A stretch of DNA of 64,000 nt from Kiritimatiellia bacterium (GTDB lineage: Bacteria; Verrucomicrobiota; Kiritimatiellia; RFP12; UBA1067). The notes under the pieces were generated by a model that worked only from the letters and a program-made list of their open reading frames with translations, searched no databases and was not told where the DNA came from. The DNA lies in NCBI GenBank assembly GCA_017450695.1, contig JAFSTA010000009.1:1-64000 (forward strand), written 5' to 3'. Below are positions 1 to 64,000 of the stretch, in pieces (position 1 is the stretch's first letter; each line of letters begins with the position of its first letter). A program made the translations under genes and the position numbers.

Positions 1-58
1 AAAGGTAACAGAGGAATTTCGGGTCAAATTTTGAGCGTGCGCTTTCAGCTTTTGGTGG

Positions 59-1162
59 CTAGAAGAAATACCCGGACAATACGCGATTATGTCGTACAAG
101 CGACGTGAGGCGCAAGTCTGCCACGATGGAATCGAGGGAGAACCAATCTTCCGGTGGTAGGGCGGCGCGGGGAATCGGGTGTGCAAGGCCAAGGGAATCG
201 ATGCTTTCCGCCTCGCGGAAAGCGGGTGCGGCATCGCCTGGCGTCCAGCCGAGACGAACGGTGACTGCGTTCCCGCCCCGCTCCTTCAAGAGCCGGAGCG
301 CGAGTTCACGCGCACGGAACGCACCCGCCACATCGACTTTGTGGGGATCTTTTCCGCAGATCGCCCCGCCCCCAATGGGGACCTCCGGTCCGTAAAAATC
401 GACAACGAGTTTCTTGCCGGACAGACCGTTGTCCCCCTCCGGCCCGCCAACGATGAAGTCACCCATGCCATTCAGGACGAAGTCCTCCAGCGGCAGGTCG
501 GAGATGCCCGCGATTCCTCGCGCCTCCAGTTCCGCCAGCGCACCGCGCACGACGGGCAGCACAAGCTCATGCTGCTCCGCCGGAAACACGCCCGCCCGAT
601 GCTGGATGCTCAAAGTCAGCCGCCGCCATTGGTAACGCCTGTCCTTGTCGTCGAGGTGTACAAGCACCTTGAAGTCCGGGCCGAACTTGTCGGGAACCGT
701 CCGACGCCAGGCATCGACCTTCCGCCCGATGTAGTTGGCCACGAAGTGCGCGGGCGGCAGGTAGTCTGTTTCGGGGTGGTTACAGGCGTACCCCGTGACG
801 ACATTCTGGTCGTCGGAAAGGTTGCGGATGGCACGTTCCTCGTCCGAGAGCGGCTCAAGACACACGTTTTGGATGACCTTCAGCTTCTCCGGCGCGTGAA
901 TCCAGATTCCGCCGTACCCCGCCTCGCGATAGCCCTTTCGGGCAATCTCCTCGATCTCGTCATGCCGCACGGCGCATGTGTCACCCGCCCCCGCAGCGAT
1001 ACGTCCGTCGATGAAGACATGATCGGTGTGTACGGCGCATTCCATGCCCACAAGGGCATCGCCGTCTCGCCCGACGGCAAGATCGACGATGGACTCCACG
1101 ATGGCATCCGCAAGGCGGTCGGGATGTCCGGGCGAGACAAATTCTGCTATGTGCGATTTCAT
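59..1162 (-). CDS. metK: Divergent S-adenosylmethionine synthetase
   Basis: This 367-aa protein should make S-adenosylmethionine from methionine and ATP in the cytosol. The start at 1162 (MKSHIAEF) is chosen because AAGGAG lies 6-11 bases upstream; the frame stays open further upstream into a hairpin. Visible family marks are N-terminal SPGHPDRLAD (usually SEGHPDKIAD), DDQN (usually GDQG), PDFK, GGPEGDNGLSGKK (usually GDxGLTGRK) and GGGAICGKDPHKVD, which keeps the two ATP/phosphate-binding lysines and the aspartate of GKDPxKVD. The protein is clearly unlike ordinary bacterial MetK in the flexible loop and C-terminus. It follows the MoxR/VWA operon on the same strand after a 102-base gap holding a strong hairpin, so it may be its fourth gene. 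It could be the only MetK of the genome or an accessory copy; the window cannot decide. Confidence 0.85.
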   Translation of the reverse strand: MKSHIAEFVSPGHPDRLADAIVESIVDLAVGRDGDALVGMECAVHTDHVFIDGRIAAGAGDTCAVRHDEIEEIARKGYREAGYGGIWIHAPEKLKVIQNVCLEPLSDEERAIRNLSDDQNVVTGYACNHPETDYLPPAHFVANYIGRKVDAWRRTVPDKFGPDFKVLVHLDDKDRRYQWRRLTLSIQHRAGVFPAEQHELVLPVVRGALAELEARGIAGISDLPLEDFVLNGMGDFIVGGPEGDNGLSGKKLVVDFYGPEVPIGGGAICGKDPHKVDVAGAFRARELALRLLKERGGNAVTVRLGWTPGDAAPAFREAESIDSLGLAHPIPRAALPPEDWFSLDSIVADLRLTSLVRHNRVLSGYFF

Positions 1163-1181
1163 GGTTAACTCCTTGTTTTTC

Positions 1182-1250
1182 AGCCACAAAGAACGCAAAG
1201 AACGCAAAGTTTCAAGAAAACTCTTTGTGCTCTTTGTGTTCTTTGTGGCT
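1182..1250. repeat. Near-perfect 69-base palindrome between VWA gene and metK
   Basis: AGCCACAAAGAACGCAAAG-type left arm and a CTTTGTGTTCTTTGTGGCT right arm surround a short A-rich loop. The arms are built from repeated CAAAGAACG units. It lies downstream of the VWA gene stop and immediately upstream of the metK ribosome-binding site. It could act as a terminator or processing hairpin, or be a dispersed palindromic repeat; CACAAAGAACGCAAAG-like units are familiar intergenic repeats in environmental genomes. No long T-run follows on the minus strand. Confidence 0.75.
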
Positions 1251-1264
1251 AGAATTCTTCATGT

Positions 1265-2692
1265 TCAAAAAAGCCTTACGAATTCATTTGAGATAGATGA
1301 GAGATCCTTTTCGGGATTGTACTGCGGATCGGATTTGACAAGGCCGACGTAAAGACGCATCCCCGCGGAACGGAACCCTGCGACAAGGGCGGCCTTCGGA
1401 CATCCCGTGTAACCGTCCGTGACCACCACAACGGACCGAGGGCGTTTCCGCGCGGGCAGGTCGAGGACGTGTCGCAGCACGCAGTCGATGTTTGTTCCGC
1501 CCGTCGAGAAGAACTTCCGGGCGGCAAGGTCGCGGGCGGTCGTGGGATACACGACGGTCGAAAACACATGAACCGTGCAGAGGCCGCGCCGACAGTACGG
1601 CAAAAGTGCCTGTGCCACGGATGGAACCTCGACCGCAACCGATCCCGACACGTCGAAATAGACGAACGCCTGCCTGTTGTCGCGGCTCGACGGACGGCAA
1701 ACCATCGTGACCGCCCGATAGACGAGCGCGTCGCCGAGCGCGGCCTCGCGAGCCTCGTGCGAACGGTCGCGCCAGTCGGGGAGAAACGTGGCCGTCTCGC
1801 AAAGCCTCTCGCGCACGGAGCGGCAACGCACCTCGTTCTGCCCCGGCATCGCCGCCCGGCGCATGAGCCGCCGGATACCGCGCCGGATCACAAGGTTCGG
1901 ATCGGCCTTTGCGTCGAAGTCCCGCTCACGCTCCGAAGAACCGAGGTCGCGCCCTTTGAGCGGTCGGTCGGGGCTGGGCCACTTGGAGATGATTTTGTGG
2001 ATCAGGTCTTTCATCTCGGCGGACATCTCCTCGTCCTCCTCGCCATGCGAACCGAGGAGAAGCGGTTTGTCACCGTGCGGACGGACGGGACGATCACCCC
2101 GACCATCGTTCTCGTTGCCCGGTTGAGGCGAGTGTCCCGCATGGCCTTCACCAGACAGTAGCAATGAGATTTCCTGGACGCAGCCACTCTTGAGAAGAGC
2201 CTCGTACACGTCGTAGTATGTGCCGATATCGCTACCGCCGTAGAGAAGTCTCAATGCGTTCTCTGCCTCGGGGGGAGTTCCCCTACCCTTCGGACGTAAC
2301 AGCGTGTAGGGCATCTTGTCGGGCGGGTAGTACTCCGTGAAGAACGAGGTAAACTCCGGGCGCGGGAAGAGCGAACAGAGAAGCGCGTTGATGACGGCGT
2401 CGAAGACGAGGTTGCGCACTTCCGTCGAGCGGGGAAAGAGCCGCGTGTGACCGAGGATCACGTGGTACAGTTCGTGCATCACCAGCATGAAGAGGTGTTC
2501 GTCGGTCTTGCAATGGCAACCGATGAACTCCTGGTTGAGCAGGAGTTCCGGCGAATCCCCGCACGTCACACAGGCGGTCTCGGTCTTGTTTGAAAAGCGA
2601 ACGCGGAAGAGCGACAGGAACGTCATCAGCTCGAACGAGCGAGGCGGAATCACGTTCAATATACGCTCGATGATTTTCTCTTCGTCGGTCAT
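1265..2692 (-). CDS. VWA-domain protein with N-terminal HExxH metallopeptidase-like domain (DUF2201-like)
   Basis: A 475-aa cytosolic protein. The N-terminal part carries HELYH at residues 73-77 followed by GH, the zinc-binding signature of the metallopeptidase-like domain that precedes VWA-like domains in DUF2201/COG3864 proteins. Residues about 185-225 are a polar, low-complexity linker. The C-terminal VWA-like domain has an intact MIDAS: DVSGS (347-351), TGGTN (397-401) and VVTDG (about D426). Start 2692 has GGAGGTGA just upstream and overlaps the stop of the 155-aa gene (ATGA), so translation is coupled. Proteins like this pair with MoxR AAA+ ATPases, as here two genes upstream, and are thought to act with them as chaperone or remodelling machines. 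The substrate is unknown. The frame continues upstream of 2692, but that segment lies inside the neighbouring gene. Confidence 0.85.
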   Translation of the reverse strand: MTDEEKIIERILNVIPPRSFELMTFLSLFRVRFSNKTETACVTCGDSPELLLNQEFIGCHCKTDEHLFMLVMHELYHVILGHTRLFPRSTEVRNLVFDAVINALLCSLFPRPEFTSFFTEYYPPDKMPYTLLRPKGRGTPPEAENALRLLYGGSDIGTYYDVYEALLKSGCVQEISLLLSGEGHAGHSPQPGNENDGRGDRPVRPHGDKPLLLGSHGEEDEEMSAEMKDLIHKIISKWPSPDRPLKGRDLGSSERERDFDAKADPNLVIRRGIRRLMRRAAMPGQNEVRCRSVRERLCETATFLPDWRDRSHEAREAALGDALVYRAVTMVCRPSSRDNRQAFVYFDVSGSVAVEVPSVAQALLPYCRRGLCTVHVFSTVVYPTTARDLAARKFFSTGGTNIDCVLRHVLDLPARKRPRSVVVVTDGYTGCPKAALVAGFRSAGMRLYVGLVKSDPQYNPEKDLSSISNEFVRLF

Positions 2693-3156
2693 GGTGTCAC
2701 CTCCGGCCAGTGGAGGTTTGGAAAATATTTCTCCGGGAACGCAATCGCGTCCTTGTAAGCGGCGCAAGAAGAACTAAGGTTTATGTCCCGCCTTGGAATG
2801 TAAATCATGCCAGCCATGCGGCCAAGGACTGCCAACGTCAGGATCGGATCTCCACAGACCCTGTAGATTTTTGGATCGTTGCCTTTCAGCGGTTGGTTGA
2901 CATTTTCACAGATGCATCCGATCATAAATCCTGTCGGACGCTTGACGGCATCAAGCTCTGCCTTGTGATCCTGAACAAATCGTGTCAGCCAGTCGTTGAT
3001 GATGGCGTCTCGCTCTGCAGACGGCAATTTCAGATTGTCGCCTGGAGCATGAAGACCGACTCGCCTCAAATCCAAAACGACCTGTCTCCCGACTGGCTTG
3101 ACCTGCTGGCGCGCCGTCGTGAGAGGCGGCCCGGACATGTTGTGATAGGCGTTCAT
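2689..3156 (-). CDS. Unrecognised 155-aa protein between MoxR and VWA genes
   Basis: I do not recognise this protein. It starts at 3156 (MNAYHNMSG), where its ATG overlaps the MoxR stop as ATGA, and its own stop overlaps the VWA start the same way. That double coupling is the main evidence that it is real and acts with both neighbours. No signal peptide or membrane segment is visible. The middle, FMIGCICENVNQPLKG and IYRVCGDPILTLAVLG, is hydrophobic with several cysteines (CIC, VCGD, SSSC). The C-terminus, AFPEKYFPNLHWPEV, is aromatic-rich. It could be a substrate adaptor or structural partner of the ATPase; that is only inferred from position. Confidence 0.8.
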   Translation of the reverse strand: MNAYHNMSGPPLTTARQQVKPVGRQVVLDLRRVGLHAPGDNLKLPSAERDAIINDWLTRFVQDHKAELDAVKRPTGFMIGCICENVNQPLKGNDPKIYRVCGDPILTLAVLGRMAGMIYIPRRDINLSSSCAAYKDAIAFPEKYFPNLHWPEVTP

Positions 3157-4577
3157 TGAAGTGAAAACTCCTTCCACAGTTGTTCAAAGTCCTTCGACGC
3201 GCTGATGACAGCTTTCTTGTCGGGAAAGCCATCTGGAAGAAACGAGTTGAGCAGGTTCGCATGGTAACGTGCAAAGTCTGTCTCCGCGCCGCATCGCCCA
3301 TTGACGTCGGCAATCCGTGCGCCGATCGTGCGAGTTACCTCGGAGACCCAAGCCGAAACGGATACGTTCTTTTCCACTGGCTCAATGGCCGGCAGAATAT
3401 CCTTTGCAAGCAACTCAACCGTAGAGGCCGGGATATCCGAGCGCTCGCGGATGGCAAGATAGGTGGCAAGGGCGAGCCCGCGCCGGAGATACCGCTTTGC
3501 CGCCGCTACGCCTTCGCCGATGACGACGGCGGCACGGTCTGGTGGAACGGAGAGCTTCTTCGAGACCATCGACTTGAGGCGCAACACCGGATCGGCGATC
3601 CGCATCAGCTGCACCAACGGATCGGATTCGTCCAACGCCGAAAGTTTCCACGCCGTCTTGCAGATGGCAGTCAGTTCCGCCGCGTTGAGTCTCCTGCGCG
3701 CCCGGTCGGGAAGCGTGTTCAGGAGCGCGAGACGAGCCGAATCGTAGAGCTGCGGCTCCTCCCCTCCCGTCCGCCAGGCGAGAACTTGGCGGGCCGCGTG
3801 TACGGCAATGACACATCGGAGCAGCATTGTCGCCCGACGCGTCGAGACGTCGTAGCGCGACGCATGAAGCTTCGGCACGAGCGTGATGATGTACGGCGTG
3901 AGGCGGGGCGTCAGCTCCGGTACCAGCGCGCCGTACCGTTCGCGTGCCTCCGCGACGAGTTCACGGATGGCGACGGGGAACTCGTGCCGTCCGGCGAACT
4001 GGTCTGCGAGAACCTTCTTCTGGTCGGACGGCGAGAGGTCGTCCCAATCCGGCACCGACATGATGTAGGGGAACCGATCCGCAAGCGCGGCGTCGAGCGG
4101 TTCGGAACCGAGGTAGAGCGCGTCGCCCTCGTCCAGCTCCTCGTCCGTCGGCGGCGGATTCATCGCGGCCCAGCGATAGACGAGGCTGGAGAGCGGACGC
4201 CCCTGGACGCGCCGGTCGTAGATGATCGGGAAGAGCTTGTTCTGGAGCTCGGGGCGCGTGCGGCTGATCTCGTCGATGAACACGACCTCCGCATCCCAGA
4301 TGCTCTCCGGCGACGAGAGATATTCGAGCTTCGTGCGCGTCGCGTCCGGGAGTGGTACGCCCACCAGGTCGTCGTAGTTGATGAGGCTCGCGTTGTACGA
4401 GCGGAACGCCATGCCGAGGCTTTCGGCAAGACGCTCCAGCACAAAACTCTTGGCGCATCCGTGGGCACCCACGAGGAGAAGCGGTTCCTCCGAGAGAAGC
4501 GCCGCCAGCAGTACAGGCTCGGCCTTCTTCCACCCATACAGCCCCAGCGGCTCGGTGATTAACGAAGAGGGGTTCAT
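3153..4577 (-). CDS. MoxR-type AAA+ ATPase
   Basis: A 474-aa cytosolic ATPase. Walker A GAHGCAKS is at residues 37-44, Walker B VVFIDEI at 98-104 and a sensor-1-like WAAMNPPPTDEE segment at about 135-146, the order expected for the MoxR clade of helix-2-insert AAA+ proteins. The C-terminal third is helical and less conserved. Start 4577 has AAGGAG upstream. It is the first gene of the operon with the 155-aa protein and the VWA/HExxH protein, a classic MoxR-VWA partnership in which the ATPase remodels or activates a target presented by the VWA protein. The exact role here is unknown: metal insertion, stress response and conflict-system roles all occur in the family. It is not near the Bat genes at 20.8-24.7 kb. 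Confidence 0.9.
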   Translation of the reverse strand: MNPSSLITEPLGLYGWKKAEPVLLAALLSEEPLLLVGAHGCAKSFVLERLAESLGMAFRSYNASLINYDDLVGVPLPDATRTKLEYLSSPESIWDAEVVFIDEISRTRPELQNKLFPIIYDRRVQGRPLSSLVYRWAAMNPPPTDEELDEGDALYLGSEPLDAALADRFPYIMSVPDWDDLSPSDQKKVLADQFAGRHEFPVAIRELVAEARERYGALVPELTPRLTPYIITLVPKLHASRYDVSTRRATMLLRCVIAVHAARQVLAWRTGGEEPQLYDSARLALLNTLPDRARRRLNAAELTAICKTAWKLSALDESDPLVQLMRIADPVLRLKSMVSKKLSVPPDRAAVVIGEGVAAAKRYLRRGLALATYLAIRERSDIPASTVELLAKDILPAIEPVEKNVSVSAWVSEVTRTIGARIADVNGRCGAETDFARYHANLLNSFLPDGFPDKKAVISASKDFEQLWKEFSLQ

Positions 4578-4783
4578 CGTTTTGTCTCCTTTCCCGTCCT
4601 ATCAAGCTTCTCAGGAAGGGACTATCCCCCCGCAAACGATTAGCCGCCCATCCTGCAATCAAGACGAGCGGCCTTCTGGAACATATTTCCCTTTCGGGCA
4701 CATCGCCTCTCGGCTACCACCGTGGTGTTCCACTCGGTTGGTGCGATCTGCGTTACCGCAAATCGTCTCCTGATGTCTTGAGC
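4578..4783 (-). ncRNA. Structured 5' leader of the MoxR operon (candidate regulatory RNA)
   Basis: About 206 nt separate the predicted transcription start from the MoxR start codon. Read on the minus strand, it contains a 9-bp helix closed by a GUAA loop (4744-4765), the short hairpin GCC-GAGA-GGC (4705-4714), the hairpin CCC-GAAA-GGG (4689-4698) and a fully paired 10-bp helix with a 10-nt loop (4643-4672). Three GNRA-type tetraloops in about 80 nt suggest a folded RNA with tertiary contacts. I compared the remembered consensus cores of SAM, SAH, GEMM, TPP, FMN, cobalamin, glycine, THF and ZTP riboswitches and saw no match. It could also be a plain leader or a protein-binding autoregulatory site. 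Confidence 0.5.
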
Positions 4784-4789
4784 GCGCGT

Positions 4790-4818
4790 AAGGTATCACA
4801 TTCCAGAATGCGTGTCAA
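4790..4818 (-). promoter_or_regulatory. Sigma-70-type promoter of the MoxR operon
   Basis: On the minus strand the -35 box TTGACA (4813-4818) and -10 box TACCTT (4790-4795) are 17 bases apart. The spacer contains the perfect dyad CATTCTGGAATG, which could be an operator. Transcription would start near 4783. Confidence 0.7.
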
Positions 4819-4925
4819 TAGGGGTGAAGAAAAAAGTTGAAGCCTCAGTTTTTCGGCCTCCGTGCCCTCCACGTTCTCCGCGTAAGACAAAAACCGGCTG
4901 TGAAAGGTACTGTCGCGCGACCACG

Positions 4926-5125
4926 GAAAAAGTTAAAAAAAATTAAATCGCTTCGCTTTGAAATAGTTAAAAAGTGCTGGCGGACGCGACGGCGCGCGTC
5001 CAACAACACTCTGATAAGCGACAAGAGTGTCGCTTCCCCGAAACAAGCGCCGATTTCAAGCCTCCGAAGGAGGCGATTTAACCTTTTCAAGCGCAGCGAT
5101 TTAATTTTTCCCTGTTTCGTGTGTT
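4926..5125. repeat. Composite hairpin intergenic repeat, copy A
   Basis: The stretch begins with AATTAAATCGCTTCGCTTTG and ends with its approximate reverse complement, AGCGCAGCGATTTAATTTTT. In between are a GC-rich hairpin (GGACGCG/CGCGTCC type), a CACTCT...AGAGTG hairpin and GCCTCCGAAGGAGGC. The same building blocks recur around 5983, 8909, 11265, 11403, 15829 and 15921. Open frames through this region are repeat-derived and I do not call them genes. The remainder of 4819-5337 shows nothing else recognisable. Confidence 0.8.
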
Positions 5126-5337
5126 CCGTGGTTTCTAATACATTGTCCAACAGAGGAATTTGCTTTTCGTTTGGGCAACCAAAATTAGGCTTTCGTTTCG
5201 CATGAAGTTGTGTTACGCTTCTGGATGTAAACACCATGCGGAGATGGCGTGCTGATACCGCGAACGTCTGGGAACTCTCTCAGGAACCGACACGGGAATA
5301 TCGGCAGTCTAGGAACAGTTTCATAGGAACGTTGAAA

Positions 5338-5967
5338 ATGCGAGAACGATATCTATTCCGAGGATGCGGCGGGGATTTTCAGGGCAGCATCGATGAGGAG
5401 GGGCGGCTCTATGACGAGATGCACAGGCTCGTCGGAAGGATCGAGGGCAATGCCATTTACGACACCTGTAATCTCAAGCAGGGTACGATAGATGAGAACG
5501 GGAAGCTGTGGGATTCCATCCACGTCTTTGTGGGGGAAGAACGCGGAAAAAATTTCATTGGGCAAACGGGGCATGGCGCCGGATTAGTCCGGGGAGACTA
5601 TCCCGACGAAGGACGAGGCGTGGAATATGGTGCGCTGATGTTACTGAAGAAAAAGAGCCAGCAGAATTGTGATACGCCTATGGATTTCCGGTATGAATTC
5701 GGTGACGAAGAAGACTACGGCGGCAACCAGGATCGCTACGACGAATACGACGATGATGAGTATGAAAGCGACACGGACGATTCGTATGGCGGTGGAAGGG
5801 ATGACTATTTCACCCCTGGCCCGACGCCACACCGCAGGAGTCGGCATACCAATCAAGAGTACGACGACGATCCCCCGGTCTCGTACCTCGCCTATCTCAT
5901 CATGGGGGGAGTAATCGGAGGCATGATCCTGTACATTGTCATTTGCGCATACATCGTGCTGAAGTAA
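5338..5967 (+). CDS. Acidic tail-anchored protein with a duplicated 27-residue motif
   Basis: A 209-aa protein I cannot assign to a family. Start 5338 (MRERYLFRG) is chosen over the upstream ATG at 5236 because the earlier residues look like unrelated intergenic translation and AGGAA lies just upstream. Residues 16-42 and 49-75 are an internal duplication of the form G-[ST]-I-D-E-x-G-x-L-[YW]-D ... VG. A very acidic, Tyr/Asp/Gly-rich stretch follows (about residues 115-160, with runs like YDEYDDDEYE). The C-terminus is one membrane helix (LMGGVIGGMILYIVICAYIV-like) with only a few residues after it, so the protein is probably tail-anchored with the repeats in the cytosol. It stands alone between repeat copies A and B. 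Confidence 0.7.
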   Translation: MRERYLFRGCGGDFQGSIDEEGRLYDEMHRLVGRIEGNAIYDTCNLKQGTIDENGKLWDSIHVFVGEERGKNFIGQTGHGAGLVRGDYPDEGRGVEYGALMLLKKKSQQNCDTPMDFRYEFGDEEDYGGNQDRYDEYDDDEYESDTDDSYGGGRDDYFTPGPTPHRRSRHTNQEYDDDPPVSYLAYLIMGGVIGGMILYIVICAYIVLK

Positions 5968-5982
5968 CGGGCGCGACGAGGG

Positions 5983-6112
5983 AAAATTAAATCGCTTCGC
6001 TTGAAATGGTTAAAGTGCGCGGGCGGACACGACGGGGCACGTCCTACAACACTCTGATAAGCGGTCAAGCGCCGATTTCAAGCCTCTGAAGGAGGCGATT
6101 TAACCTTTTCAC
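5983..6112. repeat. Composite hairpin intergenic repeat, copy B
   Basis: This copy has the order AAATTAAATCGCTTCGCTTG, a GGACACGACGGGGCACGTCC hairpin, ACAACACTCTGATAAGCG, then GCCGATTTCAAGCCTCTGAA and GGAGGCGATTTAACC. It fills the gap between the tail-anchored protein gene and the 3' end of gyrA, where it could end both convergent transcripts. Confidence 0.8.
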
Positions 6113-6115
6113 TTC

Positions 6116-8698
6116 TTACGGCTGCGCGGCGGGTTCATCCGGCTTCGCGTCCGTTGCATCCGGCGTGACGGGCGGTTGTTCCGCGTTGACCGTCACGGGC
6201 TGTTCCGGCTCTTCCGGATCGGCGATGCTGACGGAGACGACCTTCTCGCCCTCGCTGAGTTTCACCAGACGGACACCCATGCCCGAACGCCCGATGACGC
6301 TGACGTTGCCCACGGGCGTACGGACGATCATGCCGTCGGAGGCGATGGTGATCACCGTGTGCTCTTCCTTCACGGCATAGGCGGCAACAACCTTGCCGTT
6401 CCGTCCGTTCGGATCCTTGATGGCGATCATGCCCTGGCCGCCGCGGTTGTGTTCGGTGAAGTCCTTGAACTCGGAGCGCTTGGCGTAGCCGTTCTCGGTG
6501 ACGACCATCAACGTCGCGTCATCATCGACGACGTCGAAACTGCGCACCACGTCATCGCCCTGCAGCCGGATGCCACGCACGCCGGTGGCCGTGCGTCCCA
6601 TGCGGCGGACCTTGGATTCATTGAAGCGGATCCCCTTGCCGTTGGCGGTGATCATCAGGATGTCGTCGCCCGCATGCGTAAGCGCCACGCGGATCAGGCG
6701 GTCGCCCTCGTCGATCGACAGCGCACGGATTCCGTTCTTGTTGATGTTCTTGTAGGCGATCAGCGCGGTCTTCTTGACCGTGCCCCGTTCCGTCGCGAAG
6801 AAGACATCCACGTTCTCTGCAAACTCGCGGATCGGGAGAAGCGCGACAACGGACTCGTTTTCCTGAAGCTTCAGGAGGTTGACGATCGGGCGTCCGACAG
6901 ACGTGCGGGAGAACTCGTCGATCTCGAACGCGCGGTCCGCGAAGACGCGCCCCAGGTTCGTGAAGAAGAGCAGCGTATCATGCGTCTGCGCGATAAAGAT
7001 CGTGGTGATGAAATCCTCGTCCTTGATGGTCGCGCCCGTGACACCGTGCCCGCCGCGCCCCTGGACACGGTAGGTCGTCAGCGGAACGCGCTTGACGTAC
7101 CCGCGATGGGAGAGCGTGATGACGCACGGCGCGTCCGGAATCAGGTCTTCCTTGTTGACGTCGCCTTCCGCCGGAACGAGTTCCGTACGACGGACGCCCT
7201 CCTTCCGGTTTTCCACATACTTCTGCTTCAGGTCCGCCAAGTCCTGCTTGAGGATGTTGTAGATCTCCTGCGGGTCCGCCAGGATTTCCTTGAGGCGGGC
7301 AATCCTCTGCACGAGCTCGTTCAATTCCGCCTGCACCTTGTCGCGTTCCAGGGCGGTCAACTGGTAGAGGCGCATTTCCAGGATCGCGGTCGCCTGGCGG
7401 TCGCTGAACGAGAAACGGTCGATCAGGTTCGTCTTCGCCTCGTCGCGGTTTTTCGCGGAACGGATGATGCGGATCACCTCGTCCATGTGATCCAGCGCGA
7501 TCAGCAATCCCTCCACGATATGCTTGCGCGCTTCCGCCTTGGCGATCTCGAACTGCGTACGGCGCGTGACGACCTCAAAGCGGTGGTCCACATAGCAACG
7601 GATCAGGTCGGTCAGCGTCATTTCCTTGGGACGCCCCTGATCCAGCGCCAGCATGATCGCGCCGAACGTGGTCTGCAGCTGCGTGTGGTGGTAGAGGTTG
7701 TTCAACACAACCTCGCCCATCGCGCCCCGCTTCAGTTCCACGACAATGCGCATACCTCCCTTGTCGGAACTCTCGTCGCGGATGTCGGAAATGCCCTCGA
7801 TGACCTTCTCGTTCACCAGCTCGGCCATGTTCTTGACCATTTCCGCTTTGTTGACGCTGTACGGGATTTCCGTGATGATGATGACGTCGCGTCCGCGTTT
7901 ATCCTGTTCGATGGAGGCCTTTCCGCGCACGGTCAGCTTGCCGCGCCCGGTCTTGTACATCCGCTCGATCTCACGCATTCCGCAGATCATGCCGCCCGTC
8001 GGGAAGTCGGGACCCTTGATGAACTGCATCAGCTCGTCGATCGTACACTTGGGGTTGTCGATGTAATACGTAATCCCGTCGCAAAGCTCGCCCAGGTTGT
8101 GCGGCGGCATGTTCGTCGCCATGCCCACCGCGATGCCGACGGAACCGTTCAGCAACAGGTTCGGTACTTTCGACGGCAAGACCGTCGGCTCCATGAACTC
8201 GCCGTTGTAGTTGGGCGTGAAATCCACCGTGTCCTTGTCGAGGTCCTTCAGAATCTCCTCCGCCAGTCTCTGCATTCGGACTTCCGTGTAACGCATGGCG
8301 GCAGGTGGATCGCCATCGACAGAACCGAAGTTACCCTGTCCATCGACCAAGGGGTAGCGCATCGAAAAATCCTGCGCCAAACGAACGATCGTGTCGTAAA
8401 TCGCGGAATCGCCGTGCGGGTGGTATTTACCCATGACGTCGCCGACCACACGTGCGGATTTCTTGTAAGCCTTGTCGTAGGTATTCCCCATCTCGCCCAT
8501 CGTGAACAGGACGCGACGATGAACCGGCTTGAATCCGTCGCGGGCATCCGGCAGGGCACGCCCGACGATGACGCTCATCGAATAATCGATGTAGGAATTC
8601 TGCATTTCCTGCTCGATCTTGATGGTCGAAAGCCCAGGTTCCACAATTGGCTCCGCGTTCGTTTCCGGTTGCTCGGTCGGTTTGATTTCGTCACTCAT
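6116..8698 (-). CDS. gyrA: DNA gyrase subunit A
   Basis: An 860-aa catalytic subunit of DNA gyrase, which introduces negative supercoils with GyrB (not in this window). The N-terminal breakage-reunion domain has [31 protein letters not shown] and the catalytic tyrosine Y137 in AMRYTEV. The positions matching quinolone-determining Ser83 and Asp87 are the usual S and D, so no resistance change is seen. The C-terminal beta-pinwheel starts with a GyrA-box-like QGRGGHG, which supports gyrase over topoisomerase IV. A Pro/Glu/Asp-rich tail of about 35 residues ends the protein. Start 8698 (MSDEIK) is preferred over an in-frame TTG at 8710 because GGGAG lies 6-7 bases upstream of it. Confidence 0.97.
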
Positions 8699-8721
8699 AC
8701 TCACTCCCAAAAATGAGGGTT

Positions 8722-8751
8722 ATTATACCATATTGGACAGCCAAAAAGCAA
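8722..8751 (-). promoter_or_regulatory. gyrA promoter
   Basis: The -10 box is a perfect TATAAT (8722-8727) preceded by TGG, an extended -10. A TTGCTT -35 (8746-8751) lies 18 bases upstream. The transcript would begin about 17 nt before the gyrA start codon. Confidence 0.7.
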
Positions 8752-8908
8752 GCGAAGACGAGAAAATTTGTTCGCGTGCAGAGGGCGGCCGATGCCACCT
8801 ACATGGGGCTACGCCCCTGGCCTGCCAGTTCCGAGTTTCGGGGAAGCGGCACTCTCGCTTTTCGGGCACAGACCGCAATGCTTGTAAACCACGGAATACA
8901 CGGAACAG

Positions 8909-9027
8909 GGAAAAATTAAATCGCTTCGCTTTGAAATGGCTCCATGGTTAAATTGGAGCGGGGGCGATTCCCGAACCTTCGCGCTTACGGACGCGACGGG
9001 GCGGGGAAAATGAAATCGCTGCGCTTT
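8909..9027. repeat. Composite hairpin intergenic repeat, copy C
   Basis: GGAAAAATTAAATCGCTTCG opens the copy, followed by TGGTTAAATTGGAGCGGGGG, the GGACGCGACGGGGCGGGG stem and a second ATGAAATCGCTGCGCTTTC arm. It lies between the gyrA promoter region and the 3' end of the next leftward gene. Confidence 0.75.
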
Positions 9028-11214
9028 CTAGTCTTCCAATGCTTGGATCTCGCGCAGGACTTTGCGGAAGTTGGCTTCCGTGCGCGGGAGGGTGGGACGC
9101 AGTGATTCGAGCGGCTTCGCCTTGAGCGCCTGGCGTTCCTCCTCCGCGCCCGACGCGAACTTGGCTTTCCTGTCGCCCGACGCGACCGCCTTTGCCAACC
9201 GTTCCGCCATCACCTTCGCGTGGGCGGCGTACCAGTAACGCGCCAGCTCGTACTGGTGGCTGCGGCAGTATCCGCACGAGGCATTGTCGAAGAGCGTCTT
9301 GGTGAACTCCGGGTTGGTCACCTTCTCGATGGCGTCAAGCCGCTGGTACGACTCCCAGAGCGAGTAGTCGGTGTGGAGCGCAAGCAGGTCGGCCATCTTG
9401 TCCGCCAGCGCGACAATCTTCTCCGCGCGAGCCGGGAGGTCCGCGCCGTCGCGCTTGCCGTTCCGCCAGGCGGAAATGTCGCGGCAAAGCTCCACCATGC
9501 GGAGGGGGATCAGGCGGTCGAGCACCATCCGCGCGAGGTCGATCGTGTCGCGCTGGATGAACGGGTCTTTCCACGGAAGATAGGAAAGGAGCGAGAAGAC
9601 GGAGGACGCTTCCTCGACCGGCTTGGTCCATCCCTTGATCAGGGCTTCGTTCGGTCCGGCGTCAAACCCAAGCCCCGCGAAGAACACGCCGCAGTTGCTA
9701 CCCCAGGTGCGGAGATACGACGCGGGGAGCGCCGCTTTCCACGCGGCCTTCATCAACGCGGCGTGTTCGCCGTAACGGCTGGCGCAGAACTCGTCCAGCA
9801 CGTCGCCGTGCGGCACGGGCGACTTGGACCAGGCGTTGGCCGTGAAGAAGCGCAGGCAGAGCGTGTCCGTATGGCTGGATTCCGGCCAGAAGATGTAACC
9901 CACGCAGGCGGGGTCGTTCTGGGCGAGCTTCTGGCGTTCCTCGATAATCGGATAGTTGGCGCGCGTGTCCAGCCCGTTCTCGTAGGCGAGGAAGATCGAA
10001 AAGGTGTAGGGGAAGTTTCCGACCACCCCCCAGGTGGTGAAGTTGTTCTTGTGCCCGATCGGCGACACGTCGGCCTCGTAGTCCCAGATGATGTCGCGCT
10101 TCGGGTCGAGGTGCGGCAGCAGCGCCTTCACCTCTTCGGGTCTCCACTTGTTGTAGAAGTCCCATCCGGCAATCAGCACCTTGGAGTCGGGATAGTCGCG
10201 GTGAGCGCAGGCGAGGAATTTCTTCAGGGCCTCGATCTTGAGGTCGAGATTCTGTTTCCGGTCCTCGAAAACCATCCGCTCGCCCAGCCCGATGGTGTGC
10301 AGGAGCTGCTGCTTGGCCGCCCCCTCGCCGTAGGCCTCCACGGCGACCTTCGTCATCTTCCAGTACTCCTCCACCCACTTGTTGTCGCGGATGTCCCAGA
10401 CCAGTCCGTTGCGACCGGTGTACCCGCGCGTCTGCGGGAGGAAGGGGGGCTTCATGGTATCCAGGAAGTCTTCGGGGGTCCGCGAGTACCAGTGGGTCAT
10501 CGTGCCGAAGTCCTCCGGCACCATCAGTCCCCGGTCGAACCCGTATTTCTGGATGTCCTGGCGCAACTTGCCGCGATACTGGAGACTCCAGAAGAGCGAG
10601 CGGTCGTCATAGCCGTTCCCGTGCCCGGGGAGCGGCTTGGACGGATCGGGGTAGGCGCAGACTTCGGGGAAGGTGCGCTGGAAGAGGTCGTCCTGCCCGA
10701 TGCGCAGCATGAACACGTTGAGGCGGCGCTTGAGGCACCAGTCGATCTCCTTCTTCCAGTCCTCCAGTCCCCAGTGTTCCGCCTGGAAGCGCGTGAGGCC
10801 GCGATGCGCGAAGTAGCGGATGCCGCGATATTCGAAGTGCGCCTCCTCCTTCACGTTCAGGCCGGAGAAGTCGAGGGCTTCTTTCTTCGGCACGATATCG
10901 CCGTCCCAGAACCAGCGGCAGCCGCCGCGCCGCTCCAGGAGGTCGTATAGCCCGTACCACACGCTCCGCAGGTTCGAGCCGGTGATCTTCACGCCCGCGC
11001 CCTCGCTCGCAATCGCGTACGCGTCCTTGCCGGATGCCGACACCTTCGGGTCGATCGCGAACGAGACCGTCCCCTGCGGCGCCTCCTTCCCCACGATCTG
11101 CCGATAGTACTTCGCGAACTCGGCGCGGGGTCCCGCAAACGCATCGGGGGCATCCGCCGCCTGACAAGCCCATGTAAACAGAACAGCCGTTACAGTCAAA
11201 CACACTCGATTCAT
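9028..11214 (-). CDS. Secreted glycoside-hydrolase-like protein (GH67/GH89-like architecture)
   Basis: A 728-aa protein with a clear signal peptide (MNRVCLTVTAVLFTWACQA) and start 11214 supported by AAGGAG. Residues about 65-110 (VKITGSNLRSVWYGLYDLLE, GGCRWFWDGD) look like the N-terminal beta domain found before the barrel in alpha-glucuronidase-type enzymes. The following part, HWGLEDWKKEIDWCLKRRLN then QDDLFQRTFPEVC, resembles the start of the GH89 (alpha-N-acetylglucosaminidase) barrel. I cannot point to the catalytic acids with confidence, so the activity is open; hexosamine or uronic acid release are both plausible. It is monocistronic between repeat copies C and D and has a GCTATACT-type promoter. 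Confidence 0.6.
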   Translation of the reverse strand: MNRVCLTVTAVLFTWACQAADAPDAFAGPRAEFAKYYRQIVGKEAPQGTVSFAIDPKVSASGKDAYAIASEGAGVKITGSNLRSVWYGLYDLLERRGGCRWFWDGDIVPKKEALDFSGLNVKEEAHFEYRGIRYFAHRGLTRFQAEHWGLEDWKKEIDWCLKRRLNVFMLRIGQDDLFQRTFPEVCAYPDPSKPLPGHGNGYDDRSLFWSLQYRGKLRQDIQKYGFDRGLMVPEDFGTMTHWYSRTPEDFLDTMKPPFLPQTRGYTGRNGLVWDIRDNKWVEEYWKMTKVAVEAYGEGAAKQQLLHTIGLGERMVFEDRKQNLDLKIEALKKFLACAHRDYPDSKVLIAGWDFYNKWRPEEVKALLPHLDPKRDIIWDYEADVSPIGHKNNFTTWGVVGNFPYTFSIFLAYENGLDTRANYPIIEERQKLAQNDPACVGYIFWPESSHTDTLCLRFFTANAWSKSPVPHGDVLDEFCASRYGEHAALMKAAWKAALPASYLRTWGSNCGVFFAGLGFDAGPNEALIKGWTKPVEEASSVFSLLSYLPWKDPFIQRDTIDLARMVLDRLIPLRMVELCRDISAWRNGKRDGADLPARAEKIVALADKMADLLALHTDYSLWESYQRLDAIEKVTNPEFTKTLFDNASCGYCRSHQYELARYWYAAHAKVMAERLAKAVASGDRKAKFASGAEEERQALKAKPLESLRPTLPRTEANFRKVLREIQALED

Positions 11215-11238
11215 GATCTGTTGTCTCCTTTGCCGAAT

Positions 11239-11244
11239 AGTATA
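11239..11244 (-). promoter_or_regulatory. GCTATACT -10 element before the GH-like gene
   Basis: On the minus strand GGGCTATACT places a TATACT -10 box about 25 bases upstream of the start codon. No good -35 is seen at 17 bases (CTTTCT). The same GCTATACT occurs before four other genes in the window. Confidence 0.5.
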
Positions 11245-11264
11245 GCCCATCCGGGCGGAAAAGA

Positions 11265-11543
11265 AAGTTAAAAGGTTGAAGAGTTGAAAGGCGAAGAGTT
11301 AAATCGCTTCGCTTTCAATAGTTAAATGGTTAAATTGGACTGGGGCGATTCCGGAACATTCGCGCTGGCGGACGCGACGGGGCGCGTCCCTCCCCAAAGC
11401 GGGGGAAAGTTAAATGGTTAAATCGCTTCGCTTTTAAAAAGTTAAATCAGGCTGATTTAAAGCCGCGTCAGCGGCGATTTAACCATTTAACCCTTTTAAA
11501 GGCGGCCCGCGCCGATTTCAAGCCTCCGAAGGAGGCGATTTCA
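11265..11543. repeat. Composite hairpin intergenic repeat, copy D (two tandem units)
   Basis: Two successive units are visible. The first has AAATCGCTTCGCTTTCAATA and GGACGCGACGGGGCGCGTCC. The second has AAATCGCTTCGCTTTTAAAA, GCTGATTTAAAGCCGCGTCA, GCGGCGATTTAACC and finally AAGCCTCCGAAGGAGGCGAT. No gene is present between the GH-like start and the stop of the next leftward gene. Confidence 0.8.
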
Positions 11544-12482
11544 CTATTTTTCCGGTTTCAGCGGCACGATGTGGGAGGCGCCCCATCGGAAGAGGAGGAT
11601 TCCGTCGGGGGAACCTTTCCGAGCCAATTCCAAGTCTGCGGCGAGTTCGGACGGCGGCAGCTTGGTCGCGTTTTTAGGACCTCGGAATCCCTGCAAGCCG
11701 ATCCAGACTTCAGCCCCTTTCGAGTGTTTCACATACCATTTGGTTGTCTTCTCGATCCAGGGGGAGTCTTGCCGAAAGTTTCCCTTGTAAATCATCGGGA
11801 TCACCACATCCAGATATCGGCTGAGTTCCTCGTAGTCCTGACCGTAGTAATACGCGGTTTCGGTTGTTTCGGGCATGATGGCGCCCGAGACAATCAGTTT
11901 GGGATTCACCTGGTGAAGGTGTTGCACGGCAAACTTCGCGAACCGGGTGATCGCGGCTGTCGAACCGGCGATTTTGTAGGCCATTCCGCCGCTCCGCAGG
12001 TAATCAAAATGGATTCCGGCGACACCGCGAATCCGCGCGCATTGTTTCGCGTGAGCCAATATCTTTCCGAACAAGGCGAGTTTGGGATTCCCTCTTTGGG
12101 CAGGCGACTTCCACTTCCCGTCATAGAACGCCTGCACCCAAATGTGGACTTGAATTCCCAGCGCATTTGCCTTTTCGATCCATGCCTCGACGGCGGGTTG
12201 ACCGAAACAGGTGATGGCGTAATCATGCAGCAAAACATCCGTCACGCCAGAAGCCCCCAATGCGTGGAGATCGGCATCATTCATGTTCTTTCCGAATAAC
12301 CAGAGTCCATAATGCTTGACGTCATTGGGGGACGTGGCGTCGGCCAGTTTGTTTGTGGATTCCGAGTGGGAGGTTGGCTGTTCACGAGGCTCAGCGGAAG
12401 GAACGGGATCCGCCTGTACGCCAAACGCGAACCATGCGACAACGATTCCGCAAATCAATTTCTGAATGATGCCTGTTTTCAT
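11544..12482 (-). CDS. Secreted putative glycoside hydrolase, methanogen-surface-protein-like barrel
   Basis: A 312-aa exported protein. Start 12482 gives a signal peptide (MKTGIIQKLICGIVVAWFAF, cleavage after GVQA). A short Pro/Ser-rich linker follows, then a single TIM-barrel-like domain: YGLWLFGKNMNDADLHALGA, VHIWVQAFYDGKW, GVAGIHFDYLR, ETAYYYGQDY, VVIPMIYKGNF, VWIGLQGF and GILLFRWG. From memory this closely matches a domain in large cell-surface proteins of rumen and gut Methanobrevibacter, annotated there as putative glycosyl hydrolase (DUF4015/GHL10-like), which acts on cell-wall or matrix glycans. The D of HFDYLR and the acidic residue in PMIYKG-type strands are likely active-site positions by analogy. 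It stands alone between repeats. Confidence 0.65.
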   Translation of the reverse strand: MKTGIIQKLICGIVVAWFAFGVQADPVPSAEPREQPTSHSESTNKLADATSPNDVKHYGLWLFGKNMNDADLHALGASGVTDVLLHDYAITCFGQPAVEAWIEKANALGIQVHIWVQAFYDGKWKSPAQRGNPKLALFGKILAHAKQCARIRGVAGIHFDYLRSGGMAYKIAGSTAAITRFAKFAVQHLHQVNPKLIVSGAIMPETTETAYYYGQDYEELSRYLDVVIPMIYKGNFRQDSPWIEKTTKWYVKHSKGAEVWIGLQGFRGPKNATKLPPSELAADLELARKGSPDGILLFRWGASHIVPLKPEK

Positions 12483-12760
12483 GTTGGAGTTCTTGCCTGT
12501 AAGTTGGGTGGTTGGGTGGTTCAAGAAAGTTATCCTCATTTACATTCCCGCATGAGCACGGACGATGGGTTACGTTCCGAATTCCGCGCGATGGTGATCG
12601 ACCGCTATCGAAATGGGACAAGCGCGAGACCGCCACCCTCCGTCCATTCCATCGTGACCTCCCCCCAGAACAACGGCGGACAAACAACGAAAGCATTATC
12701 CCACCGCCCCTCCTGATAGTCAAGAGTAAACGCAGAGACTGTAAACGCAGAGACGCGGCA
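12483..12760. other. Intergenic stretch without recognisable gene
   Basis: The 278 bases upstream of the methanogen-like gene contain no convincing coding frame, hairpin terminator or repeat copy that I can place. Downstream of it come the TTCTAG-rich array and the family-3 repeat. Confidence 0.6.
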
Positions 12761-12772
12761 GGGGTGCTTGTA

Positions 12773-12842
12773 GGCTAGAGTTTCTAGAGGTTCTAGGCAA
12801 TCTAGGGATTCTCAGGGTTCTAGAAATTCTTGTCATTCTAGA
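12773..12842. repeat. TCTAG-rich short array
   Basis: About eight TCTAG or near-TCTAG units (CTAGAGTTTCTAGAGGTTCT, GGCAATCTAGGGATTCTCAG, TTCTAGAAATTCTTGTCATT, CTAGAC) follow each other at 8-11-base steps. CTAG is usually scarce in bacterial DNA. It could be a protein-binding array or a degenerate repeat. Confidence 0.6.
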
Positions 12843-12869
12843 CGGTGCGCGGGCGGCCCGACGCTACCG

Positions 12870-13078
12870 GGCGCATCTGCGTTTTTCACCGCGATCCATA
12901 TAGATGCCTCCGATGCCGAAACGCGACGATTCAACCTCACGCAAAGTCCGCCACGTTCGCAAAGGGGAAATAACCGGCAACTTCGCGGACTTCGCGAACT
13001 TTGCGCGAGGCCATGACACGAACATTCCCGTGTTTGAGCACCACGGGCATATGTTGAATTATGCAGATGCGCCCCAAC
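12870..13078. repeat. Family-3 intergenic repeat, reverse-oriented copy
   Basis: Reading the minus strand, this contains GCATAATTCAACATATGCCC, GTGGTGCTCAAACACGGGAA, CATGGCCTCGCGCAAAGTTC, CGCGAAGTTGCCGGTTATTT and CAAAGTCCGC-type units, then CGGTGAAAAACGCAGATGCG. The same order occurs on the plus strand at 36349-37025. It makes open frames on both strands, which I treat as repeat translation. Confidence 0.75.
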
Positions 13079-13151
13079 GTTACCCGCCACAGAAAACTGG
13101 CTTGACTTCCAGGGTTCTCTTTGCGAGACTTTTTTTGAGGAAAGGGTGGGT

Positions 13152-15809
13152 ATGGCATTCACAAAATTTTTTCTGTTTGCGGTCGCGGCGTGTGTGTCGG
13201 GTATCGTGTCGGGCACGTCGGTTCCGATGCCGGCAAAGACGGTAGAAGAGGTGATCGCGCTCGCGCACCGGACATACGACTATGTGGCGCAGCGCGTACC
13301 GGCGGAGGATTTGGCGGCGTTGAAATCCGAGCTGGATATCGATGAGAAGTGGTACGCGGATGCGAAGAGTGACAACGACGAACGGGAGATGCGGAACGCC
13401 CTGCGCGAGTTGCGGAGTGTGCGTCGGCGCATTCTTTTCATGCATCCCGATCTGCAGTTCTCGCGACTGCTCGCCGTGCAACGCGGGCTGCCGTTCTCGC
13501 AGGAGTCGGGCACGACCGACCAGTACGCCGGGCGCTGGGCGCGGCCGGGGCCGGGACTGATCGCGCTCGACAACTGGCAGACGGCTCCGCACAAGACGGT
13601 GCTGCTGGAAGGCAAGCTACCGCGCGGAACCGTACTCAATCCCGATCTCCACTGGGACGGCGACCGGATTCTCTTCGCGTTCAACGACGACACGCGCAAG
13701 CCCGAAGCGGATCCGAAGGCTTGCGGCGCACCGGCGGTCGTGAAGCTGCAAGACCAACGGCTGGACTGGCTTCGTCGCGTGGATCCCGGCAACCCCAACT
13801 TCGCTTCGCCGGACGGGCAGTTCTCCGTCATGCACCACCGCTACTTCATCTACGAGGCGGCAGCGGACGGCAGCTGGGTGAGGCAGCTCACGGGATGTCC
13901 GGGCGACCCGATGAAGACGTGGGAGGGACGGCAGACGATCTTGCTGGAAGATGCCGACCCCTGCTATCTGCCGGACGGCGGATTCGTCTTCAACTCGACG
14001 CGGTGCCAGAACATCGCGCGTTGCCACGGCGGACGCTATGTGCCCGCCTGGCTACTCTACCGCGCCGAGCTGCCGCCGGAGGGCGAGCCGTGCGCCCGCG
14101 ACATCCGTCAGCTCTCGTGGGGCGAGGCGAACGAATGGGAACCCGCCGTGCTGAACGACGGAAGGCTCTGCTACACGCGCTGGGATTACATCAACCGCCA
14201 CGCGGTCTGGTTCTCCAGCCTCTGGACGACGAGACCGGACGGAACCGCCGTGGGACATTACTACGGGAACTACTCGAAGACGATTTTCACCACCACTGAG
14301 GTCAAGCCGATTCCCGGTTCGCCCCTGGTCGTGGCGACGGCGGCAGCACACCATCTCTTCTCCTGCGGTTCGCTCGTGCTGATCGACACGCGCAAGGGCG
14401 AGGACGGCAAAGAGCCGCTGACGCGCATCACGCCGGAATGCCCCTTCCCGGAAGCGGAGGGGTGGAAAGGCAACGGGCTTTGGTGCGGACCGATGCCGGT
14501 GAACGACACGCTCTTCTTCGCGTCCTACTCGCCGGACACGACGCAGGTTCCGAAAGGGCATCCTCGCTTCCATTCGCACAGCTGGACGGCGGCGTGGCCC
14601 GATCCGCGCTCGTTCGGCGTGTGGCTCGTGGATACGCTCGGCGGGCGCGAGCTGATCTACCAGGATCCCGAATGGAGCACGTTCAATCCGATCCCGCTCG
14701 TGAAACGCCCGAAACCGCCCGCGCTCGTTTCCACCCTGCCGTCGCGGGAAACGGCGCCGAAGACGGGGGTGTGTTACGTGGAGAACGTCTATGACGCACG
14801 CGTGGAACTGCCGAAGGGAAGCGTGAAGGCGCTGCGCGTCAACAAGCTCTTCAACCAAGGACCGGTCCGGCACTGGTCGCTGAGCCAAGGTGCCGACCTC
14901 GACATCTACAAGGAATCGCTCGGAACGGTGCCTGTCGCGGAGGACGGTTCCGCCGCGTTCCGGATTCCCGCCGAGACGCCGGTTCAGTTGCAGGCGCTCG
15001 ACAAGGACGGTATGGCGATCTACACCATGCGGTCGTTCATCTATGCGCAAAAGGGAGAGATCCAGGGATGCACGGGATGTCACGAAAACAAGATGGCGAG
15101 CGTGGCGCCGGCGAAGATGGGCGCGGAGCGCATCGTACACGACTTGCGTCCCGAAGTGGATCTCGGGTACCGGGGACCGTTCAGCTACCTCCGCAGCGTC
15201 CAGCCGATCTTCGACCGGCACTGCATCTCCTGCCACGGGCTCGGCAAGGCACCGGATTTCATCGGGACGAACGGGCTCCACCGCCTGGTGAAGGACAGGC
15301 AGGTGAGCATCGCGCGTTCCTATTCGGAAACCATCGAGTCCAAACCCTACGACTACTTCGCCGCGCCGAGTCCGCTCACGAAACGGCTCCGGGCGGGACA
15401 CGGCGGCGTGAAACTTTCGGCGGAAGAATGGAAGACGCTCATTCTCTGGATGGATTTCAACGTGACGGAGTGGAACGTCGGCGGCGGATACAGCTGGAAC
15501 CGCCCCGAACTGCGCACGGTCGATCCGGCGGGCGAAAGGCGACTGCGGGAAGCAATCCGAGAGCGACTGGGAGAGAAGATCGCCGCCCAGCCGTTCGAGG
15601 CACTGGTCAATCGCGGGGACGAGACGAAAAGCCGCGTTCTCTGGTTGGCGAAGCTCGAAGACCGGGAGTATCTCCTGAACTTGATCCGCGCATCGCTCGT
15701 CAACTCGAAATACCACGACATCGCCGGTACGTGCGGTCGTCCCGTCGAAGCCGGATGCGAGTGCAACAGCTGCTGGGTCAGACGCGGAAAGTTCAATCGG
15801 AGCAGATAG
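13152..15809 (+). CDS. Secreted di-haem protein resembling hydrazine synthase alpha subunit
   Basis: An 885-aa exported protein. Start 13152 is preferred over GTG 13146 because GAGGAAAGG lies upstream, and it gives a signal peptide (MAFTKFFLFAVAACVSGIV). The centre has PD40/beta-propeller-like strands (LHWDGDRILFAFNDD, NEWEPAVLNDGRLCYTRWDY, RHAVWFSSLWTTRPDG). The C-terminal part carries two c-type haem sites, CTGCH at about residue 640 and CISCH at about 691, and a terminal cysteine cluster (CGRPVEAGCECNSCW). This matches proteins labelled 'hydrazine synthase alpha subunit middle domain' that are frequent in Planctomycetes and Verrucomicrobia lacking anammox. No other synthase subunit is near, so hydrazine synthesis is unlikely; an extracytoplasmic redox enzyme is the safer reading. 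Confidence 0.75.
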   Translation: MAFTKFFLFAVAACVSGIVSGTSVPMPAKTVEEVIALAHRTYDYVAQRVPAEDLAALKSELDIDEKWYADAKSDNDEREMRNALRELRSVRRRILFMHPDLQFSRLLAVQRGLPFSQESGTTDQYAGRWARPGPGLIALDNWQTAPHKTVLLEGKLPRGTVLNPDLHWDGDRILFAFNDDTRKPEADPKACGAPAVVKLQDQRLDWLRRVDPGNPNFASPDGQFSVMHHRYFIYEAAADGSWVRQLTGCPGDPMKTWEGRQTILLEDADPCYLPDGGFVFNSTRCQNIARCHGGRYVPAWLLYRAELPPEGEPCARDIRQLSWGEANEWEPAVLNDGRLCYTRWDYINRHAVWFSSLWTTRPDGTAVGHYYGNYSKTIFTTTEVKPIPGSPLVVATAAAHHLFSCGSLVLIDTRKGEDGKEPLTRITPECPFPEAEGWKGNGLWCGPMPVNDTLFFASYSPDTTQVPKGHPRFHSHSWTAAWPDPRSFGVWLVDTLGGRELIYQDPEWSTFNPIPLVKRPKPPALVSTLPSRETAPKTGVCYVENVYDARVELPKGSVKALRVNKLFNQGPVRHWSLSQGADLDIYKESLGTVPVAEDGSAAFRIPAETPVQLQALDKDGMAIYTMRSFIYAQKGEIQGCTGCHENKMASVAPAKMGAERIVHDLRPEVDLGYRGPFSYLRSVQPIFDRHCISCHGLGKAPDFIGTNGLHRLVKDRQVSIARSYSETIESKPYDYFAAPSPLTKRLRAGHGGVKLSAEEWKTLILWMDFNVTEWNVGGGYSWNRPELRTVDPAGERRLREAIRERLGEKIAAQPFEALVNRGDETKSRVLWLAKLEDREYLLNLIRASLVNSKYHDIAGTCGRPVEAGCECNSCWVRRGKFNRSR

Positions 15810-15828
15810 GGGCGGGGGATGCTGCGAC

Positions 15829-16090
15829 GGAAAAATTCAATCGCTTCGCTTTGAAATGGTGCTGGCGGATGCGACGGGGCGCGTCCAACAACACTCCGAA
15901 AAGCGACAGGAGTGTCGTGTGAGAAAATTCAATCGCTTCGCTTTAAATAGTTAAATGGTTAAATTGACGAGCCGCCGTTCAGGCTGATTTCAAGCCGCCG
16001 AAGGAGGCGATTTAACTATTTCACCTTTTAAAGGCGCCCTGCGCCGATTTAAAGCCGCGCCAGCGGCGATTTACTCATTTAACCATTTCA
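15829..16090. repeat. Composite hairpin intergenic repeat, copy E (two units)
   Basis: The first unit has AAATTCAATCGCTTCGCTTT, GATGCGACGGGGCGCGTCCA and ACAACACTCCGAAAAGCGAC. The second has AATTCAATCGCTTCGCTTTA, AAGCCGCCGAAGGAGGCGAT and AAGCCGCGCCAGCGGCGATT. This is the last copy of the family in the window; none is seen after about 16.1 kb. Confidence 0.8.
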
Positions 16091-16118
16091 AGGGCTTTTC
16101 TTTTCCGTGTGGTTATGC

Positions 16119-16124
16119 TATACT
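16119..16124 (+). promoter_or_regulatory. GCTATACT -10 element; likely leaderless start
   Basis: TATGCTATACT gives an extended -10 box at 16119-16124. Transcription would begin near 16131, right at the ATG at 16132, so the mRNA of the next gene is predicted to be leaderless. No Shine-Dalgarno motif is present before that ATG. Confidence 0.5.
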
Positions 16125-16131
16125 CATGGTC

Positions 16132-16845
16132 ATGAACAATCCTACACATAAGACCGTGTTGGTGACGGGCGGCGCAAAGCGGATCGGCGCGGCTATCGTC
16201 CGGGCGCTTGCGAAGGACGGATGGCGTGTGCTGGTCCACAGCTGGCATTCGTTCCCGGATGCCGTGCGCCTGTGCGAGAGCCTTCCGAACGGAAGTGCCG
16301 TTCCCCTACCCCCGCATTCGCTCAGCAGTGCGGCCGACGCGGAGTGTTTCTTCTTCTCCCTGCCCGAACCGGTGGACGCGATCGTGAACAATGCGGCGTC
16401 GTTTGGGCGCGGACCGCTGGCGGACGCCGATGCCTCTGACTTTGAATCGATGTGGCGGTGCAACGCGCTCGTTCCGATCCAGCTTACGCTACTGTTGAAT
16501 TGCGACCTGACGAAACGGCAGTCGCAGGGATGTGTGGTCAATCTGTTGGACCAGCGGATTCGGCGGCCGCGGGGCGGCGATGCGCCTTACGCCCTTTCCA
16601 AGCAAACGTTGGCGGATTTCACGGAATCCGCCGCGCGCGAACTCGCCCCCACGCTCCGCGTCAACGCGGTCGCTCCGGGGGCGATCCTGCCGCCCGAAGG
16701 GGCGCACGAGCCGGCCGGAGGGAATCCGCTGGGCAGAAAAACGACATCCGAAGAGGTGGCGGAGTGCGTCCGCTTTTTGCTGGACGCCCCGTTCCTGACA
16801 GGCCAGATTCTTTTCGCCGACGGTGGGCAGCATTTGATTGGATAA
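16132..16845 (+). CDS. Pteridine-reductase/FolM-like short-chain dehydrogenase
   Basis: A 237-aa cytosolic SDR. An in-frame ATG at 16126 exists, but it overlaps the promoter, so 16132 (MNNPTHK) is chosen. The NADP-binding motif is TGGAKRIGAA near residue 14 and NNAAS follows the cofactor strand. The active-site region VVNLLDQRIRRPRGGDAPYA keeps Y-x3-K (YALSK). The usual serine is replaced by an aspartate (LLDQ), as in pteridine reductase 1 and FolM-type dihydromonapterin reductases. It probably reduces a pterin. It is 33 bases upstream of fabG on the same strand and may be co-transcribed; a role as a second ketoreductase in that cluster is the alternative. Confidence 0.75.
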   Translation: MNNPTHKTVLVTGGAKRIGAAIVRALAKDGWRVLVHSWHSFPDAVRLCESLPNGSAVPLPPHSLSSAADAECFFFSLPEPVDAIVNNAASFGRGPLADADASDFESMWRCNALVPIQLTLLLNCDLTKRQSQGCVVNLLDQRIRRPRGGDAPYALSKQTLADFTESAARELAPTLRVNAVAPGAILPPEGAHEPAGGNPLGRKTTSEEVAECVRFLLDAPFLTGQILFADGGQHLIG

Positions 16846-16878
16846 CGGGGCGGAATGGAGCGAGAGGAGAAGGACAAA

Positions 16879-17610
16879 ATGGAAAAGCGGAAAACGGCGG
16901 TTGTCATCGGCGGGAGCCGGGGAATCGGGAGAGCCGTCGCCCTGCGGTTGGCGAAATCGGGATTCGACTTGTTGCTGACGTACCACGGAAACCACGAGGC
17001 GGCGGCGACGACGAAACGGGAAATCGAGGAACTGGGGCGAACCTGCCGGACGGTGGCGTTCAACATCGCCCAGTACGACGAGGTGCAGCAGGTTTTCCTT
17101 CCCGAACTGGAAGCCCTGGATTCGATTGACGCCTGCGTTTTCAATGCGGGAATCTGCCGAGACAACGTTTTCGCCCTTCTCCCCCCGGAGGATTGGCACG
17201 ATGTGATCGACACCAACCTGAACGGGTTCTACCACACGGTGCAGCCGGTCGTCTTCCGCATGATCCAGCAGCGGCGCGGACGGATTGTGGCGATCACCTC
17301 CATTTCGGGAGATGTCGGACAGGCGGGACAGGTGAACTATTCCGCCTCCAAAGCCGGGTTGGCCGGAGCCGTGCGCGCGTTGGCGCGGGAGGTGGGGCCG
17401 CGCGGGATTTTCGTCAACGCCGTCTCCCCCGGCGTGATTGACACGGAGATGACGAAAGACCTGCCGAAGGAGCAGATTCTCCCCCTGATCCCCGTACGAC
17501 GCTACGGGACGGCGGAGGAAGTTGCCGCCGTAGTCGATTTTCTTTGCTCCGAACCGTCGATGTACATCCAGGGGCAGACCATACGGGTTAACGGAGGAAT
17601 GGCGGAATGA
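16879..17610 (+). CDS. fabG: 3-oxoacyl-ACP reductase
   Basis: A 243-aa SDR that reduces 3-oxoacyl-ACP to 3-hydroxyacyl-ACP with NADPH. Start 16879 (MEKRKTAVV) has AGGAGAAGG upstream; an earlier ATG at 16855 lacks that support. It has GGSRGIGRA cofactor binding, NAG, the serine in ITSISGDVG and YSASKAG with the catalytic Tyr and Lys, then VSPGVIDTEM. Its stop overlaps the fabF start by 4 bases (ATGA). It follows the FolM-like gene and sits in a small set with fabF, an MFS gene and an ACP gene, so it may serve a dedicated acyl chain rather than bulk fatty acid synthesis. Confidence 0.9.
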   Translation: MEKRKTAVVIGGSRGIGRAVALRLAKSGFDLLLTYHGNHEAAATTKREIEELGRTCRTVAFNIAQYDEVQQVFLPELEALDSIDACVFNAGICRDNVFALLPPEDWHDVIDTNLNGFYHTVQPVVFRMIQQRRGRIVAITSISGDVGQAGQVNYSASKAGLAGAVRALAREVGPRGIFVNAVSPGVIDTEMTKDLPKEQILPLIPVRRYGTAEEVAAVVDFLCSEPSMYIQGQTIRVNGGMAE

Positions 17611-18839
17611 AGCGGGTTGTGATTACCGGTGTCGGGGCAGTGTCGCCTTTCGGACACGGCGCGGAGATTTTACGGGCATCGGCCGGGGAGGGCAAGACCG
17701 CCGTGCGCATCCTGTCGGACTGGGAGGAGACGCACGGGTTGATAACGCGTCTCGGCGCGCCTGTCCAGGAACTGCGCGAACGGACCATTCCGCGCGACCT
17801 GCGCCGCTCGATGGGCAGGATGGGGATTTTTTCCGTGCAGGCGAGTCAAGAGGCGGTTGCCGACGCGGGGGGGATCGACCAGTTTGAGCAGGGACGGCTG
17901 GGGTGCGCGGTCGGTTCGACCATCGGCAGCACGGTGAGCCTCTCCGAACTTTTCCAGAGTTTTTTCCAGCATGAGGATCACGACATCTCCCACCTGACGC
18001 CCACCAAGTTCTTCCACTGCATCTCCAACTCGGCGGCCATGAACGTGGCGAACGCGCTGGGGTTGACCGGATGCGTCCAATCCACCTGCGGGGCCTGCGC
18101 CTCCTCCATTCTGGCGCTCGGTTTCGGCTTCGACCAGATTCGATTGGGGCGGCAGGACGCCGTGCTGTGCGGTGGCGCGGAGGAGCTGTCCCCCGTCGCG
18201 GTCGGTATGTTCGACGTGCTCTTTGCCACATCCACCCACTTCAATGAGCAGCCGGAATGTTCCCCGCGTCCGTTCGACGCGCAACGCGACGGACTCGTCT
18301 GCGGCGAAGGCGCGGGCATCCTGTTGCTGGAGTCCTACGACCATGCGCTCGCCCGTGGCGCGAAGATCTACGCCGAGGTGCTGGGTTTCGCCAACGCCGC
18401 GAACGGAACGCACATCAGCCAGCTCAATCCCGACGCACTGGAAAAGACAATCCGCGAGGCATTGGCGGAAGCGGGTGTCGATCCCGGTGAAATCGACTAC
18501 GTGAACGCGCACGCGACCGGTACCAAGGCGGGCGACTGTAGCGAGGCGGAGGCCTTGCGCCGCGTCTTCGCCGACCGTGTACCGGTCAGTTCCCTGAAGG
18601 GGTATCTGGGGCACACGCTCGGCGCGTCGGGCGCACTGGAACTGATTCTTGCGCTGGAGATGATGCGAACTGGAACCCTGCTGCCGACGCGCAATCTGGA
18701 GCACGTCGGCGACGATTGCGCCGGGCTGTACCATCTGCAGCAAACCGAGACCAGAACGGTTCGCACCATCTTGAAAAACAGCTTCGGGTTCGGTGGCGTC
18801 AATACCGCCCTCGTCATCCGGGCGCTACGCGCCAGCTGA
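17607..18839 (+). CDS. Beta-ketoacyl-ACP synthase (FabF/KAS-II type)
   Basis: A 410-aa condensing enzyme that extends acyl-ACP with malonyl-ACP. The catalytic triad is visible: the cysteine in STCGACASS (C164 by alignment with FabF), the histidine in NAHATGT and the histidine in KGYLGHTLGASG. The C-terminus NSFGFGGVNTALV is typical. The usual TAC motif reads GAC, and the extended loop HEDHDISHLTPTKFFHCIS differs from housekeeping FabF. It resembles the ketosynthases of specialised lipid or aryl-polyene-like clusters as much as primary FabF. It is coupled to fabG and followed after 282 bases by the MFS and ACP genes. Confidence 0.85.
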   Translation: MKRVVITGVGAVSPFGHGAEILRASAGEGKTAVRILSDWEETHGLITRLGAPVQELRERTIPRDLRRSMGRMGIFSVQASQEAVADAGGIDQFEQGRLGCAVGSTIGSTVSLSELFQSFFQHEDHDISHLTPTKFFHCISNSAAMNVANALGLTGCVQSTCGACASSILALGFGFDQIRLGRQDAVLCGGAEELSPVAVGMFDVLFATSTHFNEQPECSPRPFDAQRDGLVCGEGAGILLLESYDHALARGAKIYAEVLGFANAANGTHISQLNPDALEKTIREALAEAGVDPGEIDYVNAHATGTKAGDCSEAEALRRVFADRVPVSSLKGYLGHTLGASGALELILALEMMRTGTLLPTRNLEHVGDDCAGLYHLQQTETRTVRTILKNSFGFGGVNTALVIRALRAS

Positions 18840-19121
18840 GAAGCTGAAAAGCGGGAGGGGCGCACCCCGTCGCGACCGTTTGCGTAGCGACGGCGTTCCC
18901 GCCGTCGAACCGAGGTGAATGGATCTGCGACACACGACAGACGACGGGCAATCCAACAGTCGGGGAAGCGGGGAGGCCGAGAAGCGGTTCCGAGCGGGTG
19001 ACAAAGACTATTCCGCCGTAACAAAGGTGAATTTCGGGCTTGCGTAACGTGCGGAAAAAATGCAAACTAAAGCTTGTCTGCAACATGGTTGTTGCGGATC
19101 TAACACGAGGAGGTAGTTCGT
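18840..19121 (+). other. Gap between ketosynthase and MFS genes with leader hairpin
   Basis: No coding frame is convincing. A small hairpin GCAAC-ATGGTT-GTTGC lies at 19080-19095, just before GAGGAGG of the MFS gene. The beginning carries a short GCTGAGAAGCTGAAAAGCGG element that recurs at 24791. A promoter for the MFS-ACP pair is likely here, but I cannot choose one with confidence. Confidence 0.4.
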
Positions 19122-20300
19122 ATGACCCAGGAAAAACAGGGTACTGGCTGGTTGGCGTTGATGCCGATTTTGTTCGGCTTTTTCGTGATGGGCTTTTCCG
19201 ACATCATCGGAACGGTGATGAATCAGGTGAAGCCGGAATGCGGACTCTCCGATACCGTGGCGGGATTCCTCCCCTCGATGATTTTCATCTGGTTCTTTCT
19301 GATCTCGATCCCCACCGGTATTCTCTGCGGGAAGATCGGACGGAAGAACGCCGTCATGGTGAGCTTGGCGGTAACAGTCTTCGCCATGTTCCTTTCCCTG
19401 GCCGGCGGTCCCGGTCGCGTGTGGGTTTACTTCATCTCATTTGCGTTGCTGGGCATCGGGAACACGATCATCCAGGCGGCGTTACCCGCGCTGATGAGTA
19501 ACGTGGTTCCGCAAGACCAGCTGACCAGCCGCATCTCGCTCGGCCAGTTCGTCAAGGCCATCTGCGCCGCGCTCACGCCGGTCTTCGTTTATCTCACCGC
19601 CACGGCGATGGGCAACTGGAAGCTGCTCTTCCCGCTGTATGGCGTGATCACCTTGATCGCCGCCGTCTGGCTTTGGCTCACGCCCGTCCGGCGCGAGGAG
19701 GCCTCTGCCTCGAACGTCACGTTCGGCAGCTGCCTGTCCCTCCTCGGCAATCCCTACATCCTCGCGATGACGCTGGGCATCTTCTTCTCCGTCGGGGCGG
19801 ATGTCGGTTTCGGTTACACGGTTCCGGACTACCTGAAGAACATGAAGGTGGATGCGAATGTGGCGGGGATGGGACCATCCATCTACTTCATCGCGAAGAC
19901 GACCGGCGCGTTTATCGGCGCGATCCTCTTCGCCAAGGTCGCCCCCGCGAAGTGTTTCCCCTGGTCGGTCGTGCTGGCGGTTCTCGGTACGGTGGCGATG
20001 TTCTTCGTGAAGACTCCCGTTCCCTTCCTCTGCTGCGTTTTCGCCGCTTCGCTCGGTCTCGCCAATACCTTCGGGATGGCGATGGGACTGGCGATCAACC
20101 GGATGCCGGAGAAGACCAATGAAATCTCCAGTCTGATGGTCATGGCCATCGTCGGCGGCGCGGTCGTCACGCCGATTCTCGGCTGGATGCAGAGCCGTCA
20201 CGGCGTGAACGGGCTGACCTGGGTCTTGCTGGCCTGCGAAGCCTACCTGCTGATTCTCGGTCTCTTCGCGGCGATGCAGAAAAAAGGAGCTTCGAAATGA
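19122..20300 (+). CDS. Major facilitator superfamily transporter
   Basis: A 392-aa inner-membrane protein with about 12 hydrophobic segments. MFS loop motifs are seen after helix 2 (GILCGKIGRKNAVM) and at the equivalent place in the second half. The overall look (MGFSDIIGTVMNQVKPECGL at the N-terminus) resembles the FHS/FucP-like sugar-proton symporter branch, but the substrate cannot be read from sequence. Start 19122 has a strong GAGGAGG. Its stop overlaps the ACP start by 4 bases, so the two are made together. That link to an ACP suggests export of an acyl product or an unusual acyl-linked role rather than simple sugar uptake. Confidence 0.85.
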   Translation: MTQEKQGTGWLALMPILFGFFVMGFSDIIGTVMNQVKPECGLSDTVAGFLPSMIFIWFFLISIPTGILCGKIGRKNAVMVSLAVTVFAMFLSLAGGPGRVWVYFISFALLGIGNTIIQAALPALMSNVVPQDQLTSRISLGQFVKAICAALTPVFVYLTATAMGNWKLLFPLYGVITLIAAVWLWLTPVRREEASASNVTFGSCLSLLGNPYILAMTLGIFFSVGADVGFGYTVPDYLKNMKVDANVAGMGPSIYFIAKTTGAFIGAILFAKVAPAKCFPWSVVLAVLGTVAMFFVKTPVPFLCCVFAASLGLANTFGMAMGLAINRMPEKTNEISSLMVMAIVGGAVVTPILGWMQSRHGVNGLTWVLLACEAYLLILGLFAAMQKKGASK

Positions 20301-20551
20301 ACAATCAGGAAATCGAAACCAAACTGAAAGAGATGATCGTGGAGCGCCTGTTCCTCAAGGTGCCCGCCGCCGAATTGCAGACCGACGCCTCGCTGATTGA
20401 CGTGTACGGCGTGGACTCCGTCTGTCTGCTGGAACTGGTCGTGGGACTGGAGGAAGCGTTCGGCATCCAGATCGAGGATTCCGATTTCGACGTCCGCAAC
20501 TTCGTTTCCGTCGCCGCCCTCCGCGATTTCGTAAAGGCACGCCTGGCGTAG
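20297..20551 (+). CDS. Acyl carrier protein
   Basis: An 84-aa ACP. The phosphopantetheine attachment serine is S41 in the motif GVDSVCLLEL (usually G-x-DSLxxxEL), with acidic helix II/III residues around it. Overlap with the MFS stop (ATGA) shows translational coupling. The DSV form and the genomic setting with a ketosynthase and ketoreductase suggest a dedicated ACP of a small acyl/polyketide-like pathway; housekeeping acpP is usually next to fabF/fabD/rnc, which is not the case here. Confidence 0.9.
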   Translation: MNNQEIETKLKEMIVERLFLKVPAAELQTDASLIDVYGVDSVCLLELVVGLEEAFGIQIEDSDFDVRNFVSVAALRDFVKARLA

Positions 20552-20759
20552 CGATGGCGCAGACCGCGCCGTTTCCGGCGCGACGCAGAACAAGGAAGCT
20601 GGCAGGTGTAGCTGGTAGCTATTAGCTGTTAGGTGGGGGGAGGTGTTAGTCCATTGTCCGCGTTCATGCGGGAATGGAAATGAGGGGGTGCTTCATCGTG
20701 CCCGCATTGCTTAACACGCTTACCCGGCTAACTGATAGGCGGGGCACATCCGTTTCGCG

Positions 20760-20779
20760 CGCGGGCATTCTTGCCCGCG
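20760..20779. terminator. GC-rich hairpin in convergent gap
   Basis: CGCGGGCA-TTCT-TGCCCGCG is a perfect 8-bp stem between the ACP gene and the convergent BatD-like gene. There is no T-run, so it may be a repeat or a weak terminator. The rest of 20552-20823 holds only short AGCTGGTAGCTATTAGCTGT-type repeat sequence. Confidence 0.45.
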
Positions 20780-20823
20780 TTCCACGAGGATAGCGCCCGC
20801 GATCCGCCCCCCCAAAGCTACGC

Positions 20824-22065
20824 CTACCTGCTGCCCGCTGGAATCCAGCCGCGACGTCCGCCGGCATCGATGCGGCGCCATCCTCCCGCCGTTTCCACGA
20901 GGGTGACGGGGGAGTTCGGCGGCAGCGCAAACAGGACGTACGCCTGGACGGACGGGGCGAAGCGGACTTCGGTCTTTTCACTCACCGTGATCTGGTTTTC
21001 GTTCGCGGTCTTTCCCGTTTGCATGGCGAGAACGCCGCCCAGGACCAGTACGGCAACGGCAACCGCGATGCCGAGTTTCGTGCGCTTTCCGTACAGCGCG
21101 AAGAAGAGGAAGCCAGCCAGCAACAGGGAGAATGCGAAGGCCAAAAGCGGTCTCATCCGCCGGACAGTCTCGTTGACCTGTTCCATCGTCACGATGCCGG
21201 TGAGCGGCGGCTGGGCGCCGTCCGGTTCCGCCAACACCTGTACCACCTCGTTCGTCACCGCTTCCGTGCGGGTGACGAAGGTCAGTGGGAACGGCCCCGC
21301 CTCCGCCGTTTCGTAACGACCGTTTTCGGGATTGAAGAAGGGGAACGATACGCGCCCGATTTCCGTCGCGTTGGTGGACGAGGGAATCCAGATCTGCTGC
21401 GTGGCGATGCGTTGCGCGGTACGCGCCGTCTCCTTCACGGGATAGGTCTTGAAACGCGCGTCGGCGGGCGGCGTCGGCGGCTTGCCGTCTCCCATCCATC
21501 CGTTCCCGCGCAGGTCGAGCGTCAGGGTGATGATGTCGCCGGGCTGGACTTGATTCGCGGAGAGCTTGCCGGTCAGGCGGTACTTGCCGACCGCGCCGCC
21601 GTAGTTCTCCGGCGCGTGGGGCGGCAGCTCGTGAACCTCCAGCAGGAACGGGGACAGGACCTTGCTCCTCGCGTAGGGACGCCAGACGTTGAAGAAACCG
21701 CCGCTCTGCCGTTCCGCCAGTGTGCAGGTGACGGACGGATGGAACTCGCGGCGGAAGGCGGAGGTGCATCGCGCCGTCGCGGAGAACCGGTAACGGAACA
21801 CTTGCTTGCCTTCGACGACCTCGCGCGACTGGTCGCCCGGTTCCCACTTGCCCAGCACGAGAGAATCCGCCTCGCCGGGCAATCCCTCCGGCCTCACATC
21901 CTGCAGCTCGCAGCCGAAGGTGATCTGGAGCTCGAACCAAAGTTTGAACGGCTGGTTGCGGTAGATCGTCTCCGGTTCCGTGTAGAGCCGTCCGGAAACG
22001 ATCTCTCCCGCGAAGAGGGAGAACGCGGCGAAGATCGCGCCGAAGAGCATGACAGCCTTTTTCAT
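20824..22065 (-). CDS. BatD-like exported protein with C-terminal SH3-like domain
   Basis: A 413-aa protein with signal peptide (MKKAVMLFGAIFAAFSLFAG). Beta-rich regions (EIVSGRLYTEPETIYRNQPF, VQPGDIITLTLDLRGNG) resemble BatD-type Ig-like strands. Two membrane helices follow at about residues 303-322 and 331-348. The last 60 residues (TEVRFAPSVQAYVLFALPPN, GGWRRIDAGGRRGWIP) form a bacterial SH3-like domain. Its start overlaps the stop of the BatD-BatE fusion gene by 4 bases. It probably works at the cytoplasmic membrane with that protein; the process is unknown (the family name 'oxygen tolerance' comes from Bacteroides). Confidence 0.65.
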   Translation of the reverse strand: MKKAVMLFGAIFAAFSLFAGEIVSGRLYTEPETIYRNQPFKLWFELQITFGCELQDVRPEGLPGEADSLVLGKWEPGDQSREVVEGKQVFRYRFSATARCTSAFRREFHPSVTCTLAERQSGGFFNVWRPYARSKVLSPFLLEVHELPPHAPENYGGAVGKYRLTGKLSANQVQPGDIITLTLDLRGNGWMGDGKPPTPPADARFKTYPVKETARTAQRIATQQIWIPSSTNATEIGRVSFPFFNPENGRYETAEAGPFPLTFVTRTEAVTNEVVQVLAEPDGAQPPLTGIVTMEQVNETVRRMRPLLAFAFSLLLAGFLFFALYGKRTKLGIAVAVAVLVLGGVLAMQTGKTANENQITVSEKTEVRFAPSVQAYVLFALPPNSPVTLVETAGGWRRIDAGGRRGWIPAGSR

Positions 22066-24728
22066 TTGGACTCCCCTCCTTCCCAGGTTCCGGTCTGGAA
22101 GACGCGCGCGTTCCAGGTCGCGTCGTCATGTCGCTCGTGCATTGCCGTCATCAGCACCGACGCCGCGAAGACCGCCGCGACCAACGTGCCGACCACGAGA
22201 CAGGTGTCCGCGACCGAACGGAAGAACTCGCCGTCGGACCCCGTCTTGGACTCCCCGTCTTCCGCCTGTTTGCGTCGCCGCTCCCGCACTCTGGCGAGCA
22301 GGATGCGGAGCGTGATGCCGAGCCAGAGGAGGCACCAGCCGGCCAACGCCGCGACCACGCGCGCCGAGCAGGGCAGTTCGTAATGCCAGAAGAACGCGGT
22401 CCGTGACCACGGGAGGTCGCCGTGTCCTGCGCCGTTCACCAACGCCGACGCGGACGCCAGCCCCAGCCGCGTCTCCGGCGAGGCGCCCGCGTAGCGTTCC
22501 GCCCGCGCGAACGCGGCGGCGGCGTTCGCGCCGTCCCCCGCGAGCAACAGGGTGTTGCCCAGGTTGAGGAAGAGCGGGGCGTTACGCACGCCATCCTGCA
22601 CCAGACGGTTGTAGGTGTTCGCGGCCTGGTGGAACTCCTCCTGCGTCTTCGCGCGAACTGCCTGTGCGGTCGCCTGTTCCCAAAGGAAGTCGCGCATCGA
22701 GGCTTCCGTCTGCGGCGCGGGCGTGTCGCCCGTCGCGGGCAGGATACAAACAAGGGCGAGGAGAAGGCTCAAGAAGGTTCGCGCCGACGCCGGGGACGGG
22801 GAGCGGCGGGAGGAAAGCCCCGCGTCGATCTGCGGCAGGAGTTGGGCGAACGTGTCGCGCAGTTCCGTCGCCGTCTCGCCGGATTGCTGACGGTACATCG
22901 CCTCATCCACGGCGGCCAGGGCGCGGCGGCAGCCGTCCGCCAGTTCCTGCGGAATCCCGCCGCGCAGCAACACGCTCGCCGCGTCATCGGGCGTGAGCGA
23001 TCCGCCGCGCACGCCGAACCGTTTCGAGAGGTAGGTGCGGACGGCGTGCCCGACCGCAGCCGCGTCGGGCGCGGTGCGCAGACTGCGCAGGGCTTGGGAG
23101 AGTGCGCCGCCGCTCCGCAGTCTGCCCTTCAGCCAGGCGACGCCCTTGCCGAGCGGACGCAACAGCCAAACCAGAAAGGCGGCGGCAGGTCCGGCGAAAA
23201 ACAGCATCCACAGCAGACGCGGTTTCACGAGCCTCGTGAAGAGCGAATCCGTCCGGACGCCGTCGGGCGAGAGCGTGATCCCGCTCGGACGGAACGTGCG
23301 ACCTTCTTCCCGCACGGTGGCGTTCTGGTCACGGGGAGAATCCTCGCCGGTGTCGTCCGTAACGATCTGCGCGGTCGCCTGCGCCTGAATCGGGATCGGT
23401 TCCGTCCACACGGTCTCGTAGGCGCGTTTGGCCGTGTCGTAGTAGGAGATGGCGACCGGGGGGAATTCCAGCGTGCCCGCCTGCATCGGGCGGACGCGGT
23501 ACTGGAAACGCTTGCCGTTCGCAAGCGTATCGACCTTCACGCTGTCCTCGTAGATGCGGAAGTTCTGGGTCAGGTTTGTCTGGAGCGACAGGACCGGCGC
23601 CCGCAGGTTGGAGAGGCTGATCTGTCCCTTCACTTCCAGCGTCAACTGGAGCGGATCACCCACCTTGCAGACCGTCGTGTCCAGCAGGGCGCTCGCCTGG
23701 ATGTTCTTGCCGACCGTTCCCACGAAGGTGTCAGGGCATCCCTCCTCCGGCGGCGGCACGACCGCCACGGAAACGGAGGGCGACACGGCGTAGATGTTTT
23801 GCAGCGTCGCCCTTCTCTGCGCGTCCGCCCCCGTGATTACGGGCCCCTTGAAGGAGAGTGGGCCGAACGTGCAGGTCTGTTCCTTCAACGGCGTGTACTC
23901 CAGTTCCAGCGTGTATTCCCAATACGGCTTGTCCTGGATCGTGATCCGTTTCACCGGCAGACGGAAACGCAACGCGCGCGACTGGAAGGGATCGGCGAAG
24001 AAATCATCGTCGCGGAACATGGACATGCCGCCGCCGAAAATCCCGCGAGACTGGTAGTTGTTGATCTGGAACGCGGGCTTGTTCCCGTCGCGGTCCGTTA
24101 GTCCCGACAGGATCTGGTTGATGTCGGGACGCTTCAGGTCCTTGTCCGAGGGACGGATTTCCAGAAACTCCGCCGAGATGCGCGGCAGCTGGCGCGGGGA
24201 GATCGGTTCCACGTCGGCATACGGCGCGGGCAGGGCGCGGATCGCGACCGAGAGAGTCAGGCGGAACGGTTCCTCCACCAGCACGGAGGTGGAGGACGGG
24301 CGGAGCGAGACCAGCACGGTATCCTGCTGATCGACGCCCTGCACGGTAATCGCGGGACCGGTCCGTTCCAGATCCCGCCCGTCCGCTTTCACGCGGATCG
24401 GCCCCGTGCGGAACGAGCCGGGGCGCGACGGCGTCAGCTCATAGGTGAAGATACGGATCACCGTGACCGACTGCTGGATGCGCCCGTTGTTGTTCACGAT
24501 CCGCGACATGCTCTGGTTCTGTTGACCGAGAGAACGCACGTCCGCCCATTGGGAAAGCGCGCTGACATCCGGTTCGGCGACATCCGTCTCCGCACCAGAC
24601 ACCACGACCTGCACCTGGCAACTCTCGCCCAAATAGAAACTGGTGGGACTCGCCTTAACCTCGACCGTCACGGCGGAAAAACCGCGAACGGCGAGAAGCG
24701 AAACAAACATGACAATCCAACGTTTCAT
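22062..24728 (-). CDS. BatD-BatE fusion protein (oxygen-tolerance family)
   Basis: An 888-aa exported membrane protein. After a signal peptide (MKRWIVMFVSLLAVRGFSA) comes a BatD-like part: VEVKASPTSFYLGESCQVQV, then a long beta-domain series to about residue 480. A membrane helix (LLWMLFFAGPAAAFLVWLL) and a cytosolic helical segment follow. A BatE-like part with TPR-like repeats comes next (EFHQAANTYNRLVQDGVRN, APLFLNLGNTLLLAGDGANA), then two terminal helices. In Bacteroides and spirochaetes BatD and BatE are separate and lie beside a MoxR ATPase and BatA/BatB VWA proteins. None of those is adjacent here. Start 24728 lies about 210 bases from the LamG gene on the same strand. Confidence 0.8.
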   Translation of the reverse strand: MKRWIVMFVSLLAVRGFSAVTVEVKASPTSFYLGESCQVQVVVSGAETDVAEPDVSALSQWADVRSLGQQNQSMSRIVNNNGRIQQSVTVIRIFTYELTPSRPGSFRTGPIRVKADGRDLERTGPAITVQGVDQQDTVLVSLRPSSTSVLVEEPFRLTLSVAIRALPAPYADVEPISPRQLPRISAEFLEIRPSDKDLKRPDINQILSGLTDRDGNKPAFQINNYQSRGIFGGGMSMFRDDDFFADPFQSRALRFRLPVKRITIQDKPYWEYTLELEYTPLKEQTCTFGPLSFKGPVITGADAQRRATLQNIYAVSPSVSVAVVPPPEEGCPDTFVGTVGKNIQASALLDTTVCKVGDPLQLTLEVKGQISLSNLRAPVLSLQTNLTQNFRIYEDSVKVDTLANGKRFQYRVRPMQAGTLEFPPVAISYYDTAKRAYETVWTEPIPIQAQATAQIVTDDTGEDSPRDQNATVREEGRTFRPSGITLSPDGVRTDSLFTRLVKPRLLWMLFFAGPAAAFLVWLLRPLGKGVAWLKGRLRSGGALSQALRSLRTAPDAAAVGHAVRTYLSKRFGVRGGSLTPDDAASVLLRGGIPQELADGCRRALAAVDEAMYRQQSGETATELRDTFAQLLPQIDAGLSSRRSPSPASARTFLSLLLALVCILPATGDTPAPQTEASMRDFLWEQATAQAVRAKTQEEFHQAANTYNRLVQDGVRNAPLFLNLGNTLLLAGDGANAAAAFARAERYAGASPETRLGLASASALVNGAGHGDLPWSRTAFFWHYELPCSARVVAALAGWCLLWLGITLRILLARVRERRRKQAEDGESKTGSDGEFFRSVADTCLVVGTLVAAVFAASVLMTAMHERHDDATWNARVFQTGTWEGGESK

Positions 24729-24790
24729 TCCGTTTCCGCAAACTCTTCGATCCGTTTTTTTGAGTCAATCAGTTTACCATAAAGCGGAAC

Positions 24791-24893
24791 GGCTGAGAAG
24801 CTGAAAAGCGGAACCGCCAAAGGCGGCGATGAAGAATGAAGAGAGATCGCGTGTCATCGGCAACTATCGATAGCCGTCGATGACACGCGACAC
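24791..24893. repeat. Short repeat region with hairpin (family 2 variant)
   Basis: GCTGAGAAGCTGAAAAGCGG is followed by the near-perfect palindrome GCGTGTCATCGGCAACTATC ... GCCGTCGATGACACGCG, whose core ATCGGCAACTATCGATAGCC also occurs in the ATCGAT repeat family. It lies between the LamG gene stop and the BatD-BatE start, so it may terminate the LamG transcript. Confidence 0.6.
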
Positions 24894-24937
24894 GCCGCAT
24901 TGGACTGGCAGGACTGGCGGCGGCAACGCCGCCGACC

Positions 24938-27900
24938 CTATCGGATCATCAGGAAAGTGCCGGGGGAGGCGACGGTGCAGACCAGCTTGTTGTCCACGAT
25001 GCCCACCTTTGCCTTCACAGAGGGATTCGGGATGTTGCGGATTGTCCAGCCCGTCAGATCCGTCTCCGGAATCGTCGTGGCGGTGACAAGCGTGAACACG
25101 CCCAACTGTCCGTGCGCATCGACCTCGCAACTCGCGCCGAGCGTGACCGTGCCGTTGACGGTCAGCGAGTCCGCCACGTCAAGCCTCGCTCCGTTTCCGA
25201 ATTCGACGTCCGCGTTGACCGCCGTGTCGGCTGTCAGCCGTCCGCCCGCCTGCACCCGGACGGCCGCCTCGCCGAAGGCCGCGCCGGCCGCCACGTGCAG
25301 CTCGGCGTTGGTCGCGACCAGGGAACTGCCGTCCTCCATCGCGAGCGGCGACGCGATCGTCAGCTTCGCGCCCTCCGCCGCACCGAACACGCCGACGCCC
25401 GCGAGCGTCCCGGAGAAGGTGTTGGTGACGCCTTCCAGCAGCAGGGTTCCGCCGGCCAGGCGCGTCGTGCCGGCGTTCTCCAGCCCGTGCAGGCGCGTCT
25501 CCCGTCCACCGACCACGACCTCCGCGCCGGAGGCGACCGAGAGCGTCGTGACCGCCTGCTTTCGCGCCAGCCCCTGCAGGTACAGCTCGCGACCCTGGGC
25601 ATTGCTCAGCGTGACGTCGTAGATCCGCACTTCGTCGATCAGGCAGGCGGGATAGACCTGACCGGCGAGCGAGCTTGGCTTCATCCCGATGTAGAAGTCT
25701 TTCGCAGACACGTCCATCGTCCCGACGCTCTTGGTTGCGACCTCTATCCCGTCGATCATGAGCGCGATTGTTGCCGATACGGGGTTGTACTTGGCGACGA
25801 TGTGGTGCCACGCGTGTTCCGCAGGCTCGTACCGGAAGTTCGCCGTTTGGTCCTTCAAATCAGATGCGCTCGTATTTGTGAAGCGGATGGTCGCACTGTA
25901 AGGGACGTGAGTGGAATTTCCGATCAGGTAGCAGTTCGCGGCGGTGTCGCCCCAGAAGACCAGCGCCCACAGCGCGATCATGTCCGCATTCGCCGCGTTC
26001 ACCCACATGGAAATCGTGCAGGGGGAGTTGCCCGTCGGGAGATTCGCCGGGAACAAGCCGTCCGCAGGCTGGAGGTAGTCGAAGCCGTTCAGCAGGCTCA
26101 GCATCCCGCCGGAGACCGGCGAACCGGCGACGATCTTCGCCTTCCCGGTCGCCGTCGCCAGGTCGTACCCGTAGGGGCCGGAGTCCTTGCCTGGATTCGT
26201 TTCGTCGTCAAAGGCGTAGTGCGCGACGGGATCGGGCAGTGCGGCCGTCTCCCCTGCCACGAGCAGCGAGCGCGCCTTTTCGTAGCTGTCAGCGACCTGA
26301 GCCGCGTCCCACGCCCAGGCATAGACCGCGAACTCGTCGATCATCACATTGCCTTTCGCCCCGTTCCAGTGGGTACACCCGACCTTGAGGGAGGACGCTG
26401 TGATCTGCAGATTGGCCGTCGGGACCGACCTGCGCAAGACACCATCCGTGTAGATCGACCAGACGGCGGTGTCGTAGGCGCTGACGATCTGGTGCCAGCT
26501 GCCGTCGCGCAGATTCGGGACGTCGATGTTCTGATTGTCGCCGTAGTGCGATGCCATCAGCTGTGTGTTGCTATTCAGACGGATTCCGTGAACCTTGTTG
26601 TTGAAAGTCGCGGTCTCCTTTCCGTAGGAGAAGAGCGCGGCCTGTCCGCTCGTCCCGGCGGGGAATTTCACCCACAGGACAACGGTGTGCGGCATATTGA
26701 GAATCGGAAGGGAACTCTTGGACGGCGAGACCAGATAGCTGTTCCCGTTCAAATAGGCGGCGGAACCGCTCAAGCCCTCGACCAGCGTCGCGCCGGAGCC
26801 GTCGGTTTCCGTCAGGTTCATCCAGTAGGCGGAGGAGTCTTTCCACGGGTCGTCCGGATCGTCGAACCGGTAGTAGGCGACGGGTCCATGCCGGGAAGTC
26901 GCGTCGCGGAAGGCCAGCTGCCCCGCGGCCACCTCCACCGTACCCGTCAGGGCCGGCGTACCCGCCAGCGCGAGCTGCGAACCGGTTCCGTCCTTCACGA
27001 TGCGCCCGCTCCCCGTCAGGCGTCCCGCGAAATACGACGAGCCACCCGCTTCCGGGCGCACGGTCAACGCGCTGTCATCGCAGATCGCGAGCTGCGCGGC
27101 GGGCGTTTCCGAGTCCAGCGAGCCGGTCGTGACATCCTGCCGGATCCGGACCGTGCCGTTCATTTCGGCGGTAATGGTCGAGCCGACGGGCAGAGAGACC
27201 GATGCCGTCGCCGCGAGCCACGCGGCGGGAATGCGGTCCGCCGCCAGTTCCGCGACCTCTTCCGCGTACAGCGCGCGGCGGAGGACGATCACGTCGTCCA
27301 TCAATCCCTTGAACCCTGCGCGGCTTGTCCAGTCACCCGTGCCGTTCGCCTTGCCGAGCTGGAAGTGCTTCGGTTCGAGATTCAGCGTGGCAGTGTTGCC
27401 GGTCGCGACCTTTGCGCCATCCACGTAGATCTCCGTGGCTCCGTAGCGGCAGCATAGCGCCAGATGGTGCCAGCCACCGTCCGCAAACGGACAGGCGAAG
27501 TTCTTGTTGTTCCCCCAGTTGGAGAATGTCCATTGCGTGGCGCTGTTCAGCCGCAGTCCGAGCGCCGTGGAAGACGTCGTGAACGTCCCCCAGCCCAGGA
27601 TCGAGGCTGTCGTGACGACATCGGCGTCCGCCTTGAACCAGAACGCAACCGTGTACTCGTCATCCCCGCGCGGCAGTCCGGGAATCGTTCCGTCCGAGCC
27701 GGATCCGACCAGCCCGTTCGCCCCGTTGAACCGGATGACCGAGCCGCGCGTCGCATCCGTTTCGATACCGGGGGGGGCATCACCAACAGAAGACAGGTCA
27801 TTTCCGTACCCGGCGGAATCCTTGCCGGGGTTGGCGGGATCCTCGAAACGCCAGAGTCCGACGGGGAGATCCGCCAGGTCCAGCTCCAGGACGCTGCCGT

Positions 27901-28732
27901 TGCGCACGGCGACGTTCACGGCGTTGGTCTGCGCGGCGTCCAGCACGAGCGTCCCGCCGCCCGCCGCCCGCAAAGTCCCGTTCGACGTCACGTATCCGTC
28001 ATACCGGCCGTGCCCCTTCGTGCCTACCTGCAGGATCTTGCCGTTGAGATCGATCACGGGCTTCTCTCCGGGGCGGACTTCCAGTTTTCCCACCATCGCC
28101 GAGTCAGTCTCAATTTTCATCGAGGGACTGACGACCAGTGTGTTCGTGAGATTGAACGCGACCGTCCCTTGGACCAGAGAAAGCGTCGCGAAAATTTGAA
28201 GCTGTCCATCCTCCACCGTGATGCCGGAGGTAGTCTGGTTTGCGCTGTACAGGCGGAGAACGCCCGGGCCGGTCTTGCGCATGAACCGGTTGGCGTTGTT
28301 GAAATTCGCGTCGAAGTAGAGCGCGCCGTTGCGGACCCGGAGTTCATCTTCGACGAGGAGGGAGTTACTGTCGCCGCTTTCCCGCGCCACTCTCCATACG
28401 TCCGAGGTCGGACCGCCATCCGCGCCGAAGTAGAGGCTCTCGATTTTCGTGGCGGAATTGGGAAGGAATATCCGCATGTCAGTGCCGAGTTGCGCGAAGT
28501 CCGCCGTATAGTCGTACCCGCCGTCGCCTGTGGCGGGAAGCGCGCCATCCAGCCAGTTCTCGGCGTTCCTCCAGAGACCGCCGGCGGCGTTCGTCCACAC
28601 GCAGTCGTACCGGATTTCCGGTTCCTGCGAATCCCCGTCGCCTCCGTTCTCGTCACCGTCCGCCAACAAGGCAAACGGAAGCAAAAACACGCACACGCAT
28701 CCTGCCGCAAACCAATACCACAACCGTTTCAT
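24938..28732 (-). CDS. Giant secreted protein with three LamG domains
   Basis: A 1264-aa exported protein. Start 28732 is supported by AAAGGAG and gives a signal peptide (MKRLWYWFAAGCVCVFLLPF). The N-terminal 280 residues have autotransporter-type beta-repeat sequence (WTNAAGGLWRNAENWLDG, KTGPGVLRLYSANQTTSGIT). Three LamG/concanavalin-like domains follow, beginning LWRFEDPANPGKDSAGYGND, VAYYRFDDPDDPWKDSSAYW and VAHYAFDDETNPGKDSGPYG. The end returns to beta-repeat and finishes PGTFLMIR. LamG domains usually bind glycans or proteins, so an adhesin or polysaccharide-binding surface protein is likely. No LPXTG, PEP-CTERM or autotransporter barrel is visible. The last residues share a GT-hydrophobic-R pattern with two other proteins here. 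Confidence 0.85.
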   Translation of the reverse strand: MKRLWYWFAAGCVCVFLLPFALLADGDENGGDGDSQEPEIRYDCVWTNAAGGLWRNAENWLDGALPATGDGGYDYTADFAQLGTDMRIFLPNSATKIESLYFGADGGPTSDVWRVARESGDSNSLLVEDELRVRNGALYFDANFNNANRFMRKTGPGVLRLYSANQTTSGITVEDGQLQIFATLSLVQGTVAFNLTNTLVVSPSMKIETDSAMVGKLEVRPGEKPVIDLNGKILQVGTKGHGRYDGYVTSNGTLRAAGGGTLVLDAAQTNAVNVAVRNGSVLELDLADLPVGLWRFEDPANPGKDSAGYGNDLSSVGDAPPGIETDATRGSVIRFNGANGLVGSGSDGTIPGLPRGDDEYTVAFWFKADADVVTTASILGWGTFTTSSTALGLRLNSATQWTFSNWGNNKNFACPFADGGWHHLALCCRYGATEIYVDGAKVATGNTATLNLEPKHFQLGKANGTGDWTSRAGFKGLMDDVIVLRRALYAEEVAELAADRIPAAWLAATASVSLPVGSTITAEMNGTVRIRQDVTTGSLDSETPAAQLAICDDSALTVRPEAGGSSYFAGRLTGSGRIVKDGTGSQLALAGTPALTGTVEVAAGQLAFRDATSRHGPVAYYRFDDPDDPWKDSSAYWMNLTETDGSGATLVEGLSGSAAYLNGNSYLVSPSKSSLPILNMPHTVVLWVKFPAGTSGQAALFSYGKETATFNNKVHGIRLNSNTQLMASHYGDNQNIDVPNLRDGSWHQIVSAYDTAVWSIYTDGVLRRSVPTANLQITASSLKVGCTHWNGAKGNVMIDEFAVYAWAWDAAQVADSYEKARSLLVAGETAALPDPVAHYAFDDETNPGKDSGPYGYDLATATGKAKIVAGSPVSGGMLSLLNGFDYLQPADGLFPANLPTGNSPCTISMWVNAANADMIALWALVFWGDTAANCYLIGNSTHVPYSATIRFTNTSASDLKDQTANFRYEPAEHAWHHIVAKYNPVSATIALMIDGIEVATKSVGTMDVSAKDFYIGMKPSSLAGQVYPACLIDEVRIYDVTLSNAQGRELYLQGLARKQAVTTLSVASGAEVVVGGRETRLHGLENAGTTRLAGGTLLLEGVTNTFSGTLAGVGVFGAAEGAKLTIASPLAMEDGSSLVATNAELHVAAGAAFGEAAVRVQAGGRLTADTAVNADVEFGNGARLDVADSLTVNGTVTLGASCEVDAHGQLGVFTLVTATTIPETDLTGWTIRNIPNPSVKAKVGIVDNKLVCTVASPGTFLMIR

Positions 28733-28786
28733 ATCCGTGCTCCTTTACCGACACCCAGGCTCCAAGCCTTGAAAAAGTTAGGGTTT

Positions 28787-28815
28787 AGAGTAAACCATAT
28801 TTCCCCCGATGTCAA
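28787..28815 (-). promoter_or_regulatory. Promoter of the triple-LamG gene
   Basis: TTGACA (28810-28815) and TACTCT (28787-28792) are separated by 17 bases on the minus strand, near consensus. The leader is about 48 nt and carries AAAGGAG. Confidence 0.7.
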
Positions 28816-28990
28816 TACCAGTATCGGCAAAAAAATATCACGATTCAGGCAACGCCGGCCGGCCGAAGTCTCTTCAGTCCCTCTCCGCCCTTTCACTTTT
28901 CGATCTTTCCCTCTTTTCCTTTCCGCCGGGATATGGTACGCTAGCTTCCGCAAATGCAAAATATGACCTTGTTGTGTGAGGTGAATTGTG

Positions 28991-30901
28991 GTGAACCGTT
29001 TCTTGTTTACAGTGGTGTACTGTTCCCTGTCGGGACTGTTCGGGGCTTGTTTCGCCGCGACGCTGTGCGAGTGGCCGGACGAGAGTCCCGCGCCGGCGTT
29101 TCGCGTTGTACCCGGTCCCGATACGCAGCTGGCGTTGATCGACGGCTATGCGGCGGGCGTGAAGGGAATCCGGTTGCGCGGAGGTATCGGCCAACGCTCC
29201 TTTCTCCGCTTCCCCGATCTCGGTGCGCGGTGCGATTTGACCAACAGCTTTACGGTGGAGGGCTGGTTCCAGAAGGCGGGCGATCCGGAACCCGGTCACT
29301 CCTGGGCGCTGGCCGGTCCACGTGATGACGCGAACGGCTGGACGCTCGAACTGGCGCGGACCGATGAAAAGAAGTGCGTCTTCTCGCTTTTCGCCAGCGA
29401 CGTGCAACAGGGCGGCAAGCTACAGTTCGAGTCCTTCTTCCCCAACGCGAATCTCTGCGGGGACACGAACTGGCATCATGTGGCGCTCTGTTACACGCAC
29501 GACCGCAAGAACGGCATCTGGTCGCTTCTGCTCGATGGCATCTGGCAGGGCGATCTCTCCAATCCGTCGCGTCCCGACCGTTCGCACGGATTTCGCGACC
29601 TCGTGATCGGAGGGCGTCCCTCCTTCTCCGCTTCCTTCCACGGCAAGATTTCCCGCTGGCGCGTCTCCGACTGTGTACTGACGTATGATTCCCTGCTCTG
29701 CGAAAAGGCGCCGTTCGAACCGCCGTCCATCCGCATGCGCCCGCCGAAGGATACACGGTCGATCGACGAGCTTCACACCACCATGCGTTCCTCTCCCCTG
29801 CCGGCGGCTCCGCAAGACCCACGCTGGCGCGAAGCGTTCGCCGGTGTCTCGAACGTGACGTGGGCGGCACCGTTCATCACGTGGTTCAACCGCACCTACG
29901 TTTTCTGGACGACCGGGACGAACCGTTGCGACTACACCTGTCGCGACAAGGGCGGCAACTGGGAGACCAATGTCCTGCATCTGGCGTTGCCCGGAAACCT
30001 CCGGGGAGACGGGCATCCGTTCCTCGCCGACGGTAAACTCTTCCTCGCCTTTACCTCGAACGTCCTCTTTACCTCCGCGTCGGTTTTAAGCGAACGCAAT
30101 TCGCGCCGCGTCTCCTTCCAGCAGGAATCGGCAAACCGGTACGGAGAATTCTTCCGTCCCGATTTCTTTCATCTGACGAACGGCGTGGTCCTGCGTTTCT
30201 TCGGCGACAACCCGCTCTACTCCGTCTATGGAACACGCGTGGAAAACAGCGACAACGTGAAATGGAAGACGCCGCAAATCGCCTTTTACGACTTCATCCT
30301 GCCGGAGCAGGTGATTCAAGTCCAGAGCGTGGCGGAACACGACGGCAAGAACTGGGCATGGATCGACGGGTTGTGGTTCCCGCTCCCGCATGTGCGCTCT
30401 CCCTACGCGCTGTGGCAGCGGGAGTGGAAACCCGGCGACGGCGAGACCTGCCCGCTCCACGAACTGTTCGGGTGCGGCTACACGCGTTTCGTTCTCGACC
30501 TTCACGTCAGCCTCGACCAGACGGAAGACGGCGAATTCCTTTTCAATACCGACAACGGGCGTCGTGGCATCCGTGTCCGCAAAGACACGTTCCACGGCAA
30601 GAATATCCTGCGACTGGATCTGCTCTCCGGAATGAAACCGTCCTTCTCCTACCGGACGCCGGAAAACGCATTGCCGTCGCACAAGGAACACCGCGTCACC
30701 TTCGAGTGCGATCCGTTGGCTCTCGCGTTGACGGTGAGTATCAACGGGCAATTCGCCGAGTCCGTTCCGCTGCCTCACGTGTACTACCGTGCCCATTGCA
30801 TCGGTAAACCCGAATCGCGCATCTCACCATCCGTCACGGGACTCACGCTGCAGATCCTGCTGGTCCCCTCCCGCACCCCCTTCGGCATCTCCGTGCCGTA
30901 G
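28991..30901 (+). CDS. Secreted single-LamG protein with large C-terminal region
   Basis: A 636-aa protein starting with GTG. GTG at 28988 and 28991 are both in frame; 28991 has better spacing from GAGGTGA. A signal peptide follows (FLFTVVYCSLSGLFGACFA). Residues about 45-235 are LamG-like: SFLRFPDLGARCDLTNSFTV, EGWFQKAGDPEPGHSWAL, NWHHVALCYTHD, and GKISRWRVSD. The rest (about 280-630) contains beta-rich sequence such as WAAPFITWFNRTYVFWTTGT and a final concanavalin-like part (LDLHVSLDQTEDGEFLFNTD) that resembles non-catalytic domains of five-bladed-propeller glycosidases. No catalytic residues can be named. It faces away from the triple-LamG gene and converges on the 1708-aa gene. Confidence 0.75.
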   Translation: MNRFLFTVVYCSLSGLFGACFAATLCEWPDESPAPAFRVVPGPDTQLALIDGYAAGVKGIRLRGGIGQRSFLRFPDLGARCDLTNSFTVEGWFQKAGDPEPGHSWALAGPRDDANGWTLELARTDEKKCVFSLFASDVQQGGKLQFESFFPNANLCGDTNWHHVALCYTHDRKNGIWSLLLDGIWQGDLSNPSRPDRSHGFRDLVIGGRPSFSASFHGKISRWRVSDCVLTYDSLLCEKAPFEPPSIRMRPPKDTRSIDELHTTMRSSPLPAAPQDPRWREAFAGVSNVTWAAPFITWFNRTYVFWTTGTNRCDYTCRDKGGNWETNVLHLALPGNLRGDGHPFLADGKLFLAFTSNVLFTSASVLSERNSRRVSFQQESANRYGEFFRPDFFHLTNGVVLRFFGDNPLYSVYGTRVENSDNVKWKTPQIAFYDFILPEQVIQVQSVAEHDGKNWAWIDGLWFPLPHVRSPYALWQREWKPGDGETCPLHELFGCGYTRFVLDLHVSLDQTEDGEFLFNTDNGRRGIRVRKDTFHGKNILRLDLLSGMKPSFSYRTPENALPSHKEHRVTFECDPLALALTVSINGQFAESVPLPHVYYRAHCIGKPESRISPSVTGLTLQILLVPSRTPFGISVP

Positions 30902-30948
30902 GAGTGGCTGGCAGCGGGTAGCGTGTAGCAGGGGGGGAGGCAACAAAC

Positions 30949-31022
30949 GTAATCGACAGCTTTCGACAGCTATCGATGGCTATCGACTGCAATCGATTCC
31001 CAAACCTACCACCCAACCACTA
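30949..31022. repeat. ATCGAT-family intergenic repeat, copy 2
   Basis: AATCGACAGCTTTCGACAGC, TATCGATGGCTATCGACTGC, AATCGATTCCCAAACCTACC and ACCCAACCACTAG make the unit. Sister copies are at 39919-40020, 44402-44480 and, reversed, 46100-46190. Confidence 0.8.
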
Positions 31023-31032
31023 GGCACAAAAT

Positions 31033-31069
31033 AAGGGCGGCGGCTTATTCGTTCGCCGCCGCCCCTTTT
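31033..31069. terminator. Bidirectional terminator between convergent surface-protein genes
   Basis: A 10-bp stem GGGCGGCGGC (31035-31044) and GCCGCCGCCC (31055-31064) is flanked by CTTTTGTTT on the plus strand and by TTATTTTG on the minus strand. It can serve the 636-aa gene and the 1708-aa gene. Confidence 0.85.
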
Positions 31070-31092
31070 GTTTGTACGCAGGGGTACTGTTT

Positions 31093-34000
31093 TTATCGGA
31101 TGAACAGGATTGTGCCAACCGAAGCGGTAAGAAGCAACTGTCCGTTGCGCGTCGCGAGATGCCACTTGTCGGGATTCACGCCGCTCAGCTGGATTGTCTC
31201 GGCATTGCCGGTGACGCTTTCTTCCGCCGTAGCGATCACGTAGGACGATCCGGGCATGAGCGACGCCGCGTTCAGCACGGAGACGGTCGTCAGCTGGCTG
31301 ATGTCCAGCGAGCCATCGGCAACCGTCAGGTGGTTGCCTTGCGTGAACTCCGCCGCATCCACCGTCAGCGTACCGGTCACCTTCGCCGCGATGTTGGAGA
31401 TGCTGCCCGAACCAGCAAGGTTCGCGACCGGAACCGTCGCACCGTCTATCGAGGAGAGCGTCGCTCCGTTCGCCACCGTCACCAAGGAATCGCCGAAGAC
31501 GTTCACAGGGGCACTGGTAGCCTCGGTCGTGAAGAGCGAGCCGTCTCCCGGATCGACCGGCGCCGTGAAATACGTGACGTCGAAGGAGTCGCGTCCCTCG
31601 AAGTCGATGCCGAAACCGAGCGTGTTCGCCGGCCACAGTTCCGCCTGTTCCGAGTCGCTCGAGGGACCTGCGCCGCCGGTACCCTGGCCGAGACGCACGA
31701 CGAAGCGATGTGGACCGGGGGCGAGCGTGACCGTGTTCTTCGTAACCGTCTTCCATCCAGAGTTGTCCAGCACGGTCACACCGTCGATTAGCAACAGGAC
31801 GGTGTCGTCGAAATTCTCGGCGAAGGTCCATGTAACATTGGTCGAATCGTTGTTCCAGATGTAGCCGCTGTACACAACAGTCGTGTTTTGCTCCCAGCCA
31901 GAAGTGGTGTTCGCTTGGGTGGTTCCGAGCGCAAGGTCGCCTTTCGGTTCCGGATCGGTGCGGTTGTTTGATCCGCTCAAGACACCGGTGTAAAGACCGG
32001 GCAGAACTTCAGCGGTGCTCTTGCCGGTGAAGCCCTGCAACTGGAGCGTTCCGCCGGAAACCGTGATGCCGGATGCGGCGTGGACGCGGGCACCGGTGAG
32101 AAGCAGCTCGCCGTCTCCGGTCTTGGTCAGGCTGGAGCAGATCAGGTTCCCGCCCATGATGCCACCGGATGTGCCGGTCACGACACCCGCCGTGACATCT
32201 ACGCCCAGAGGAACCGTGAACTTACCGCCGCTAAGTGCGAGGGCATTCCCTTCCGGGAAGGCTTCGGGAATCTTCGCCTGGAGAGTACCTTCTTCCACCG
32301 TCACAGTGCCGCCGAAGGTATTGGTGGCGTCCAGGGTGATCATACCGGTGCCGCGCTTGGTCAGTCCGCCGGTCGTGGCGTTGTTCGCCAACGTCGCCGT
32401 TCCGGTAAAGGCGTTGGTATAGCCGCCGCCTGAGACTGTGACGGTCGGAGCGGAAGTGTAGCCCGTGCCGGGGGATGTGACGATCACGTTGCCGAGCTTG
32501 CGCGTCCGGGAGTCGAACTCGACGATCGCCGTCGCGCCGACACCGCCGCCGCCCGTGATCGCAACGTGCGGTGGCCCGATGTACTCGCGCCCGCTCTCCA
32601 TCGTCGAGGTCGGAATCGTGATCGAGGCGACGCCCTGTCCCGCCGGCTTCTCCAGCGGCACGGAGACGGTCGCGTTGAAGTTCGAGGAGTCGAAGACTGC
32701 CCCGCCCTCGTAGATCGTCACCGCGTCCGGCGCGTTGTTCCCCGTGATGAACGCCGCGCCGGTACGGAGCGTCCGGAAGGTGCCGCCGTTGAAGTTGACG
32801 TAGGCGTGGGCGGTGTCCTTGTCCGCCGCGCCCTTGCTCGTGCGCGCGGTGATGTACTGCGTCTCCAGGATGCCGTTGTTGAGGTTCAAGACCGCCGTGT
32901 GGTTCGTGCGGTTGGACAGATTGACGTAGTCACGGACATACGCCTTCGCGTTCGCGCCGTCGATCGTCCAGCAGCTGGTGCCGCCCTGATGGTTGTCCGA
33001 CTCGCCGACTTCCACCCAGCTCAACACATTGAAGTCGCCGCCGCTCTGATAGACGACACCGGCGCCGCCGGCGGCATTGCCGCGGCAGATGGCGAAGCGC
33101 CCGACGTGGACGGTGTTCTGCTCGAACTCGCCGCCCTTCTGCACGAAGATGCCGACCGAATTCGCACCGGCATAACCGATCTGCGAATAACCCATAAACG
33201 TCAGCTTGCCGCTGTTCAGTTCCTGGTAGCCGTAGCCGCTGACGCCCACGCGGATGTCGTTGTTGGCGCCGCCGCTGTTGACGATCGTGCCGCCGTACTG
33301 GTAGATCGCGCCCTGCGCGTAGGCGGCGTTGCCGACGATGTACTTGTTGCTGACCATCGAGTTGCCATCCACCGTCAGGATGCCGCGCGAGTTGGCCACA
33401 TCACCGATCACGAGTCCGGTCGAACCCGTATTGTACGGCACTTCCTCCGGAGTCTTCACGGTCGAGTTGTGGATGTTCATCGTGGTCGTCGTGTTGGCGG
33501 TCCTGCCAAGTCGCACTGCGGAGCCGTTCCCGGTCGCATCGGAGAGGAGGGTCGCGCCGTTCGTCAGCGTAAACTCACAATTTCCCCAGAGGGACAATCC
33601 GTTTCCGTGGAATCCAGCCTGTACACCGTCAATCAGGAAAGACCCGGTGCGCAGATCCACGTGGCCGTTTCCGATTGTAATCGGCATCGTGAAGTGCATC
33701 TCGCCCGTTCCGTAACGGGAGAAGGACCCTTCGGGAATGTTCAGCTCGGTATCCACCAGAACGTTCGAGATCGTGTTGACCGACAGGTACGAGCCGGAGC
33801 CTTTGAGCTGTCCCCGATCCACAACTTTCTGGAGGTCATCCATCAGCCAATGACCATCGGCGCAGGTGACCATCAGCGTTCCGTTCGTGATGACGAGTTT
33901 TTCGGGATCGTCATAATTCGGAAGGTCTCCCTTGGAGACCACGTGGAGGTCGCCGCCCTGTATCCAGGTGCCGCCGCTGTAGGTGTTCGCCCCGCTGTCG

Positions 34001-36219
34001 AGCGTGATACGCGATCCGCCCGCGCTGACCAGCTTGAACTGTCCGGGGCCGGAGATCGGGCCGGAGAAGGTGGCATATTGGTTTGCGGCAGCCTTGAACG
34101 TCGCCGTACCGCCGGTAAGGGTGACAGGACCGGCGATCTGGTTTTGGGCCAACGAGCCGTTACGTGCATAGAACATGCCGCCGTCGGCGATGTTCATCGT
34201 CCAGGTGAACGGCACGGAGAGGTTGTAGAGGTCGAACATCGCGCCGCCCGCGATGTTCAGGCTGTTCGAGCTGCCGCCAGAATACGAGGTGGTCGTCTCG
34301 CTCGACCAGGTACCCTCGTTCACATCGATCTTCACTGTGCCTCCTTCCGTCAGCTTGATGCCCGTGAAGCAGACCATGTTGGATCCGATCTTCGTGATGT
34401 TGTGGCCGTTCATCGCGAACGAACCGTCGCGGAAGTCCCAGCGGGATCCGACATTGCCAGTGGCAGCATCGCCTTCGAGACCGCCGAAGACCGCGTCGCC
34501 CGTGAGGGCGCCGTTCTTCAACGCGTTGTACTGGCTCGTGTTGCCGTTGTTGACGATCGCGCCCTTGCCATCGACGCCCGCGCCCTCGACGAACACCGTG
34601 CGGGTTCCCAGATTCACACCCTGCGCCGCCAGTCCATACGCGGAGACGTCAAGCGTCGCGCCGTTGGAGATCGCCAGCGTATATTCCGGATCGGCGGCGA
34701 AGAGCGCCCCCGTCCTGCCGAAGCGCAACGTTCCCTCGCGGACCTCCACGGAACCGATCATCGAGGGGTTCAGGTTCGTCACGATCAGGGTACCCGCGCC
34801 CGTCTTGGCGAAGGTTCCGGAACCGTTGAGGACCGCGTCCAGATTCTGCTCGTCATCCGCCTCGACGGGAAGCTCGACCGTGCCGTCCCCGATACCGATG
34901 CTGGCGGTGATGGCGGCGTTCGTCGGAAGTTGTGCCGTGCCCGCGCCCGTCTTGGTGACCACGGGAGCGGAACCGTTGGTGGGGAACAACGCGTTGACCG
35001 TCAGGCGCGAGGCCGCGTCATCTACGCGCAGGACAAGCGGTCCGCCGCTTGTCGAAGAGACCGTGCCGACGCCCGGCGTGTCGCCGATCGTGAGGTCCCC
35101 CGCACCGGAAAGAATGGCGATCGCGTTCGCCGCGAAGGACTGCCCCGCAAGAAGCTGGAGCGTCGATTCACCGGCGGCGTCCTGGAAGAGGAAGTTCACC
35201 TTCGTGTCGTCCGCAGCCAAGGCGTTGAGCGGATCTGTGTCGGGCGCGACCGTCGCGATGCGCAGGTTCGCGGAAGAGTCGTTCGCGATTGTCGATCCGC
35301 GTGTCGCGAGTACGGTGAAGCCGTCCGGGGAGGGCGCGCCGATCTTCACGTCCTGCGTCACCACGCCCACGCCGTTGGAGGCGATGAGACGATAGTACTG
35401 GTCGCTGGAGATGTCGCGGTTCGCCAGCGAAAGGGAATTGACCGACGGCAAAACCTCGCCGCCGCCCACATCCGTCCACGGCCCGTTCGCCGAGAGTGCC
35501 GTCTGCACGTAGTACCGGAAGGTGTCTTTCCAACCGCTCCACGTGAGGTTCGCGGTCGTACCGTTCATCGCTACGTCGAAGGTGCCGCCCGACGGTACCG
35601 CGCTGCCCCACACCGCGATGCCGCTCATGTGCGCGTTGTCAACCGAACGCTGCAGGGTCACCACGATCTTCCCTTCGCTGTTGGCGGTGGCGTTGTACTG
35701 GAGGCAAAGTGCCTTGAACTTGCCGGCGAGTTTGTAGATGTCCACGCTCTGCTGCACCGTCGTGCCGTTGATCGCCACGTTGAAAACGCGTCTGCCGGTC
35801 GCGTCGAAATAGTTTTCCGTCAGGTGCAGCTCCACCACGTAGTCCGCCCCCGCAACCAGGTTCGGCAGCGTGATCGTCAGGGTTGCCACATACCGTTCCT
35901 GCTGGTACATCTTTTCGGGCCCCCAGCAGTTCTCGCCAGACAGGTCGATCGCATAGGTGGCGTCGCCGCCGAGGTTGCCGCCCGAATAGATCGAGGAATC
36001 GTAACGGAACGGCAATGCCGCCTTCGTTCCGGCGTAGGCATCCACCAGCCCCAAGTTCTCCGCCAAATTGGCCGCGTCAAGACGGCCCGGCAACGTAGAT
36101 GCCGCAAGTGAGACCAATGCGACCAGGCCGTTGCGCAGGATACGGCTGTATCCCCCCCCCCGTACCGTCACTACGTTCCGACTGAACCAGATCGAACTCC
36201 GTTTCTTCATGTCACTCAT
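31093..36219 (-). CDS. Giant secreted protein: malectin-like, autotransporter beta repeats, PA14-like
   Basis: A 1708-aa exported protein. Start 36219 (MSDMKKRSS) is preferred over an in-frame ATG at 36291 because it has AGAGG upstream and the promoter -10 lies at 36282-36287. A signal-like segment precedes LDAANLAEN. Then comes a malectin-like domain (ALPFRYDSSIYSGGNLGGDA, VVELHLTENYFDATGRRVFN). A long central part of autotransporter-associated beta strands follows (TKTGAGTAQLPTNAAITASI, VTNLNPSMIGSVEVREGTLR, GGLTKRGTGMITLDATNTFG). Near the C-terminus is a PA14-like domain (GLYTGVLSGS, FDDTVLLLIDGVTVL, GPHRFVVRLGQG). It ends GTILFIR. Beta-barrel sequence for autotransport is not seen. A long surface fibre or matrix protein with carbohydrate-binding ends is likely. 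Confidence 0.85.
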   Translation of the reverse strand: MSDMKKRSSIWFSRNVVTVRGGGYSRILRNGLVALVSLAASTLPGRLDAANLAENLGLVDAYAGTKAALPFRYDSSIYSGGNLGGDATYAIDLSGENCWGPEKMYQQERYVATLTITLPNLVAGADYVVELHLTENYFDATGRRVFNVAINGTTVQQSVDIYKLAGKFKALCLQYNATANSEGKIVVTLQRSVDNAHMSGIAVWGSAVPSGGTFDVAMNGTTANLTWSGWKDTFRYYVQTALSANGPWTDVGGGEVLPSVNSLSLANRDISSDQYYRLIASNGVGVVTQDVKIGAPSPDGFTVLATRGSTIANDSSANLRIATVAPDTDPLNALAADDTKVNFLFQDAAGESTLQLLAGQSFAANAIAILSGAGDLTIGDTPGVGTVSSTSGGPLVLRVDDAASRLTVNALFPTNGSAPVVTKTGAGTAQLPTNAAITASIGIGDGTVELPVEADDEQNLDAVLNGSGTFAKTGAGTLIVTNLNPSMIGSVEVREGTLRFGRTGALFAADPEYTLAISNGATLDVSAYGLAAQGVNLGTRTVFVEGAGVDGKGAIVNNGNTSQYNALKNGALTGDAVFGGLEGDAATGNVGSRWDFRDGSFAMNGHNITKIGSNMVCFTGIKLTEGGTVKIDVNEGTWSSETTTSYSGGSSNSLNIAGGAMFDLYNLSVPFTWTMNIADGGMFYARNGSLAQNQIAGPVTLTGGTATFKAAANQYATFSGPISGPGQFKLVSAGGSRITLDSGANTYSGGTWIQGGDLHVVSKGDLPNYDDPEKLVITNGTLMVTCADGHWLMDDLQKVVDRGQLKGSGSYLSVNTISNVLVDTELNIPEGSFSRYGTGEMHFTMPITIGNGHVDLRTGSFLIDGVQAGFHGNGLSLWGNCEFTLTNGATLLSDATGNGSAVRLGRTANTTTTMNIHNSTVKTPEEVPYNTGSTGLVIGDVANSRGILTVDGNSMVSNKYIVGNAAYAQGAIYQYGGTIVNSGGANNDIRVGVSGYGYQELNSGKLTFMGYSQIGYAGANSVGIFVQKGGEFEQNTVHVGRFAICRGNAAGGAGVVYQSGGDFNVLSWVEVGESDNHQGGTSCWTIDGANAKAYVRDYVNLSNRTNHTAVLNLNNGILETQYITARTSKGAADKDTAHAYVNFNGGTFRTLRTGAAFITGNNAPDAVTIYEGGAVFDSSNFNATVSVPLEKPAGQGVASITIPTSTMESGREYIGPPHVAITGGGGVGATAIVEFDSRTRKLGNVIVTSPGTGYTSAPTVTVSGGGYTNAFTGTATLANNATTGGLTKRGTGMITLDATNTFGGTVTVEEGTLQAKIPEAFPEGNALALSGGKFTVPLGVDVTAGVVTGTSGGIMGGNLICSSLTKTGDGELLLTGARVHAASGITVSGGTLQLQGFTGKSTAEVLPGLYTGVLSGSNNRTDPEPKGDLALGTTQANTTSGWEQNTTVVYSGYIWNNDSTNVTWTFAENFDDTVLLLIDGVTVLDNSGWKTVTKNTVTLAPGPHRFVVRLGQGTGGAGPSSDSEQAELWPANTLGFGIDFEGRDSFDVTYFTAPVDPGDGSLFTTEATSAPVNVFGDSLVTVANGATLSSIDGATVPVANLAGSGSISNIAAKVTGTLTVDAAEFTQGNHLTVADGSLDISQLTTVSVLNAASLMPGSSYVIATAEESVTGNAETIQLSGVNPDKWHLATRNGQLLLTASVGTILFIR

Positions 36220-36281
36220 ACGAACCTCTTTTCTGCCCCGTTTGCCAAGGACGGGATACCTTTCCCAAAGTACATAATTTG

Positions 36282-36310
36282 ACTTTATCAAAAAAAAGCG
36301 GCACTGTCAA
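36282..36310 (-). promoter_or_regulatory. Promoter of the 1708-aa surface-protein gene
   Basis: TTGACA (36305-36310) and TAAAGT (36282-36287) are 17 bases apart on the minus strand; the spacer contains a run of eight T. The leader is about 57 nt. Confidence 0.7.
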
Positions 36311-36348
36311 ATCGGAATTTGGGGGTTGGGGCTTCAGGGAGCATCTCC

Positions 36349-37025
36349 GTAATTCAACAAGTGCCTGTCGTGCTCAAGCATGGAAATTTCTGTGTCATGG
36401 TCTCACGCAAAGTTCGAAAGGTCCGCGAAGTTGCCGGTTATTCCCCTGTTCATTTCATCTGTCTGTGGTTTTGATCTCTCGCGGAGGCGCGGAGATTTTG
36501 TGGGTTTCCGGCGGTTTTCCGAGTGAGAACCCAAACGAGGGAAGCTGGGGGTATTCCCCCTTCGCGAACTTTGCGGACTTTGCGTGAGGTTGAATCTCCG
36601 CGGTCCAGTGTCGTGTGTACCGGACAGGATCACGGTGAAAAACGCAGATGCGCCCATGAATTGATCAAAGATTCCTCTGTTGCCTTTCCCGAACAAGGTT
36701 TTTTATCTCTCGCAGAGGCGCAGAGACGCGGGGATTTTGTGGGTTTCCGGCGGTTTTCCGAACGAGGTTCGATTCACCCGTTGGGTGAAGGATCATCTCC
36801 GTCCGTTCGGCTCGACAATCCGGCTTCCTCATTTGAAAAAACTCTGTTCCCGGACTGATCTCCGCCTACTCTGCGCCCGCGGCGGCTCTGCGTGAGAACC
36901 CAAACGAGGGAAGCTGGGGGTATTCCCCCTTCGCGAACATTGCGGACTTTGCGTGCGGTTGAATCTCCGCGTTCGGTATCGCAGGCATCTACATGGATCA
37001 CGGTGAAAAACGCAGATGCGCCCGG
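36349..37025. repeat. Family-3 intergenic repeat cluster with tandem duplication
   Basis: The start (AATTCAACAAGTGCCTGTCG, GCTCAAGCATGGAAATTTC, CGAAGTTGCCGGTTATTCC) matches the reverse strand of 12870-13078. A block with GAGGGAAGCTGGGGGTATTC, CCCTTCGCGAACTTTGCGGA and CACGGTGAAAAACGCAGATG occurs twice, at about 36535-36655 and 36904-37020. A TCTCTCGCGGAGGCGCGGAG ... TTTCCGGCGGTTTTCCGA block also occurs twice (about 36475 and 36705). No gene is present in this 850-base gap. Confidence 0.8.
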
Positions 37026-37096
37026 CGTTCCGTGCCTGCGGGGAAGATCAGGAAGGCACCTGATTCCTTCCATCCCTTTACTCCGCCTCGCCGCAC

Positions 37097-37128
37097 AAAA
37101 AAAAGCCGGTCGGCAATGGCCGACCGGC
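37097..37128 (-). terminator. Rho-independent terminator of secDF
   Basis: On the minus strand a 10-bp stem GCCGGTCGGC / GCCGACCGGC with a 4-nt loop is followed by eight T. It lies 21 bases past the secDF stop. Confidence 0.93.
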
Positions 37129-37148
37129 GAAAGGAGACCGTCAAGCGG

Positions 37149-39749
37149 TTAGTTGCTGCTTCTGGCCGAACTCTCCAGCTTCTTCACGCTCGGGCGCTTG
37201 CCGTTGTAGTACCATACCATGACGGGCGCGGCGATGAAGACGGAGGAGTAGGTGCCGACCAGAACACCGATGGTCATCGCCAGGGCGAAGTCGTTGATCG
37301 CGCCACCGCCGAAGATGAAGAGCGTCAAGCAGGCGATCAAGGTGGTCATCGTCGTGAGCAACGTACGGCTCAACGTGGAGTTGATCGCGCGGTTGCACAG
37401 CGTCTTGAACTCGGTCGTATGATCCTTGCGCATATCTTCGCGGATGCGGTCGAAAATCACGATCGTGTCGTTGATCGAGTAACCGACGATGGTCAGCAAC
37501 GCGGCGACGATCGTCAGACCGACTTGACGTCCGCCGAAAATCAGTCCAATGAAGCTGTAGAGTCCGAGCACGAGCAACGCGTCATGCGCCAAGGCGACGA
37601 CGCCACCGAGGGCGAAGCCCAGCTCAAACCGGATGGTGATGTAGAGCAGGATGCCGATTAGCGAGAAGATGGTCGCCCAGACAGCAGCTTTCTTCAGGTC
37701 TGAACCGACTTCCGAACCGACCGCCTCTTCGTTGGCGAGGAGGAACTTGCCGTCCGGGTTGTCCTTGTTCAATGCATCCTCGAAGGCCTTCGCGACAGGC
37801 GTACCGTCCGCCGTTTCCGTCATGCTGGTCTTGATGAGGAGCGTCTTGACGCCGACGTCGGAGATCTGGTACTGGATCGTCGCGTCGTTGACGAGACCGC
37901 CGGCGATCTTGCGAACCTGCGAGATATCCGTCTGGTGGGCGGTGTCGAACTGGAAGGTCATCGCTTCGCCGCCGGTGAAATCGACCGACATCACGCTGGC
38001 GGGAGAGTGGATCGCACGGCCGAAGAAGATGCCGAGCGTTACCACGGCAATCCCGACGGAGACCAGCAACGGTTTCATGCCGTACTTCATGAAGTCGAAC
38101 TTCGGGTTCTTCAGGAACTGGAGCATCTTGTACGGCTCGACCTTCTCTTTACGCGCGGTGGCGTTGAAGATCAGGCGGGTGGCAACCAGTGCCGTAAACA
38201 TCGAGACGATGATACCGGCGGCAAGGGTGATCGCGAAGCCGCGGATCGGGCCGGCGCCGACGATGAAGAGGATCGCCGCCGTCAGGATCGTCGTGATGTT
38301 GGAGTCGAAGATCGCGAGGAAGGCGCGTCCGTAGCCGCCCTCGATCGCCGCGCCGCGGGACTTGCCGAGCGCGGCTTCTTCACGCATACGCTCGAAGATC
38401 AGCACGTTGGCATCGACGGCCATACCGATCGTCAGGACGATACCGGCGATACCGGGCATGGTGATGACGGGAAGCGTGAGCCCGCCCTTCTGGCCGATAC
38501 CGGTGTCCGGCACGAAGATGCCCAGCACGTTGGAGGCGATGATCAACCCGGCCGGCAGCAGCACCATGTCGAGAATCAGCGCGATGTTCGCGATGAGACC
38601 GCAGTAACGGTAGTAGAAGAACATGAAGCACATGACCAGCACGAGGCCGAGGATACCGGCCATCAGACCGCTGTGGATCGCGTCGGAACCCAGCGTGGAT
38701 TCGACGGAGCGCTTCTCCAAAATCTTCATGGGGGCGGGCAGCGCGCCCGCGTTCAGGATGTTGCGGAGCAGGGCCGCTTCCTCAATCGTGAAGCTACCGC
38801 TGATGACGGCCTGGCCGCCGTCGATCTGCGTCTTGATTTCAGGCGCGGAGTAAAGCGTGTCGTCCAGGATGATCGCCAGCTGCCGCCCGACGTTCTTGCG
38901 GGTCAGCTCGGAGAACTGCACGGAACCCTTGGAGTTGAAGGCGAGCTGCACGTTGACCTTGCCGGTCATCTGCTCGATATCGACGGCGGCCTTGGAGAGC
39001 GCGGTGCCGTCCATCGACGCCTTGCGGCGCACGAAGTAGGGCGCGTAGGTGACCTCGTTGTCCTTCACGTTACGCTCCAGCATGAACTGGTAGCTGGGCT
39101 GGTCCACCGCGAAGAGGGAGAGGCGCGACAGGTAGTTCGGGTCGTCCTTCTTCAGCTGCTCGTAGGTGGTGGGGACGAACGCGCGGCCCGACGGGGAGAG
39201 CGCGAAACCTTCCGGGATGCGGCCGGAGGCGAAGATTTTGCCCACCAGTTCGCTGTTTTTCGGGTGGACGAGCTTGAATTCCAGGAACGCGGCGGACTTG
39301 ATGCTCTTCTCGGCGGCTTCGCGCGCTTTCGCGGAGATGCCCGGCAACTGGATCGTCACGCGGTGATCTTTGCCGGCCTGAATGACAGGCTCGTTCACGC
39401 CGAGGCTGTCAATACGGTTGCGGATGATCTCGATCATGCGGTCGTCCGCACCCTGCAGACGGCGATTCATTTCTTTCTCGATCTCGCCGTCCGTCATCTC
39501 TGCCTTGTTGGTGTTCGCGATCTTGATGTTCTCGCGCAGTTTGTCCTGGTCGATCGCGACAGTGAAGCTCGTGCCGCCGGAAAGATCCAGACCGAGGCGG
39601 ATCTTGCCGGGCGTGGCGACAACTTCACCCTTGCTCGGATCGGCGGGATCGACCGGTTTCATGGTCGCCGTCGGCGGACACACGACATACAAAGAAAAGA
39701 TAGTCAGAAAAGCCAAAACCAGCCATTTCCACAAATCATCTCTGCTCAT
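37149..39749 (-). CDS. secDF: Fused SecD-SecF protein-export membrane protein
   Basis: An 866-aa inner-membrane protein that helps pull preproteins through SecYEG using the proton gradient. The SecD half has a first helix (WLVLAFLTIFSLYVVCPP), LGLDLSGGTSF, the periplasmic P1 domain, and a five-helix bundle with MAVDANVLIFERMREE. The SecF half starts near residue 580 with MSVDFTGGEAMTFQF and ends with a second bundle (YSINDTIVIFDRIREDMRKD, GVLVGTYSSVFIAAPVM). The fusion occurs in many Bacteroidota and PVC bacteria. Start 39749 has GGAGAAG upstream. It is a single-gene unit with its own promoter and terminator. Confidence 0.97.
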   Translation of the reverse strand: MSRDDLWKWLVLAFLTIFSLYVVCPPTATMKPVDPADPSKGEVVATPGKIRLGLDLSGGTSFTVAIDQDKLRENIKIANTNKAEMTDGEIEKEMNRRLQGADDRMIEIIRNRIDSLGVNEPVIQAGKDHRVTIQLPGISAKAREAAEKSIKSAAFLEFKLVHPKNSELVGKIFASGRIPEGFALSPSGRAFVPTTYEQLKKDDPNYLSRLSLFAVDQPSYQFMLERNVKDNEVTYAPYFVRRKASMDGTALSKAAVDIEQMTGKVNVQLAFNSKGSVQFSELTRKNVGRQLAIILDDTLYSAPEIKTQIDGGQAVISGSFTIEEAALLRNILNAGALPAPMKILEKRSVESTLGSDAIHSGLMAGILGLVLVMCFMFFYYRYCGLIANIALILDMVLLPAGLIIASNVLGIFVPDTGIGQKGGLTLPVITMPGIAGIVLTIGMAVDANVLIFERMREEAALGKSRGAAIEGGYGRAFLAIFDSNITTILTAAILFIVGAGPIRGFAITLAAGIIVSMFTALVATRLIFNATARKEKVEPYKMLQFLKNPKFDFMKYGMKPLLVSVGIAVVTLGIFFGRAIHSPASVMSVDFTGGEAMTFQFDTAHQTDISQVRKIAGGLVNDATIQYQISDVGVKTLLIKTSMTETADGTPVAKAFEDALNKDNPDGKFLLANEEAVGSEVGSDLKKAAVWATIFSLIGILLYITIRFELGFALGGVVALAHDALLVLGLYSFIGLIFGGRQVGLTIVAALLTIVGYSINDTIVIFDRIREDMRKDHTTEFKTLCNRAINSTLSRTLLTTMTTLIACLTLFIFGGGAINDFALAMTIGVLVGTYSSVFIAAPVMVWYYNGKRPSVKKLESSARSSN

Positions 39750-39775
39750 TCTCTACTTCTCCAATTCCTTGTTTT

Positions 39776-39793
39776 TTGATGACCTATCATCAA
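39776..39793 (-). other. 7-bp hairpin in the secDF leader
   Basis: TTGATGA-TAGG-TCATCAA is a perfect inverted repeat between the predicted transcription start (about 39800) and the ribosome-binding site. It could be an operator or a leader hairpin. Confidence 0.55.
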
Positions 39794-39806
39794 GAAAGAA
39801 AATGCC

Positions 39807-39835
39807 ATTATACATCCTTTTCCGTCCCCAATCAA
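39807..39835 (-). promoter_or_regulatory. secDF promoter
   Basis: A perfect -10 TATAAT (39807-39812) and a -35 TTGATT (39830-39835) are 17 bases apart on the minus strand. Confidence 0.7.
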
Positions 39836-39918
39836 GCGCGGAACGAACCAAACCGACATTTTTTTCGCAGGGCGGTTTTGACAGGGCGGCGGCTAACGCC
39901 ACCAGCGGGAAGCTAACC

Positions 39919-40020
39919 TAATCGACCGCTGTCGACGGCTATCGATGGCTATCGACTGCTATCGACCGCTATCGATGGCTATCGGCCGCTGTCGATTTCC
40001 CCACCTACCAGCTCCCCCAG
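39919..40020. repeat. ATCGAT-family intergenic repeat, copy 3 (expanded)
   Basis: Successive AATCGACCGCTGTCGACGGC, TATCGATGGCTATCGACTGC, TATCGACCGCTATCGATGGC and TATCGGCCGCTGTCGATTTC units lie between the secDF promoter region and the stop of the metallopeptidase gene. The unit period is about 10 bases. Confidence 0.8.
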
Positions 40021-40025
40021 GCTTC

Positions 40026-41624
40026 TCAGTGGCTGCGCCAGTAGCTTTTGAAGGCCTCTTTGAAAGCGGGCATCGGGACATCGGCGAAGGCGGCTTTGGT
40101 GGCCTTTTCCCCGTCCTTGGTCTCCAGCACCTTGTCGCGGTAGGTGTCGAGGATCGAGGAGTACGGGGAGTTTTTCGGCAGTCCCATCCGCAGGTACCAG
40201 ATGAGGCCCCATGCCGTCGCGTAGTTCAGCGAACGGCTTTGGTCGGTGCCGCCGTAGAACGCGGAGCGGTCGGAGAAAATGCACTGGTCGAGCTTCGCGG
40301 CCGCCGTGTCGAGATTCCGCTTCAGGTAGGCGTACCGCGAACTCTCCTTCGGGCGGAAGGTGACTTTCCCACGGTTATCGATGTTGGCGCACTCCATGAA
40401 ACAGGCGTGTCCCTCGTTGTACCAGAGGGAGAGGTCGCTTTGCGCCAGTGCGTAAAAAAGGTACTGGTGCGTTCCCTCGTGCCGGATGATCGAAAGCGTC
40501 TCCAGCGCCTTCCCCTTGTCGCCCATCCAGTTGATCACCAGTTCGCGGCGCATGGGGACCCAGCATCCAATCGACCATTCGATCTCGCCGGAGAGGTAAC
40601 GCTTGTAGGCGTCGCGGTCCTCGAAGATCCGCACGATGTTGAGGTCGTGCTTCTCCCCGGCGGGCGGCACCAGTTCCTCCAGCTTCTGGTGGAACGCGGG
40701 CATGTTCTGCTGCATCCAGCGCACGAGGCTCTTGCCGTCTTTGGAACGAAGGTCGGAGAGAATGACGTAGCCCTTCGCGTCGGCGTGCCACCACCCCTTC
40801 ATGTTCTCGATGCTGGCGAGCGCGGCGTCGCGCGCGGGGGAGGATTCCGGCTGGTCGGACTGCTTCGCCCCAAAGACGCTCTGCCCCATTTTCGCGTTCG
40901 GCCCGCCCGTGCTGTAGAGCGAAGAGACATGCGCCAGAAACTGCGCCTCGAAATCCTTGCGGACTTTCAAGGCGGAGGTCCCGTCCGCGATTTTCACGAC
41001 CGCGCAGAAGAGCGGATCCTTCGCATTGCCGCGCGCCTTGGTGCGGAAAACCCAGACCAGGGTGTCGCTGTCGTCGGTCGGGACGAACGCGGCGTAGGCG
41101 AGGTTGAACGAGGTTTTCAGTTTTTCGGCTTCCGACACCTTGCTCCCGGTGAATGCGGAAAGCCACTCCTTTCCAATCTCGTCGCCGTCTGCGGTCTCGC
41201 TGAATTTCTTCGACGCCTTGGGCAACTCCTCGTCAAACTCCTCGCGGGTAACCAGCCAACGCGACTCGTTGCCGAAGTTTACCTCGCTGCCGATTCCGTC
41301 CGCAAGCGGCAACGCCGTGGGCTTGCCGATCAACAGCTCGTTCCCAGACTTGTCCACCCAACGCCCCACGCACTGGGAGGCGAGCCACAGTTCTTTCGGC
41401 GAGAGCAGATCGCGCTTGGTTTCCGTACCGTCGCTGCGGCGGCTGGTGCAGGTATAGACCTGCGGCGGCGGCAACGGCGACGGTTCCGACGCGCCCAAGA
41501 CGCGCATCTTCAGGCCCAGCGCGGGATACGGGCGATCCGCGCGGAAACTCGGCGCGGCGAGAAGCTGGGACGCAACCGCGATAGCGGACAAGGCGAAAGC
41601 AAAACAACTCACGGATCTGTTCAT
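40026..41624 (-). CDS. Secreted DUF1570-like metallopeptidase
   Basis: A 532-aa exported protein with signal peptide (FALSAIAVASQLLAA). The zinc site is RHEGTHQYLF (HExxHQ), followed about 20 residues later by LWYNEGHACFME, which supplies the third ligand glutamate as in gluzincin peptidases and the DUF1570 family common in Planctomycetes. The N-terminal 350 residues show no domain I recognise. Start 41624 has GAGGA upstream. The protein probably cleaves peptides outside the cytoplasmic membrane; the substrate is unknown. It is followed by repeat sequence and the secDF promoter, so it is likely the end of its transcript. Confidence 0.75.
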   Translation of the reverse strand: MNRSVSCFAFALSAIAVASQLLAAPSFRADRPYPALGLKMRVLGASEPSPLPPPQVYTCTSRRSDGTETKRDLLSPKELWLASQCVGRWVDKSGNELLIGKPTALPLADGIGSEVNFGNESRWLVTREEFDEELPKASKKFSETADGDEIGKEWLSAFTGSKVSEAEKLKTSFNLAYAAFVPTDDSDTLVWVFRTKARGNAKDPLFCAVVKIADGTSALKVRKDFEAQFLAHVSSLYSTGGPNAKMGQSVFGAKQSDQPESSPARDAALASIENMKGWWHADAKGYVILSDLRSKDGKSLVRWMQQNMPAFHQKLEELVPPAGEKHDLNIVRIFEDRDAYKRYLSGEIEWSIGCWVPMRRELVINWMGDKGKALETLSIIRHEGTHQYLFYALAQSDLSLWYNEGHACFMECANIDNRGKVTFRPKESSRYAYLKRNLDTAAAKLDQCIFSDRSAFYGGTDQSRSLNYATAWGLIWYLRMGLPKNSPYSSILDTYRDKVLETKDGEKATKAAFADVPMPAFKEAFKSYWRSH

Positions 41625-41851
41625 TCTGGATTCCTCATTTGGATTTTCGCGCAGAGAGAGCTTCTATGACAAAGGCGTTTCGGTTTGAAATGTCCTTTCG
41701 GGCAACGGAAAAGGAAGAGGTCGGCTTTCACCGAATAGGGAAAGGGAAAATCGGAGAGGAAACCTCACGTATCCCGCAGAATCTCCGCGTCTCTGCGTCT
41801 CCGCGTGAAACAAAAAATGTCGCATGGCAGAAACAAGCGGAACTTTCGGGT

Positions 41852-42895
41852 TCATTCCGCATCCTCCTCCGTCGGCGCGGGAATCGCGTCATCCGGCGTG
41901 GTATAGAACTTGTCGCCCTCCAAAAGCGGATGCCCGTTCAGGAAGGACTTTCCGTCCATCACCTTTCCGCCGTCGGGCTGCAGCAACGCCAGTTCCATCG
42001 GACGCCCCGTCGTGCGCACGACCGGCATCCCGTCCTTCGAGAACCCGCAGACGGTTCCCGGCTCGTAGGACTCGTATTCCTCCGGGTACAGCGTCTCGTC
42101 CGTGATCACATTGACCTTCAGAATCTTCACGCGGATTCGCTTGCCCAGCAGCTGCTTTCCCTTGGCGTGACGGACCGGCATGTAGGTGAACGCGCCCGGC
42201 CAGTTGTTGAAGGCGCGAATCCGCCGATCCAGCACGACGGCGGGGAGCGTCCAGTCCAGCAGCCCGTCGTTCTTCTGCATCTTCGGCGCGTAGGTCGCGA
42301 GCGCGGGGTTTTGCGGAAGGTGGAACAGCGGCCCTTTCCGCATCTGGTTCAGCACCTGCACCATCAGGGTCGCGCTCAGGAAGGCCAGGCGGTCCATCAA
42401 CGCCGCGCCCGTGTCGTCGCAACAAATCGGTTCGATGCGTTGCAGCAGGATATCGCCATCGTCCATCTTCAATCCCATCTGCATGATCGTCACACCCGTC
42501 TCGTGTTCCCCCGCCGCGATCGCGCTCTGCACGGGCGAGGCTCCCCGGTACTTCGGCAGAAGGGAGAAGTGCCCGTTGATGCATCCGAGCGGCGGAATGC
42601 CCAACAGGGTCTTGCCCAGAAACTGGCCGAACGCAACGACCACGATCACATCCGGTTTCAGGGCGCGGATCTGATCCAGCACCTCCGGATCGTTGACTTT
42701 CTCCGGCGTGATGATCGGCTTCAGGCGGCGTTCCATCGCAAACGCCTTGCAGGGACAGGGCATGAACTTCCGCCGCCGCCCCGAGGGACGGTCCGGCTGC
42801 GTCACCACGCCCACCACCTGAAATTCGGGGAAGCGCAAAATATAGCCCAGCGTCCGGCAGGACGCTTCCGATGAACCCATGAATACAATTCTCAT
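41852..42895 (-). CDS. fmt: Methionyl-tRNA formyltransferase
   Basis: A 347-aa enzyme that formylates initiator Met-tRNA with 10-formyl-tetrahydrofolate. The formyltransferase core shows RIVFMGSSEASCRTLGYI, QPDRPSGR, the catalytic region INGHFSLLPKYRGASPVQ with Asn and His (usually NVHxSLLPxxRG) and MQMGLKMDDGDIL with the catalytic aspartate. The C-terminal tRNA-binding domain includes RIRAFNNWPGAFTY. An acidic tail (APTEEDAE) ends the protein. The insert of Gly in NGHF is unusual but does not remove catalytic residues. It begins 16 bases after the fumarase beta gene and is probably in the same transcript. Confidence 0.93.
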   Translation of the reverse strand: MRIVFMGSSEASCRTLGYILRFPEFQVVGVVTQPDRPSGRRRKFMPCPCKAFAMERRLKPIITPEKVNDPEVLDQIRALKPDVIVVVAFGQFLGKTLLGIPPLGCINGHFSLLPKYRGASPVQSAIAAGEHETGVTIMQMGLKMDDGDILLQRIEPICCDDTGAALMDRLAFLSATLMVQVLNQMRKGPLFHLPQNPALATYAPKMQKNDGLLDWTLPAVVLDRRIRAFNNWPGAFTYMPVRHAKGKQLLGKRIRVKILKVNVITDETLYPEEYESYEPGTVCGFSKDGMPVVRTTGRPMELALLQPDGGKVMDGKSFLNGHPLLEGDKFYTTPDDAIPAPTEEDAE

Positions 42896-42911
42896 TTTCT
42901 TTCCCTCCGTT

Positions 42912-43496
42912 TTATTTTTCCGTACCCGTCAAAGCGGCGAGGCGACCGTACGACTCGTCGCGTACCCCCGCAAAGAGATCGCGCCCGTGCGTGTCGATGC
43001 CGACCACCGCTTCCAATCCGTCTAAATCCAATTCCCAGCAGGCTTCGGTCATGCCAAATTCTTCGAGGAAATGTACGCCCGCCACGCGACGAACCCGCCG
43101 CGCGATCAACGCCGCCGCCCCGCCGACCGCCTGCAGATAGACGCACCCGTGTTCGCGGCAGGCTGCCACCGTCGCCGCACCCATGCCGCCCTTGCCGATG
43201 ATCACGCGCAGGCCGAGACGGGCGATCACGCCCGCTTCGTACGGTTCCTCGCGAATCGAGGTGGTCGGCCCCGCCGCCATGATGCGCCAGCCCGCGCCAT
43301 CCTCCGCCGGCACCGCGACCGGCCCGCAGTGGAACAACGCGCCGTCCCGCAGATCGACGGGACAGCTGCCGCCGTCCGCGAGGAACTTGTGGAAGCGGTC
43401 TCGTCCCGTGCAGACACGTCCGCTGATCCGCACGGCGTCACCCGCGCGCAACCCGCGTATCGCGTTCTCGGAAAATGGATAGGTCAATTCTTTCAC
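42912..43496 (-). CDS. Class I fumarate hydratase, beta subunit
   Basis: A 194-aa protein starting with GTG at 43496, overlapping the alpha stop as GTGA; the initiator is followed by KELTYPFSENAIRGLRAGD. It has the beta-subunit marks GRVCTGRDRFHKFL (usually TARDxAHK), GPTTSIREEP, GKGGMG and the C-terminal GMTEACWELDLDG. With the alpha subunit it would form the [4Fe-4S] fumarate hydratase (or the related L-tartrate dehydratase) of the TCA cycle. GAGGAT lies about 9 bases upstream of the GTG. Its reading frame continues open upstream inside the alpha gene, so the start must be set by the coupling and by homology. Confidence 0.88.
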   Translation of the reverse strand: MKELTYPFSENAIRGLRAGDAVRISGRVCTGRDRFHKFLADGGSCPVDLRDGALFHCGPVAVPAEDGAGWRIMAAGPTTSIREEPYEAGVIARLGLRVIIGKGGMGAATVAACREHGCVYLQAVGGAAALIARRVRRVAGVHFLEEFGMTEACWELDLDGLEAVVGIDTHGRDLFAGVRDESYGRLAALTGTEK

Positions 43497-44350
43497 GGCA
43501 GGATCCTCACGGTATGCCGCCGACAGGCCCAGCAGCAGTAGGCGACGGTCACGAAGAACGAGGCGGGAAGACGCGGCCTCGCGGCGATCTTGATTCCCAG
43601 CACGGTGGTCTTGCCACCCAGCCCCATCGGCCCGATCCCCAACGAATTCGCCTCCGCCGTCACGCGCTCCTCCAGCGCGGCGAGTTCCGCCACGGGCGAA
43701 CGGTCCGTCAGCGGACGCAGCAACTGTTCCTTCGCGACGAGGTATCCCTCGGCGCGGTCGCCACCGACGCACACGCCCAGCACGCCGGGGGCGCACCCGT
43801 ACCCCTGCGCGTCGCAGACCGCCTTCAGGATGCATTTGCGGACGCCGTCCAAGTCGCGCCCCGCGCCGAGCGAGGCGTCGGGCAGACTGAACTGCCGCGA
43901 CATATTCTCGCTGCCGCCGCCCTTCTGCAGGAGCGAGACGGTAATGCCGTCGGCTGCGGGATCCGTCTCGAAATGGCAGACCGGAACCAGGCCGGGAACC
44001 GCATTGGTATCGGCGGATGCGCCGGTGAGCGCGTCGATCGTGTTGCGGCGCAGCCAGCCGTTCGCCGTCGCGCGGGCGACCGCTTCTTCCGTCGCGCCCC
44101 GCAACGCGGAGGCGTCCGTTCCAGGCGGGATCGTCCAGAAGAACGAGAGCCATCCCGTGTCCTGGCAGAGCGGCGTACCCTGTCGCCGCGCCAACGCCGC
44201 ATTCTCCAATAGCGCGTGCAGAAGCAGCGATTCCGAATCGGACGACGCGCCGTCGGCAGCTGCCGACAACGCGGCCTCCACATCTTCGGGCAGGTCGCTC
44301 GTATTCCGGTGGATCAACTCCACCAACTGTTCTGTTACGCTCTTTGCCAT
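43493..44350 (-). CDS. Class I fumarate hydratase, alpha subunit
   Basis: A 285-aa iron-sulphur subunit. Start 44350 (MAKSVTEQL) has AAAGGA upstream. Cluster cysteines are visible in PLCQDTGW, in YGCAPGVLGVCVGG and in the C-terminal YCCWACRR, the order expected for FumA/TtdA-type alpha subunits. NAVPGLVPVCHFE is the substrate-side segment. It converts fumarate and water to malate together with the beta subunit. An oxygen-sensitive class I enzyme fits an anaerobic or gut organism. Tartrate dehydratase cannot be excluded from sequence alone. Confidence 0.9.
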   Translation of the reverse strand: MAKSVTEQLVELIHRNTSDLPEDVEAALSAAADGASSDSESLLLHALLENAALARRQGTPLCQDTGWLSFFWTIPPGTDASALRGATEEAVARATANGWLRRNTIDALTGASADTNAVPGLVPVCHFETDPAADGITVSLLQKGGGSENMSRQFSLPDASLGAGRDLDGVRKCILKAVCDAQGYGCAPGVLGVCVGGDRAEGYLVAKEQLLRPLTDRSPVAELAALEERVTAEANSLGIGPMGLGGKTTVLGIKIAARPRLPASFFVTVAYCCWACRRHTVRILP

Positions 44351-44401
44351 TTGTTTATCCTTTTCGTAGCTGGTAGCGGGTGGCGTGGGATGCAACAAAC
44401 A

Positions 44402-44480
44402 TAATCGGCAACTATCGATGGCTATCGACTGCAATCGATTCCCAAACCTACCATTCAACCACCCAACCACCTAACCACTA
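44402..44480. repeat. ATCGAT-family intergenic repeat, copy 4
   Basis: AATCGGCAACTATCGATGGC, TATCGACTGCAATCGATTCC, CAAACCTACCATTCAACCAC and CCAACCACCTAACCACTA lie between the fumarase alpha start and the PHP gene stop. The C-rich tail with ACC repeats is shared with copy 2. Confidence 0.8.
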
Positions 44481-45359
44481 ACAGCTTGCGTTTCCCAACA
44501 CGACAAACGGGTTCTCCGTCGCGTGTACGGCGCGGAAGATTGCGGTCAGGTAGTCATCCGGCACGCAGAGCGAACTGAATCCGCATCCGACCTTGATATC
44601 GGGTTTCCGTGTGCCATGATAATCCGACCCGCCCGTCGGGAAGAATCCGATCTCTCCCGCCAGCCGCAGCAGTTCCATCATCTGCTCGGAGGTATGTGAG
44701 GTGTAGCGAACCTCCACGCCATCCGCGCCCATCGCCTTGAGCTTGCGAAGCCCCGCCTCCAGCCTGTGCGAATCCTTGAGCCAGAGGAAGGGGTGCGCGA
44801 CCACCGCCACGCCACCAGCCGCGTGGATCATCTCGATCCCCTCCTGCGGTGCCATGTATTCCCGCTCCTGGTACGCGGGTTTCCCTTTGGAAAGATAGAG
44901 CGAAAAGGCCTGCGAGGTGTTCGTGACCATCTGCCGCGCCACCAAGGCACTCGCGATGTGGGGTCGTCCGACCACTCCCTTCTCGGCATGCACCAAAACA
45001 TCCTCCCAGGTCAGCGGCATTCCCAGTTCGTTCAGCTTCGCCACGATCCGGTGGTTGCGCTCCATGCGTTTTTCTTGCGCCCATTTCATCTTCTCCACCA
45101 CCAGCGGATGTTCCGGGTTCAGTCCGTAACCCAGAATGTGCAACTCGCCGCCACCGAGCGGTTCGCAGCTCAGTTCGATGCCGGAGAGACCGGTGATCGT
45201 CGCCGCACGACACGCGTCCAGGAACTCGCCCGTCCCGTCCATCGTATCATGGTCGGTGAGAGCGAGTCCCGTGACGCCGGATTCGACCGCCATGCGAACC
45301 AATTCGGCGGGCGCATCCGATCCGTCGGAGAAAACAGAATGGACGTGCAGATCAATCAT
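44478..45359 (-). CDS. PHP-domain phosphoesterase (RNase AM/TrpH-like)
   Basis: A 293-aa cytosolic metallohydrolase. It shows the PHP motifs in order: DLHVHSVFSDG, LALTDHDTMDG, the GRPHIASALV helix, VVAHPFLW and GSDYHGTRKP. These supply the trinuclear metal ligands. The closest known group is the YciV/RNase AM family, which removes 5' nucleotides from RNA and 3',5'-bisphosphates. Its start overlaps the end of the PurH-like gene by 8 bases, so the two are probably co-translated. The C-terminus reads NPFVVLGNASC. Confidence 0.88.
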   Translation of the reverse strand: MIDLHVHSVFSDGSDAPAELVRMAVESGVTGLALTDHDTMDGTGEFLDACRAATITGLSGIELSCEPLGGGELHILGYGLNPEHPLVVEKMKWAQEKRMERNHRIVAKLNELGMPLTWEDVLVHAEKGVVGRPHIASALVARQMVTNTSQAFSLYLSKGKPAYQEREYMAPQEGIEMIHAAGGVAVVAHPFLWLKDSHRLEAGLRKLKAMGADGVEVRYTSHTSEQMMELLRLAGEIGFFPTGGSDYHGTRKPDIKVGCGFSSLCVPDDYLTAIFRAVHATENPFVVLGNASC

Positions 45360-46044
45360 GGATGGTCGGATAGGTTTTCTTCAGTTTCGCGGCCGTAACC
45401 TTCTCGTTGAAGTACGCCGCGATTGCCGTGTCGTAGGCCGCCGTGTGAGCGAACGCCTTCTGCATCAGGTAGAGACGCGTCTTCAGCGAGACCGTGCCGT
45501 TTGCCGTCTCCAGTTCCTTGATCAGTTTCTTGTAATCCTTCGGATCGGTGACGGAGCAGACGCGCAGGTAGTTCTTCGCCGAGGCGCGGACCATGCAGGG
45601 GCCGCCGATGTCGATGTTGGTACGCGCCATCTCCGGCGTCACCCCCTCCTGCGCCACCGTCTTCTGGAACGGGTAGAGATTGACCACCACCATGTCGATC
45701 GGCTTCGCGCCGATACGCGCCATGTCCTTCTTGTGGGCGGCGTTGTACGTCTCCGACAGCAGGCCGAGGTAGATTTTGAAATCCAGCGTCTTCACGAGCC
45801 CGCCCTGCATTTCCGGCTGTCCGGTGTAGTCCGAGACCGCGACGAGATGCTTCTTCGCCAGCTTCTCGCCGAGGATGTTCGCGATCGCGGTGTAGGTGCC
45901 GCCGGTCGAATAGATCGTCACCTTCGGGCAAGCCTTCACGAGGGCGGGGACAAAGGTGTCCAGTCCGGTCTTGTCGGACACGCTGATCAACACACGACGA
46001 ATGGCAACCGCGCCATCGATTTCATTCACAATGTTCAAAGCCAT
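45352..46044 (-). CDS. PurH-like IMP cyclohydrolase domain, stand-alone and divergent
   Basis: A 230-aa protein covering only the N-terminal cyclohydrolase domain of PurH; the AICAR formyltransferase half is absent. Start 46044 (MALNIVNE) has AAGGAG; the longer frame upstream is repeat sequence. It has VLISVSDKTGLDTFV, YSTGGTY, VVNLYPFQKTV and NIDIGGPCMVRASAKN. The segment that reads DGRVKTLHPKIHGGIL in most PurH reads QGGLVKTLDFKIYLGLL here: the conserved Arg before V-K-T and the HP pair are replaced. It should close FAICAR to IMP if active, but the changes at the phosphate-binding loop leave that open. The formyltransferase step must be encoded elsewhere. Confidence 0.85.
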   Translation of the reverse strand: MALNIVNEIDGAVAIRRVLISVSDKTGLDTFVPALVKACPKVTIYSTGGTYTAIANILGEKLAKKHLVAVSDYTGQPEMQGGLVKTLDFKIYLGLLSETYNAAHKKDMARIGAKPIDMVVVNLYPFQKTVAQEGVTPEMARTNIDIGGPCMVRASAKNYLRVCSVTDPKDYKKLIKELETANGTVSLKTRLYLMQKAFAHTAAYDTAIAAYFNEKVTAAKLKKTYPTIHD

Positions 46045-46099
46045 AATGCAACTCCTTTCGAAGGGCGATAGGATAACAAAAACCAATACCCCTGACAAT

Positions 46100-46190
46100 G
46101 AAAAGTTGGGTGGTAGCTGGTAGGTGGTCGGTTTGGGAATCGATTGCTGTCGGTAGCCATCGACTGCTGTCGATTCCGGTTGTTGCATCC
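46100..46190. repeat. ATCGAT-family intergenic repeat, copy 5 (reverse orientation)
   Basis: GTTGGGTGGTAGCTGGTAGG, GGTTTGGGAATCGATTGCTG, TCGGTAGCCATCGACTGCTG and TCGATTCCGG are the reverse complement of copies 2-4. It separates the divergently transcribed PurH-like gene and LysM lipoprotein operon. Confidence 0.75.
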
Positions 46191-46258
46191 CCACGCCTCT
46201 CAGCTTCCCCGCTTCTCAGCTGGCGCGAAGCGCCCGCCCATTTCTTTGTTTTCTTTGC

Positions 46259-46288
46259 TGGACAGTCGCGCGTGAAATTTTGTACACT
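46259..46288 (+). promoter_or_regulatory. Promoter of the LysM lipoprotein operon
   Basis: TGGACA (46259-46264) and TACACT (46283-46288) are 18 bases apart, leaving a leader of about 30 nt. Confidence 0.6.
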
Positions 46289-46323
46289 GGATGTGCTTTT
46301 TCACCCTTGAAACCAGGTATGAG

Positions 46324-47415
46324 ATGTATCGAGTATTCCTTTACATAGTTGGCGTGGCGCTGATTTCCTGTCTCTCCGGTTGCGAACGCGGCGACCGGAT
46401 TCTGGAGGAGGAACGGTCGGAACGCGCCTCTTCGCTCTTTCGGCGCGCCCGCGCCGCAGAGCAGTCGGGCGATTTGGATGAGGCCATCGTCCTGATGAAA
46501 CGTGTCTTGCTGGAAGAGCCGAAAAACTTTTCCGCTCACCTCCAGTTGGCCACGTGGCTGCAGGACTACGCGCAGGATTACGTCGGCGCGATTTACCATT
46601 ACAACCGGTATCTGGAAATGCGTCCGCAGACGGAAAAGGCTACCGTGGCGCAAGACCGCGTCCGCGTGGCCGAACAGCTGCTGGCTCCGCAGATTCTGAA
46701 AAAGGTCGGCGACTCCGTGGAGGGGATTTCCCAGGCGCACCTGCTGAAAGAGGTGGAGGAACTGAACCGGAAGATCACGGCGCTGGTCAGCGAGAAGAAC
46801 ACCATTCAGGCGGAGATGGCGAAGACCCAGGAGGAGATGAAGGTCCTGACGGATGAGAACGCGCGGCTTCGCAAGATCGTCGATAAGATGCGCCAGGCTC
46901 CGGTCGTGGCGCGGGAGGAGCGGAAAAAGCCGCTTCCCGCGAAGGAACCGGCAACGGCGGCCAAGCCCGTCCGCAAGCCATCCACCTACAAGAAGGAATC
47001 CGCCGCGACGCCCGACACCAGCCTCTCCGCCGCCGAGCTGAAGCGGTTGCGCGCGGAGGCGGAGGCGTTGTCCGCCGCGACCGGGAACGCGCGCAAGCAA
47101 CAGACGGAGAAGCCCGCACCGAAAAGCGGGGACGCTCCCGAACCGTTGTTGTCGGACATGGCCGGGAACGATTCGGGGAAAGGCGAGGAGAAGGAGGATT
47201 TCTTCTCGTTCTTCAAAACCGGCAAGCGAGCCGGATCGCCCCGGAAGAACGGCGAGATGAAAACGTATGTGGTGCAGCCGGGGGACACGCTCTACCGGGT
47301 GGCGGAGAAGTTCTACGGCACGACGACGCAGTGGAAAAAGATTCGTGACGCCAACCGCGCGAACATCGATCCGGACGGGCGGATCCGCGCCGGACAGATT
47401 ATTGTCATCCCATGA
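46324..47415 (+). CDS. TPR/coiled-coil lipoprotein with C-terminal LysM domain
   Basis: A 363-aa lipoprotein. Start 46324 gives a lipobox ending at C20 (LISCLSGC). TPR-like helices (RARAAEQSGDLDEAIVLMKR, FSAHLQLATWLQD) occupy residues about 40-110, a coiled coil about 145-200 (LLKEVEELNRKITALVSEKN), then a Lys/Pro/Ala-rich linker. The last 50 residues are a LysM domain (KTYVVQPGDTLYRVAEKFYG, IRAGQIIVIP) that binds peptidoglycan. It probably ties the envelope to the cell wall or helps division or secretion machinery. It is first in an operon with a coupled small membrane protein and a second LysM lipoprotein. Confidence 0.85.
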   Translation: MYRVFLYIVGVALISCLSGCERGDRILEEERSERASSLFRRARAAEQSGDLDEAIVLMKRVLLEEPKNFSAHLQLATWLQDYAQDYVGAIYHYNRYLEMRPQTEKATVAQDRVRVAEQLLAPQILKKVGDSVEGISQAHLLKEVEELNRKITALVSEKNTIQAEMAKTQEEMKVLTDENARLRKIVDKMRQAPVVAREERKKPLPAKEPATAAKPVRKPSTYKKESAATPDTSLSAAELKRLRAEAEALSAATGNARKQQTEKPAPKSGDAPEPLLSDMAGNDSGKGEEKEDFFSFFKTGKRAGSPRKNGEMKTYVVQPGDTLYRVAEKFYGTTTQWKKIRDANRANIDPDGRIRAGQIIVIP

Positions 47416-47684
47416 AAAAGCATCCATATCCAGGCGCGAACGACGTGTTCGTCCAGAACGAGCGGGACTCCGCGCAGATGGAGTTCCAGTTCAGCCGCAT
47501 GGATGAGGAAGAACTGGCGCGTCCGAGCCACCGGCTCTTCCGCTACATCTTTGCGGGCGGACTGCGGCAGACGCGGCGGACGACGGCGGACGACGTGGCG
47601 GAGCGACGGAGACGGACCTTTTTGGTGGGCGTGGCGGTGCTGTGCGTAGTCTGGGTGATTTTCTATTTCTTACCGTGCGAATGA
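47412..47684 (+). CDS. Small single-pass membrane protein
   Basis: A 90-aa protein with no family I recognise. It overlaps the stop of the LysM gene by 4 bases (ATGA). Residues 1-65 are polar and Arg/Glu-rich (DEEELARPSHRLFRYIFAGG, TRRTTADDVAERRRRTF), and a single helix (LVGVAVLCVVWVIFYFL) ends near the C-terminus (PCE). It is probably tail-anchored with the polar part in the cytosol. Its position between two LysM lipoproteins suggests an envelope-linked role. Confidence 0.75.
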   Translation: MKKHPYPGANDVFVQNERDSAQMEFQFSRMDEEELARPSHRLFRYIFAGGLRQTRRTTADDVAERRRRTFLVGVAVLCVVWVIFYFLPCE

Positions 47685-47695
47685 AGGGGAGAATG

Positions 47696-48325
47696 ATGCG
47701 AAAGAGAGTCGGAATGTGGGTGTGCGGGGCGTTTCTCGCCGTGTTGACCGGGTGCGAAAGCCCGATGTTCGAGAATACGCCGTTCCAGAAACAGCCGCAA
47801 CGGACAAGCCTGGAGGTGATGAAGCTCCAGACAACGCAGGATCAACTCTTGGCGAGCGTCCAGAAGATGGATTCGCAATTGGACGAGATGCGTCGCGAGA
47901 ACACCCAGCTGCGCAACAAGATCGCGCAGCTGGAAAGCCGCATGGCGACCGTCGCGCAGACGAGGTCCGCCGCCACGGACGCCGACATCGCGGCGTTGCG
48001 CCGCGACCTGCAGCAGACACGGGCGGAGAACGCGACCATGCGGAAGCAGATCGCCGACGACCTCGCCAGCCGCATCGACAAGATGGCCAAGCAGCAGGAG
48101 GCGGCAGCCCGCCAGTCCGCGCCGCGCGGCGGGTCTTCCGCTTCGACGCAAGCTGCCGCCGCGCGCGGCTCCGGATACGAGCACAAGGTCGAGCGCGGCC
48201 AGACCCTCACCGAAATCGCGCGCGGATACGGCGTACCGATGCAGTCGATCATCAAGGCGAACAATTTGAAGCCTCCCTACAATGTCCGGGTGGGTCAGGT
48301 TCTCTTCATTCCGGACCAGAAGTAA
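47696..48325 (+). CDS. Coiled-coil lipoprotein with C-terminal LysM domain
   Basis: A 209-aa lipoprotein. Three in-frame ATGs (47681, 47693, 47696) are possible; 47696 is chosen for its spacing from GGGGAG and gives a lipobox ending at C20 (LAVLTGC). Residues about 45-125 form a long coiled coil (MDSQLDEMRRENTQLRNKIA). An Ala/Ser/Gly linker is followed by LysM (YEHKVERGQTLTEIARGYGV, NVRVGQVLFIPDQK). It has the same plan as the first gene of the operon without TPRs. It could form a peptidoglycan-binding scaffold with it. Confidence 0.85.
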   Translation: MRKRVGMWVCGAFLAVLTGCESPMFENTPFQKQPQRTSLEVMKLQTTQDQLLASVQKMDSQLDEMRRENTQLRNKIAQLESRMATVAQTRSAATDADIAALRRDLQQTRAENATMRKQIADDLASRIDKMAKQQEAAARQSAPRGGSSASTQAAAARGSGYEHKVERGQTLTEIARGYGVPMQSIIKANNLKPPYNVRVGQVLFIPDQK

Positions 48326-48347
48326 GTTGCCAACAACAGGATAACCT

Positions 48348-49232
48348 ATGCAGAAAATCACGGTCAACGGCGAGCCTGTCTCGCAGGAGATGATCCAGTT
48401 CAACGTCCAGCGCCTGATCCGCTTCCACCTCTCGCACGGAATGGGGGAAGCCCAAATCCATGAGCAGCGGCTGGCGCTTGAGAAATCGGCGACGGAACAG
48501 GCGATCGGCGAGATCCTCCTGATGGGAGAAGCGCAGAAACTGCAGTTCCCGATTCCCGAATCGGAGATCGACGAGCAGATCGAGGAGATCACGGAGCAGC
48601 TGGGCGGCAAGGACAAGTTCGACCGCGCCCTGGCGGAGCGGAAGACCTCGCTCTCGACTTTCCGCGAACAGCTCAAACGCGGGAAGCGCGTCGAGAAGCT
48701 GATCGCGAAAATCACCGAGACGGCAGCCGATCCGACCGAAGCCGAAATTGAAGCGCATTTCAAGGCGCATCGCAGCGAGTATGTCAAGGGAGAACAGGTG
48801 CTCGCGCAACATATCCTCATCACGCCGGACGGCGAGACGAAGACCTCGAAGGACGAGGCGCGTGCGAAGATCGAGGCGATCCGCTCGCGCATTGTGGATG
48901 GCGGAGCCGATTTCTCCGACGAGGCGCAGATGCACTCGATGTGCCCGAGCGCCAGCGAAGGCGGCAGCCTCGGTTGGTTCAGCCGCGGCATGATGGTGCC
49001 CGAGTTCGACAAGGTCGCCTTCGAGATGAAGGACGGCGAAGTCAGCGACATCGTCGAGACCCAGTTCGGGTACCACATCATCAAGAAGATGGATCACAAG
49101 GAAGAGAGCGAACCGAGTTTCGACGAGGTGCGCGAACAGATTCGGGATTTCCTCCGCCACGAGCGGCGGGGCGAGATTATGACCGCTTATGTCGAGGAAC
49201 TGAAGGCCAAGGCGAAAATCGTGAGGGAATAA
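48348..49232 (+). CDS. Parvulin-type peptidyl-prolyl isomerase without signal peptide
   Basis: A 294-aa foldase-like protein. An N-terminal SurA/trigger-like helical part (residues 1-145) precedes one rotamase domain: LAQHILITPD, GGSLGWFSRGMMVPEFDKVA and DIVETQFGYHIIKKMDH. No signal peptide or lipobox follows the start MQKITVNGEP, so it should be cytosolic, unlike SurA or PrsA. It stands 22 bases after the LysM lipoprotein gene and 4 bases before hemL, consistent with one transcript. NifM-like proteins have a similar plan, but no nitrogenase is near. Confidence 0.85.
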   Translation: MQKITVNGEPVSQEMIQFNVQRLIRFHLSHGMGEAQIHEQRLALEKSATEQAIGEILLMGEAQKLQFPIPESEIDEQIEEITEQLGGKDKFDRALAERKTSLSTFREQLKRGKRVEKLIAKITETAADPTEAEIEAHFKAHRSEYVKGEQVLAQHILITPDGETKTSKDEARAKIEAIRSRIVDGGADFSDEAQMHSMCPSASEGGSLGWFSRGMMVPEFDKVAFEMKDGEVSDIVETQFGYHIIKKMDHKEESEPSFDEVREQIRDFLRHERRGEIMTAYVEELKAKAKIVRE

Positions 49233-49236
49233 GAGA

Positions 49237-50502
49237 ATGACGCATGCGGAGTTGTTTGAACGGGCATGCCGGGTCATCCCCGGCGGGGTGAACAGTCCAG
49301 TCCGAGCATTCAACGGCGTCGGTGGCACGCCGCTCTATGTAACCTCTGGCAAAGCACAAAAGATCACGACTTGCGACGCGCGTGAACTGGTGGATTTCTG
49401 CTGTTCGTGGGGCGCAATGATTCTGGGGCACGCGCATCCGGAAGTGACGGAGGCGATCTGCGCGCAGGCGGGGCGTGGTACGACCTTCGGCATCAACACG
49501 GCGATCGAGGTCGATTTGGCGGAACGCCTCTGCGCCCTCGTGCCGGGACTCGAACGCGTCCGGCTTGTCAACTCCGGGACGGAGGCGGTGATGACCGCGA
49601 TCCGCATCGCGCGCGGCGTGACGGGACGGAAGGGCATCATCAAGTTCGATGGCTGTTACCACGGCCACAGCGACAGCATGCTCGTCTCGGCGGGCAGCGG
49701 TCTGCTGACGGGCGGCACGCTTTCCTCCCTGGGTGTCTCCCACCGCGTAGCCAGCGACACATACGTCGCGCCGTACAACGACATCAACGCGGTGAAGGAG
49801 ATCATCGGGCAGAAGGGCCATGAGATCGCGGCGATTATCGTAGAGCCTGTCGCGGCGAACATGGGACTGGTCTGTCCCGATCCCACCTTCCTTTCCAAGC
49901 TCCGCCACGAGGCGGACCGGTGCGGCGCCCTCCTGATCTTCGACGAAGTGATCGACGGGTTCCGCTTCCATGCATCGACCTACGCGAAGCTGGCCGGCGT
50001 GCAGCCCGATCTCTTTACGCTGGGTAAAGTCATCGGTGGCGGACTGCCGCTGGCGGCCGTCGGCGGATACTCCGTCTTCATGGATCAGCTTGCCCCGATG
50101 GGCGGCATCTACCAGGCGGGTACGCTCTCCGGCAATCCCCTGGCGGTGGCGGCGGGACTGAAAACGCTGGAGGTGCTGGAGCGGGATGATCCGTATGGGC
50201 GGATGGAAGAACTGGGGAACCGGCTCGCGAAGACCGTCAACGAGGCGGCGGTCGAGAAAGGGAAGCCGGTTCGGATCGCCAACTTCAAAGGCGTCTTCAC
50301 GCTCTTCTGCTCGGAACAGACGATGCGGAATTTGACGGACGTGCGCACGAGCGACGTGGCGGAATACGCCCGCATCTTCCACGCGGTGTTGGATGCCGGA
50401 TACTACCTGCCGCCCTCCCAGTTCGAGGTCGGCTTCATCTCCGCCGCGCACACGCAAGCCGACATCGACGGCCTCTCTTCCGCAATCCTGGCGGCGATGT
50501 AG
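49237..50502 (+). CDS. hemL: Glutamate-1-semialdehyde 2,1-aminomutase
   Basis: A 421-aa PLP enzyme that turns glutamate-1-semialdehyde into 5-aminolevulinate, the precursor of haem and cobalamin. It has IPGGVNSPVRAFNGVGG, NSGTEAVMTAIRIARG, FDGCYHGHSDSMLVSAGSG, the PLP aspartate in IFDEVIDGFR and the Schiff-base lysine in TLGKVIGGGLP. Length and motifs match the family. It shares a transcript with the parvulin gene. The window's di-haem protein gives one use for its product. Confidence 0.96.
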   Translation: MTHAELFERACRVIPGGVNSPVRAFNGVGGTPLYVTSGKAQKITTCDARELVDFCCSWGAMILGHAHPEVTEAICAQAGRGTTFGINTAIEVDLAERLCALVPGLERVRLVNSGTEAVMTAIRIARGVTGRKGIIKFDGCYHGHSDSMLVSAGSGLLTGGTLSSLGVSHRVASDTYVAPYNDINAVKEIIGQKGHEIAAIIVEPVAANMGLVCPDPTFLSKLRHEADRCGALLIFDEVIDGFRFHASTYAKLAGVQPDLFTLGKVIGGGLPLAAVGGYSVFMDQLAPMGGIYQAGTLSGNPLAVAAGLKTLEVLERDDPYGRMEELGNRLAKTVNEAAVEKGKPVRIANFKGVFTLFCSEQTMRNLTDVRTSDVAEYARIFHAVLDAGYYLPPSQFEVGFISAAHTQADIDGLSSAILAAM

Positions 50503-50589
50503 CAGGTGACAGATAGCTGTTAGCCCCCACCAGCTCCCCCGCCTCATTCATCGGCGGCTCTTTTCCGCCAAAATATTTTCTTTTCGTGA

Positions 50590-50618
50590 TTGCCTAGCGG
50601 GCTTGTTTTTGCTATTCT
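50590..50618 (+). promoter_or_regulatory. rpsB-tsf promoter
   Basis: TTGCCT (50590-50595) and TATTCT (50613-50618) are 17 bases apart, with TGC before the -10. The leader is about 97 nt and may carry the usual S2-dependent control, but no clear fold is seen. Positions 50503-50589 hold only a few short AGCTGTTAGC-like repeat bases. Confidence 0.6.
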
Positions 50619-50721
50619 TTTGGCTTTCTTTTAGCGCGGGTTGCCGGGTGGCAGCTTCGTGCGGAAGCGAAGGCGCGGCAAGGTGTCGCGTCAAAGCGGA
50701 TTCACGCGAAAGGAAAGTGAA

Positions 50722-51699
50722 ATGGAAGTTAGTACTTCGAGCCTGACAGGGCTTACGTTGCAGGACTTGCTGGATGCGGGACTGCATTTCGGTCACCAAA
50801 CCAAACGGTGGAACCCCAAGATGAAGAGCTACATCTTCAACAAGCGGAACGGGATCCACATCATCGATTTGACCCAGACGATCACGCTGATCGACGAGGC
50901 GGCCGCGTTTCTGCGCAATGTCGTCATCTCCGGGAAGAAGGTTCTTTTCGTCGCCACGAAGAAGCAGGCGCAGGAAGTAATGAAGAACGCGGCGATCGCG
51001 TGTGACCAGTACTACATGACCGAGCGTTGGCTGGGCGGCACGTTGACGAACAACGTCACGATCCGCAAGAGCGTCCGCCGGATGCGTCAGATCCAGGCGA
51101 TCGCCAAGAACAACAACGGCGTCCTCTCCCCTCACAAGAAAGAGGCCTCCATGCTCCGTCGCGAGCTGGACCGTCTGGAGAAGAACCTCTCCGGCGTCGC
51201 CGACATGGAAACCAAACCCGGCGCCCTGTTCATCATCGACGTCTGCCGCGAGCAGAACGCGGTGAAGGAAGCGCTGAAGCTTCACATCCCGATCGTCGCG
51301 CTGGTCGATACGAATGCCGATCCCGATCCGATCGACATGGTGATCCCCGGTAACGATGACGCGGTGCGCGGCATCAAGTTGATCGCCGACGCCTTCTCCA
51401 AGGTGCTCAAGGACGCGGACGACGAGTATGCGCGCGTCGCGGCGGAAAAGCGCCGGAAGGAAGACGAAGAGCGTGCGAAGAAGGACGCGGAGGCTCGTGA
51501 GGCACGCAAGGCCGGACGTCCCGGCAAGGAGAAGGAAGGCGGAGCCGATCCGAAGGCTCGCCTCGCCGAAACCCGCAAGCGCGCCGGCAAGGCCGCCCGT
51601 GAGGCGATTGCCGCCAAGACCGCCGCCGTCGAAGCCGCCGCCGCTCCTGCGGCCCCTGCCGCCGAGGCACCTGCCGCCACTGAACCTGAAACGAAGTAA
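50722..51699 (+). CDS. rpsB: Ribosomal protein S2 with long C-terminal extension
   Basis: A 325-aa S2. The start 50722 (MEVSTSSLTG) has AAAGGAAAGTG upstream; the frame upstream of it is noncoding. The ordinary S2 core (LLDAGLHFGHQTKRWNPKMK, FVATKKQAQEVMKNAA, ERWLGGTLTNN, PIVALVDTNADPD) takes about 230 residues. About 90 more follow, first a charged helix (YARVAAEKRRKEDEERAKKD) and then an Ala/Pro-rich tail. Bacterial S2 is normally about 230-260 aa, so the extension is notable. tsf follows after 63 bases. Confidence 0.96.
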   Translation: MEVSTSSLTGLTLQDLLDAGLHFGHQTKRWNPKMKSYIFNKRNGIHIIDLTQTITLIDEAAAFLRNVVISGKKVLFVATKKQAQEVMKNAAIACDQYYMTERWLGGTLTNNVTIRKSVRRMRQIQAIAKNNNGVLSPHKKEASMLRRELDRLEKNLSGVADMETKPGALFIIDVCREQNAVKEALKLHIPIVALVDTNADPDPIDMVIPGNDDAVRGIKLIADAFSKVLKDADDEYARVAAEKRRKEDEERAKKDAEAREARKAGRPGKEKEGGADPKARLAETRKRAGKAAREAIAAKTAAVEAAAAPAAPAAEAPAATEPETK

Positions 51700-51710
51700 C
51701 TGCGTGGGTG

Positions 51711-51740
51711 GGAGTCCGTCTCGTGGACGGGACGGACTCC
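51711..51740 (+). terminator. Hairpin between rpsB and tsf (possible attenuator)
   Basis: GGAGTCCGTC and GACGGACTCC form a perfect 10-bp stem with a 10-nt loop. No T-run follows, so it probably sets the S2/EF-Ts ratio by pausing or processing rather than full termination. Confidence 0.65.
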
Positions 51741-51762
51741 TCCCGCCGAAAGGAATCTGAAA

Positions 51763-52623
51763 ATGACAATCACGGTTGCAATGATCAATGATCTCCGCCA
51801 GCGCACGAACGCCGGCATGATGGATTGCAAAAAGGCCCTCATCCAGACCGACGGCGATATGGAAGCCGCGATCAAGGTCCTTCGCGAGAAGGGACTTGCG
51901 ATCCAGGTGAAGCGCGCCGACAAGGAATCCAAGCAGGGCATTATCCAGGCTTTGACCTCCGCCGACGGCAAGACGGTCGCGATGGCTGAAGTCAACACGG
52001 AGACGGATTTCGTCGCCGCCACGGACAACTTCAAGAAGTTTGTCAACACCGTCACGACCAAAGTGCTGGAAGGCACCGAGGATCTAGACGGCGCCCTGAA
52101 GGAAGACCTGATGACGATCATCTCGCAGACCGGCGAGAACGTGAAAATCCGCCGCACGGCGCGTTACACGCTCGAAGGATCCGCGATCCTCGCCTCGTAC
52201 ATCCACATGGGCGGCAAGATCGGCGTGATCATCGAAGTCGGAGCCGAGAAGGCCGAGACCCTAACCGCTTCCGCCTTCACCGAGCTGGTGCATGACCTGA
52301 CGCTCCAGATCGCGGCGAACGCCCCCCGCTACATCGCCGGCGCGGAAGTTCCGCAGGCCGAGGTGGACGCCGAACTGGAGATCAAGCTCAACGCCCTCAA
52401 GGAACAGAAGGGCAAGCTGCCTCCCGAGCAGGCGCTGGTCGGTATCAAGAAGGGTATGACCCAGAAGTTCTTCAGCGAGATCTGCCTGCTGGATCAGCCG
52501 TTCGTGAAGAACGGTGTCGGCGACAAGACGACGATCTCGCAGCTGATCGCGAAGATCGGCAAGGACCTCGGCGATACCATCACCGTCAAGCGTTTCGTCC
52601 GTTACCAGCTTGGCGCGAAGTAA
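51763..52623 (+). CDS. tsf: Elongation factor Ts
   Basis: A 286-aa guanine-nucleotide exchange factor for EF-Tu. It has the UBA-like N-terminus with LRQRTNAGMMDCKKALIQTD and GDMEAAIKVLREKG. The core domains show VNTETDFVAATDNFKKFV, ASYIHMGGKIGVIIEVG and DLTLQIAANAPRYI. Start 51763 follows AAAGGAATC. It is co-transcribed with rpsB and ends at a rho-independent terminator. Confidence 0.97.
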   Translation: MTITVAMINDLRQRTNAGMMDCKKALIQTDGDMEAAIKVLREKGLAIQVKRADKESKQGIIQALTSADGKTVAMAEVNTETDFVAATDNFKKFVNTVTTKVLEGTEDLDGALKEDLMTIISQTGENVKIRRTARYTLEGSAILASYIHMGGKIGVIIEVGAEKAETLTASAFTELVHDLTLQIAANAPRYIAGAEVPQAEVDAELEIKLNALKEQKGKLPPEQALVGIKKGMTQKFFSEICLLDQPFVKNGVGDKTTISQLIAKIGKDLGDTITVKRFVRYQLGAK

Positions 52624-52641
52624 CGTTCGTTCCCGTTTCTG

Positions 52642-52679
52642 ATCCCGTGAAGGTGTTTCGCCTTTGCGGGATTTTTTTA
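52642..52679 (+). terminator. Rho-independent terminator after tsf
   Basis: ATCCCGTGAAGG and CCTTTGCGGGAT pair around TGTTTCG, followed by seven T. Confidence 0.9.
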
Positions 52680-52738
52680 TGGGGAGGCAATCGAGTCTGC
52701 CTCATCCGTTGCGACCACCAGACTGCGAGACTGATTTC

Positions 52739-53458
52739 ATGCGCGCGAGTTTCCAGAGATTCTTCCGGCAGCTGTTTTCCCCAAGGGAGAAACAGCGTGT
52801 CGTTGTGGTCGCGCCGGTCTTGCTCATTTCGCTCGTGCAGGTCTTTGGCGCAATGGGAACACCTGCCGATTCGCTTTCCACGGGACAGTTGCTGTCGGGC
52901 GCGCTGAGTTCGATCGCGATTCCCACGCTGGCAATCATCGCGTCGCTCTTTCTGAACGGGGGCGGTTTCCCGGTCGGCGATCTCCACCGTCCACCCATGC
53001 CGATCGTCCAAGCCTGCCGTATCGGAGTCGCGTATGGTTTCGGGATGATCGCGACGCTCATTACCTTTACCCTACTCCAGTCTTTCGTTCTTTCCCGACT
53101 GGGAATCGAAGAGGGACGGCAGGTTGTCTTCACCTGGCTGGAATCGCCCCATTATTCAAAATTCGTGAAATCCGTGCTGGTCGCGGACGCCGTGTTGATC
53201 GCCCCGGTTTTGGAAGAGATGATGTACCGGGGCGTTCTCTTCGGCACGATGGCCGCGCACCAGCGGCATTTCTGGCTTCCCGCCTGGATCGGGGGCTGTT
53301 ACTTCGCGCTCATGCACCTGCACGCGGAAGCCTTCCTTCCCCTTCTCCTGTTTTCGCTGTACACAAGCTACGCCTATTGGAAGAGCGGCCGGATCATCAC
53401 CCCGATTCTCATGCACGTCCTCTACAACGTCACCAGCGTCCTCCTCTGGATCACATAG
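52739..53458 (+). CDS. CPBP-family intramembrane metalloprotease
   Basis: A 239-aa membrane protein with about six to seven helices. The start 52739 (MRASFQRFF) is chosen because the longer frame begins inside the tsf terminator. CPBP motifs are present: VLEEMMYRGVLFG (EExxxR), FALMHLH and ILMHVLYNVTS (conserved histidine and asparagine). The family includes CAAX-processing-type proteases and bacteriocin immunity proteins. It has no obvious partner gene; its role is not clear. Confidence 0.88.
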   Translation: MRASFQRFFRQLFSPREKQRVVVVAPVLLISLVQVFGAMGTPADSLSTGQLLSGALSSIAIPTLAIIASLFLNGGGFPVGDLHRPPMPIVQACRIGVAYGFGMIATLITFTLLQSFVLSRLGIEEGRQVVFTWLESPHYSKFVKSVLVADAVLIAPVLEEMMYRGVLFGTMAAHQRHFWLPAWIGGCYFALMHLHAEAFLPLLLFSLYTSYAYWKSGRIITPILMHVLYNVTSVLLWIT

Positions 53459-53553
53459 GCGACCGACACTGCCAGCTGGTGGCTTTTCGCTTCTAGCCAC
53501 GACTGCCTACCCATCCTTTTATTTTTGTGAATCCCTTTGTCGCAAAAGTATGC

Positions 53554-53559
53554 TATACT
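53554..53559 (+). promoter_or_regulatory. GCTATACT -10 element before the sialidase-like gene
   Basis: TATGCTATACT is an extended -10 box; transcription would begin near 53566, giving a leader of about 36 nt with GAGGAAA. No clear -35 is seen. Confidence 0.55.
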
Positions 53560-53601
53560 GAAGCCATCATGTTCACCAAGAAAACAACAGAGGAAAACCG
53601 T

Positions 53602-54717
53602 ATGCGTAACCTGCTTTTGACAGTCGTGCTTACCGCCGCCGGATTCGCCACCGCGGATCCCACCCCCGGAGTCCACATCGGGCTGGAGCTGCCGCCCGGA
53701 CCGAACAATCCGCGCAACAGCGAGGGTGCCTTCCTGCCGCTCAAGGACGGACGCATCCTCTTCGCCTATTCCCGTTACTACGGAACCTCCAGTTCCGACC
53801 ATGCGACGGCGGACATCGCCGCTCGCTACTCTTCGGACAAGGGAAGGACATGGACGACGAATGATGAGATCATCGTCAAGAACGAGGGCGGCATGAACGT
53901 GATGAGCGTATCACTTCTGCGTCTCCAAAATGGAGAGATCGCCCTTTTCTACCTGCGCAAGAACAGCACGGTGGATTGCCGTCCCGTCCTACGCCTCTCC
54001 TCCGACGAGGGAAAGACGTGGGGGGATCCGACGATCTGCATTACCGACGAAGTTGCGTATTTCGTACTCAACAATGACCGCGTGATCCAGCTGAAGGACG
54101 GTCGCCTCCTTTTTGCCGTCTCGAAACACAGCTTGCCCACCACGAAAGGTTTCACGCCGGGTACCGTGTACACCTACACCTCCGACGACAACGGCAAGAC
54201 TTGGCAACGCGGCAAGTCCGCGCTGGAGATCCAGGCGCCGAACGGACGGCGGTATGTCGCGCAGGAGCCGGGCGTTGTCCAGCTGAAGGACGGGAGCATC
54301 CTCCTCTGGATCCGCACCAACGCCGGTTGCCAGTTCATGTGCCGCTCGACCGACCGGGGGGAGAGTTGGTCACACCCCCAGCCGACATGGCTTCGCGCAC
54401 CGACCTCTCCCGCCAGCATCAAGAGGCTGCCGTCCACCGGCGACCTGCTCGCCGTGTGGAACGACACGGAGTCACGCGCCGCACTGGCGAAACCTGTCAG
54501 CGCCGAACGTCGTGCCCCGCTCGCCGCCGCGATCTCACATGACGAGGGCGTCACATGGAACCGCGTGAAACTGTTGGAGAATGATCCGGACGGCTGGTTC
54601 TGCTACATCGCCGTGGAGCCGCTCGATGACGGCACGGTACTGTTCGGGTACTGTGCCTACAAAGGCTTGGCCCACTCACGTCTGATCAAAGTACCGATTG
54701 ACTGGTTTTACAAGTAG
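53602..54717 (+). CDS. Exported sialidase-like (BNR/Asp-box) protein
   Basis: A 371-aa protein with a signal peptide (MRNLLLTVVLTAAGFATA); start 53602 has GAGGAAA. It carries at least five Asp boxes (SSDKGRTW, SSDEGKTW, SDDNGKTW, STDRGESW, SHDEGVTW), giving a six-bladed propeller fold of GH33 type. The classical arginine triad and Tyr/Glu nucleophile cannot be placed with certainty, so it may hydrolyse sialic acid or another sugar, or be a non-enzymatic propeller. Host mucin use fits its neighbours. Its stop overlaps the convergent transposase-like gene by 10 bases. Confidence 0.75.
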   Translation: MRNLLLTVVLTAAGFATADPTPGVHIGLELPPGPNNPRNSEGAFLPLKDGRILFAYSRYYGTSSSDHATADIAARYSSDKGRTWTTNDEIIVKNEGGMNVMSVSLLRLQNGEIALFYLRKNSTVDCRPVLRLSSDEGKTWGDPTICITDEVAYFVLNNDRVIQLKDGRLLFAVSKHSLPTTKGFTPGTVYTYTSDDNGKTWQRGKSALEIQAPNGRRYVAQEPGVVQLKDGSILLWIRTNAGCQFMCRSTDRGESWSHPQPTWLRAPTSPASIKRLPSTGDLLAVWNDTESRAALAKPVSAERRAPLAAAISHDEGVTWNRVKLLENDPDGWFCYIAVEPLDDGTVLFGYCAYKGLAHSRLIKVPIDWFYK

Positions 54718-55961
54718 GGCGGCAAGGAAGTAGCGGCAACTGCCTTTCGAACGAGTCCGTCGATGTCATTCGGCGTCATGCCCTTGTAGTTGATTTCAAC
54801 GGCCCCTTCGCCGGCGATCAACTGAGAAAGACGGTTCATCACGCAGGCGTCGAGCCGCGTCATGGGCTTCTCGCCCGGGGTGTAGGGCCAGGCGGCGGGC
54901 GCAAGCAAAAGCAGCTTGCCGTTCACGGTTTGGTCGAAAAGCTTGCCTCCCGGCTTGTAGAGCGGCGAAAACCCCTTGTTTCTCAGGACGACAACCGCCG
55001 CCCCGGAACGGAAGGCGAGTCTGGCCATCTCGCGTTCTCCGTCGCTGATACAGGGCGAGACGAGAACCGCGCCGTGACGAGCCGCTGTGAGTAGTTCGCG
55101 GCATTTCGTCTCAAATGTTGGAGAAGCTTTCTCGATGAGCGGCGTTCCGTCTGTTGCGCGTTCGATTTTCCGCCCGCCTCCCGGTTTGGGCACGCGGCGG
55201 TATGCGAACTCCGAACGCGAACACTGCACCTGAAGGAGATGCGGTGCGTCCAGCAGGAAGTGGTTTCCGATGGCGGCGAAATGCGCGAGGAAACCAGGAG
55301 CTTCCGCTCCCGGCACAGGACAAGGCACCGAAAGAGAACCTTCCGCGCCCGGCACAGGACAAGGCGCCGAAAGAGTATGCGCCACGCCTTCCGCACCCGG
55401 CACAGAAGGTGGCTTGTTCTGTGCGTGACGCGGAAGCGTCACGGTCAGGTTCCGGTTCACGCGGAACAGCTCCGGCATCTTCCTCTTTACCGCGAGGCGC
55501 CTTGGGTTGTCGCGCAGGTAATGGAACATGGCGTTCAATTGCCCTTCGTGGAAAAGGATCGTGTCCTGGAATCCTTTTCCCCACAGTCCCGGCTTCCCAG
55601 TGGCGGCTTTGGAGCTTCCCGTCTTGAAACCGCCGATCGCACTCCCCAGCGGCTTTGCCATCCGCCGTGTCACTTGCAGGATCCCGTGTACATGGTCAGG
55701 CATGATCTGCAGGAACAGCGGACTGATTTCGGGCGTGAACTGCCCGATCCGCCTCCATTCGTCCAGCACGACCGTACCAATCTCCGACAGTTCAACGCGG
55801 GCTTCCGCACCATCATCCGCCGCGCCGGTCACCAGTCTCCCCAGTGCCGCAGAATGCCTGTCCGCAAGCACAAGGGTGATCTGATAGATGCCGGGGGAAC
55901 AGTAATCCCAGTCCGCGCATCGCCGCAACATGGAATGTATGGTTTCGTGCCGTTCCGCCAT
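54708..55961 (-). CDS. Y1/RAYT-like transposase domain fused to a Rossmann (DprA/LOG-like) domain
   Basis: A 417-aa protein; start 55961 (MAERHETIH) lies 4 bases after the SDR stop. The N-terminal part resembles a REP-associated tyrosine transposase: YQITLVLADR, the HUH-type site IMPDHVHGIL and a helix FHYLRDNPRR with the candidate nucleophile tyrosine. An internal Pro/Ala-rich repeat (PCPVPGAEG units, at about 55310-55410) acts as linker. The C-terminal 190 residues (AAIGNHFLLDAPHLLQVQCS, HGAVLVSPCISDGEREMA, AVVVLRNKG, KLLLLAPAAWPY) look like a nucleotide-binding DprA/lysine-decarboxylase-type fold. Such fusions are known to me from Bacteroidales. It could mobilise palindromic repeats or be domesticated. 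No terminal inverted repeats are assigned. Confidence 0.7.
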   Translation of the reverse strand: MAERHETIHSMLRRCADWDYCSPGIYQITLVLADRHSAALGRLVTGAADDGAEARVELSEIGTVVLDEWRRIGQFTPEISPLFLQIMPDHVHGILQVTRRMAKPLGSAIGGFKTGSSKAATGKPGLWGKGFQDTILFHEGQLNAMFHYLRDNPRRLAVKRKMPELFRVNRNLTVTLPRHAQNKPPSVPGAEGVAHTLSAPCPVPGAEGSLSVPCPVPGAEAPGFLAHFAAIGNHFLLDAPHLLQVQCSRSEFAYRRVPKPGGGRKIERATDGTPLIEKASPTFETKCRELLTAARHGAVLVSPCISDGEREMARLAFRSGAAVVVLRNKGFSPLYKPGGKLFDQTVNGKLLLLAPAAWPYTPGEKPMTRLDACVMNRLSQLIAGEGAVEINYKGMTPNDIDGLVRKAVAATSLPPYL

Positions 55962-55965
55962 TGGG

Positions 55966-56769
55966 CTAGAAATCGACGTCTTCCGGCATGTGTTGGGCGC
56001 TGCATCCGGCATCGACCACCAGACGTTCGCCACCGATATTACGTGCGGCGTCCGAAGCGAGGAATGCCACCGCTTCGGCAATGTCGGAACCCATTGCCTC
56101 TTTGCGCAGGGGGCAGTTCAGGCGACGGCGCGCCTTAATCTTTTCGTCCAGTACATCCCAGCGTTCGGTGTAGATGTAACCGGGGGCGACCTCGTTGACG
56201 CGGATACCGAGCGGCCCGAGGTCGAGCGCGAGCGAACGCACCATCGCGTCGATTCCGCCCTTGGAGGTGACATACGCGGTGCGGTTGCGAATCGCGCGCA
56301 TGGAGACGTTTGATCCGAGAAAGACGACCACGCCCTTCTGACCTGTCGCGGGATTCACCTCCTGTTTCAGGAAGAAGCGGTTGCACGCCTGCTGCGTCAC
56401 CTGGAACCCGCCGATCACATTGGTTTGCAGGACTTCCAGCAGTCGATCAGGACTCATCTCCAACGGAGTGCCATGCCCAATCCCTTGGTTCGCAGCGTTG
56501 TTGACGAGGATGTCCAAGCGTCCCGCATCACGCTCGATCTGGTCGAACAGCGCATTCACCTGAGCGATGTCGGCGATGTTGCAGGGGATGGCGGTGAAGC
56601 CGTCGCGTCCGCGCGCCCGCAGAATCGCCTCGCCCTTCTCGGTGGACGCGGCGCTGGATCCGCACAAGAAGACCTTCGCGCCTTCGCGGATAAACAAATC
56701 CGAGATCTCGATTCCCGTGTTCCGGTTCCCGCCTGTGACGAGTACCGTTTTCCCTTCAAACCGTTTCAT
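55966..56769 (-). CDS. Short-chain dehydrogenase/reductase
   Basis: A 267-aa NAD(P)-dependent SDR. It has VTGGNRNTGIEI (variant of TGxxxGxG), NNAAN, the serine in VVFLGSNVSMRAI and the catalytic YVTSKGG. The C-terminus FLASDAARNIGGERLVVDAG is typical. The cofactor motif GGNRNTGI is slightly unusual. It follows the GH gene by 20 bases and precedes the transposase-like gene, so it is probably co-transcribed with the GH gene and may oxidise or reduce a sugar released by it. Start 56769 has AAAGGAAAG. Confidence 0.85.
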   Translation of the reverse strand: MKRFEGKTVLVTGGNRNTGIEISDLFIREGAKVFLCGSSAASTEKGEAILRARGRDGFTAIPCNIADIAQVNALFDQIERDAGRLDILVNNAANQGIGHGTPLEMSPDRLLEVLQTNVIGGFQVTQQACNRFFLKQEVNPATGQKGVVVFLGSNVSMRAIRNRTAYVTSKGGIDAMVRSLALDLGPLGIRVNEVAPGYIYTERWDVLDEKIKARRRLNCPLRKEAMGSDIAEAVAFLASDAARNIGGERLVVDAGCSAQHMPEDVDF

Positions 56770-56789
56770 GATTCTTTCCTTTCACTTGC

Positions 56790-59700
56790 TTACTTGACGG
56801 CGGAACGGCGAGAATACAGCTCGTAGCCGACTTCGCGCACAGCCTTGACCGTCTCTGGATAGGGCGTGTCGCAAATGTCCGTCCAGCCAACCTGCAGGTA
56901 CTCGCCGTCGAAGCGTCCGGAGGTCGCCTGATCCGCGAACTGGTGCCAGTGGACACCCACGATCTGCGGGTTGTCGAGGGCGGACCGGACGTATGCCTTC
57001 AACTTTTCGGCGCGGTCATTCTGGTTCTCCGCCACGCGCACCCCCGTACCGAACGGGCCGCGATCCGTCGCGCCGAAATGGAACTCGCCGACCATCACCG
57101 GCGCGTCCAGGTCATTCGGGAGACGCCACTCGCCGATGGTGTCCGCGTAGATGTTGTAGCTGACGACATCGCAGTACTTGGCGCAGGCGCCGATCACCCA
57201 CGGACGCGCCTTCGAGCCGACGAAACGGCATCCGAGGTAGAGCAGCTGCTGGTCGAACGCCTTGACCGTCTCGCGCGTCCGCCGGAAGTACTCCTCCGCG
57301 ACGCGGAGGGTGAAGTCGGCCAGATCCGCGCGGGCGCCGTCCCCCGGAAGCCGGATGGTGTGGAGCAGGTCGTCCCAATCGACATAGGTCGTCTTCCACG
57401 TCTCGTTGAGCTTGGCGATCTCGCCGTACTTCTCGCGAAGGAAAGCGGCGAAAGCCACCTTCGCCGGCTGGTCGGCAGGGGACTGGAGCGTCCATTCGGC
57501 GAGCTGCGTCGGACTTGCGCCCCAGTTGATTTCGTTATCGACGAAGAAACCGATGCACCAAGGGTCGTGCGCCTCGCGGCCATGCGTCTGCAACGCCTCG
57601 GTCACCCCTTTGGCGAAGGAGTCGTCCCACGGGTCGCGGAACTTCCACCACATTCCGGTGGAGGCGGCGATGGGACGCGACAGGCACTCGACGCGCTCGG
57701 CGTAGGGGGTGCGATCCATCAGGCAAATCTTCACGTCGGAGGAATTGGCGATGGTGTTCGCTCCCCAGCTGCGAAGACGGCGGTGCGCGGTGTCGGCGAA
57801 CTTCGCGTAGTAGTCCTCGCCATACTTGCGGAAGAGGTTGGCGGAGGAGAAGTCGTAGATGCGCGTTTCGCCGCGCGCCAGATAGAACGGATAGAGCAGA
57901 TCGTCATGCGTGGTCCAGAACTTCGAGAAGGGCGTCGCGTTCGGCGCGTCCGGAGCGGGCGGCAGCTCGGCGAAGAAGCAGTCGCGATCCGGCAGCGTGC
58001 ATCCGCGGCGCGGCTTGAAGGGATCTCCGTTCATGGGCGTCATCGCGGAGGAAGGCGTGACGCGAACGGGGCCGAACGACCAGTAGAGCCGTCCGTCGGG
58101 ATCGACCAGCCACCACTTGCCATCGACCTTCTCGGTACGGAAACGTCCGGTCGCCTTCAGCTGCGGCCCGGCCGTCCAGCCGCCGTACTTGTTCCAGTCC
58201 TTCGGTCCGGGATTGGCGGCAAGGTCTTTTTCCTCTTCGGCGGCGGCGCGTTTCAGTTCCTCGTCGCTCTTGACCTTGCCGGGCCACTCGCGGTGCTTGA
58301 ACTGGCCGTACTTGTCGATGCAGGGGAGAAACTCCTCCGTTGTCATCTTCATCCACGGTTGCGATCCTTCGGGCGGCAGCGCCTTCATGTGGTTGTCCTG
58401 CCCCGGCTTGTAGAAGGAATCGACGATCCCGTAGGGAGAGGTCTTCATCCAGTCGATCTGCAACGGCACGCTCAGCGCGTCGGCGATCATCACGGGCGAA
58501 TCCCACATCGGCAAATCCTTGAGGATGGTGCGTCCGTCCTTGTAGCTGACGTTTTCTTTCGCGACCTCGAAGACGCGCCCCGTAATCATCTCCACCCAGA
58601 CGGGTTTGCGCAGGTGGTCAAAGACGCAGATCGTCACGCGGTCGAAACCGAGCGTGCCGGAGGGAATCTGGTCGGCGAACCAGAAGAAGCGGATGTTCCT
58701 GCCGAAGCGGGAGAAGCGCGTCACGGTCAGCGTGTGTTGCGTGGTGTCTCGCGGGTCGAGGCGCTTGTCGATGGTGAATCCGGCCTTGGTGTCGAACCCC
58801 GTCGGCAGCACCTCATCGTCGAGATAGCTGAACACATGCTGCATCGCGTAGTAGCTGGGACGGCGATAGACGAACTGCTTCAGCGCGTTAGAACGGATCA
58901 TCCCGAAGCTCTGGAGCATGAAGGTGTACTGCAGATCGATCATCGTGAAGACATTGCAGGGAATGGAGCGAGCGGCATCGCCGATCGTCCGGCGCAAGTC
59001 CCACTTCGCCTGCGCGTACTCCGACCATTCAATGTCGTGCAGCGCGTGGGCGAACTCCAGCTGCGCGGGGCAACCGACTTCTCCCTGCATGATGTCGTAA
59101 GCTCCGCTGTAGCTTTTGACCAGCTTGCGAAGGGGGTCCGCGCGCGTGGCGTAGGCGTGGTCGGGATTCGCCGTGTACGGGTGGTAGATGAAGTACGAGC
59201 CGAGATCGAGCGCGTTCTCCTTCTTCAGACGCTCCAGCAGACACTTGTAGTCACCGGGGAAGCTGACGGCGGTGCAGTAGAGCTTGGCGGTCGGCTGGAC
59301 GGCGCGGATGGCCTTCGCCGTGCGGATGAACATCTCGGCGTATTCGGGTCCCTGCCCGAACGGCTCGTTCCAGATCTCCCACTCATCGACGACGTCCTTG
59401 TAGCGCTCCACGCACGCCACGCAGTAGCGGATCCAGGCGTCGAACGACTCCGGCTTTCCCGTCACCTGCTTCACGCGCATCCCCAGACGGAAGTCGCTTC
59501 CCCACACGGGGTTGCCGTAGGAGAGGCAGATCCAAGGCTTCACGCCCATCGCCGCCATCTCGCGCACCTGCGGATCGAGCCATGTGAAATCGTACTTGCC
59601 CTTCTCCTGCTCGGTCTTGGCCCAGCCGGAGAAGAGGCGGCCGTGCTTCGCGCCCAGCGGTCCCAGCCACTCCTTGTAGGCATCCCAATCGGCGTAGTCG

Positions 59701-59993
59701 CGGTCGAGCGTCTCGCACCCGATCGACCACTTCGACGACTGGATGTCCTTCGCGTCGCGCACGGCGAGGCGTCCGATCTCCTTCAGTCCGGGGTCGAGCG
59801 CGTTCAGTTTCTGCCAGGTCACGCACTTGCGCTCGGGACGCTTGGCGGGTTTCTTTTTGTGATCGCCCCAAGCATCCCAGCTTTTGATCTTGGCCGCGTC
59901 TTTGAAGGCTACGGGCTGCTGGTCTTGGGCGAAGGAGACAGTGACTGCGAACGCGAGCGCCGCAGGGATGATGGAAAGAATCAGGTGTTTCAT
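56790..59993 (-). CDS. Exported two-module glycoside hydrolase (clan-A-like barrel plus GH50-like)
   Basis: A 1067-aa protein with signal peptide (MKHLILSIIPAALAFAVTVS); an ATG at 59999 is also possible. Residues about 60-440 form a clan-GH-A-type barrel: FSGWAKTEQEKGKYDFTWLD, the acid/base region EWEIWNEPFG and a likely nucleophile in IMQGEVGCP, similar to GH39/GH5. From about residue 610 the second module matches GH50 (beta-agarase family): KWWLVDPDGRLYWSFGP, WCIGFFVDNEINWG and MVGEFHFGATDRG with the likely nucleophile glutamate. Two separate active sites on one chain are unusual. The substrate is open: agar-like galactans, or another galactan in a gut setting. It lies between the NAGPA-like and SDR genes. 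Confidence 0.78.
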   Translation of the reverse strand: MKHLILSIIPAALAFAVTVSFAQDQQPVAFKDAAKIKSWDAWGDHKKKPAKRPERKCVTWQKLNALDPGLKEIGRLAVRDAKDIQSSKWSIGCETLDRDYADWDAYKEWLGPLGAKHGRLFSGWAKTEQEKGKYDFTWLDPQVREMAAMGVKPWICLSYGNPVWGSDFRLGMRVKQVTGKPESFDAWIRYCVACVERYKDVVDEWEIWNEPFGQGPEYAEMFIRTAKAIRAVQPTAKLYCTAVSFPGDYKCLLERLKKENALDLGSYFIYHPYTANPDHAYATRADPLRKLVKSYSGAYDIMQGEVGCPAQLEFAHALHDIEWSEYAQAKWDLRRTIGDAARSIPCNVFTMIDLQYTFMLQSFGMIRSNALKQFVYRRPSYYAMQHVFSYLDDEVLPTGFDTKAGFTIDKRLDPRDTTQHTLTVTRFSRFGRNIRFFWFADQIPSGTLGFDRVTICVFDHLRKPVWVEMITGRVFEVAKENVSYKDGRTILKDLPMWDSPVMIADALSVPLQIDWMKTSPYGIVDSFYKPGQDNHMKALPPEGSQPWMKMTTEEFLPCIDKYGQFKHREWPGKVKSDEELKRAAAEEEKDLAANPGPKDWNKYGGWTAGPQLKATGRFRTEKVDGKWWLVDPDGRLYWSFGPVRVTPSSAMTPMNGDPFKPRRGCTLPDRDCFFAELPPAPDAPNATPFSKFWTTHDDLLYPFYLARGETRIYDFSSANLFRKYGEDYYAKFADTAHRRLRSWGANTIANSSDVKICLMDRTPYAERVECLSRPIAASTGMWWKFRDPWDDSFAKGVTEALQTHGREAHDPWCIGFFVDNEINWGASPTQLAEWTLQSPADQPAKVAFAAFLREKYGEIAKLNETWKTTYVDWDDLLHTIRLPGDGARADLADFTLRVAEEYFRRTRETVKAFDQQLLYLGCRFVGSKARPWVIGACAKYCDVVSYNIYADTIGEWRLPNDLDAPVMVGEFHFGATDRGPFGTGVRVAENQNDRAEKLKAYVRSALDNPQIVGVHWHQFADQATSGRFDGEYLQVGWTDICDTPYPETVKAVREVGYELYSRRSAVK

Positions 59994-60056
59994 GGTCATC
60001 TCTCTTTCGTGTGGTGTGGATACGAAAACCGTCGCGACATCGGCGGTTGTCTTCTT

Positions 60057-60992
60057 CTATCGTTTAGCCTTTCGGTAAATTCCGATGTTCAGTGCGCAGG
60101 GCCGTTGCAGATCCGAAGCCGCTGCCGGTCGATTGCAGGTGACGGGCATGTCAGAGGCCTCGTCCCAGTACATCAGCGTGGTGGAACCGCCGCCATCCAT
60201 GTTGATGGCGTCGGCGGCACCGAGACGTAACATCATCTTCGCCAAATCCCAATAGTCCGCGCCAATGCTCCAATTCTGCTGGCGGCCATCGACCGCCAGC
60301 ACATAGAGCCAGCGGCTGTCGGCGGAGAGTCCCAGCACCATGCGCGGATGGTAACTTCCCTGCTTGGGTTTGACAACCGGTTTACCTCCACGCAGAAGCA
60401 GATCAAATCCGGCATGGGCAATCCAGACGTCACTCCGCCGTTCCACCGGCACGGCGGGAAGGATGGATGCCGTACCGTTTTTCCAAATGACGAAAACGGG
60501 CGAGTTTCCCCTGTCGTGGTTATCGGTGATCATCACGCCGTCGGAGACGTTGTACCCGTGCGGATCGCCGTAGCAGAAGGTGAAGGGGCTCCGCCAAGGT
60601 CCCCACGGCGCGGTGTTGAACGCCACGACCATGTCCAGTCCGCGCCCGCCGTTCCGGACCGGCTCGCGTGCGTTCAGCAGGAAGTCGCGCACCGTCACGC
60701 GCCTGGTACGGATGGTGCCGTTCGTGTAGTCCGGCATCGGCTTGCCCCACTCCGGGTCGCGCCCATTCGCCGTGAACGCAAATGTGGGATTCGAAAGGTC
60801 GATACGCATGGCGTACCCCTTCATCTTGCGCGGCTGCTCATAGACGAGACGGGTGTACCGAACGCCATCCGTGATCTGCACGGCACGATCCCAGTTGACC
60901 GCGGCTCCGTCCGCCGTCGGCCCGGCGAACGCCGCGACAGGCGACAACACCAGGTGCCACGCCGCCACAAGGAAAACCATCGCTCGTTTCAT
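60057..60992 (-). CDS. Exported phosphodiester glycosidase (NAGPA/DUF2233-like)
   Basis: A 311-aa protein with signal peptide (AMVFLVAAWHLVLSPVAAFA). The domain shows DMVVAFNTAPWGPW, HPRMVLGLSADSRWLYVLAV, and DLAKMMLRLGAADAINMDGG followed by GSTTLMY, the signature of N-acetylglucosamine-1-phosphodiester alpha-N-acetylglucosaminidase-type and DUF2233 proteins. It may cleave sugar-phosphodiester or exopolysaccharide linkages outside the cell. Start 60992 has AAAGGAG. The GH50-like gene follows after 57-63 bases on the same strand, so they share a promoter. Confidence 0.82.
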   Translation of the reverse strand: MKRAMVFLVAAWHLVLSPVAAFAGPTADGAAVNWDRAVQITDGVRYTRLVYEQPRKMKGYAMRIDLSNPTFAFTANGRDPEWGKPMPDYTNGTIRTRRVTVRDFLLNAREPVRNGGRGLDMVVAFNTAPWGPWRSPFTFCYGDPHGYNVSDGVMITDNHDRGNSPVFVIWKNGTASILPAVPVERRSDVWIAHAGFDLLLRGGKPVVKPKQGSYHPRMVLGLSADSRWLYVLAVDGRQQNWSIGADYWDLAKMMLRLGAADAINMDGGGSTTLMYWDEASDMPVTCNRPAAASDLQRPCALNIGIYRKAKR

Positions 60993-61032
60993 CGCACTCC
61001 TTTGTTTCGATTCCCGTTCTGAAAACGCAGCC

Positions 61033-61061
61033 AGTATAGCAGATTCGCTACCGGCTGTCAG
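61033..61061 (-). promoter_or_regulatory. Promoter of the phosphodiester glycosidase-GH50-SDR operon
   Basis: On the minus strand CTGACA (61056-61061) and TATACT (61033-61038) are 17 bases apart, with TGC before the -10 (TGCTATACT). Confidence 0.68.
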
Positions 61062-61063
61062 CT

Positions 61064-61100
61064 TTATTGTGCTGGCCGGGGTTAATGGAGGTGTTCCCCG
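61064..61100 (+). repeat. Family-4 repeat, copy a
   Basis: TTATTGTGCTGGCCGGGGTT followed by AATGGAGGTGTTCCCC. Copies b (61199-61242, same orientation) and c (63927-63970, opposite) share TTATTGTG, the GCCGGGGTTA-like centre and GGTGTTCCC. Confidence 0.75.
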
Positions 61101-61124
61101 CGCGTCCGACGGCGACCGGAAATG

Positions 61125-61207
61125 AACAAACAGATTTGCTCACGCCTAACGGCGTTCGCCATTCCCGAACCAGTGAGGCTCGTTAGGGCCGAACAAATCC
61201 GTTTGTT
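61125..61207. terminator. Long imperfect palindrome downstream of the LamG gene
   Basis: AACAAACAGATTTG (61125-61138) and CAAATCCGTTTGTT (61194-61207) are inverted, and inside them GCCTAACG and CGTTAGGGC pair. On the minus strand it lies 40 bases past the LamG stop and is followed by T-rich sequence, so it could terminate that gene. Confidence 0.6.
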
Positions 61208-61242
61208 ATTGTGGCGCCCGGAATTAATGACGGTGTTCCCCG
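61199..61242 (+). repeat. Family-4 repeat, copy b
   Basis: TCCGTTTGTTATTGTG, a GCGCCCGGAATTAATGAC centre and GGTGTTCCCC. It abuts the stop codon side of the LamG gene and is the inverted partner of copy c beyond that gene's start. Confidence 0.8.
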
Positions 61243-61246
61243 GCCG

Positions 61247-63706
61247 CTACCTCACCGAGATCACCGTTCCCTTCGCGGTCACGCGCAGGAACTCGACCGG
61301 ATCCAGCACGCCCTGCGAGATGCGCAGTTCATCGACCTCTCCGCTGAAATACGCGGCGGAGGAGGACTCGCCGAGCTTGATCTCCCCGTGTCCGTTCCCG
61401 TACAGGATGCCGTTCACGGTCTTGGTGAACGACGGGGTCGCCTCATAGTCCTTGTAGAGGCAGACGGTGCTCTTCGTCACGCCTCCCTCCTGGAAACGGC
61501 GCATCGTCAAGGCAAGATGGTGCCATCTGCCGTCGGTGATGTTGACCCACGTCGGATCGTTGACGCCATAGATGTTTACGGTCCCGTTTTCCGCGAGCGT
61601 GGCGCAGCGCACGGAGAGGTTGGTGGAAAGGCCTGTATCGGGATCGGCGCCGTCATGGCTGAAGCCGAAAGACCAGGCGGGGATCATGTCACCGAAAGCG
61701 TAGTTCGCGCGGGCGAAACTCGCATAATACGGCTGGGGCGCGGCACGGACGCGCAACTCGACGGTCTGGTCGGGAAAGAGCGAGAGTAGCGTGGCTCTGG
61801 CGTAGGTCACCGAACCGGTCTGGATCGAGAGCGCGCCGGTGTTCCACATGCGCAGTTTCTGGCCATGTCCGTCAAAAACCGGCAGCGGGGTATTGAGCGC
61901 GGCGATGGACGGAATCGTGCCGGCCTCCGTCAGGTTGGTGGAAACTGGATCGCCCAACGCGGGAGCGGCGGAGAAATCGCTGTCGAAGGTCGCCCACGCC
62001 AGCGTCCGCGCGGCGGGGTCGAAGTATTCTTCCGATGTGAGGAACTCGCCCGGCTCCAGCGCGCGCAGGGTGATGCGCACCTCGTCGATCCATCCGTTGA
62101 AGTTGTAGTTCCCGTCGGTGCTGCCGCCGATGTAGATCGGACTTGTCGAGGGGATCACCTCGCCGGTGTAGGCGGCCGATCTGACGCGCCTGTAGTCGCG
62201 GAAGAGGGAGATGCGGTGGCGGGGTGCATCGACCACCACGGCGGCATGGTGCCACTCGCCGTCGTCTGTACGCTCGACGTCGCTCACAATCGTCGAGCCG
62301 GACGGGGTCATGAGGATTGCGCCGGAGACCGTGCCCGCCGGATTGAACCCGAGGTTGAACTGCACGTTGCTGCCGCCGGGACGGCGGACCAGCGGGATGT
62401 ACGTCCCGATCTCCGCGTTGCTCCGGTAGAAGCATTCGACGGTGAACGAATGGTTTGTGAAGGGGTCTTCGCCCGGCAGGACGGCGACGTAACGCTTCGT
62501 GTCCGATTCCTTGCCTTGAATCGGCCGGGTGTAGAGAACGGAGGGGTTGGCACGGGCGAGCGCGTTGGTCAGAGAATACCGGATCCATTCGCCGGGCGTG
62601 GCGACATTGCTGCGGATTCCCGGAACGGATAGGCAGGTGTCCGCGTACATGTGCTGCGACAGATCGATCGGTCTTTGGCGTCCGGTTTCGTCGATAAAAG
62701 AGTTGGCGGGGCCGGTCGGCGGCGTCTCGAACGAGTAGTGCAGAAACACGTCGTCCGTCTCGCCGACCGCCGGGACGAAGCGCGCGGGCCGCAGCATGTC
62801 CGCAACGTACATCGAAAAATCGGAGATGCGGAAATGCGCGATGGAACCGCCGAACGGCCCCGCCGTCTGCGGCGTCGCCCCGATGTACAGATCCTCGCCT
62901 TCTCCGTACCAGACCTTCCATCCGATCGTCTGCGTGGTCCGCCAGATGTAGTCGTAGTAGATGCGAATCTCGGAGGATTCCGTCACGGTCGGTTCTCCTC
63001 CCTCTTCTTCCGGCGGTGTCGTCGTCTCCTTGCCCTCCACCATCACCGCCAGATGGTGCCAGTTGCCGTCATAGATGCCCGGCGTGGCGACTTTTATGGC
63101 CGTATTGCCGGAAGATACGCTGTCCCCGCTTGCTTTGAGGGTATAGTCCGGCTTGGTGAAGCGGACCTGAACTTCCGATGCCCCCGTAACCCGAATGCCC
63201 CAGCTGTCGCAGTTGTTGATCTTCTTGCCGCCGTTGTAGAGTTTTCCGGGCATGACGGCGACTGCATTCCAGTTCCCCTGCACCGTCCCCTGCTGCATCC
63301 GGATGAAACACTCGACGGTGAAGGTCGTCAAGCGAAGCGCCGCCGGATCCTGCACGCGCAACACGCCGGACTTCCCGTTTAGCGTAGTCTTGTGGAAGTG
63401 GAGCGCGGTCGCCGCCTCTACCTTCTCGTTGGCCTGGCTGTCGAAGACGCAGTAGCCGTCCGCCAGCCCGTTCGTCGCGACGGGACAGCACTCGCTGCTG
63501 CCTTCGACCACGGCCGCATTGTTGAGCGTAAGCGGGTACGCGGTCAGCGGCGTCCCCGCCACGCGGTTGGTGAACGGGGTGGAGACCGTGACCGCATTCG
63601 GCACATCGCAGAACGGATAATACAGTACCGCCGTTTCCGCCTTCGCCGAAAGGGACGCGAACATCAGGCAGAGCGCAGGGACAAGAAAAGAAAATTCGTT
63701 TTTCAT
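61247..63706 (-). CDS. Secreted protein with three LamG-like domains
   Basis: An 819-aa exported protein with signal peptide (FSFLVPALCLMFASLSAKA). Three concanavalin/LamG-like domains are seen: the first with TTFTVECFIRMQQG and NWHHLAVMVEGKE, the second with NHSFTVECFYRSNAE, EWHHAAVVVDAPRHRISLFR and NGWIDEVRITLR, the third with QTVELRVRAAPQPYY, RWHHLALTMRRFQ and SGEVDELRISQG. It ends KGTVISVR, the pattern shared with two other surface proteins here. It is flanked by inverted repeats b and c. No ribosome-binding site precedes ATG 63706; the promoter -10 lies only 10 bases upstream, so the message is nearly leaderless. Confidence 0.85.
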   Translation of the reverse strand: MKNEFSFLVPALCLMFASLSAKAETAVLYYPFCDVPNAVTVSTPFTNRVAGTPLTAYPLTLNNAAVVEGSSECCPVATNGLADGYCVFDSQANEKVEAATALHFHKTTLNGKSGVLRVQDPAALRLTTFTVECFIRMQQGTVQGNWNAVAVMPGKLYNGGKKINNCDSWGIRVTGASEVQVRFTKPDYTLKASGDSVSSGNTAIKVATPGIYDGNWHHLAVMVEGKETTTPPEEEGGEPTVTESSEIRIYYDYIWRTTQTIGWKVWYGEGEDLYIGATPQTAGPFGGSIAHFRISDFSMYVADMLRPARFVPAVGETDDVFLHYSFETPPTGPANSFIDETGRQRPIDLSQHMYADTCLSVPGIRSNVATPGEWIRYSLTNALARANPSVLYTRPIQGKESDTKRYVAVLPGEDPFTNHSFTVECFYRSNAEIGTYIPLVRRPGGSNVQFNLGFNPAGTVSGAILMTPSGSTIVSDVERTDDGEWHHAAVVVDAPRHRISLFRDYRRVRSAAYTGEVIPSTSPIYIGGSTDGNYNFNGWIDEVRITLRALEPGEFLTSEEYFDPAARTLAWATFDSDFSAAPALGDPVSTNLTEAGTIPSIAALNTPLPVFDGHGQKLRMWNTGALSIQTGSVTYARATLLSLFPDQTVELRVRAAPQPYYASFARANYAFGDMIPAWSFGFSHDGADPDTGLSTNLSVRCATLAENGTVNIYGVNDPTWVNITDGRWHHLALTMRRFQEGGVTKSTVCLYKDYEATPSFTKTVNGILYGNGHGEIKLGESSSAAYFSGEVDELRISQGVLDPVEFLRVTAKGTVISVR

Positions 63707-63715
63707 AATGGGAGC

Positions 63716-63721
63716 AGTATA
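63716..63721 (-). promoter_or_regulatory. GCTATACT -10 element of the triple-LamG gene
   Basis: ATGCTATACT on the minus strand; the predicted transcription start is 3-4 nt before the ATG. A TTGATA lies 19 bases upstream as a possible -35. Confidence 0.55.
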
Positions 63722-63926
63722 GCATTTTACCCTCCCTGCATATCAAGTTCCAATTTGAAAAATATTCGATGCCGGAAAATCCGGAGGGTGCGATTTTTTC
63801 GTGTGACATCCACTATGCGAAAAAACGCACCCACTGTGGTGGACAATGCCGGCGACGTTCACGGGAGGGCGCGTGTCCTCACGCGCCGCGTTCCTCGGCG
63901 GCTGGGGACGGCCGCCCTCCCGGACT

Positions 63927-63970
63927 GGGAACACCTTCAATAACCCCGGCCGACACAATAACAAACGGAA
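63927..63970 (-). repeat. Family-4 repeat, copy c (inverted)
   Basis: Read on the minus strand it is TTCCGTTTGTTATTGTGTCG, GCCGGGGTTATTGAA and GGTGTTCCC, nearly the same as copy b. The rest of 63722-64000 contains no convincing gene. Confidence 0.8.
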
Positions 63971-64000
63971 TACCCGGAAGCTCCGCGCTACCCCAGCACC

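Follow-up and report, generated by a model that had tools for sequence, protein, structure and literature searches.

A predicted SAM-I/IV riboswitch upstream of a MoxR/VWA operon with a divergent MetK paralogue in a Kiritimatiellia bacterium

What is the highly structured RNA that precedes a MoxR operon ending in a gene related to SAM synthetase, and what could it control? This question was raised by a stretch of 64,000 nucleotides from a Kiritimatiellia bacterium (contig JAFSTA010000009.1), called the window below. The operon lies on the minus strand and comprises moxR (4577-3153), an ORF of 155-162 aa, a VWA gene and a MetK-like gene ending at position 59. The leader is transcribed from the same strand, toward moxR at 4577; leader and operon coordinates in the window below refer to this strand. 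Region 4578-4783 folds to -81 kcal/mol, as compared to a mean of -61.6 for shuffled sequences (z = -4.46), and none of 200 shuffles equalled it. A plus-strand structure was discarded, as the fold of that strand is unremarkable (z = -1.16). A sequence-only reading of this DNA had placed a near-consensus promoter before the leader. The -35-like TTGACA (4813-4818) is indeed perfect by direct reading. However, TACCTT (4790-4795), 17 nt downstream of TTGACA, makes a weak -10 element that matches TATAAT at 3 of 6 positions, and a scan for consensus promoters returned nothing upstream of the leader at the threshold used.

A cmscan search against Rfam matched positions 4673-4781 to RF01725 (SAM-I/IV) over the full model (1-99), with 53.1 bits for a gathering threshold of 41.1 and an E-value of 8e-8 on the leader. 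This was the sole above-gathering Rfam match across the whole window. No match to SAM-I (RF00162) was reported in the window, the best model of the clan there being RF01725. SAM-I/IV is told from SAM-I and SAM-IV by an uninterrupted P2, the absence of PK-1, and the presence of P4 and PK-2 (PMC2864571, PMC6890682); its crystal structure is described as 4L81 (PMC5393176). In the window, Rfam alignment and pair counts place P1 between ACAUC (4772-4776) and GAUGU (4700-4704). P2 (4744-4765) is an uninterrupted 9-bp helix with a GUAA loop, without internal loop, kink-turn or PK-1. P3 (4716-4742) carries the SAM-binding core CCAACC...GGUGG, which aligns to the Rfam consensus and is near-invariant in 12 relatives. 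The fold further contains P4 (GCC-GAGA-GGC, 4705-4714) and P5 (CCC-GAAA-GGG, 4689-4698), the latter also supported by the Rfam alignment. Finally, GGAAC in L3 (4727-4731) forms PK-2 with GUUCC in the 3′ tail (4678-4682), a pairing kept at 100% in the 12 relatives according to pair counts.

P2, P4 and P5 are the GUAA, GAGA and GAAA hairpins already recognised in the sequence-only reading, and its expectation of a folded RNA with tertiary contacts is supported. Its statement that no familiar riboswitch core fits did not hold, since RF01725 matches over its full length and above the curated threshold. The same reading had proposed an Rfam search and had counted a hit to a known family against an unrecognised core; such a hit was obtained, and the match to RF01725 rules out an unrecognised riboswitch.

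Covariation was examined in an alignment (A3) of 12 aptamers of this Kiritimatiellae group. Standard pairs occupy 95.7% of the pair cells and changes on both sides are found at 10 aptamer pairs. On five measures of covariation, 0 of 500 shuffles reached any of the observed values, and slid-register controls gave a paired fraction of only 30-45%, far below that of the true register. Most of the signal comes from P2, with two-sided changes at 8 of its 9 pairs; P4 shows one such change, and PK-2 one full G-C to C-G swap, at locus L053. The leader helices, for which a covariation test had also been suggested, thus covary across the 12 relatives. Judged from sequence and alignment, the leader is a SAM-I/IV aptamer with all its helices and PK-2, which makes it a normal representative of an established riboswitch class; its interpretation as a new folded RNA is therefore not supported. 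The aptamer identity also supports the earlier idea of a SAM-related ligand: if the aptamer is SAM-I/IV, the guess of SAM was right. The argument had been drawn from a SAM synthetase as last gene of the operon; this holds, but the gene encodes a divergent MetK paralogue and not the housekeeping enzyme.

How could SAM binding act on the operon? The order 3′ of the aptamer is a 14-bp hairpin, the sequence AUCGUUU, a CCCUUCCUGA stretch, the Shine-Dalgarno sequence AGGAG (4586-4590, 8 nt 5′ of the AUG by direct reading) and AAACGAUG. The hairpin (4642-4673) separates the aptamer from the expression platform in the fold and is seen in relatives too; it had been described as a fully paired 10-bp helix, which is present but extends to 14 bp as RNA when G-U pairs are counted. 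AUCGUUU (4634-4640), conserved in relatives, is the complement of AAACGAU (4576-4582), which overlaps the start codon at its A and U; a duplex comparison gives GCGUUUUCG:CGAAAAUGC as the corresponding pairing in L053. These are the two strands of a candidate sequestor. A candidate switching strand, UUCCUGA (4611-4617), forms an anti-P1 helix with UCAGGAG (4767-4773) in the minimum free energy structure and overlaps CUUCCU, which is complementary to the Shine-Dalgarno sequence. In this structure of the whole leader P1 is broken, and UCAAG of the 5′ end plus UCAGGAG pair with CUUGA plus UUCCUGA. When P1 is forced, the leaders of L004, L005, L008, L010 and L042 fold into a CGUUUGC:GCAAACG-type helix over the start region. 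In L053, which comes from another family within the same taxonomic order, both helices reappear but are formed by other sequences (CGGCAUCGAG:CUCGGUGCCG and GCGUUUUCG:CGAAAAUGC).

We consider it probable that the SAM-I/IV riboswitch represses moxR-orf162-VWA-metK2 when SAM is plentiful, most likely at translation. SAM binding would form or stabilise P1. The downstream strand CUUCCUGA, which includes CUUCCU, would then remain available to mask the Shine-Dalgarno site, and AUCGUUU would close over the start codon by pairing with AAACGAU, giving the OFF state. When SAM is absent, UUCCUGA and CUUGA would pair with UCAGGAG and UCAAG of the P1 5′ strand; this anti-P1 helix would break P1 and free the ribosome site (ON). 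That SAM would repress is taken from established practice with SAM riboswitches.

The platform helices were compared with shuffled duplexes in separate tests, uncorrected for their number and with close relatives that are not independent. For anti-P1, p values were 0.001 in L053 (CGGCAUCGAG:CUCGGUGCCG), 0.007 in L010 (using a 5′ segment from an upstream CAUCAAG repeat, with the same seven bases at the true P1), 0.008 in L042, 0.011 in L005 and 0.08 in the window. For the sequestor, they were 0.001 in L005, 0.004 in L004, 0.009 in L010, 0.011 in L042, 0.12 in L053 and 0.39 in the window. In a hand-registered strand-swap comparison of all relatives, with L010 at its true P1 position, own-strand anti-P1 pairing was no better on average than swapped pairing (8.36 versus 8.24). 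Since the anti-P1 strands are nearly unvarying among close relatives and swapping them makes so little difference, the platform covariation comes down to what is seen in L053 and L010, plus a few isolated changes. Overall, a translational OFF switch has moderate support from these predicted pairings, the weakest being in the window itself.

The same SAM-I/IV riboswitch might instead act on transcription, with the aptamer or the 14-bp hairpin governing Rho-dependent or intrinsic termination. A spacer of 95 nt with a strong hairpin between aptamer and Shine-Dalgarno sequence would suit such a mode, and terminator-like hairpins with U runs are found 3′ of the aptamer in other lineages, for example in L015, L016, L021 and Verrucomicrobia loci, so that control does not follow one mode in all lineages. 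In the leader of the window, however, a terminator scan found no intrinsic terminator, direct reading shows no U run after the 14-bp hairpin, and the complementarities that recur in Kiritimatiellae leaders cover the Shine-Dalgarno sequence and the AUG. Transcriptional control therefore appears improbable here.

Among 84,980 species genomes scanned, 42 MoxR relatives were found; searches of whole genomes contributed four more loci that were not duplicates. With the window this makes 47 loci, 46 of them with upstream sequence. The order MoxR, small ORF, VWA, MetK2 recurs among these relatives, often with short gaps. A SAM-clan aptamer was found upstream of the operon at 36 of the 46 loci. Nineteen reach Rfam gathering: 11 as SAM-I/IV (the window, L004, L005, L007, L008, L009, L022, L025, L027, L042 and L053) and 8 as SAM-I (L015, L016, L021, L024, L032, L035, L037 and L038). 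The other 17 have a sub-threshold SAM-clan match at the same place and on the same strand (L010, L011, L012, L014, L017, L018, L019, L026, L029, L030, L031, L033, L040, L041, L043, L044 and L058). At 5 of the 46 loci the upstream match is weak (L013, L023, L036, L055 and L057), and at another 5 no upstream SAM-clan aptamer was found (L020, L028, L034, L039 and L045). SAM-I precedes the same operon in Clostridia/Acholeplasma-labelled and in Hydrogenedentota-labelled genomes. A model of the Kiritimatiellae aptamer, run over both strands of 245 kb of these loci, gave 15 matches at E<=1, 14 of which lie ahead of moxR and are correctly oriented. The operon itself is rare and patchy, being present in 8 of 144 relatives and in 6 of 388 genomes sampled from the whole phylum (its own genome included in both counts).

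No MetK2 was detected after the VWA gene of L021, L024, L032, L033, L035, L037 and L038; as the aptamer is present at these loci, the riboswitch goes with MoxR/VWA even there. In L018 and L058, the aptamer precedes a canonical-type metK located directly 5′ of moxR, so that riboswitch, metK and MoxR genes form one apparent unit; in L018, a metK2 is also found downstream. Taken together, the operon is conserved with predicted SAM-clan riboswitches in distant lineages.

The last gene of the operon in the window (59-1207) encodes a divergent methionine adenosyltransferase paralogue, here named MetK2, with the N, M and C domains of Pfam S-AdoMet_synt. It scores 131.6 bits with TIGR01034, below the equivalog cut-off of 309.4; a housekeeping metK with 503.1 bits is located elsewhere in the same genome. 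Residues are numbered according to what we take to be the E. coli MetK sequence. H14, D16, E42, D118, D163, K165, D238, K245, K265, K269 and D271 are kept, with at most one exception among 23 MetK2 sequences of a subfamily seen in the window and in relatives within L004-L043. In all 23, Glu55 is replaced by Arg and Lys17 by Arg; Arg244 is Lys in 22, and Gln98 is Glu or Asp in 19. MetK2 has a GHPDR motif and a shortened flexible loop, beside which position 98 is less surely aligned. In E. coli MetK, Glu55 and Asp238 hold the amino group of methionine and Gln98 and Lys269 its carboxylate (PMC3853416, PMC1282579). The reversed charges of the predicted MetK2 pocket suggest a different substrate or binding mode, and the substrate may be other than L-methionine.

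Might the fold then be kept while its ligand has drifted, for instance to the product of MetK2? The change of Glu55 to Arg in 23 of 23 methionine pockets and the separation of the operon from housekeeping metK would fit such a drift. Against it, the aptamer scores above the Rfam threshold with a near-invariant CCAACC...GGUGG core, and SAM-I riboswitches hold the same position in other lineages. In addition, near-identical aptamers stand before unrelated genes in relatives; SAM-I/IV with a similar leader precedes genes of unknown role in L059, L060, L062 and L063. In genomes of relatives, SAM-I/IV copies of greater divergence stand before canonical metK (L061, L064 and L065), which supports SAM as the ligand. 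We therefore regard a drifted ligand as very improbable. A structure that arose by chance or has no regulatory role (a repeat or a ligand-less attenuator) finds an argument in the single platform helices of the window, not significant against shuffles, but is already contradicted by the Rfam E-value, the fold z-score, the covariation and the conserved placement before the same operon, and its likelihood is negligible.

SAM-clan riboswitches were also observed in other settings. In the genome of the window, no second SAM-I/IV copy was found at E up to 0.001; SAM-I/IV control of its housekeeping metK was discarded, with no second match and no aptamer evident in the metK leader. In L066/L082 (G007:C152), SAM-I/IV immediately precedes the gene of yet another kind of MetK-like protein, the third, which has 374 aa and keeps Glu55. 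Two Chthonomonas-labelled loci, L068 and L069, have SAM-I/IV followed by SAM-I within about 40 nt, a tandem of two classes (G030:C180:7679-7940, minus strand; G036:C97:49555-49817, plus strand), and a further SAM-I copy lies near the tandem in G030. In L079 (G001:C45:24000-43800, minus strand), SAM-I/IV with a MoxR-like leader precedes a restriction-modification-like cluster: a weakly DnaJ-like gene, an unknown gene, a Z1-domain protein, an N6/N4 DNA methylase and a ResIII-type helicase/endonuclease. Verrucomicrobia-type loci (L011, L012, L013, L014, L017, L022, L025, L029, L071, L073, L075 and L076) carry, downstream of the SAM riboswitch and ahead of whichever gene comes next (moxR or another), an ORF of about 70-90 aa with HHLWNNNGTWWCHY...TKRRVR...SLGT, possibly a small partner or leader protein. 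In the window, similar intergenic sequences (AAATCGCTTCGCTT ... CAACACTCTGATAAGCG ... AAGCGCCGATTTCAAGCCTC) at about 4930-5095 and 5984-6110 flank the ORF 5236-5967 on both sides and look like a repeat element.

What would such a riboswitch govern? MoxR (3153-4577) is a MoxR-type AAA+ ATPase (Pfam AAA_5, 1e-11) whose Walker motifs are present in nearly all relatives. The protein of about 155 aa (2689-3177, likely start M at about 3156) has no Pfam or NCBIfam match; in relatives, its homologues likewise sit between the MoxR and VWA genes. The VWA protein (1265-2767) carries a conserved metalloprotease-like HELYHVILGH motif and a DxSGS MIDAS motif; its Pfam VWA_CoxE match (3.4e-4) is below gathering, and HELxHxxxGH is present in nearly all VWA partners among relatives. 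An AAA+ protein with Walker A and B motifs thus adjoins a MIDAS-bearing VWA protein, as in MoxR/VWA pairs. Known pairs remodel or metal-load a dedicated client (PMC13036017, PMC4660213, PMC10585395), as NorQD does in metal insertion (PMC13036017). By analogy with NorQD, CbbQO and RavA-ViaA, the pair would remodel or activate a client enzyme, for which we infer MetK2 of the operon as first candidate. Since riboswitch-MoxR/VWA loci without MetK2 exist, a further possible client is a SAM-related enzyme other than MetK2, for example housekeeping MetK. No operon protein (0/4) had a PADLOC match to an anti-phage defence system, no match placed the operon on a phage, a plasmid or a virus, and no consistent neighbour was found 3′ of MetK2 among the listed ORFs. 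Tentatively, and with more doubt than confidence, we propose a SAM-riboswitch-controlled MoxR/VWA machine that has a protease-like HExxH domain and would serve the altered-pocket MetK2, which would adenosylate a substrate other than L-methionine or make SAM under different control. If so, the riboswitch would tie a MetK2 side pathway to the cellular SAM level.

The RNA class is already known; the new part is its target, the MoxR/VWA and MetK2 operon. The literature searched contains no paper that ties MoxR to a SAM riboswitch, though papers beyond it may do so; judged by title and abstract, none of the publications there on 'MoxR' and 'riboswitch' appears to describe such control. MoxR/VWA machines are poorly understood and a SAM-sensing target is unexpected. 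The occurrence of two SAM-clan classes before one rare operon, in lineages far from each other, gives a strong, testable assignment to SAM metabolism for this MoxR/VWA branch and for the orphan MetK paralogue, whose substrate pocket is altered.

As compared to known systems, the leader shares with SAM-I/IV (RF01725) P1, the uninterrupted P2, P3, P4, P5, the L3-tail PK-2 and the core. It differs in having about 90 nt, with the 14-bp hairpin and the predicted anti-P1/sequestor platform, between PK-2 and the ribosome site, and in its target, a MoxR operon. SAM-I (S-box, RF00162) shares the SAM-binding core of SAM-I/IV but, unlike the aptamer of the window, possesses a kink-turn and PK-1 and lacks PK-2 and P5. 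MetK2 shares three MAT domains and the catalytic and nucleotide residues with MetK, whereas Arg55, mostly Glu or Asp98, Arg17, Lys244, the shorter loop and the sub-cut-off NCBIfam score set it apart. As in NorQ-NorD, CbbQ-CbbO and RavA-ViaA, a MoxR AAA+ gene adjoins a VWA/MIDAS gene; in contrast to these systems, the VWA partner in the window bears HExxHxxxGH, and the operon adds the MetK-like and ~155-aa genes together with predicted control by a SAM riboswitch.
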